IMG/VR virus record: IMGVR_UViG_3300025769_000830
Span: 1 to 24,109 of that record
Strand: one strand, 5' to 3'
Origin: a virus
Length of the DNA: 24,109 bases
Below the pieces are notes generated by a model. The model was not told the DNA's origin, made no database searches, and saw only the letters and a list, made by a program, of their open reading frames with translations. The translations under genes were made by a program, and so were the position numbers. This document shows positions 1-24,109 of the stretch, piece by piece; within the stretch, counting starts at the first letter, position 1, and the number at the start of each line of letters is the position of its first letter.

Positions 1-190
1 TGCTTCTGCTGATGTTTTTCCTGTTTGTTCAAAAGCCTTAGTTTGTACCTCTGCTTCTGTTATTGCTATACCATAAGTCTTTAGAGCTTCTCTTTCTCCA
101 ACTAATGCTGATCTAAATGCTTGTAAAACAGGAGCTGCACCTGCTGTAATATTGTTAAAGGATGCTATATCTCCTGCTAAGTTAAATAGT
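1..190. repeat. Terminal redundancy, left copy (circular contig join)
   Basis: These 190 bases match 23920-24109 with one difference: A at 127 against C at 24046. The tape-measure gene continues in frame through the overlap. The simplest reading is that a circular or circularly permuted genome was cut arbitrarily inside this gene and the ends overlap. The mismatch falls on a third codon position (valine GTT against GTG on the minus strand), so it is silent. Confidence 0.93.
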
Positions 191-627
191 TCTGATGATA
201 AGTCTGCTGATTCTGATTGAGTAAAGCCTATTCCCTGTGCAACAGATCCAAATACTGAAATTAATTGTTGTGCTTCTGCTGATGTTAAGCCAAATAGATT
301 AGCATTTTTTGCTAATTGTTGATTAAGTTGCTCTGATGCTTGTCCAAAAGTTGTTCCAAAAGCTCCTGCAGCTTCTTGAGCTGAACTAGCTGCTTGAATA
401 GCAGACATAGAGAAATCTAAAAGAGATTTTCCTGCTATTGTTGCTGCACCTACAACTGCTGCTTTACTGAGCCCTGACATCCCTGCAGCAAATTTTGCAT
501 TTGATTTAGAAGTATCATCTACATCTTTATCTAATTTTTTAGTAGATTTTGATACTTTATCTAATCCTTGAGATGTTTTATTAGCTCCTGTTAGCTTTAG
601 GAACATCTCCAAAGTTGCTCTAGCCAT
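1..627 (-). CDS. Tail tape measure protein, N-terminal part (gene continues at 24109-22528)
   Basis: This is the first 209 codons of the tape measure protein, which sets siphophage tail length and lines the tail lumen. It starts at ATG 627 (MARATLEMF...), preceded by GAGGAG 5 nt upstream and overlapping the stop of the frameshifted chaperone ORF (627-629) by one base. Joined to 22528-23919 across the contig ends, the gene is 2019 nt, encoding 672 aa. A hydrophobic alanine/glycine-rich stretch lies near residues 52-70, followed by long Gln/Ala/Ser-rich helices, as is typical of tape measures. At 672 aa the protein is short, implying a tail of roughly 100 nm by the usual 1.5 angstrom per residue rule (inference). 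Its place, directly after the chaperone pair and before the hub-type protein, supports the assignment. Confidence 0.9.
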   Translation of the reverse strand, partial: MARATLEMFLKLTGANKTSQGLDKVSKSTKKLDKDVDDTSKSNAKFAAGMSGLSKAAVVGAATIAGKSLLDFSMSAIQAASSAQEAAGAFGTTFGQASEQLNQQLAKNANLFGLTSAEAQQLISVFGSVAQGIGFTQSESADLSSELFNLAGDIASFNNITAGAAPVLQAFRSALVGEREALKTYGIAITEAEVQTKAFEQTGKTSAEA

Positions 628-815
628 TATCTCCTCAATTTACTTCTAGCATTAGCTTCTGTGATAGCTTTCTGCTCTTTTTTGTTTCTATCTATGTAGT
701 ATAACTTCCAAGACTCAAATTCTTGCATACTCATATTTTTTCTAAGAGCATCAACTGTCATGCCTAAATCTAAAGCTAGTCTAAATTCAAAAGCCAACTC
801 TGTATTATTCTGGAA
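627..815 (-). CDS. Tail assembly chaperone, frameshift extension (gpT-like part of gpGT)
   Basis: An ORF with no credible own start lies between the chaperone gene and the tape measure gene. It encodes about 61 residues beginning QNNTELAFEFRLALDLGMTV and containing NMSMQEFESW. This is the pattern of the lambda gpT / DUF4035 extension (an L-A-L-x-L-G-M-T-V core, then an M-S-x-x-E-F-x-x-W motif). It is in the +1 frame relative to the upstream ORF, which is closed by TAA at 805-807. The +1 frame itself has a TAG slightly upstream, so the shift must occur in about six codons. The only clean slippery site there is UUU-C (816-813), where tRNA-Phe can re-pair from UUU to UUC. The fusion would be about 175 aa. 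The stop overlaps the tape-measure ATG by one base. Confidence 0.8.
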   Translation of the reverse strand, partial: FQNNTELAFEFRLALDLGMTVDALRKNMSMQEFESWKLYYIDRNKKEQKAITEANARSKLRR

Positions 816-1155
816 ACTCAGAGGCTATAGAAGCCTGATCCTCCTTAGTCCAAGCCATACACCTATAGATCCCTATAAGAACTTTATCTACTATTGATGG
901 TGTAGCTTTACTATAAAACTCCTCAACCTGTTCTAAATCATCAAGCTGTGGATCTTTTAAACCTTTTAACAAAAGGTGTTTTTCAAATAAGACTTCATCT
1001 CTTATTCCATCTGTTTCAGATAGTTCATTAATCTCTACTGCATCAGCTTTAGTTAAACCTGTAACTAATACTGTTGCATCCCATTCAGGTATTTCAATCT
1101 CTTTCTCTGGTAAAGATGGTGCATTAGATATATCATCCATGCTAAGTCTTTTCAT
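805..1155 (-). CDS. Tail assembly chaperone (gpG-like)
   Basis: This 116-aa acidic, mostly helical protein lies between the tail-tube gene and the tape measure, the invariant position of the gpG/gpGT chaperones that coat the tape measure during tail assembly. The N-terminal part (LPEKEIEIPEWDATVLVTGL) has the short beta/helix pattern common to these chaperones in phages of Gram-positive hosts. It starts at ATG 1155 with AGAGGT about 5 nt upstream, and ends with QASIASEFPE and TAA. A fraction of ribosomes probably shifts +1 at the UUU codon (residue 114) to make the longer fusion. Sequence similarity to any one family member is modest, so the call rests largely on position and the downstream gpT-like ORF. 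Confidence 0.82.
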   Translation of the reverse strand: MKRLSMDDISNAPSLPEKEIEIPEWDATVLVTGLTKADAVEINELSETDGIRDEVLFEKHLLLKGLKDPQLDDLEQVEEFYSKATPSIVDKVLIGIYRCMAWTKEDQASIASEFPE

Positions 1156-1194
1156 GATAACCTCTTTTCTGTTGTGAATTACTTAAGTTATATT

Positions 1195-1602
1195 TTAAGC
1201 AGTTCCCTCAGTTACATCTCCACTAACTTGAAAAGCAGCTGAGAAGCTTACTGCTCCTCCAACATCTGGTGTTCTATCATAAGATGTCATTATTGCTTTT
1301 CCTGAAGCTTTAGGATTTCCTCCTGTAGTTCCTATTGGATAGAACTCAAAATCTCCCTCTACTCCTAGTATAGCTTTGAGATAACCATCAACAGTTGCAT
1401 CAAAAGATCCTGATATAGTGATACTTGCATCCTTTAGTCCTGCTACAAAAGCTTTAGAACTATTAGAAAATGCAGAAACCTCAGCTACATCAGCAGTTCT
1501 TGAAACAGCAACATCTGTTAAAACATTAGAAATATCTCTTAATGTTCCTCCAGAGTCATCTATTTTAAAAGCTGCACTTTTTCCATGTGTAAATGTTGGC
1601 AT
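1195..1602 (-). CDS. Major tail tube protein, short paralogue
   Basis: This 135-aa beta-rich protein starts MPTFTHGKSAAFKIDDSGG. It is clearly paralogous to the next gene upstream: MPxFTHGK, LTDxxxSxTADVAExSxFSNSSKxFVxGLKD, ATxSG and TSYDRxxDVGxxVSxxxAFQ recur in the same order. The pattern matches siphophage tail-tube proteins of the gpV type, which stack as rings on the tape measure. ATG 1602 has AGGAGAGG 5 nt upstream, a very strong ribosome site that fits high expression. It lacks the roughly 90-residue C-terminal extension of its partner. It could be the main tube subunit, with the longer form a decorated variant, or the tail-terminal ring protein; the sequence does not say which. Confidence 0.75.
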   Translation of the reverse strand: MPTFTHGKSAAFKIDDSGGTLRDISNVLTDVAVSRTADVAEVSAFSNSSKAFVAGLKDASITISGSFDATVDGYLKAILGVEGDFEFYPIGTTGGNPKASGKAIMTSYDRTPDVGGAVSFSAAFQVSGDVTEGTA

Positions 1603-1627
1603 TTATCCTCTCCTCTATTTCCTTAAT

Positions 1628-2344
1628 TTATCCCTGTGCAAATCCTATAGCTACTGTAAAACTAGGAGATGATCCTCCTATTGTTAGAACAGCTCTAGCA
1701 TACCTAGCAGGAGCACTTGCACTTGTCTTTAGTTCTGATGTCATTCCTGTTGCCTGAGTAAATGTAATATAATCAGAAAAGGAACTGTTATCAGAACTTG
1801 TTTGAATCTTAGCATCTAATGTTGGGCTTGTTCCACTTGCTGCTGTAACATGTAAAACTGCACCTCCTCCATTAGTACCTGCTGCTCCAAAATCTACTGA
1901 GGTCTGTGTTGATGTTGATGTAAAAGCTGCAGGAGCTACCATACTTTTACCATTAAAAGCATCTCCATCAAATTGAAATGCTACTGCTACTGAAACTACT
2001 GAGCCTACATCTGCACTTCTGTCATAAGATGTTGCAATAGTAGTTCCAAAAGACACAGCATCCCCTCTTGTATATCCTATAGGTGCTATAGAGAATGCTG
2101 CCCCAGATCCTCCAAGTTGAGCTAAATACTCTGCATTGGCATCTGGGCTAGATGTTGTAAAGTAACCTGATAAGGTAGCTGTGCCATCCTTTAAGCCACT
2201 TACAAAAGTTTTTGATGAATTAGAGAATGTGCTTGTTTCAGCTACATCAGCTGTAAGTGATAAAGAAGCATCTGTTAGTGTATTTGAAAGATTAGTATTA
2301 TCTAAAATTACTACTGCATCTTTACCATGTGTAAAACTAGGCAT
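1628..2344 (-). CDS. Major tail tube protein, long paralogue with C-terminal domain
   Basis: This 238-aa protein has two parts. Residues 1 to about 135 are the tube-type domain shared with the neighbouring short gene. Residues about 140 to 238 are a separate Ser/Thr/Gly-rich beta domain (containing GGGAVLHVTAASGTSPTLDA and ARYARAVLTIGGSSPSFTVA), resembling the carbohydrate-binding-like or Ig-like appendages found at the ends of tail-tube proteins. The ATG follows directly on the TAG stop of the preceding gene, and the GAGGAG ribosome site lies inside that gene's last codons, so the two are translationally coupled. Known siphophages make such long and short tube forms by frameshifting from one gene; here the two forms are separate genes. 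Confidence 0.78.
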   Translation of the reverse strand: MPSFTHGKDAVVILDNTNLSNTLTDASLSLTADVAETSTFSNSSKTFVSGLKDGTATLSGYFTTSSPDANAEYLAQLGGSGAAFSIAPIGYTRGDAVSFGTTIATSYDRSADVGSVVSVAVAFQFDGDAFNGKSMVAPAAFTSTSTQTSVDFGAAGTNGGGAVLHVTAASGTSPTLDAKIQTSSDNSSFSDYITFTQATGMTSELKTSASAPARYARAVLTIGGSSPSFTVAIGFAQG

Positions 2345-2575
2345 CTATTTCTCCTCTATCCAAGCTTCATTTTCTACTGTTGATGGATCATCTTTAATAA
2401 ATTTACCATCATTAGTTCTAGCTCTTTTCATTTTACTATTAACTTTTTCTGCTGCATTATTCTTAATTAATGCTTTAGCTATTTTATCAGGCAAGTCTAA
2501 AACTTCTCCTGCTTCTGCTCTTACTTCTTTTTTATCTAGTAGGAAATCACTTCCTAATAATATTTTAATTTTCAT
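2345..2575 (-). CDS. Small head-tail region protein of unknown function
   Basis: This 76-aa protein starts MKIKILLGSDFLLDKK. It has a short hydrophobic-charged N-terminal half (GEVLDLPDKIAKALIKNNAA) and a polar tail (RARTNDGKFIKDDPSTVENEAW). Both patterns recall small proteins encoded in the head-tail joining region of many siphophages, but I cannot assign a specific role. Its start overlaps the stop of the upstream tail-terminator gene as ATGA, and its own last codons carry the ribosome site of the long tail-tube gene, so it is embedded in the structural operon. A minor virion component or chaperone is possible. Confidence 0.55.
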   Translation of the reverse strand: MKIKILLGSDFLLDKKEVRAEAGEVLDLPDKIAKALIKNNAAEKVNSKMKRARTNDGKFIKDDPSTVENEAWIEEK

Positions 2576-2982
2576 GCTATTACCTCTACATTGAATGTTA
2601 CACCAAGATAGCTAGTTCCCTGTGTTACTTCATACTCTCCATAATCAGTTGCACTTATAACTCTAACAGACATAGCTGCACCTCCCAAAGTTGGATCTCC
2701 CTCAATAGCAGCTTTAATTGATGTAGCACCTGATGAAGCTAAGTAAGCATCTACCTCATCTTGTGAAGTCTGAGCATCAATTCTTGATATATACACAACT
2801 ATAGGAATTTCATAAGTATCTGCACCTCTTGCCATTGTTGAATCATAGTTGAGAGTATTTAATGGAGCTACTAGAGCTATTGGAGGTACTATATAATCTG
2901 GCACAAACTCACTTGCAGTAAGTCCAGAAATAGTTTCTAATCTTGTTTTAAGTCCATCTCTAATACTTGTCAAAGCTGCCAT
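2572..2982 (-). CDS. Tail terminator / tail completion protein
   Basis: This 136-aa protein begins MAALTSIRDGLKTRLETISG, followed by VPDYIVPPIALVAPLNTLNY and, further on, GADTYEIPIVVYISRIDAQTS, EVDAYLASSGATSIKAAIE and GTSYLGVTFNVEV. The whole architecture (I-R-D-G-L-x-x-R-L start, V-P-D..PP, a T-Y-E-I-P-I-V-V strand, Y-L-A-x-S-G-A-T, Y-L-G-V) matches from memory the tail terminator/connector proteins of actinobacteriophages. These cap the tail tube and join it to the head connector. The position, between the gp10-like neck protein and the tube genes, is the canonical one. The ATG overlaps the previous stop as TAATG. No database comparison was possible. Confidence 0.75.
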   Translation of the reverse strand: MAALTSIRDGLKTRLETISGLTASEFVPDYIVPPIALVAPLNTLNYDSTMARGADTYEIPIVVYISRIDAQTSQDEVDAYLASSGATSIKAAIEGDPTLGGAAMSVRVISATDYGEYEVTQGTSYLGVTFNVEVIA

Positions 2983-3545
2983 TATCTAACACTCCTAGCT
3001 ATATCTCTTGCAATCAATTCTAACATCTCTTGCCCTCTGTCCTTAATCTCTTTCTGCTTCTCATAGACTACACCACCAATAAATGGCTTCATCTTTAAAC
3101 CTCTTTTAGATATTGCTCTAGCTACAAGAAAAGGATTCATTTTAGGTTGTCCTCTCTTAGCCCACCTAGCAAGACTAGATCCCTCTTGATATGGTGGAAA
3201 GAATGGTCTAGTTTTCTTAACAGGGCTAAATCCTCTATATATTGGCTTTCCATGAATAAAAGGTGCATATTGTTTATCTGTAGCTAATTTGAAGCCCTCT
3301 GACATCCTAAGCCTGTTTGTATTACCTAACTTAGCTGTAAATACACTTCTCCTAGTTGCTCCTGTGTTTTTGTTACCTCTACCTGCATTAGATTGAGGAG
3401 ATGGCTTATTTGATAGTGCATTCAAAGAATCTTGCTTAAGTTCTTTTGCTAGTTCATTAAAATAATCTGTACTTCTTTTATTCCAGATTGTCTGTGAATT
3501 TATAGACCTAGATAAGTCTAAAGCTCCCTCTAGTGTTAGCTTCAT
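2982..3545 (-). CDS. HK97 gp10-like neck / head-closure protein
   Basis: This basic 187-aa protein carries the blocks TGATRRSVFTAKLG, YAPFIHGKPIYRGF, TRPFFPPYQEGSSLARWAKR and AISKRGLKMKPFI. The pattern (a Y-A-P-F-x-H-G core, aromatic/proline-rich R-P-F-F-P-P, then a helix with R-G-x-K-x-K-P-F) is that of the HK97 gp10 / minor capsid families that sit between the head-tail adaptor and the tail terminator. It overlaps the upstream adaptor gene by 4 nt (ATGA). The C-terminal 40 residues are a charged amphipathic helix. The name is taken from family resemblance and gene order; the exact place in the neck is not visible from sequence. Confidence 0.7.
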   Translation of the reverse strand: MKLTLEGALDLSRSINSQTIWNKRSTDYFNELAKELKQDSLNALSNKPSPQSNAGRGNKNTGATRRSVFTAKLGNTNRLRMSEGFKLATDKQYAPFIHGKPIYRGFSPVKKTRPFFPPYQEGSSLARWAKRGQPKMNPFLVARAISKRGLKMKPFIGGVVYEKQKEIKDRGQEMLELIARDIARSVR

Positions 3546-4237
3546 CTGTCATACTGTCTATTGGTATTGATTGCAGTAAGTCCAACATAAGGTCTGCCTG
3601 ATGCAAGAGTTATTGTTGTTTTCTTAAATGATTTAACTAAATTCTTAACATCTGGATCAAGTTCTGATAAAAATACCACAGCAGGTTGTCCTGTTTCTGG
3701 ATTACCAGAAAAACCCATTGGGCTATTTTTTCTCTGAAAGTATCTTGAGGCTTGTATTAGTGTTGCTTGTGCAACTGCAGCAGGAACAGGATTTGCTCCC
3801 TCTTGTATTGGGCTACCAAACTTAGCTGTAATTGATAAACCCTGTCTATGTTCTGTAGGTAAAACCTTACCTGATTTCTCTATAGCCATAATTATTTTAG
3901 TAAATGGCAATATAGGATCTACTTTATCTGCATTGTAAGGTGCTAAATAATAATCTGTATTTAAAGTAAGTGTTTCATTTACTGAGCCATCAGCATTAAG
4001 TGTTTTAACTATAAGCCCTGTTGTTGTAGCAATATCATCAACATCTGCATAATCCATAAATTCACAATCATACAATCTAGTTTCTACTGAGCCTGAAATT
4101 GTAAATTGTCTGCCTGTATAAGCATCAATAGCAGCAGAAGCTGCATCTAGTGCATAATCTAAATTATTATCTTGTGTTGATCCAGATAAGCCCATCCATG
4201 TCTTTAAGGTGTTCTTATCTACATATTGATGACTCAA
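3542..4237 (-). CDS. Head-tail adaptor (gp6-like connector)
   Basis: This 231-aa protein has an N-terminal all-helical segment (VDKNTLKTWMGLSGSTQDNN, then LDYALDAASAAIDAYTGRQF) typical of the gp6/gp15-type adaptor that forms a ring under the portal. The Y-T-G-R-x-F signature closes the second helix. A beta-rich middle follows (TLNADGSVNETLTLNTDYYL) and then a C-terminal helical part ending in YVGLTAINTNRQYDR. Neighbours are the small protein after the capsid gene and the gp10-like protein, the standard order. The ATG at 4237 has AAGGAGTAG 7-12 nt upstream. The size (about 230 aa) fits the longer adaptors of actinobacteriophages. Confidence 0.73.
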   Translation of the reverse strand: MSHQYVDKNTLKTWMGLSGSTQDNNLDYALDAASAAIDAYTGRQFTISGSVETRLYDCEFMDYADVDDIATTTGLIVKTLNADGSVNETLTLNTDYYLAPYNADKVDPILPFTKIIMAIEKSGKVLPTEHRQGLSITAKFGSPIQEGANPVPAAVAQATLIQASRYFQRKNSPMGFSGNPETGQPAVVFLSELDPDVKNLVKSFKKTTITLASGRPYVGLTAINTNRQYDR

Positions 4238-4253
4238 TATCTACTCCTTAAAG

Positions 4254-4451
4254 TTATTTATTTTCTGATGGCTTTACAGCTTTTGTTTTAGGTGCAGGTG
4301 CTTTTTTAGGTGCAATCTTAACATCAGGTACAGGATCTCCCATACTTGCTATAAGAACTCCACTTTGGAATGGGCAATTTTTACCTTTACCAAATTTGCC
4401 TGTGGCATTATCTTGCCAAACAAAATCTGATTCTTTTTCTATAAACTTCAT
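4254..4451 (-). CDS. Small capsid-adjacent protein with Lys/Pro/Ala tail
   Basis: I choose ATG 4451 (MKFIEKESDFVW), giving 65 aa, because AAGGAG lies 8 nt upstream. An in-frame ATG at 4529 has no Shine-Dalgarno site. Residues 1-45 contain FVWQDNATGKFGKGKNCPF and GVLIASMGDPVPDV, a compact beta-like segment with one cysteine. Residues 46-65 are a basic, proline/alanine/lysine-rich tail (IAPKKAPAPKTKAVKPSENK). Immediately downstream of a major capsid gene, such proteins are often head decoration or head-fibre proteins, but no family is recognised here. Confidence 0.55.
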   Translation of the reverse strand: MKFIEKESDFVWQDNATGKFGKGKNCPFQSGVLIASMGDPVPDVKIAPKKAPAPKTKAVKPSENK

Positions 4452-4541
4452 ATTTTTATTCTCCTTATGGAAAGCAGAGCCAATCACTTCATTACTCATA
4501 ACAAAAGATTGACTCTGTTTATTTTCCATATTAATTAGCTA

Positions 4542-5771
4542 TTATTCAATATCATTAATTCTTGTGAAAGCTTGTGGCTTATACACAGCTAAAGCATATC
4601 TTAAAGATGCTTTAACAGTAAGGATATCTTTGCCAAAGTCCCCATCAGCAGCAGAATCAGAAATTTGTAATTCCATTCCTCTCCTGAATACATGGTTAGC
4701 AGCTAAAGATCCACCAAACTTACCTACAACTACATCAATAGTTGTAGAAACAGCTCCACCAATTTGTGATGATTTCACAACAGGTAATCCCCAGATAGTT
4801 GGGCTACCTGCTTGAGCAGATACACCAAGCATAAAGTTATTGTTGCCATCAACTTGTCCAGCAAGTGCTTCATAAGCAGCTGGGCTCATCAAGATAGCAT
4901 CTGGAGCTAATTTTCCATTAACTTCAATATCTTTAATACCCTCTAGGATTGTTCTCAATTTACCACCTGCATTAGCTGGATATGCTCCTGCTGTGTAAGT
5001 GATTGTATTGATTCCTGTTTGTTGTGTAAGTCCTTTAATATCTGGAGCTACACCACCACCAATTAGGAATTGTTTTTCTAATCTTTGCATTACATGATTT
5101 GCAAGTCTGCCATCAAAGTATGCTCTTGCTCCTGCTTGATCCTCAAGCAACTCTGCTGTTATAGGCAAAGTTGTGATGAATTTTCTTACAGGTGCTGTAA
5201 CAGCACTATAAGTAAAAGCATCCTCTGGAGCTGCAGCAGCTTCTGCTTTTTCTGCAGCATTATTTGTTGCTGATTCTTGCAAAAAGTAATAGGTTGTTTG
5301 ATCTGTATTAATAGAATCTACTAAGTCTAATGCAGGATTAGGATCTGGCTCAATAGCAGGTATAACCTGTTGATAAACAGTATCTCTAGTCCAAACAGAA
5401 GTAGTCATAGTAGTTTTTGCCTCAAAAGGCACATTCTTTATACCATGATCAACAAAAGAACTATAAGCTTTTGAATCTAAGAATTGTTGTCCAAGTGATT
5501 TTGGAGCTTCAACTTCTGGCTCTCCATATACAGGCATTCCAGAAACTTTTTTAGAAGCTTCCATATCATCATTGTTAGCACTCTTAACAGATTCAAGATC
5601 CTGTAATTCAGTAATCTTGTCCCCTAAAGAAGCTAATTCATCATTTCTATTTTTGATTTCCTCTTTTTGATCTGATGAAAGTTCAGACATATCCTTAACA
5701 GAATCAAAAATTCTAGCAAGTTCCTCTGATTTGATAGCTTTTTCAGCTCTCATTTCTTTTAATGTTGCCAT
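4542..5771 (-). CDS. Major capsid protein, HK97 fold
   Basis: This 409-aa protein has an N-terminal charged coiled coil (residues 1 to about 65, the delta/scaffold domain removed by the prohead protease in HK97-type phages). A linker and the capsid fold follow. The body carries typical gp5 blocks: TRDTVYQQVIPAIEPDPNPA, VRKFITTLPITAELLEDQA, LEKQFLIGGGVAPDIKGLTQ, APDAILMSPAAYEAL, GSPTIWGLPVVKSSQI and VFRRGMELQISDSAADGDFG. The ATG has GGAG 7 nt upstream. It follows the protease gene directly, as expected, and no separate scaffold gene is present, consistent with a fused delta domain. Confidence 0.93.
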   Translation of the reverse strand: MATLKEMRAEKAIKSEELARIFDSVKDMSELSSDQKEEIKNRNDELASLGDKITELQDLESVKSANNDDMEASKKVSGMPVYGEPEVEAPKSLGQQFLDSKAYSSFVDHGIKNVPFEAKTTMTTSVWTRDTVYQQVIPAIEPDPNPALDLVDSINTDQTTYYFLQESATNNAAEKAEAAAAPEDAFTYSAVTAPVRKFITTLPITAELLEDQAGARAYFDGRLANHVMQRLEKQFLIGGGVAPDIKGLTQQTGINTITYTAGAYPANAGGKLRTILEGIKDIEVNGKLAPDAILMSPAAYEALAGQVDGNNNFMLGVSAQAGSPTIWGLPVVKSSQIGGAVSTTIDVVVGKFGGSLAANHVFRRGMELQISDSAADGDFGKDILTVKASLRYALAVYKPQAFTRINDIE

Positions 5772-5785
5772 TATTTTCTCCTATT

Positions 5786-6727
5786 TCAGTTATTTTTCAT
5801 AATGTTCTTTTGAACATCAATGAATAGCTCATTATCTTTAACAGGATCATAACCAAACTCAGCTAAGACATCATCCAACTTAGAATAAATTGCATTTAGT
5901 CCTGCTATGTATGTAGTTACCATCTCTGTAGATTTCTGGCTAAGTGTCTTTTTTTCAGAGTTTTTTAAGGATGCAAGATCCTCAATCCTCTCTGTGAATG
6001 CCTTTAACTCCTCAAGAGAAGCTACAGCATGTTCTCCAAGCCTCATACCCTGTTGGGATGATTTACTGATACCTGTATCAGATTCACTTGAAATCTCTAA
6101 ATCTTTTTCTTTGGCACATTTGCCATCTTTTCCATAAGTACATTTTTTATATTTTTCATCAGATTCTTGTACTTCCTCAAACTCTGTATCTGTGTCATCT
6201 ATTTCCTCATCTGGATCATCATAAGGCTCTAAGCCTGACTTAAGAGCTTGAACAAAGCTATTTTGTTGTGCTCCTACTAAAACAGGAGATACTTCCCAGA
6301 CTTTTACATCTTGTAGCACTCTCACAGGAACTTCCTCTCCTTTAGAGTCAATATGAGTTCCTTTTTCTGATTTCATTACTTGAAAGCCATAACTGAATTG
6401 CTGCATATCTTGCATAGCCTTTACAGTTTCATAAGCTTCTTTACCTGCTTCAGTATTTAAAAAATATCCTTTAAACACAGCTTTTTGATTATCTGCTTCT
6501 ATAACACCTCTACCAATGACTTTACTCCAATCATGATTCCATACTAATGGCACTTTATTGCCTGTATATCCTGATCTAAGAGCATTAGCTTTAGTTACAT
6601 CATTATCACTATCTATAGTGTCAAATAATGAAAAAACTGCTTCTATGTATCTTGTATCTCCATCCTCTTTTAGCTCAATAGGAGCATTCTTAAAAGAAAG
6701 ATTCTCTGGTCTATCTATTTCATTCAT
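5786..6727 (-). CDS. HK97-type prohead protease (S78)
   Basis: This 313-aa serine protease is expected to mature the prohead by cutting the capsid delta domain and itself. Catalytic candidates are His65 in VWNHDW and Ser112 in QQFSYGF, in the spacing and context of the S78 family. The VWEVSPVLVGAQ motif follows, which closes the fold. Residues from about 170 are an acidic extension with a KCTYGKDGKCAKEK cysteine pair and then charged helices, probably a disordered or scaffold-like tail. ATG 6727 overlaps the portal stop by 8 nt, with GAGGT 8 nt upstream. Confidence 0.9.
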   Translation of the reverse strand: MNEIDRPENLSFKNAPIELKEDGDTRYIEAVFSLFDTIDSDNDVTKANALRSGYTGNKVPLVWNHDWSKVIGRGVIEADNQKAVFKGYFLNTEAGKEAYETVKAMQDMQQFSYGFQVMKSEKGTHIDSKGEEVPVRVLQDVKVWEVSPVLVGAQQNSFVQALKSGLEPYDDPDEEIDDTDTEFEEVQESDEKYKKCTYGKDGKCAKEKDLEISSESDTGISKSSQQGMRLGEHAVASLEELKAFTERIEDLASLKNSEKKTLSQKSTEMVTTYIAGLNAIYSKLDDVLAEFGYDPVKDNELFIDVQKNIMKNN

Positions 6728-9431
6728 CTATTACCTCAATATAAGCTTCTGTGCATCTACAATTAGCAATTAAGCTAATTGGAGCATTAGGATCTCTAGG
6801 AGCATCCAACTTAATACCATTATACAGATAAAAACTATTCAGAGGAACTCTTTGATTGTCTAGCTCAAAATGTGCTTCTCTTACAACTCCATCTCTCCTA
6901 GATACCCACTCTTTTTCTAAAGTCTTGCCTGTAGCTTTAGCAGCTCTTTGCTGACTCCAAGAACTAACTTTACCAACTTCTGTTCTAGCTATATTCTTAG
7001 CTCTACCTAAGTTCTGTCCTCCTAGAACTGTATTAATTCTTTTAGCTAACTCATTAAAAAACTTATCTCCATCAGGAGTACCTGCAACAGGATTAACTAT
7101 TCCAAGCTCCTCAAACTCTTTTATTGTCTTTGTTATCTGTGTAGTAATTCTTTTCTTAGTAGTTGCATTTAAGTCATTCATAACTTTCTTAGCATTATCT
7201 TGCACAAAATTAGCTGCTTGTGAATCTTGAAATAGGGATCTAACTTCAGCAGGAACTTCTCTTTGTCCTCTATAAAAGCCACTCTCAACAACTTTCTTTA
7301 TAGTCCTGCCCTCTGGAAGTAAGCCTGATAGAGTTCCAAATACAGTTCTTATTGCTTGTTCCTCATCAATCTGTACTCCTAAATCAACAGGATCTGCTGC
7401 TTTAAAGTTTTCCTGTGCAGGAAAAAGATTATCCCAAGTTCTTACTGACATATCATCCCCAAGAGAATAAAACAATGGTAATAACTCTTTATCAAACTTA
7501 GATTCATTTAAGAATATATCTACATTAGTTTCTAGTGCAGCTAAATCATGACTACCTTTAGCAACATTAGATAAGCCTCTCTTTTGTCTGTTAAGTTCTT
7601 TTGCATAAATATTAGACATATACTCACTCCAAGCATTCTCTAATCCATTTATAGCTTTCCAGAGTTCTTTCTTTTCTATCTCTGTTCTGTAGTGTTTAAC
7701 AGTAGGAAGTCCTAGTATCTTTACTGTTGGCTCTTGCCATCCATATAGTGGATAATTAATTGTTTTATTTTCTTTAACTTTATCTGCTTCTTTAGTAGCC
7801 CAATTAGCAGCTCTCATTTTGTTACTCTTAGATATATCTCCACCCCATAACAACCAAGCTACCTGCCCTGCTGTTGGTCTATCACTATCTCCATTAAGAT
7901 AATCATTAGCTTTCTCTGAATCTAAATCTCCCTCATGCCTAGCAAACCAAGCTGCCATTCTTACAACTTTGTTATCACTAATCTTTCCACTAGCCATTTC
8001 TCTGGCTTCTCTCTTTGTTTTATCTGTCAAGCCACTACCTGCAAACTCTAAGAGATCTAATCCTCTTTGTGCATTCTTTTGTATATAACTAGGAACTTTA
8101 TCTACTTTTGTTTCTACTTCCTCAGCTTTTTCCTCAACAGTTTCATCAGAAGCATATTCTGTATCTCCATTGTGATACATTGTTACATCTGTTCCATCTA
8201 CAGGAACTTCTGCAATAGTCATATTTCTTACAAAGTAATCTCCATTGTCTAGTGCAGGTAACTGATTAGCTTGTCTAGCTTCATTAACAGTTACAAATCC
8301 TGCATTAAATCCTGTTACAACTCTCTGCATAGTTGCATCCTCATCTTGACTTAAAGCTCTTACATTAGAAAGATCATACTTAAAGCAGTAATCTGAGTTG
8401 TCCTCAAAGTCTTGTAGTAATAATTGTTTAGTAAATTCATTAGCAAAGTGATTCCACATAGGAATTAGCTTTTGTTCTGTAAAGAACTCTCTAAGCTCTT
8501 TTGCATTAGAGTATGTTGCTCTCTCTAGTCCTGCACCAAGTCCTGCTAATATTGCAGGAACACCTAGCACAGCAGATATTCTCTCCTCATTGATGTATCT
8601 CAGTTTGCCTATTTCTAAATCTTTAGGGCTAAAAGAAAGAGTTTTTATATCTACTTCTCCACCAGATATTACTAATGGTCTGCCTCTATTCTCTCCTCCA
8701 AATCTCCTACCAAATACCTCAGCTATGTTCTCAGCTTCATCACTTGTCATAGATAAATCATTCTTTGGAGATATAACAACACTAGGAACACCTGTATTTT
8801 TAACTAAAGCTGCTCCCATCTGTGAAGCTGCTGCATCTCCTAATACTTCTACCATTACTGATCTAAGAGGAGATAATCCTCTCCTGTGGTTTCTAGGATC
8901 TATTCTCTCTCTTAAGTGAATCATATCCTCAGGCAATATGGTCATAGTGTTGCCTTTTTGCTTATATTCATATTTAGTTATTAACTGTTCTGTGTTGCCT
9001 TTTACTTCAACCATCTCTGGAAGTAGAGGAATAAGTTGAATTACAGCTCCTGATTCATTTCTAAGTTTAAGTAAGAAAGCATCTCCAGACACAGCTACAG
9101 AAGTAACAATGTAGTTATTCAGTAGAGAAGCTGTCATATTTGGATTAGGATTCTCTAAAAGTATTGCAGCAGGATGCTTATTAATATATTCATCTCCCTC
9201 TTGTGTCTTTAAATATACTTTAAGTGGTGGCTCACTAAAAGCTGTACCAAGTACATTTAAACAAGCAAGAGCAGCTGAGTTACCCTCTGGGCTCATTTGA
9301 TTGACTCCACTAAAATAACCTGCATCAGTATTGAATGGAAATACTACTTGTGATGTTGGATACTGCCCAGATTTCTTTTCTGTTTGTACTTCCTGAGCAA
9401 AGAAGCCTCTAATATTATCTCTAATTCCCAA
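6720..9431 (-). CDS. Portal protein fused to a MuF-type minor head domain
   Basis: At 903 aa this is about twice the size of an HK97-type portal. Residues 1 to about 420 are the portal (start MGIRDNIRGFF; QMSPEGNSAALACLNVLGTA; VFGRRFGGENRGRP; LGVPAILAGLGAGLERATYS). Residues about 445-550 form a distinct domain (LTDKTKREAREMASGKIS, VRMAAWFARHEGDL, AGQVAWLLWGGD) that I recall from other phage head proteins. Residues about 770-903 look like a MuF head-morphogenesis domain (LGRAKNIARTEVGKVSS, WVSRRDGVVREAH, ending LIANCRCTEAYIEV). The start is TTG at 9431, immediately after the terL stop, with GGAG about 10 nt upstream; the MGIRD beginning supports it. No separate minor head gene exists, so the fusion likely supplies both functions. 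Confidence 0.9.
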   Translation of the reverse strand: MGIRDNIRGFFAQEVQTEKKSGQYPTSQVVFPFNTDAGYFSGVNQMSPEGNSAALACLNVLGTAFSEPPLKVYLKTQEGDEYINKHPAAILLENPNPNMTASLLNNYIVTSVAVSGDAFLLKLRNESGAVIQLIPLLPEMVEVKGNTEQLITKYEYKQKGNTMTILPEDMIHLRERIDPRNHRRGLSPLRSVMVEVLGDAAASQMGAALVKNTGVPSVVISPKNDLSMTSDEAENIAEVFGRRFGGENRGRPLVISGGEVDIKTLSFSPKDLEIGKLRYINEERISAVLGVPAILAGLGAGLERATYSNAKELREFFTEQKLIPMWNHFANEFTKQLLLQDFEDNSDYCFKYDLSNVRALSQDEDATMQRVVTGFNAGFVTVNEARQANQLPALDNGDYFVRNMTIAEVPVDGTDVTMYHNGDTEYASDETVEEKAEEVETKVDKVPSYIQKNAQRGLDLLEFAGSGLTDKTKREAREMASGKISDNKVVRMAAWFARHEGDLDSEKANDYLNGDSDRPTAGQVAWLLWGGDISKSNKMRAANWATKEADKVKENKTINYPLYGWQEPTVKILGLPTVKHYRTEIEKKELWKAINGLENAWSEYMSNIYAKELNRQKRGLSNVAKGSHDLAALETNVDIFLNESKFDKELLPLFYSLGDDMSVRTWDNLFPAQENFKAADPVDLGVQIDEEQAIRTVFGTLSGLLPEGRTIKKVVESGFYRGQREVPAEVRSLFQDSQAANFVQDNAKKVMNDLNATTKKRITTQITKTIKEFEELGIVNPVAGTPDGDKFFNELAKRINTVLGGQNLGRAKNIARTEVGKVSSWSQQRAAKATGKTLEKEWVSRRDGVVREAHFELDNQRVPLNSFYLYNGIKLDAPRDPNAPISLIANCRCTEAYIEVIDE

Positions 9432-10661
9432 TTAGGTTACACTCCAATTTGTCTTTCTAACTATTCCAAACCTAGCTGCATAAGCTAAGGCATCCACCAT
9501 ATCATCATGAGATCCAGAGGATGGAAAGCTAGTTAATTCTCTTTCAAATTCTACAAGCCATTTAGCATTTTTCAAAAACCATATAGTGCCATTTTCTACA
9601 CCTGCAGCTGCAGGTACAGCTCTAGCAGTTTTACTTTTATCTGCTTTTAAGTTCCTTATAGGCAAACCCTGCCTCCTAGCCATCTGAATTATTCCTAAAC
9701 CAAAACTAGAATCCTCCACTCCCAACCAAGACATATTGTATTCATCAATCTTTGCTTCTATCTGTGGGAGTAACTCTGGAGCTTCTAATCTAGCTCTGAA
9801 TACATCCATTACTAAAAGCTTACCACTAGGAGTAGATCCTACTGTTATTATTACTGAGTAATCAGCAGTTTCTTTAATACTCAAAGCTGTGTCCATAGTG
9901 CCAAAGATAGATAGCTCAGAATGCTTTACTACTTCATCTCCTAAGACATACTCAGGATCATCTCCTGCAATAGTGTCATAATACTTAAACCATTCTCTTT
10001 TAAACATGTGTCCTACCTCTGTAAATTCTGCTAAGAACTCCTGAGCATATACCATTGAGCCTAACTCCTCTTTGGCTTGTGCTAACTCATCTTTATTTAT
10101 TCTAGGAGATTGCTCTGTAGGATAATGAAATACTTTCCAATCAGCTCTCCTTTTAGCATTATCAAACAACTCATAAAACCAATTTATGCCATTAGGTGTT
10201 GATATAAACAAAGCTTTGCCTAAGCTATCAGATAAGATTGGTCTAACTGTATCCCATGTTTCTTTATCTTGATAAGCTACCTCATCAAAGATTATTAAAG
10301 ATATACCACCTGCACCTCTAAGAGTTTCTGGCTTATTAGCTGATTTAATCTGTATAGATCCACCATTAGCTAAAACTATTCTTTTCTCTACCTCTCTTGT
10401 TTCTGCATAGTCCTCAGGTAATTGTCTGACTAAGCTTTTTAGATTAAGCCAAGACTCTAAAGCCTGTGGATATACAGGAAAGATAATCCAAACTTTTAAA
10501 CCTTTCAATGCTTGATCTACTGCTGCAACTAAAGATAAAGTAGTTTTACCCCATCTCCTACCACAAACAGCAATTATAAATCTGTGTTCATCTAATGCTT
10601 TTATAACTTCTAATTGTCCAGAATGTAAATCAGGTGGAGTAGCCTCAATAATCTGGCTCAT
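9432..10661 (-). CDS. terL: Terminase large subunit
   Basis: This 409-aa packaging ATPase-nuclease has Walker A CGRRWGKTT (residues 33-41), a conserved SANKPETLRGAGG loop, and Walker B LIIFDEV (Asp126, Glu127). The motif III / coupling segment is LFISTPNG. The RNase H-like nuclease has acidic residues at FGTMDTAL (Asp257), WLGVEDSSF (Glu316/Asp317) and SHDDMVDALAYA (Asp386, Asp387, Asp390). All parts are intact. The ATG overlaps the methyltransferase stop by one base. The methyltransferase sits between it and terS, which is not the usual arrangement. Confidence 0.96.
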   Translation of the reverse strand: MSQIIEATPPDLHSGQLEVIKALDEHRFIIAVCGRRWGKTTLSLVAAVDQALKGLKVWIIFPVYPQALESWLNLKSLVRQLPEDYAETREVEKRIVLANGGSIQIKSANKPETLRGAGGISLIIFDEVAYQDKETWDTVRPILSDSLGKALFISTPNGINWFYELFDNAKRRADWKVFHYPTEQSPRINKDELAQAKEELGSMVYAQEFLAEFTEVGHMFKREWFKYYDTIAGDDPEYVLGDEVVKHSELSIFGTMDTALSIKETADYSVIITVGSTPSGKLLVMDVFRARLEAPELLPQIEAKIDEYNMSWLGVEDSSFGLGIIQMARRQGLPIRNLKADKSKTARAVPAAAGVENGTIWFLKNAKWLVEFERELTSFPSSGSHDDMVDALAYAARFGIVRKTNWSVT

Positions 10662-11191
10662 CAGACTTCATTACCCCAAACATCCCAACCATCAGCTTTT
10701 TCTCTTGCAAAAAGTTCTATTCTAGGTAAATCTCCAACAAGTTCTACTATTTTATCTCTAACTTCATCTGGCTTTTTAGAATGTTCCATGATTCTTGCAT
10801 CAATAACTGAATGAACAGATTTAGATATTCTTTTAGGCTTACCTTTTCTAAAAATTAAACATAGTTCAGCATTACTTCTAGTCCATTGCCCTAAACCCCA
10901 AAACCATGAATCTGAAATTTTATTTTTTTTAACCCAAGTAAAACCATTAGTTGCATATTCAAAACCCCAATTTTTAGCAATTTCAAATACTTTATCTAAT
11001 ATTGGAAAAGTAACCCACATAAATAAAATACAATCATTATCAGCAATATCATTAACAGGCATATTTTTTATATCATCAATAGTCATAACTGAATAATGAT
11101 TACTTTGATTTTTTTTTCCACCACTCCAATAACTCCAAGCAGGATCTGCATAGATAATTTTATATTTTTTATCAGGAAAAGGTATCATCAT
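10661..11191 (-). CDS. MT-A70 family DNA adenine N6-methyltransferase
   Basis: This protein of about 176 aa is expected to transfer a methyl group from SAM to adenine N6. The catalytic motif is DPAW (residues 16-19, IIYADPAWSYW), the MT-A70 variant of DPPW. Other family blocks are HYSVMTIDDIKNMPV, CILFMWVTFPIL, GFEYATNGFTWVKKN, GQWTRSNAELCLIFRKGKP, SKKPDEVRDKIVELVG and IELFAREKADGWDVWGNE. The set looks complete for a phage-sized enzyme. Two adjacent ATGs (11191 and 11188) overlap the end of terS by about 20 nt; GGGAG inside terS favours the second. No cognate nuclease is adjacent, so an orphan protective or regulatory enzyme is likely. The target site is unknown. Confidence 0.9.
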   Translation of the reverse strand: MMIPFPDKKYKIIYADPAWSYWSGGKKNQSNHYSVMTIDDIKNMPVNDIADNDCILFMWVTFPILDKVFEIAKNWGFEYATNGFTWVKKNKISDSWFWGLGQWTRSNAELCLIFRKGKPKRISKSVHSVIDARIMEHSKKPDEVRDKIVELVGDLPRIELFAREKADGWDVWGNEV

Positions 11192-11672
11192 CCTGCTCCC
11201 AATCCCACTTGAACTTAATCTGTGGTTGTTCTATGTGATTTACTGTTACTTGTGGAGTACCTAAGCCATAGATTTGGCTTATCATCTTATAGCAAACATC
11301 TAACAATCCTTTTAATTCAGTAGGATTGAGTGATGCTAAATCTCTTTCATTTATTTCATTAATAATTCTAAAAATTACAGGCTTAAGCTCATTAGCTAGA
11401 TCTCTTGCAGTTTCTCCTACTTGAGCAAAAACTTCCCCAATTATTTGTTCATTTAGCATTTTATTAATAGCTTTGACTCTATCTAACCATTGATTCTTAG
11501 CAGAGATTTGGTATATTCTCCTCTCTGACAAACTGAAATTTTGTGCAACTCTAGGTAGTGTTCTACCTGCACCTAAACCTAAATAATACTGAAATCTTTT
11601 AAAATCAATATTAGATTCTCCTACTTGTTGTTGATTAGGTAAAGCTAAAGACATATCATCTATATAATCCAT
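11172..11672 (-). CDS. terS: Terminase small subunit
   Basis: This 166-aa protein has an N-terminal DNA-binding segment (residues about 25-65): FQYYLGLGAGRTLPRVAQNF then SLSERRIYQISAKNQWLDRV. This is the helix-turn-helix pattern of small terminase subunits that select phage DNA. A long helix and oligomerisation region follow (EVFAQVGETARDLANELKPV). The end is acidic (FKWDWEQDDDTFS). Just downstream come the methyltransferase and terL. No ribosome site precedes ATG 11672; instead TATACT lies exactly 6 nt upstream (11679-11684), suggesting a leaderless transcript. A second in-frame ATG (11654) also lacks a ribosome site. Confidence 0.82.
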   Translation of the reverse strand: MDYIDDMSLALPNQQQVGESNIDFKRFQYYLGLGAGRTLPRVAQNFSLSERRIYQISAKNQWLDRVKAINKMLNEQIIGEVFAQVGETARDLANELKPVIFRIINEINERDLASLNPTELKGLLDVCYKMISQIYGLGTPQVTVNHIEQPQIKFKWDWEQDDDTFS

Positions 11673-11678
11673 AGATTA

Positions 11679-11684
11679 AGTATA
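11679..11684 (-). promoter_or_regulatory. Possible -10 element of a leaderless terS transcript
   Basis: On the minus strand TATACT is followed by six bases and then the terS ATG, so transcription would start at or next to the A of ATG. There is no Shine-Dalgarno match in the intervening 75 bases. No good -35 hexamer is visible at 16-18 nt. The element is part of a 15-base sequence (11676-11690) repeated at 21284-21298. Confidence 0.45.
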
Positions 11685-11748
11685 ACTTATTATTTGTTTT
11701 TACAATGCAAACTACAACCACAGCAAAGATTAATACAAATATAATTCA

Positions 11749-12270
11749 TTAGTGATTGTGCATATAAGCTTCAAGATAGGTAATTCTATCTCTTAAGTTA
11801 TCAAACTCCCATGATTCAAGCTGATTATTCTCTAAAGTTGTTATTTTCTTTAGCAGATCTTGCCATTCCCACTTCATTAGCTCATAAGCTTGTGAATCTT
11901 GAGGAGGATTGTTTAGCTCAGAAATATATCTAGCCTGAAAATCCTCAACTTTCCATTCTAAATCTCTTACTTCTGACTCTAAGTTCTGGTAATTAGCTCT
12001 TAGTGTTGTTAATTCTGTTTCTAAAAACTCTGAATTATAAGCCTCTTGCTCAAGAGCATATATTTTCTCATAAAGAACAGCAATATCATTAGAAACCATT
12101 GTTGATTCTTTAAGAGCTTGAAAATCATATTCAATAGTGTTCATTCTCTCATCTATGTTTGTAAGAGTATTTATAACAGCTCCTAAGCTTTGAACTCCTG
12201 CTCCAATAGATCCCATAAGAGTTATAGCAGTAACAACTATTGCAAGATTATCTTTTATTTTACTAATCAT
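11749..12270 (-). CDS. Membrane-anchored coiled-coil protein
   Basis: This 173-aa protein has one N-terminal membrane segment (about residues 8-34, LAIVVTAITLMGSIGAGVQS onward). An almost continuous acidic coiled coil follows to the end (for example LETELTTLRANYQNLESEVR), with Leu/Ile heptads and unusually many Trp in WEWQDLLKK and ESWEF. It has no catalytic motif. Its place near the end of the pre-terminase block, beside another short hydrophobic coiled-coil protein, fits a lysis accessory, a superinfection protein or a membrane tether; none is proven. ATG 12270 overlaps the preceding tiny ORF as ATGA; 76 noncoding bases separate it from terS. Confidence 0.62.
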   Translation of the reverse strand: MISKIKDNLAIVVTAITLMGSIGAGVQSLGAVINTLTNIDERMNTIEYDFQALKESTMVSNDIAVLYEKIYALEQEAYNSEFLETELTTLRANYQNLESEVRDLEWKVEDFQARYISELNNPPQDSQAYELMKWEWQDLLKKITTLENNQLESWEFDNLRDRITYLEAYMHNH

Positions 12271-12374
12271 ATTTTACAGGCATCTCCACAATCATTCTCA
12301 AATTCTTGTGATGTATCTATAAAAACAGGATTGTCTGTAATTAAATTATCAGGAAGTATAAAATCTTTATCCAA
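12267..12374 (-). CDS. Tiny acidic ORF, 35 aa
   Basis: This short ORF fills the gap between two clear genes. TTG 12374 has AGGTGG 5 nt upstream, and the TGA stop overlaps the next ATG (ATGA). The product begins MDKDFILPDNLITDNP and ends ENDCGDACKI, with two cysteines near the end. A GTG at 12383 is an alternative start. The support is the tight coupling on both sides; no family is recognised. Confidence 0.4.
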   Translation of the reverse strand: MDKDFILPDNLITDNPVFIDTSQEFENDCGDACKI

Positions 12375-12375
12375 A

Positions 12376-12588
12376 CTAGCCACCTAGTTTTATAAGAATC
12401 TCAGTTATTGCTGAATTTAGTTCTTGTTCCCTCATAGCTAAAGACATTAAATCCTCTTTAGCATCTGTTATTTGTACCATTAAAACAGCTACTTCTTGCT
12501 GCAAATCATTAACAGTTTTAAATAACCATCCAACTAATGCAGCTAAACCACCCTGCAATACTTGACTTAAATTAACTTGTGCTTTCAT
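12376..12588 (-). CDS. Small hydrophobic/coiled-coil protein
   Basis: This 70-aa protein has a hydrophobic helix at residues about 8-24 (SQVLQGGLAALVGWLFKTVN) followed by an amphipathic coiled coil (LQQEVAVLMVQITDAKEDLM). The layout resembles that of the larger coiled-coil membrane protein just downstream, and the two may act together. A holin or pinholin-like role is conceivable from size, but the hydrophobic stretch is short. ATG 12588 has no evident ribosome site; the stop is TAG at 12376. Confidence 0.5.
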   Translation of the reverse strand: MKAQVNLSQVLQGGLAALVGWLFKTVNDLQQEVAVLMVQITDAKEDLMSLAMREQELNSAITEILIKLGG

Positions 12589-12594
12589 ATAATA

Positions 12595-12810
12595 TCAATG
12601 TACAGGCAAGATACAAAATAATGAAATTCTAATAGGCTCTTTTGTGTTGTTTTCTAGTACCCATGCAGAAATTTTATTATTTGCAAATAGTTGTATTGTG
12701 CCATATTTCCAGAGTATCTTTTTTGTCTGTGGATCTATAATTCTTAAATCTGTAGGAATTACAAACTTAACTTTTTGATGCTTCTTGTATTCAATGTTCT
12801 GGTATATCAT
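12595..12810 (-). CDS. Unknown small basic protein
   Basis: This 71-aa protein begins MIYQNIEYKKHQKVKFVIPT if read from ATG 12810; a TTG six bases upstream is the other possible start. It is beta-rich with alternating hydrophobic and lysine residues (LRIIDPQTKKILWKYGTIQL, then KISAWVLEN), and ends FCILPVH. It overlaps the end of the preceding gene by 20 nt. Nothing in it matches a family I recognise; the fold could be a small OB- or SH3-like barrel. Confidence 0.5.
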   Translation of the reverse strand: MIYQNIEYKKHQKVKFVIPTDLRIIDPQTKKILWKYGTIQLFANNKISAWVLENNTKEPIRISLFCILPVH

Positions 12811-13222
12811 CCCCAAACATTTCTCTATAGTGCATTTTTTTAGCAGCTTTCCTGTAACTATGAGGATCTAATGCCTCTCTAAGTAGTTTGTTCTCATCAT
12901 CTTTTAAGTTTGTATAAAAAATATGTAAAAAATTATATAGAGTTTCAACAGTTTCATCTATAACAGTTGCACTTCCAAGCTCTGTCATAGTGTTTATATC
13001 AAATCTATCTCCCTTATTCAATACAATCTCTACAAGTGTTTGCATACCTTTAAGCATCATAGAGAAAGTTACTCCACCCTGACTTGTACCGAACAATGGA
13101 TGTTCTTTTGTTCCATCAATCTCTTTTATATTTTCAATCTTATCTATAAGAGTATGTTCAGAATTAATCAGCATTATGATGGCTCTATAGCCATAATTTA
13201 TTTCATCAGCAGCATATTCCAT
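12791..13222 (-). CDS. Unknown helical protein, 143 aa
   Basis: The product begins MEYAADEINYGYRAIIMLIN and appears mostly helical, with GGVTFSMMLKGMQTLVEIVL in the middle and an acidic/basic C-terminus (KLLREALDPHSYRKAAKKMH). No motif is recognised. ATG 13222 has AGAGGT 5 nt upstream and overlaps the preceding gene by 17 nt. The only CpG seen in the window (13090-13091) lies here, across a Phe-Gly codon boundary (TTC|GGT). Confidence 0.55.
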   Translation of the reverse strand: MEYAADEINYGYRAIIMLINSEHTLIDKIENIKEIDGTKEHPLFGTSQGGVTFSMMLKGMQTLVEIVLNKGDRFDINTMTELGSATVIDETVETLYNFLHIFYTNLKDDENKLLREALDPHSYRKAAKKMHYREMFGDDIPEH

Positions 13223-13775
13223 TTTTACCTCTTAAATTTACATTTCTTTGAGCCATTGGGATTCTACCATTACCCTGCTCCATAATATCTATGTGATTTT
13301 CTAAGCAATCACAGAAATTTCTATCTAGCAATTCTTTATAAAGATAATAAATCTTTTGTAGTGGAATTTTATATGATTTCTCTCCAGAAGCCTTATTTAC
13401 TTTGTAGGATTCTTTTATTTCCTCTATATCTATGCCTATAAACCTATTTGGAACACAATTAAGAAATATTAATCCTGATCTTGTATTCTTTGCCTGTGCT
13501 TTCTTTTTTAGATTATCTACTTTACTTGCTGAAATCCATAAATTACTTATATAATCTTTGTCAAAATTATGCCAATAACCAACAACCTGAAGCTCCATAA
13601 CATAAAGATTATTAAGTATTTTACAAACATAGTCCTCTGCAAAGTCCTCCTCATCTTTTATAACCTGCCAATTATTAGCTTCACAGACTTGATTCCAGAA
13701 TGGTCTAGCTTTTCTAACATCATAAAGATCATATTCCTCTGCTTTAAAATCTCTCCTATTGTTAGCATTAACCAT
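13206..13775 (-). CDS. Unknown 189-aa protein, possible nuclease-like fold
   Basis: I start at ATG 13775 (MVNANNRRDFKAEEYDLYDV), which overlaps the transglycosylase stop; the frame is open upstream to 13823 but that would overlap far more. The middle, with VMELQVVGYWHNFDKDYISN, ISASKVDNLKKKAQ and SGLIFLNCVPNRFIGIDIEE, has an E-x-strand, lysine-bearing strand, helix and strand order that faintly recalls PD-(D/E)XK nucleases. The canonical E-x-K is not there (ELQ instead), so this is only a hint. The C-terminus has paired cysteines (FCDCLENH, ending GICC). Confidence 0.55.
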   Translation of the reverse strand: MVNANNRRDFKAEEYDLYDVRKARPFWNQVCEANNWQVIKDEEDFAEDYVCKILNNLYVMELQVVGYWHNFDKDYISNLWISASKVDNLKKKAQAKNTRSGLIFLNCVPNRFIGIDIEEIKESYKVNKASGEKSYKIPLQKIYYLYKELLDRNFCDCLENHIDIMEQGNGRIPMAQRNVNLRGKNGICC

Positions 13776-14181
13776 ATCTCCCCCAACAATGCTTACTACT
13801 GTTCCAATGAAACCAACCATCATAATAGGAAAGCCATCTAGCAGCTTTTACATTAGTTTCTGGATCATACATATCTAAGTCTTTATTATAGATATCATCC
13901 TCAAGCCATTTCTCAGTTCTATTATTAAATTGAAACAAACCCTGATCTATTGAGCCATCTCTGTTATAGCCTGTAGCATTAGCATATCCTCTACTTTCAC
14001 AATAAATAACAGTTAATGCAAGAGCTTCATCCTCTTTAAAGTGGATATTAACTAATGGAATCCACTCCTGCACCTGTTCTATTAACTCACATTGATTAGA
14101 TACTTTATATATATCAGTTACTTCATCTAGGTTAAAATGAACAGTACCTAACAATGAGCAAGTTAATAAAAGTTCTATCAA
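13768..14181 (-). CDS. Lysozyme-like transglycosylase (SLT-type), probably secreted
   Basis: This 137-aa protein has a hydrophobic N-terminus (MIELLLTCSLLGTVHF) suggestive of a signal or anchor. A lysozyme-superfamily core follows: ALALTVIYCESRGYANATGY with candidate catalytic Glu62, then SIDQGLFQFN (residues about 77-86), and a C-terminal DPETNVKAARWLSYYDGWFH. The E-S-x-x-N/G...D-x-G-L-F-Q-x-N order is that of SLT/transglycosylase-like peptidoglycan enzymes. Cys61 and Cys132 could form a disulphide. The start must be TTG 14181, with no ribosome site and no internal Met, so initiation looks weak. It is placed in the pre-terminase block, far from the holin. Lysis or wall entry are both possible. 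Confidence 0.78.
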   Translation of the reverse strand: MIELLLTCSLLGTVHFNLDEVTDIYKVSNQCELIEQVQEWIPLVNIHFKEDEALALTVIYCESRGYANATGYNRDGSIDQGLFQFNNRTEKWLEDDIYNKDLDMYDPETNVKAARWLSYYDGWFHWNSSKHCWGRYG

Positions 14182-14182
14182 T

Positions 14183-14482
14183 TTATGATGCCCAATCTTT
14201 TATATAGGCATAATGCTTTCTTGGAGTTCCATCCATATTTAGTTTACCTTTAACCTTAAAATTACAATTACACTCCTCTTTATAAATTTTAGAATTGTAA
14301 TCTCTATTTAATCTATGCACAGCTTTTCTTAAGTTTCCAGAAGTAGAAAACTCTGGATCTAATGAACAAATCCTGCCCTCTACTTCTAAAATATATCTAA
14401 TTTTTCTAAATTCTGATATATCTTTCTCTAAAAAAAGCATTTCAGTAAAACTATGCTTATTCCTAGCAAATAAACCTAACAT
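14183..14482 (-). CDS. Putative winged-helix DNA-binding protein
   Basis: In this 99-aa protein, FRKIRYILEVEGRICSLDPE, then GNLRKAVHRLNRDYNSKI and HYAYIKDW, fit a winged helix: helix, G-R-I-C-S turn, recognition helix with R-L-N-R, and a beta wing. Similar small winged-helix proteins occur in many phage early regions. CNCNF adds a cysteine pair in the wing. ATG 14482 overlaps the previous stop (TAATG). A role in regulating phage or host transcription is an inference. Confidence 0.5.
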   Translation of the reverse strand: MLGLFARNKHSFTEMLFLEKDISEFRKIRYILEVEGRICSLDPEFSTSGNLRKAVHRLNRDYNSKIYKEECNCNFKVKGKLNMDGTPRKHYAYIKDWAS

Positions 14483-15075
14483 TATGCTGATTTCTCAGAG
14501 TTAGAAATATCTTGAATCTTATCTTTTACTGCTTGTAAGTTAGTAATAGATACATCCTCTTTTCTTATTCCTAGCTCAGTTAAAGCACTAGCAGTATAAA
14601 GTCTTGCTTTGTCTATATCTTGAGCTGTGCAATCCATAGCAAAGTCTTTAATACTATTCATTACAGCTTGTGCTTTGTGTGAAATATCAGTAACTAATCC
14701 CTCAGCTTCTAATACTTCTATTTTCTTATCTAAATTAGATTTCTCTGGAGCTGCATCTTTACTAGGAGCTATTCCTATCATTTCCTCAGCTAAAGTAGAT
14801 TCAGAGAATACAATTCTTAAGCACCTGCCATTAGCTTTTGTGTTAGCCATTTCAAACCAAGAATTATGATCTTTGCTTGTCTGCTTTGCATAGGCTACAG
14901 CTTTTGGCTCTGTGTCCTCTTTTGTTTCATAGAATGAGCTTTTAAATATTACCCAATCATCTCCATATCCAATCATTTCTGCAATTAATCTGCATTCTGG
15001 ATATTCTGTATTCATTTTGTTGATAAGTTCATCAACAGTTGTATAGTCCTCTAGGAACTTAGGCATTTGTGCCAT
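14482..15075 (-). CDS. Putative ssDNA annealing/recombination-associated protein
   Basis: I start at ATG 15075 (MAQMPKFLEDYTTVDELINK; 197 aa), because GGAGG sits 6 nt upstream; a TTG two codons earlier is less likely. Residues about 7-105 (FLEDYTTVDELINKMNTEYP, then DDWVIFKSSFYETKEDTEPK, AVAYAKQ, SWFEMANTKANGRCLRIVF) follow the order of an actinobacteriophage protein family: D-Y-x-x-V, Y-P-E, a tyrosine-centred strand, and E-N-A-E-T-S-A-x-G-R-A. I associate this family with single-strand annealing or Erf-like functions, from memory. The C-terminal half is helical and acidic. It is the only gene here that might touch DNA replication or recombination, so the call matters but is tentative. Confidence 0.45.
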   Translation of the reverse strand: MAQMPKFLEDYTTVDELINKMNTEYPECRLIAEMIGYGDDWVIFKSSFYETKEDTEPKAVAYAKQTSKDHNSWFEMANTKANGRCLRIVFSESTLAEEMIGIAPSKDAAPEKSNLDKKIEVLEAEGLVTDISHKAQAVMNSIKDFAMDCTAQDIDKARLYTASALTELGIRKEDVSITNLQAVKDKIQDISNSEKSA

Positions 15076-15277
15076 TTTCAACCTCCATTTTATTTTTCCC
15101 TATATATTTCATTTTATTGCAACCATCAAAAGTTGCATTTCCCCAAGCTGCACTTTCTGCAACTTGAAAACCCTCTTTAGTTTCTATTGTATAAAGATAA
15201 ACAATATTTTCATCCCCATTCCAATATAAAAACTTATAAGCCCAATTAAACTTATTTTTTCTTTTAAGTGGATACAT
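15059..15277 (-). CDS. Unknown small protein, 72 aa
   Basis: The product starts MYPLKRKNKFNWAYKFLYWN and is rich in aromatic and lysine residues; YLYTIETKEGFQVAESAAWG suggests a small beta-sheet domain. Its ATG overlaps the stop of the upstream ORF (TAATG), and its last codons supply the GGAGG ribosome site for the next gene. I recognise no family. Confidence 0.55.
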   Translation of the reverse strand: MYPLKRKNKFNWAYKFLYWNGDENIVYLYTIETKEGFQVAESAAWGNATFDGCNKMKYIGKNKMEVENGTNA

Positions 15278-15450
15278 TAGAAAATATTTCCTTTACTAAG
15301 GATCTCTCCTCTGTGTAGTCTTGTTTCAAAGTCTGTCTTTTTATTTAACAGCTTTTCCTCTATCCACATCCAAGTAAATAGAATTGTTATTATTAGAGCT
15401 ACTACTCCATAAAGAACTAGCCCTAGATAGATCCATTCTTGAATCATCAT
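15277..15450 (-). CDS. Small single-span membrane protein, 57 aa
   Basis: ATG 15450 overlaps the TAA of the preceding ORF, and AAGGAGG lies a few bases upstream; the TAA stop at 15277-15279 overlaps the next gene's ATG. The product MMIQEWIYLGLVLYGVVALI continues through one membrane span to about residue 28. A charged tail follows (EEKLLNKKTDFETRLHRG). Such short early membrane proteins are often involved in host take-over or superinfection exclusion, but no family is recognised. Confidence 0.6.
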   Translation of the reverse strand: MMIQEWIYLGLVLYGVVALIITILFTWMWIEEKLLNKKTDFETRLHRGEILSKGNIF

Positions 15451-15623
15451 TATTTAACCTCCTTAAATGATTTATATTTTTTCTTATAATCATCAATATT
15501 TAAATTAGATGCACAATTTAAACAAATTTTAGATGCACCACTATTTCCTATATTTACAGTAAATTTAGATTTAAAATCATAACTAAATAAATCTCTACAA
15601 TTAAAACAAACAAATTTTAACAT
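15450..15623 (-). CDS. Small Zn-ribbon-like protein, 57 aa, first gene of the operon
   Basis: ATG 15623 has AGGGAG 8 nt upstream and is the first start after the promoter at 15652-15680. The product begins MLKFVCFNCRDLFSYDFKSK and carries a second pair in SKICLNCASN. CxxC (residues 6-9) and CxxC (34-37) make a classic zinc-binding ribbon. As the first gene transcribed it is a candidate early regulator. It ends at TAA 15450-15452, overlapping the next ATG. Confidence 0.62.
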   Translation of the reverse strand: MLKFVCFNCRDLFSYDFKSKFTVNIGNSGASKICLNCASNLNIDDYKKKYKSFKEVK

Positions 15624-15651
15624 TTATGTATCTCCCTAATCTTTATACTTA

Positions 15652-15680
15652 ATTGTCCCAAATATTTGTCACATTGTCAA
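15652..15680 (-). promoter_or_regulatory. Sigma70-type promoter of the main operon
   Basis: Read on the minus strand, a perfect -35 TTGACA (15680-15675) is followed after 17 bases by GACAAT (15657-15652; 4 of 6 matches to TATAAT). Transcription would begin near 15645, leaving a leader of about 22 nt with the AGGGAG ribosome site of the first gene. It is the best promoter I can see in the window. A TATAAA further downstream lacks a -35 at the right distance. Confidence 0.65.
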
Positions 15681-15708
15681 GCATTAAAAGTAGAAATTAA
15701 GATTAATA

Positions 15709-15737
15709 AGCCCAAGCCTAGTAAAAGGGCTTGGGCT
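15709..15737 (-). terminator. Perfect 10-bp hairpin just upstream of the promoter
   Basis: AGCCCAAGCC (15709-15718) pairs without mismatch with GGCTTGGGCT (15728-15737) across a nine-base loop. On the minus strand it is followed by TATTAATCTT, a weak U-tract, so it may terminate transcripts coming from the control region. It could equally be a protein-binding or packaging/origin structure. Confidence 0.5.
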
Positions 15738-15810
15738 ATGTTGAGTAAGTGTTGTTGTGTTGGTTGTAGGTGGAACTAACCCTGTGCCACTCCCTCCCAA
15801 AAACCAGAAC

Positions 15811-15822
15811 ACTAAATTTAGT
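15811..15822. repeat. 12-bp perfect palindrome, possible operator
   Basis: ACTAAATTTAGT is self-complementary over its whole length and lies in the gene-free control region about 130 bases upstream of the promoter. A dimeric regulator could bind it. In AT-rich DNA a 12-base palindrome can also occur by chance. Confidence 0.3.
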
Positions 15823-16033
15823 AGCATTTATATATGTGGAATAATAGGCTTTAACCCTAGTTCTTTTGAGGTGTAGCTAATCCTCTGTTGTTAAGATCCT
15901 AATCAACTATCTCTTTTTAAAAGCTACAGAAAAAGTTTATTTGTGTATAACACTATAAACTACAGTTAAGACAAAAAGGCATAAACTGAAATAAATTAAT
16001 TTTTGTTCCAGAGCTTTGTTATAGTTATTAATG

Positions 16034-16105
16034 AGCAGGTGGAGATATTCATATACATACCCCTTTGTGTATGTTCATTGTAGCCCTAATCAACCTCAAC
16101 CTGCT
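16034..16105. other. 72-nt structured element (outer stem plus inner hairpin)
   Basis: AGCAGGT (16034-16040) pairs with ACCTGCT (16099-16105), and inside it ACATAC (16055-16060) pairs with GTATGT (16069-16074) over an eight-base loop. The length and 7-bp closing stem look tRNA-like, but neither strand gives a D- or T-arm. It may be a small RNA or an origin/packaging structure. It lies directly beyond the operon terminator. Confidence 0.4.
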
Positions 16106-16109
16106 TAAC

Positions 16110-16142
16110 AAAAAAGAGGAGATACAAATCTCCTCTTTTTTT
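16110..16142 (-). terminator. Strong rho-independent terminator ending the operon
   Basis: GAGGAGAT (16116-16123) pairs with ATCTCCTC (16128-16135) around an ACAA loop. The A and T runs on both sides extend the stem to about 14 bp and give a T-tract on either strand. On the minus strand it lies about 50 bases past the holin stop, at the end of the late genes; being symmetrical, it would also stop transcription from the other direction. Confidence 0.85.
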
Positions 16143-16192
16143 GCTACTTGTAACTAAAAGGAAATCAATTGCTTGAATCCCTTATATTTATT

Positions 16193-16378
16193 CTAACTTA
16201 CTTTTTTCTTTGCATAAGTCTTTATAACAGCTAAAGCTGCACCACCACCAGAAATAGCAGCTAATTGTAAAGCATTAGCATCTACTCCTACAAGTGGGGA
16301 TATTGTTAAAGCTCCAATAAAAGCTTCTATAAAAGTCCAAACTGCTCTTTCAAGCATATCTTTCATTTCATCACTCAT
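16193..16378 (-). CDS. Phage holin, r1t-like
   Basis: This 61-aa protein has a short charged N-terminus (MSDEMKDMLERAVWTFIEAF), a first membrane segment to about residue 31, a turn with VGVDAN, a second segment (LQLAAISGGGAALAVIKTYA) and a basic tail (KKKVS). The E-R-A-V-W-T-F entry into the first span and the G-rich second span are characteristic of the r1t-type holins of Gram-positive phages. ATG 16378 has a very strong GAGGAGG site, located inside the preceding tiny ORF. It is the last gene before the terminator and would time lysis. Confidence 0.82.
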   Translation of the reverse strand: MSDEMKDMLERAVWTFIEAFIGALTISPLVGVDANALQLAAISGGGAALAVIKTYAKKKVS

Positions 16379-16381
16379 ACC

Positions 16382-16504
16382 TTATTCCTCCTCTTTTATC
16401 TTTGTTTGTATTTTCTTAAATTGAATACACTTTTTTTTAATACATACAAAAGCATTATTAATTAATTCTAGTTTTTCCATACAGGAATTACATTTTATAT
16501 TCAT
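16382..16504 (-). CDS. Tiny cysteine-rich protein, 40 aa
   Basis: ATG 16504 to TAA 16382 encodes MNIKCNSCMEKLELINNAFV then CIKKKCIQFKK and a glutamate end. CxxC plus CxxxxC is a plausible zinc site. Its final codons (Glu-Glu-Glu) contain the holin's ribosome site, so it may couple holin translation. No ribosome site precedes its own start, which keeps confidence moderate. Confidence 0.45.
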   Translation of the reverse strand: MNIKCNSCMEKLELINNAFVCIKKKCIQFKKIQTKIKEEE

Positions 16505-16516
16505 GATTGTGAATGA

Positions 16517-16531
16517 GTTAAATTATTTAAC
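16517..16531. repeat. 15-base inverted repeat at the end of the DUF5675 gene
   Basis: GTTAAAT and ATTTAAC flank a single T, a perfect 7-1-7 inverted repeat. It overlaps the stop codon of the DUF5675-type gene and precedes the tiny cysteine ORF, which lacks a ribosome site. It may be an operator or weak RNA structure, or chance in AT-rich sequence. Confidence 0.25.
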
Positions 16532-17146
16532 TTGCATTCCCTTTAGTATGATTGCTTGTCTAAGTGCTTTGACTTCTGCCTTTAGATGTTTTATTTCTGT
16601 AGATAATATATTCATTATATCCTCCTGATTCTTAGAAACTTGAGATATATTTACAACATCATCTGTTGCTTTATTAGAAACAATAGATCCATCAAAGTTT
16701 TTATAAGTTACAGTTACTTCCTCTCCAGAAAGAATTGCATCTCTCACAACAGGATATACTTCCTCATAAGCAGCTCTGGAAGCTCCTCCAAAAGCATCTT
16801 TCTGAGTTTTTGATAGCAATAAACAACCTTTTGTATCTTTTGGGCTATTCCCTACATGCCAAAGCACATAAGAATAATTTGGAACATTATTTACTAAAAT
16901 CATGCCCTGATGCCAATCTGGTCTATCAGCATATCTAGTAGAGTACCTATTGTGGAAACCTCCCTCAGCTCTTAGTGTTAGCTTATAAGTTCCTGCAGGT
17001 ATTCTTGTTTCTCCATAAATCTTTGTTGGATTATATTGATCCTCCATTGTGTAGCTTAAAAAGGATCTTACATTGTCTGTTACATCAAATAGCAATCCAG
17101 AAGTGAATGTTGTACCACTATTAAATCTTAATACTTCAAGTTTCAT
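16523..17146 (-). CDS. DUF5675-type protein, candidate lysis or cell-wall enzyme
   Basis: In this 207-aa protein, residues 1 to about 130 carry the DUF5675 pattern: YGETRIPAGTYKLTLRAEGG, RYADRPDWHQGMILVNNVPN, then LWHVGNSPKDTKGCLLL. The His97...Gly-Asn...Asp-Thr-x-Gly-Cys108 set resembles the His/Cys centre of L,D-transpeptidase-like folds, so action on peptidoglycan is plausible. No experimental function is known to me for the family. The C-terminal 50 residues are a coiled coil (ILSTEIKHLKAEVKALRQAI). Placed just before the holin, it is the best endolysin-position gene here. ATG 17146 has AAGG upstream. Confidence 0.7.
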   Translation of the reverse strand: MKLEVLRFNSGTTFTSGLLFDVTDNVRSFLSYTMEDQYNPTKIYGETRIPAGTYKLTLRAEGGFHNRYSTRYADRPDWHQGMILVNNVPNYSYVLWHVGNSPKDTKGCLLLSKTQKDAFGGASRAAYEEVYPVVRDAILSGEEVTVTYKNFDGSIVSNKATDDVVNISQVSKNQEDIMNILSTEIKHLKAEVKALRQAIILKGMQVK

Positions 17147-17148
17147 AT

Positions 17149-18366
17149 TTACCTTATTACCTTAATATAGTCCCACTTAGCTTCTCCTCCAATTACAAAA
17201 GTTAGCATTCCTGCCCTAGATTTGTCCCCTTTTGTATTTTCAAACCATTCTGAGCCTGAATCTAATGTTGGAGCTTGTAGTATTAACCTATCAGAGCTTT
17301 CATAAGCTGAAAAATAATGGTAATGCCCATGTAAAACTATATCTGCATCAGCAGTTGCATTTCTAGAAAAAGCTTGATCTGATAGCCATTTTCTTGCTTT
17401 AGCTTGTGAATTCCCTGCTCCCCTCATTTGGTGCCCATGTAATAGCAAGATGGCAACATCTGAAATTTCTATTGTTAAGTGCAATTCATTGTCTGGAATA
17501 ATAAAATCTAAACTTTTACTGTATGCAGGAGATTCTTTAAATATTTCTTGAAGCTCCTCTGCCAACATTACATCTTTATTATCTGCAAAAGTTGTATAAG
17601 CTCTCCCATTCTTTCTGTTTTCTCCATGATTACCACCAATAAAACAAACTACACCCTTACTAAACAATGGCATAATTTCTTTAATTATTGTATAAATCAT
17701 TCTCCTAGCTACTTTTTGCTGAGATCTTTCATCCATTATTGTGGAAAATTCTTGCATATTGTAATGATTTGAACAGGATTCAACTAGATCTCCAAGTCCT
17801 GCAAACAATACCTGTTCTAATGGCTCTACTTTCTGGATCTGCTTAACTTGTGCCTTAATCTTAGGAATATAGTCCATAAACCTCTCTATTGCTTCCTCAG
17901 TACCCTCTTTGCCTATTTGAAAATCTGCTAGTGCTATACAGAATGTTTTAGAATCTTTTACAGGCTTTTTTTTATCTTGTTTTTTTAACCTACCTGCACT
18001 TGCTAGGAGCTTCTTAAAGTCCTCATCTGGCATATATTCATCACTAGAAACTATTTTTGCTTTAAAGTAATAAAGCCTCTCTATATTGCCATTACCAATA
18101 TTGGAATCCCAATACCTTATTTCTGCTTGATTTTCTATAACTTTGTATTTATGGGCATCTTTACCAAAATAGCTTTCTAATTGCTCTTTCCAATCAATAT
18201 CATTAGATTTCTGAGGTTGAGATACTATCTCTCCTGATCTTGTAGCTTGATTAAAAGAAGCTGATGGCTCAAAGCCTTTTGGATGATTAACTTTCTTTTT
18301 AGACTTTCTAGGATCTCTATCCTGTACAGTTTCAGCAAACTTTTTAAGGTTATTTGATTCTGCCAT
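17149..18366 (-). CDS. Calcineurin-like metallophosphoesterase
   Basis: This 405-aa protein has a polar, basic N-terminus (residues 1-140). From about 141 follows a metallophosphoesterase core: ALADFQIGKEG (Asp148; Gln150 replaces the usual His of D-x-H), FAGLGDLVES (Gly192-Asp193), CFIGGNHGENR (Asn246-His247), LLLHGHQ (His310) and IVLHGHYHYF (Gly347-x-x-His350). The metal ligands are otherwise complete. It overlaps the upstream small DNA-binding-like gene by 17 nt. I recall similar two-gene pairs in actinobacteriophages. The substrate is unknown; DNA or nucleotide processing is only a guess, and the late position near lysis genes is odd for it. Confidence 0.85.
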   Translation of the reverse strand: MAESNNLKKFAETVQDRDPRKSKKKVNHPKGFEPSASFNQATRSGEIVSQPQKSNDIDWKEQLESYFGKDAHKYKVIENQAEIRYWDSNIGNGNIERLYYFKAKIVSSDEYMPDEDFKKLLASAGRLKKQDKKKPVKDSKTFCIALADFQIGKEGTEEAIERFMDYIPKIKAQVKQIQKVEPLEQVLFAGLGDLVESCSNHYNMQEFSTIMDERSQQKVARRMIYTIIKEIMPLFSKGVVCFIGGNHGENRKNGRAYTTFADNKDVMLAEELQEIFKESPAYSKSLDFIIPDNELHLTIEISDVAILLLHGHQMRGAGNSQAKARKWLSDQAFSRNATADADIVLHGHYHYFSAYESSDRLILQAPTLDSGSEWFENTKGDKSRAGMLTFVIGGEAKWDYIKVIR

Positions 18367-18601
18367 CTCTATAATCCCTAAAGTATCTCCTTACTGTGTT
18401 GTAATTGAGATGTTTGAATTGCTCATATTGATCTACTAAATATTGAGCTGCTAAAGTATCTGAAATATATTCTGATTCAGCTTCTTTTGCCACTTTAAGA
18501 AAGATTTTTTTAGCTTCTGGATCATCTAATATAAATCTAGTTGCTGAAAATTGCCCTGTAGGCTTCTTTCCCTGCTGTTCAGAGTATTGTAATAAAGTCA
18601 T
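18350..18601 (-). CDS. Small HTH-like protein paired with the phosphoesterase
   Basis: This 83-aa protein begins MTLLQYSEQQGKKPTGQFSA. Later blocks are FILDDPEAKKIFLKVA, ISDTLAAQYLVDQYEQF and NTVRRYFRDYRDGRIK. The last half reads as a helix-turn-helix (A-A-Q-Y-L helix, turn, N-T-V-R-R-Y recognition helix), resembling small DNA-binding proteins of actinobacteriophages. ATG 18601 has AGGAGG 7 nt upstream, one of the best ribosome sites in the genome, and it overlaps the phosphoesterase. It could recruit that enzyme to DNA (inference). Confidence 0.62.
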   Translation of the reverse strand: MTLLQYSEQQGKKPTGQFSATRFILDDPEAKKIFLKVAKEAESEYISDTLAAQYLVDQYEQFKHLNYNTVRRYFRDYRDGRIK

Positions 18602-18647
18602 TATTCAACCTCCTATAAGTGTAGGTTAGTTAAATACTAAGACAAAT

Positions 18648-18947
18648 TTATGGAGAATCTGGCTTTGGATGAGCTTCTTTTATTGGTTGAATTATATCTG
18701 TTTTCCATGCTTCTAAGCCATTGTGATAAATATAATCTAACTGCTCTCCATAACTAGGATATTTTTCTTGTCTAGATCTCTTGTAACCATTGTTATATTC
18801 ATCAAGTATAGAGTTTTTTCTGTCCTCTATAGCTTGATCATAATCTGAGCTACTAAATTCAGAAACCTCATTATTTACTTGTTTCATCATTGGCTTAGCA
18901 GCTTCAATTTCTTGAGTTGCTTGAGCTAGTGCTTGTTCCTCTGTCAT
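18648..18947 (-). CDS. Tail-fibre-region accessory protein
   Basis: This acidic 99-aa protein has a C-terminal block KYPSYGEQLDYIYHNGLEAW followed by AHPKPDSP. The Y-P-S-x-x-x-Q-L-D-x-x-Y/W motif recurs in small proteins encoded beside tail fibres in many marine and other phages, sometimes called tail assembly chaperones or fibre-associated proteins. ATG 18947 has AGGAGA 5 nt upstream. It follows the last tail-tip paralogue. The exact role is not known. Confidence 0.6.
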   Translation of the reverse strand: MTEEQALAQATQEIEAAKPMMKQVNNEVSEFSSSDYDQAIEDRKNSILDEYNNGYKRSRQEKYPSYGEQLDYIYHNGLEAWKTDIIQPIKEAHPKPDSP

Positions 18948-18962
18948 CTTTCTCCTATCTTA

Positions 18963-19487
18963 TTATTTCTTTAAACCATATAAAGAAAAACTTGATCCAC
19001 TTCTTAGATTTCCACTATCATAATAAATATGAACTCCTGTTACTGTTGTAGCCTGTGTCAATACAATTCCACCCTGTATTCCTAACATAGTTCCATCCTC
19101 TGCTAAATAAATATCCTCAATAGTTGCATAAGTATATTCTCCTGAACTACTAGGATTAAAAATGTACATTGCACCATTAGCACCACCTGTTCCTGTGTCA
19201 TTTTCCATAGAGCCTGATAAAAAAACAACATCTCTATTAGTCTGCCCAAGATTGTCATTTGTAGTATCACTTCTTAAATATTTCCAAGCCCAATCATAAT
19301 TAGATGAACTATTAGGAGTTCCACTTTCATCAAATCTGAACTGTAAATCTGCATCAGCTGTATCAGGTATAACATTATTAAAAGTAAATACATACACATT
19401 ATAATCAGTTGTCATTCCTGATAAAGTAACACTAGAAGTATCTGTACCAAGTGTATTTGAACTTATTTCTATTAAACTACCTGCCAT
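18963..19487 (-). CDS. Tail-tip/receptor-binding-type protein, paralogue 3
   Basis: This 174-aa, all-beta protein is poor in basic residues. It starts MAGSLIEISSNTLGTDTSSV and shares with the two genes upstream the blocks YNVYVFTFNNV, SNYDWAWKYLRSD, MYIFNP and the ending FSLYGLKK. The pattern is common in marine phage tail-fibre regions and suggests a jelly-roll or carbohydrate-binding fold. Its ATG overlaps the previous stop by one base (TAATG). Receptor binding is inferred from the fold type and position. Confidence 0.65.
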   Translation of the reverse strand: MAGSLIEISSNTLGTDTSSVTLSGMTTDYNVYVFTFNNVIPDTADADLQFRFDESGTPNSSSNYDWAWKYLRSDTTNDNLGQTNRDVVFLSGSMENDTGTGGANGAMYIFNPSSSGEYTYATIEDIYLAEDGTMLGIQGGIVLTQATTVTGVHIYYDSGNLRSGSSFSLYGLKK

Positions 19488-20011
19488 TATTTAACTCCAT
19501 ATACTGATATTTTTCCTGCATTTGCATTACTTACTTCAAAGACAATCTGAAATCCTGTAATTGAAGCAGTAGTTTCTAAAACACCAATTCCTTTATTAGC
19601 AAGACTTCTTGGATTTGAATAAAAAGAAGATGATTGATTTGTGTTATAAGTGTAACTTGAAGTAAAGGGATTAAAAATATAATGAACTGCACTACCACCT
19701 TGTGGGGAGTCATCTATTGTACCCATAGCATATCTTATTTCAGTTGTACTAACTGCTGAACTTATAATTTCAGAAAAACCTGTATCTGCTGGCATATATG
19801 AACTTGAATATTTATAATCTGCACTTACAACACTTCCACTTGAATTGATAAATCTTAAAATTGTTTCTGTTGCAGTTGAACTAGCAGTAGAAAAATCATT
19901 CATAGTAATTTTATAAACATTATATTTGTCTGAAAAAACATCAGTAATAGATACATTTGCAACTGAGCCTGATAATGTTTCAGATTTTATTAATTCTAAA
20001 CTTCCTGCCAT
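19487..20011 (-). CDS. Tail-tip/receptor-binding-type protein, paralogue 2
   Basis: This 174-aa protein begins MAGSLELIKSETLSGSVANV and aligns in order with its neighbours (YNVYKITMNDF, FINSSGSVVSADYKYSSSY, HYIFNP, ending ISVYGVK), but has lost the SNYDWAW block. This is the most diverged of the three. One-base overlaps join it to both neighbours. Divergence among tandem copies fits binding of different host surface structures or a heteromeric tip, neither shown. Confidence 0.65.
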   Translation of the reverse strand: MAGSLELIKSETLSGSVANVSITDVFSDKYNVYKITMNDFSTASSTATETILRFINSSGSVVSADYKYSSSYMPADTGFSEIISSAVSTTEIRYAMGTIDDSPQGGSAVHYIFNPFTSSYTYNTNQSSSFYSNPRSLANKGIGVLETTASITGFQIVFEVSNANAGKISVYGVK

Positions 20012-20574
20012 TAGCTGTCCTTAATTCCATAAAGTGAAAAAACACCACTTGCAATATTATCACTAGAAAATTTAAGTTGTAAAGCATTTATTGTTTCTGC
20101 TTGATGATAAGTACCACCACCATAAGTAGAAATATAATCTGGATCTTGTGTTATTCCTGAACAATGCCAATTTACAAAACTATATTTTCCACTATCTCCT
20201 AAGTTATAAAGATATACATATCCATTTAAAACTTCATCTGTACTGTTACCTACATTTTGTACTATTGTAAAATCTCCACCACTTGTATTTCTTTTTTCTA
20301 ACATTGTTCCATCAGATTTTTGATATCTCCAAGCCCAATCATAGTTAGAAGTTTCATAAGAACTTCCACCATCATTTGAAACTGTAATTTCTACTGCTTT
20401 ATTATCTGCATCAGATTTCATTCTAGCTATTGTTAATAAATGAACATTATAGGTAGTTTCTTTAATTGAAGTAAATGTTAAAGTGCTAACACTACTAGCA
20501 GTTTGAGTTTGTATTAATTCTAATTTACCTAGATCTGCACCACTTAGCCCAAATCTAGCTGCACCTAATGGCAT
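20011..20574 (-). CDS. Tail-tip/receptor-binding-type protein, paralogue 1
   Basis: This 187-aa protein has an N-terminal extension MPLGAARFGLSGADLG that the other two copies lack, probably a virion-attachment segment. The shared domain follows: LELIQTQTASSVSTLTFTSI, TYNVHLLTIAR, SNYDWAWRYQKSDGT, VYLYNLGD, and ending FSLYGIKDS. ATG 20574 has AGGAGT 6 nt upstream. It directly follows the fibre-like gene and may be the copy that anchors the others. Confidence 0.67.
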   Translation of the reverse strand: MPLGAARFGLSGADLGKLELIQTQTASSVSTLTFTSIKETTYNVHLLTIARMKSDADNKAVEITVSNDGGSSYETSNYDWAWRYQKSDGTMLEKRNTSGGDFTIVQNVGNSTDEVLNGYVYLYNLGDSGKYSFVNWHCSGITQDPDYISTYGGGTYHQAETINALQLKFSSDNIASGVFSLYGIKDS

Positions 20575-20583
20575 TTTTTACTC

Positions 20584-21258
20584 CTAACTAAATTCTTGAA
20601 GTGCATTAAGTAATGGTGTTGCTGCATCTAAGAACAAAAATGTTACTAAATCAATAGCATTAGCACCTGTTGAAACTGTATATCCACCACCACCTGCTGT
20701 TTTTGCAGTTACATTTCCTCCACCATTTACAGTTACAGCATTAATTGCAACTGTTTTAGCACTTGAAGCATGTTGAGTTATTTGAAGTGTAAATGTTGAA
20801 ACTCCATTAGCAGGTACATTAGTAAAATCTATATCTGTAATATTCTCTGTAAGAGTTATTGATCCTGTGTTTCCATTGTTCATATCTATAGCAACTACAC
20901 CACTAGAGCTTGTAACTGCTACATCAACTTCTGAATAATCCTTAAGTGCAATACTGTCTATTGTTGAATCAAGATTAACTGTTACTGTTCCAGAAGTTCC
21001 ACCACCATTTAGGTTAGTTCCTGCTGTAACTCCCTCAATATCTCCTGCTTCTGCACCAATCCAAGCAGATCCACTCCAAGCTTTGAGTAAGTTTGCTCCT
21101 GTGTCATAAAATACAGTTCCCTCTACTTTGTTTGTAAGAGCAGTGTTTGCTGCACTTTCACTTGCAAATATAAAGACAATTGAATCTTGAATGTCTTGAA
21201 ACCTAGATTCAGTTACTAGATCTCCTGTACTCCAATCAAACCATCCACCTGCTGCCAT
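20584..21258 (-). CDS. Tail fibre-like structural protein
   Basis: This 224-aa protein begins MAAGGWFDWSTGDLVTESRF, a short beginning often seen in minor tail proteins. VFYDTGANLLKAWSGSAWIG and DIEGVTAGTNLNGGGTSGTV follow; the latter is a fibre repeat motif frequent in marine phages. The rest is Thr/Ser/Gly/Asn-rich beta structure, including TVNGGGNVTAKTAGGGGYTV. ATG 21258 has AGGAGA 9 nt upstream. It lies between the hub protein and the tail-tip paralogues. Confidence 0.68.
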   Translation of the reverse strand: MAAGGWFDWSTGDLVTESRFQDIQDSIVFIFASESAANTALTNKVEGTVFYDTGANLLKAWSGSAWIGAEAGDIEGVTAGTNLNGGGTSGTVTVNLDSTIDSIALKDYSEVDVAVTSSSGVVAIDMNNGNTGSITLTENITDIDFTNVPANGVSTFTLQITQHASSAKTVAINAVTVNGGGNVTAKTAGGGGYTVSTGANAIDLVTFLFLDAATPLLNALQEFS

Positions 21259-21283
21259 GTTAAAATATCTCCTTTAATCTTTT

Positions 21284-21298
21284 TTAAGTATAACTTAT
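21284..21298. repeat. 15-base sequence shared with the terS upstream region
   Basis: TTAAGTATAACTTAT occurs here and at 11676-11690; read on the minus strand both copies contain TATACT. Here it overlaps the hub gene's last codons, 26 bases ahead of the fibre gene start, where it could act as an internal promoter. One such match is close to what chance would give in AT-rich DNA. Confidence 0.3.
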
Positions 21299-22528
21299 GT
21301 TTGTGTCTATTCCTAACTTAGATACTCCTAGAATCCAAGCTCCTGTTTCAGCAGGAGAAAGTCCTATTTGCCAATTCCAAGTCTTATTTCTAGCATCAAC
21401 TTTATGCTTTATTCTCTCTATAAACAAATCATAAGTTTCTACTGTGCTAGATGGTGTAGTAACTTTTGCTTCAACAAAGCTACCTATATCTAATCCTAAT
21501 GCTTTAGCCCATAATCCTGTGTTTTGTTGTGGAGCAAAAGATAAGCTTTCTACAGTTGTTTGAGGTATAGAGTTAGCTACTACCTTTTGTTCTGCAATAG
21601 AAGCTGCATCTGCATTAGATACATTTAATGTACTAGACTCTGTTAATACATGAGCTCCAAATCTCTCAACAGAGTCTGAATCTATAGCAACTTGAGTAGA
21701 TCCACCTGTTCTTGTTCTCTGTACAGTATTGATTATTTTTGAATCATCATAAGCAGACATAATATCAACATAAGGCAACTCTCCTCCACCCTGCCCAAAA
21801 GTAGCACTAGGAGTTGTTGTATTAGTCAATCTAAAGTTTCTATCTCTAAAAGTAGCATCTCCATTAGCACCTATAAAAAAAGTACCATTCTCTGCTTGTT
21901 CTACTTTCCTTATAGCTGTTAATAAGTCATCTGTTTCTGGTTGAGTTTGTACTTGTAGCTGTCCTGTAGATATTGCCTGATTACTATATCCAAAGCTATC
22001 AAGTATATTTTTAACTCTTACAGAGCTTAATTCCTGTGCTTGAGTAAGTGTAAGCCTAGTTGTAGATCCTAGCTTAGATATACCTAATCTCCATCCAACA
22101 CCATCCAAAGTTGCATTAAAGAAAAGCTTAAAAGCATCCACTACTCTAATTTTAGTTGAGGCATCATAGCCCTGTCCTGCATACTGTACAGGAAAGCTCT
22201 CTACAAAGCCATTGAATATATCATAAGTTGTAGAACTATAAGTAGCTCTTATTCTTAACCTTTTTAGTGGTTGTATTTTTGTTCTACCTGCTGAGGAATC
22301 ATAATAATGTGTTGTTTGATTAGGAGAGAATCTGTTATCTCTGTTATCTAAAACAACTGTAGCTGTTCCTGTTTGAAATTGTGTTAAAGCTGATATTCTA
22401 CCCCTAGAAGTTTCAAAACTTCTTAAATAAGCAGTAACATCTGTATATGTTTGAGAACTATCTAATGGATTACTGTCAAAAGCTATTTCTACTGTTATAT
22501 CAACATTGGAATCAAAAGAAACACTCAT
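21284..22528 (-). CDS. Minor tail protein, baseplate hub type
   Basis: In this 414-aa protein, the N-terminal YTDVTAYLRSFETSRGR, TGTATVVLDNRDNRFSP, then LRIRATYSSTTYDIFNGFVE are typical of the minor tail proteins that follow the tape measure in actinobacteriophages and form the tail hub. Later blocks are WRLGISKLGSTTRLTLTQAQ and RIKHKVDARNKTWNWQIGLS, with a second WILGVSKLGIDTNISYT at the end. The repeated W-x-L-G-x-S-K-L-G motif (middle and C-terminus) is notable. ATG overlaps the tape-measure stop by one base. Confidence 0.78.
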   Translation of the reverse strand: MSVSFDSNVDITVEIAFDSNPLDSSQTYTDVTAYLRSFETSRGRISALTQFQTGTATVVLDNRDNRFSPNQTTHYYDSSAGRTKIQPLKRLRIRATYSSTTYDIFNGFVESFPVQYAGQGYDASTKIRVVDAFKLFFNATLDGVGWRLGISKLGSTTRLTLTQAQELSSVRVKNILDSFGYSNQAISTGQLQVQTQPETDDLLTAIRKVEQAENGTFFIGANGDATFRDRNFRLTNTTTPSATFGQGGGELPYVDIMSAYDDSKIINTVQRTRTGGSTQVAIDSDSVERFGAHVLTESSTLNVSNADAASIAEQKVVANSIPQTTVESLSFAPQQNTGLWAKALGLDIGSFVEAKVTTPSSTVETYDLFIERIKHKVDARNKTWNWQIGLSPAETGAWILGVSKLGIDTNISYT

Positions 22529-24109
22529 CAGCTAATACTTAATGTCTTACCCTGATTTGATTGTCTATTAGTAGATTTTTGAATAACTTCATCAACTTTT
22601 TCATCTCCAATATAAACAGGAATTACAAAAGTTTGTTCTACATTACTATTGCTATTTGTTGAAACTCCACTTTGATCTCCTAGTGTATCAGCAGGAGTTT
22701 CTGTACCATTTCCAACTAAAGGAGATGCTGTAAAGCCTCCTGCTAAATTTAATTGACTTAATTGTTCATCTAATATCTCTACAAGACTTTTACCCTCTAC
22801 TTTTTCTAATAATATTCTATAATTCTCTAAAGCTCCATTAATAGCCTCTGCCCAAGTTATATTCAAAATATCAGCAGCATCTTGTATTGAATCTTGAAAG
22901 TTATCAGTTGCAAATAAATCTAAAACATCTTGCAAATTTTGAGCTGCTTCTAATTGAGTATCCATAGCAGAAGTGCCTTTACCTGTAGCTTCATCTAAAT
23001 CCTCTTGAGCTTCTGTAGCTCTTTTTCTTGCTTCTACTAATTGATCTGATTCTCTGGTTAAAGCTAATTCTATTAATCTAAGTTCCTCTTGTGCTACTGC
23101 TAATTCTTGAGTTACATTCTTTCCCTGCCCCTGAAAGAAAGTAAGCTCTGCAATCTGTTGCTGTAATTCTTTTTTCCTTAGAGCTTCTTGAGCAGTTATT
23201 AAACCCTCCTCCTCTAAAGCTCTGTTAAGATCCTTTTGAGCATCATCTCTATTCTCTTGTAAATCAGTTAAGTCTTTAATTTGTTTAGCTGATATGCCTA
23301 ATACTCCTGCTAATTTTTCTGCAAAAGGAAGTACATCTTTTTTTAATGTTGTTCCAAACTTTTTCTGTGTTGGTATTAATAAATTGACTAAACTTTTATT
23401 TTTATTTAATGAATTGTTAATAATATTTGTATTTTTTGCATAATTGTCAAATTGTTGTACAAGTTCCTCAGTTGATTCTTTTTGTTTTTTTTCTATTAAT
23501 ATTTGTGCTTGTTGTTGTATACCTCTTGCTTTTAAAACTTTACCTAAAACTGAAAAAGATGTTACACTCTTATCTAAAAACTTTCCTATTTTACTTTGCT
23601 CATCATTATTTCCACTTGTAGCATTTTTTAAATCCTCAAATAACCCAACAGCACCTAAAAGCTGTACATTCAAATCTGAAAATCTTTCTATTAATGCAGG
23701 AGTTGATTCCTCTCTCATCTCATTAAATACTCTTAAAACCTCTCCTGCTGCAGGGAGTAACTGTTCTCCCATTTCCTCTCTAAGTTCTTGAGCAGCAGAT
23801 CTTGCTATTAATGTTTGTGCAGCAAATCCAGAGGCTTCTCTAGCAGCATTACCCTGCTGTACAGAGGATCTTTCAAATATAAGAGCTGTAGTTGCAAGAG
23901 CTTTTTCTTGCCTAGTTAATGCTTCTGCTGATGTTTTTCCTGTTTGTTCAAAAGCCTTAGTTTGTACCTCTGCTTCTGTTATTGCTATACCATAAGTCTT
24001 TAGAGCTTCTCTTTCTCCAACTAATGCTGATCTAAATGCTTGTAACACAGGAGCTGCACCTGCTGTAATATTGTTAAAGGATGCTATATCTCCTGCTAAG
24101 TTAAATAGT
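22528..24109 (-). CDS. Tail tape measure protein, C-terminal part (gene starts at 627)
   Basis: This is the remainder of the tape measure gene; 23920-24109 duplicates 1-190. The protein here is rich in charged coiled-coil helix, for example the Gln/Glu-rich run ending in ATEAQEDLDEATGKG. It ends in a low-complexity Ser/Asn/Thr stretch before a small beta-rich tail containing VIPVYIGDEKVDEVIQ, a common tape-measure C-terminus. The stop codon TGA (22530-22528) overlaps the ATG of the next gene by one base. An apparent GTG start at 24048 is an artefact of the silent T-to-G difference and of the cut end: the reading frame is open upstream across the join for 166 more codons to ATG 627. Confidence 0.9.
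   Translation of the reverse strand, partial: LFNLAGDIASFNNITAGAAPVLQAFRSALVGEREALKTYGIAITEAEVQTKAFEQTGKTSAEALTRQEKALATTALIFERSSVQQGNAAREASGFAAQTLIARSAAQELREEMGEQLLPAAGEVLRVFNEMREESTPALIERFSDLNVQLLGAVGLFEDLKNATSGNNDEQSKIGKFLDKSVTSFSVLGKVLKARGIQQQAQILIEKKQKESTEELVQQFDNYAKNTNIINNSLNKNKSLVNLLIPTQKKFGTTLKKDVLPFAEKLAGVLGISAKQIKDLTDLQENRDDAQKDLNRALEEEGLITAQEALRKKELQQQIAELTFFQGQGKNVTQELAVAQEELRLIELALTRESDQLVEARKRATEAQEDLDEATGKGTSAMDTQLEAAQNLQDVLDLFATDNFQDSIQDAADILNITWAEAINGALENYRILLEKVEGKSLVEILDEQLSQLNLAGGFTASPLVGNGTETPADTLGDQSGVSTNSNSNVEQTFVIPVYIGDEKVDEVIQKSTNRQSNQGKTLSIS
23920..24109. repeat. Terminal redundancy, right copy (circular contig join)
   Basis: This is the same segment as 1-190, one base different at 24046. 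Removing one copy leaves a unique circle of about 23,919 bp. A true physical terminal repeat would be possible, but its position inside a coding gene and the silent polymorphism fit an assembly overlap of a circularly permuted genome better. Confidence 0.93.

Follow-up and report, generated by a model that had tools for sequence, protein, structure and literature searches.

An MT-A70 methyltransferase gene in a terS/terL slot of changing content in a CpG-depleted phage clade

An adenine methyltransferase gene of the MT-A70 family lies between the two terminase genes of the virus described here. Its position raises the question whether methylation takes part in DNA packaging, as a sequence-only reading of the locus had proposed, or in the protection of phage DNA. 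The window, that is the whole stretch of DNA analysed, is a virus record of 24,109 bases whose called genes are all on the minus strand. A 190-base repeat (189 bases identical, one mismatch) joins its ends at positions 1-190 and 23920-24109. Because of this end repeat and of a tape-measure gene spanning both ends, the window is considered a near-complete genome, and the record probably covers the whole genome, with circular permutation or terminal redundancy. The terminase region has the following features:

9432..10661, minus strand: terL, large terminase (PF17289 Terminase_6C, 1.2e-14; TIGR01630; junction alignment)
10661..11191, minus strand: MT-A70 family adenine methyltransferase, 176 aa, motif ADPAW, the cargo of the terS/terL slot (slot A)
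11172..11672, minus strand: terS, small terminase (phrog_6299, 2.7e-13; junction alignment)
11192..11200, minus strand: putative Shine-Dalgarno-like sequence GGGAGCAGG inside terS, just before ATGATG

The methyltransferase frame has no internal stop and matches PF05063 over its full length (E 5e-27, 95.4 bits against a curated cut-off of 23.9, model positions 1-172 of 172), in agreement with the earlier description of an intact gene. It also matches the DNA methyltransferase family phrog_359 (2e-80), and PADLOC labels it a type II methyltransferase (2.4e-65). The overlaps given previously, about 20 nt with terS and one base with terL, are exact by coordinates: terS and the methyltransferase gene share the 20 nt 11172-11191, while the latter shares base 10661 with terL, its stop codon and the terL ATG reading TGATG. 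According to the junction alignment the 3' end of terS contains the cargo start codon together with a putative ribosome-binding sequence. The 9-mer GGGAGCAGG precedes 11 of the 12 listed slot-A cargo genes, locus L052 having GGGAGCAAG instead. Since the start lies inside terS and terL would be reached by re-initiation, the methyltransferase is probably made together with the terminase; the co-translation put forward by the sequence-only reading is thus well supported by the overlaps and the junction sequence.

The arrangement was followed across relatives by scanning IMG/VR with TerL, TerS, a second TerL, a TerL alignment and the junction pattern, which returned largely the same contigs. Removal of contained loci left 116 loci with 64 distinct terS/terL junctions, the window's included. 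Sampling of IMG/VR looks near saturation because further TerL scans (at least 80 loci each) yielded almost only contigs already in the set. Genome contigs searched with the TerL alignment gave 23 loci and no close relative, the best being 43% identical and belonging to a Planctomycetota MAG.

An insert is present in 15 of the 64 junctions and absent from 49. The two terminase genes overlap by 17 nt in 48 of the empty junctions; the exception is L064, where the TerL match begins at residue 17. The relative G002 (locus L023; 26,243 bases) has a TerL 98% identical to that of the window; of the 33 window genes tested it lacks the MT-A70 gene alone and has the other 32. Its gene order is that of the window, except for three similar tail-side proteins with crossing best hits, and the single open frame in it that showed a methyltransferase motif is on the strand opposite terL. 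Conservation of the terS-methyltransferase-terL order is therefore not what the survey found, and a relative lacking the gene in otherwise the same order is the first of two signs, the other being virion DNA free of 6mA, that had been named beforehand as speaking against a role in packaging.

The junction alignment displayed 14 filled and 18 empty junctions. All aligned filled junctions have a single break point, the terL start codon within the terS end. The empty junction of near relatives reads GGGATTGGGAGCAGGATG directly followed by ATGAGCCAGATTATTGAGG, with the terL ATG inside the end of terS, and the distant L090, L087, L178, L182 and L141 deviate in this stretch. When the junction is filled the cargo starts at the same ATGATG behind a GGGAGCAGG-type sequence and its end supplies or abuts the terL ATG (on or just past it). 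In L030, L040 and L086 the start of terL, at least its first 13 bases, is repeated on both sides of the cargo. A terL tree was built for 55 of the 64 junctions, including 13 filled ones. Slot occupancy requires 12 changes on this tree, compared with an average of 11.8 after label shuffling, so that filling and emptying are fast relative to terL divergence. The tree omits nine near-copies or partial sequences (L002, L038, L064, L066, L092, L101, L118, L143 and L186).

Slot A is readable in 102 loci, 80 empty and 22 filled; the filled ones are 22 contigs by name, the window counting as one, while the 80 include some overlapping loci of one contig. Labelled by profile searches for ten examples and by motifs for the rest, the cargo comprises 12 PF01555-type N6/N4 methyltransferases, of two kinds, five MT-A70 proteins, four PAPS-reductase/SspD-like proteins and one other N6-type methyltransferase with a weak Pfam match at the cut-off and a match to phrog_799 (2e-17). 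The PAPS-reductase-like genes (phrog_424), present in four of the 22 filled contigs, include:

L030, 106-987: PAPS-reductase/SspD-like slot cargo
L040, 2015-2875: PAPS-reductase/SspD-like slot cargo
L086, 9144-10004: PAPS-reductase/SspD-like slot cargo

Members of phrog_424 are usually counted as sulfur auxiliary metabolic genes (cysH). The available text of one study calls cysH the most abundant auxiliary metabolic gene in sediments not involved in DNA modification (PMC9301287). Two of the slot genes match PADLOC SspD (1.5e-18 and 1.1e-16). The L030 cargo, the one of its kind scanned against NCBIfam, matched no model there, and the structure search is neutral on the SspD reading because the L040 cargo had no match among solved structures up to E 1. 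Three phage neighbourhoods were opened of the 62 records with a match: the unrelated Gordonia phage PotPie has a 40% identical gene (544-1389) directly after terS and before terL, while in the other two phages the gene is near replication or recombination genes. It is a tentative suggestion, and could well be wrong, that the slot genes code for nucleic-acid modification enzymes, acting on phage DNA through sulfur chemistry of the SspD/DndC kind or leaving a related mark, rather than for enzymes of sulfur assimilation.

Neighbouring window genes were compared over 114 loci, using a 33-gene list without the tape-measure gene. Gaps above 200 nt are confined to a few joints. None occurs among 277 joint observations in the head/tail block (portal to g805) and the block g21284 to g16193, and the g16193/g15059 joint is wide in 14 of 14 cases, likewise in the window. 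A gap between terL and portal was flagged in 24 of 72 joints, yet open frames reaching 75 aa were absent from the display of these joints; the gap is taken as an artefact of portal matches that start inside the protein, e.g. in G002 (query 438-903). Three joints upstream of terS accept modification genes:

12791..12816, minus strand: slot C joint, empty in the window; N6/N4 methyltransferase genes in relatives
13768..13775, minus strand: slot B joint, between a lysozyme-like gene and the gene at 13206, empty in the window; MT-A70, C5-like, Mom-like or glucosyltransferase-like genes in relatives
14182..14183, minus strand: slot D joint, empty in the window; Dam, C5-like, N6/N4 or MT-A70 genes in relatives

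The MT-A70 gene is thus the only modification gene in the slots of the window, and in G002 all four slots are empty. Slot B also opens at a start codon, the leader MMVGIIGTVVSIVG standing ahead of the 13206 gene or of MT-A70. Its 54 readable loci hold MT-A70 (8), C5-like (6), Mom-like (5), glucosyltransferase-like (1) or other genes (7), or are empty (27), with profile matches of the Mom-like and glucosyltransferase-like cargo to phrog_1384 (2e-17) and phrog_842 (9e-16), respectively. Slot C is filled in 22 of 67 readable loci, 20 times by a PF01555-type gene as judged by motif; the other two fillings (L047 and L062) read SSPPYN and sit in records with PF01555 matches. The 42 readable slot-D loci have Dam-type genes alone or with others (12; PF05869 confirmed for one), a PF01555-type gene alone (1), MT-A70 (1), other or unclassified genes (17) or no cargo (11), and genes without sign of a modification function are also found there.

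Three observations concern individual loci of this region. The Mom-like slot-B genes belong to the more distant relatives L082, L089, L178, L182 and L184, the phrog_1384 search having been made with the L082 piece. The conserved slot-B gene of the window (13206-13775, MVNANNRRDF...) matches no Pfam or PHROG family and shows by eye an E-x-Q nuclease-like stretch. Positions 829-4652 of L049, a CpG-free phage, code for four methyltransferases (Dam PF05869, C5-like, MT-A70 and PF01555) in about 4 kb.

These distributions bear directly on packaging. The enzyme could mark pac/cos or the concatemer so that TerS and TerL cut or package only methylated DNA, as with Dam in phage P1. The position of the gene inside the terminase operon, overlapping both terS and terL, speaks for such a role. 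P1 provides a real precedent for phage adenine methylation tied to packaging, its GATC (Dam) methylation at pac being required for proper packaging according to the available text of a paper citing Sternberg and Coulby 1990 (PMC12707154), and a host methyltransferase may supply the mark in relatives with empty slots. However, P1 needs methylation to package while slots A-D are free of modification genes in close relatives of the window whose TerL is 98% identical; the empty state predominates among junctions, other enzyme families occupy the same insertion point and MT-A70 is found at other joints too, away from the terminase genes. Given the relatives with an empty slot and those in which other enzymes take its place, the link between methylation and packaging suggested earlier is rejected as the main explanation; it is very improbable.

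Which nucleic acid the enzyme modifies is the next issue. The catalytic motif in the window is DPAW, of the DPPW type, and activity of the DPAW form is putative. Alignment of 18 MT-A70 proteins, the window's included, shows DPAW in 14 and DPPW in four, with D, P and W invariant in all 18. The AlphaFold2 model built from 18 sequences has moderate confidence (mean pLDDT 73.8) and is poor at residues 23-31 and 164-176, the latter with pLDDT below 50. It features the METTL3/MTA1-like fold of the MT-A70 family. Its match to the MT-A70 DNA m6A enzyme MTA1 has a Z of 15.1 (145 residues at 3.0 A), and that to the mRNA enzyme METTL3 a Z of 14.4 (152 residues at 3.5 A). The two are tied, less than 1 Z unit apart, so that the fold cannot separate a DNA from an RNA substrate.

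METTL3 being among the best-matching solved structures, the protein might be an RNA methyltransferase that acts on 16S rRNA or mRNA and tunes translation or induction. MT-A70 proteins can act on RNA and, in the available text of the report, the prophage MT-A70 enzyme M.EcoPA8orf6770P methylates, with its partner PNB-2, preferentially 16S rRNA (PMC10810198). The window's enzyme is likened to it by family alone, both being phage-borne. Unlike M.EcoPA8orf6770P, the MT-A70 proteins of the window clade have no constant partner, since terS and terL flank slot A and other genes flank slot B. The slot is common to genes matching DNA methyltransferase families, the top structural match is a DNA enzyme, though tied, and the nearest annotated phage proteins (about 55-62% identity) are named DNA methyltransferase or MunI-like. 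An RNA target is therefore considered unlikely. The MunI-like relatives, from Pasteurella, Mannheimia and Klebsiella phages and phage nd4, differ in location: in nd4, Venkman, Pmp13 and GP-1 the gene is outside the terS/terL interval, either in early/replication regions or next to an HNH gene.

The MT-A70 protein of the window is 71% identical to that in slot B of L027 and 61% identical to that in slot A of L037. These identities and shared N-terminal residues suggest movement of the gene between slots A and B. A single origin of the slot-A MT-A70 genes was tried as a reading, on which the tree of the 18 distinct proteins cannot decide: it is poorly resolved, and the AU test does not reject a topology that groups the window copy with that of L037 (p-AU 0.45).

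The high turnover on the terL tree could also mean that the gene is a passenger with no current role, neutral or in decay, and there is one broken copy, in L101 (record G037, positions 2420-2821), which has an internal TAG and lacks the start and the N-terminal part. Set against this are the 12 of 13 MT-A70 copies without internal stops, the invariant catalytic residues and dN lower than dS in 28 of 28 pairs, a rough comparison as CpG avoidance distorts dS. Moreover, 12 slot-A cargo genes have 0 CpG where about 149 are expected, so that they have either shared the selection acting on the genome or been drawn from the same CpG-free pool. A passenger without function has scarcely any probability.

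A methylated motif was sought by site avoidance over all CpG-free palindromic 4- and 6-mers, comparing eight loci with and 35 without MT-A70, several of which share contigs, with kinship uncorrected. No convincing methylation site emerged among these palindromes, none being clearly tolerated in the presence of MT-A70. GTAC, AGTACT, CAGCTG, ATGCAT and CAATTG are if anything scarcer with the gene. CAATTG is the site of MunI, the namesake in the annotation of related proteins, and its avoidance is stronger in the MT-A70-bearing genomes (2 seen against 28.4 expected) than in those without (26 against 108.6).

The window has exactly one CpG (position 13090) where about 663 are expected from base composition, and GGCC is absent. 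Most relatives have 0-2 CpG over 9-21 kb; the L041-L046 group is at about 0.05 of expectation and the outer branches L089, L090, L087, L178 and L184 retain about 0.3 to 0.5. The loss is seen in relatives both with and without modification genes. The sequence-only reading saw CpG purging and the methyltransferase as two coexisting responses to host surveillance of DNA. They do coexist in the window but the traits are independent, L023 having a single CpG while all its slots lack modification genes, and they are treated as separate because adenine methylation is no obvious answer to a CpG-directed attack. A CpG-free phage clade was not recognised in the literature searched by title and abstract, and its absence from print is not claimed.

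A methyltransferase between terS and terL is already known from the lactococcal 936 phages. In the available text of two reports (PMC4190342, PMC4759559) the terS/terL region of these phages is a hotspot with orphan adenine methyltransferases (M.Phi93I, M.Phi93DAM and M.Phi145I), several in one phage, whose methylation of phage DNA protects it from DpnII and HphI; the authors argue against a packaging role since relatives lack the genes. ORFs are found between terS and terL in 65.55% of ninety 936 genomes (PMC4759559). The insert varies among close relatives in both groups. The 936 inserts described there also include homing endonucleases and unknown genes, while all 22 read in the window clade are methyltransferase or SspD-like; the clade differs further by one fixed start-codon insertion point, three additional joints and the MT-A70 family. 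Novelty here lies in the insertion site fixed at a start codon, in cargo of the modification type and in how many slots there are. In cryoconite phages, whose genomes are otherwise near-identical, methyltransferases are likewise the commonest variable genes with a known function; the flexible regions of these phages were defined as metagenomic islands, and the available text of that report describes no common start-codon slot in the terminase operon (PMC7468147).

Taken together, the MT-A70 gene probably codes for an exchangeable orphan methyltransferase in a fixed terS/terL slot, made with the terminase and methylating phage DNA against restriction (probability about 0.77). No restriction nuclease family was found among the 19 window proteins scanned with Pfam. 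Ribosomes would start at the terS-embedded GGGAGCAGG site, whatever cargo fills the slot, and terL would then be reached by re-initiation through stop-start coupling. Production would coincide with the presence of concatemers awaiting packaging, an appropriate moment for marking DNA destined for the next host. Before packaging, the enzyme would add N6-methyl groups to a short motif in the replicated DNA of the phage, and virions would thus bring into the next host DNA that is already shielded from restriction. Packaging as such would not depend on the methyltransferase.

The tempting packaging reading is thus replaced by a testable one, in which modification genes come and go at start-codon-precise slots while genome order is kept. 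Where a slot accepts one functional class, unknown genes may be assigned by position, e.g. the viral 'cysH', and if this is true slot swapping would be a way to discover new phage DNA modifications. Combined with the near-total CpG loss, this gives the clade the look of a natural archive of very strong restriction pressure.
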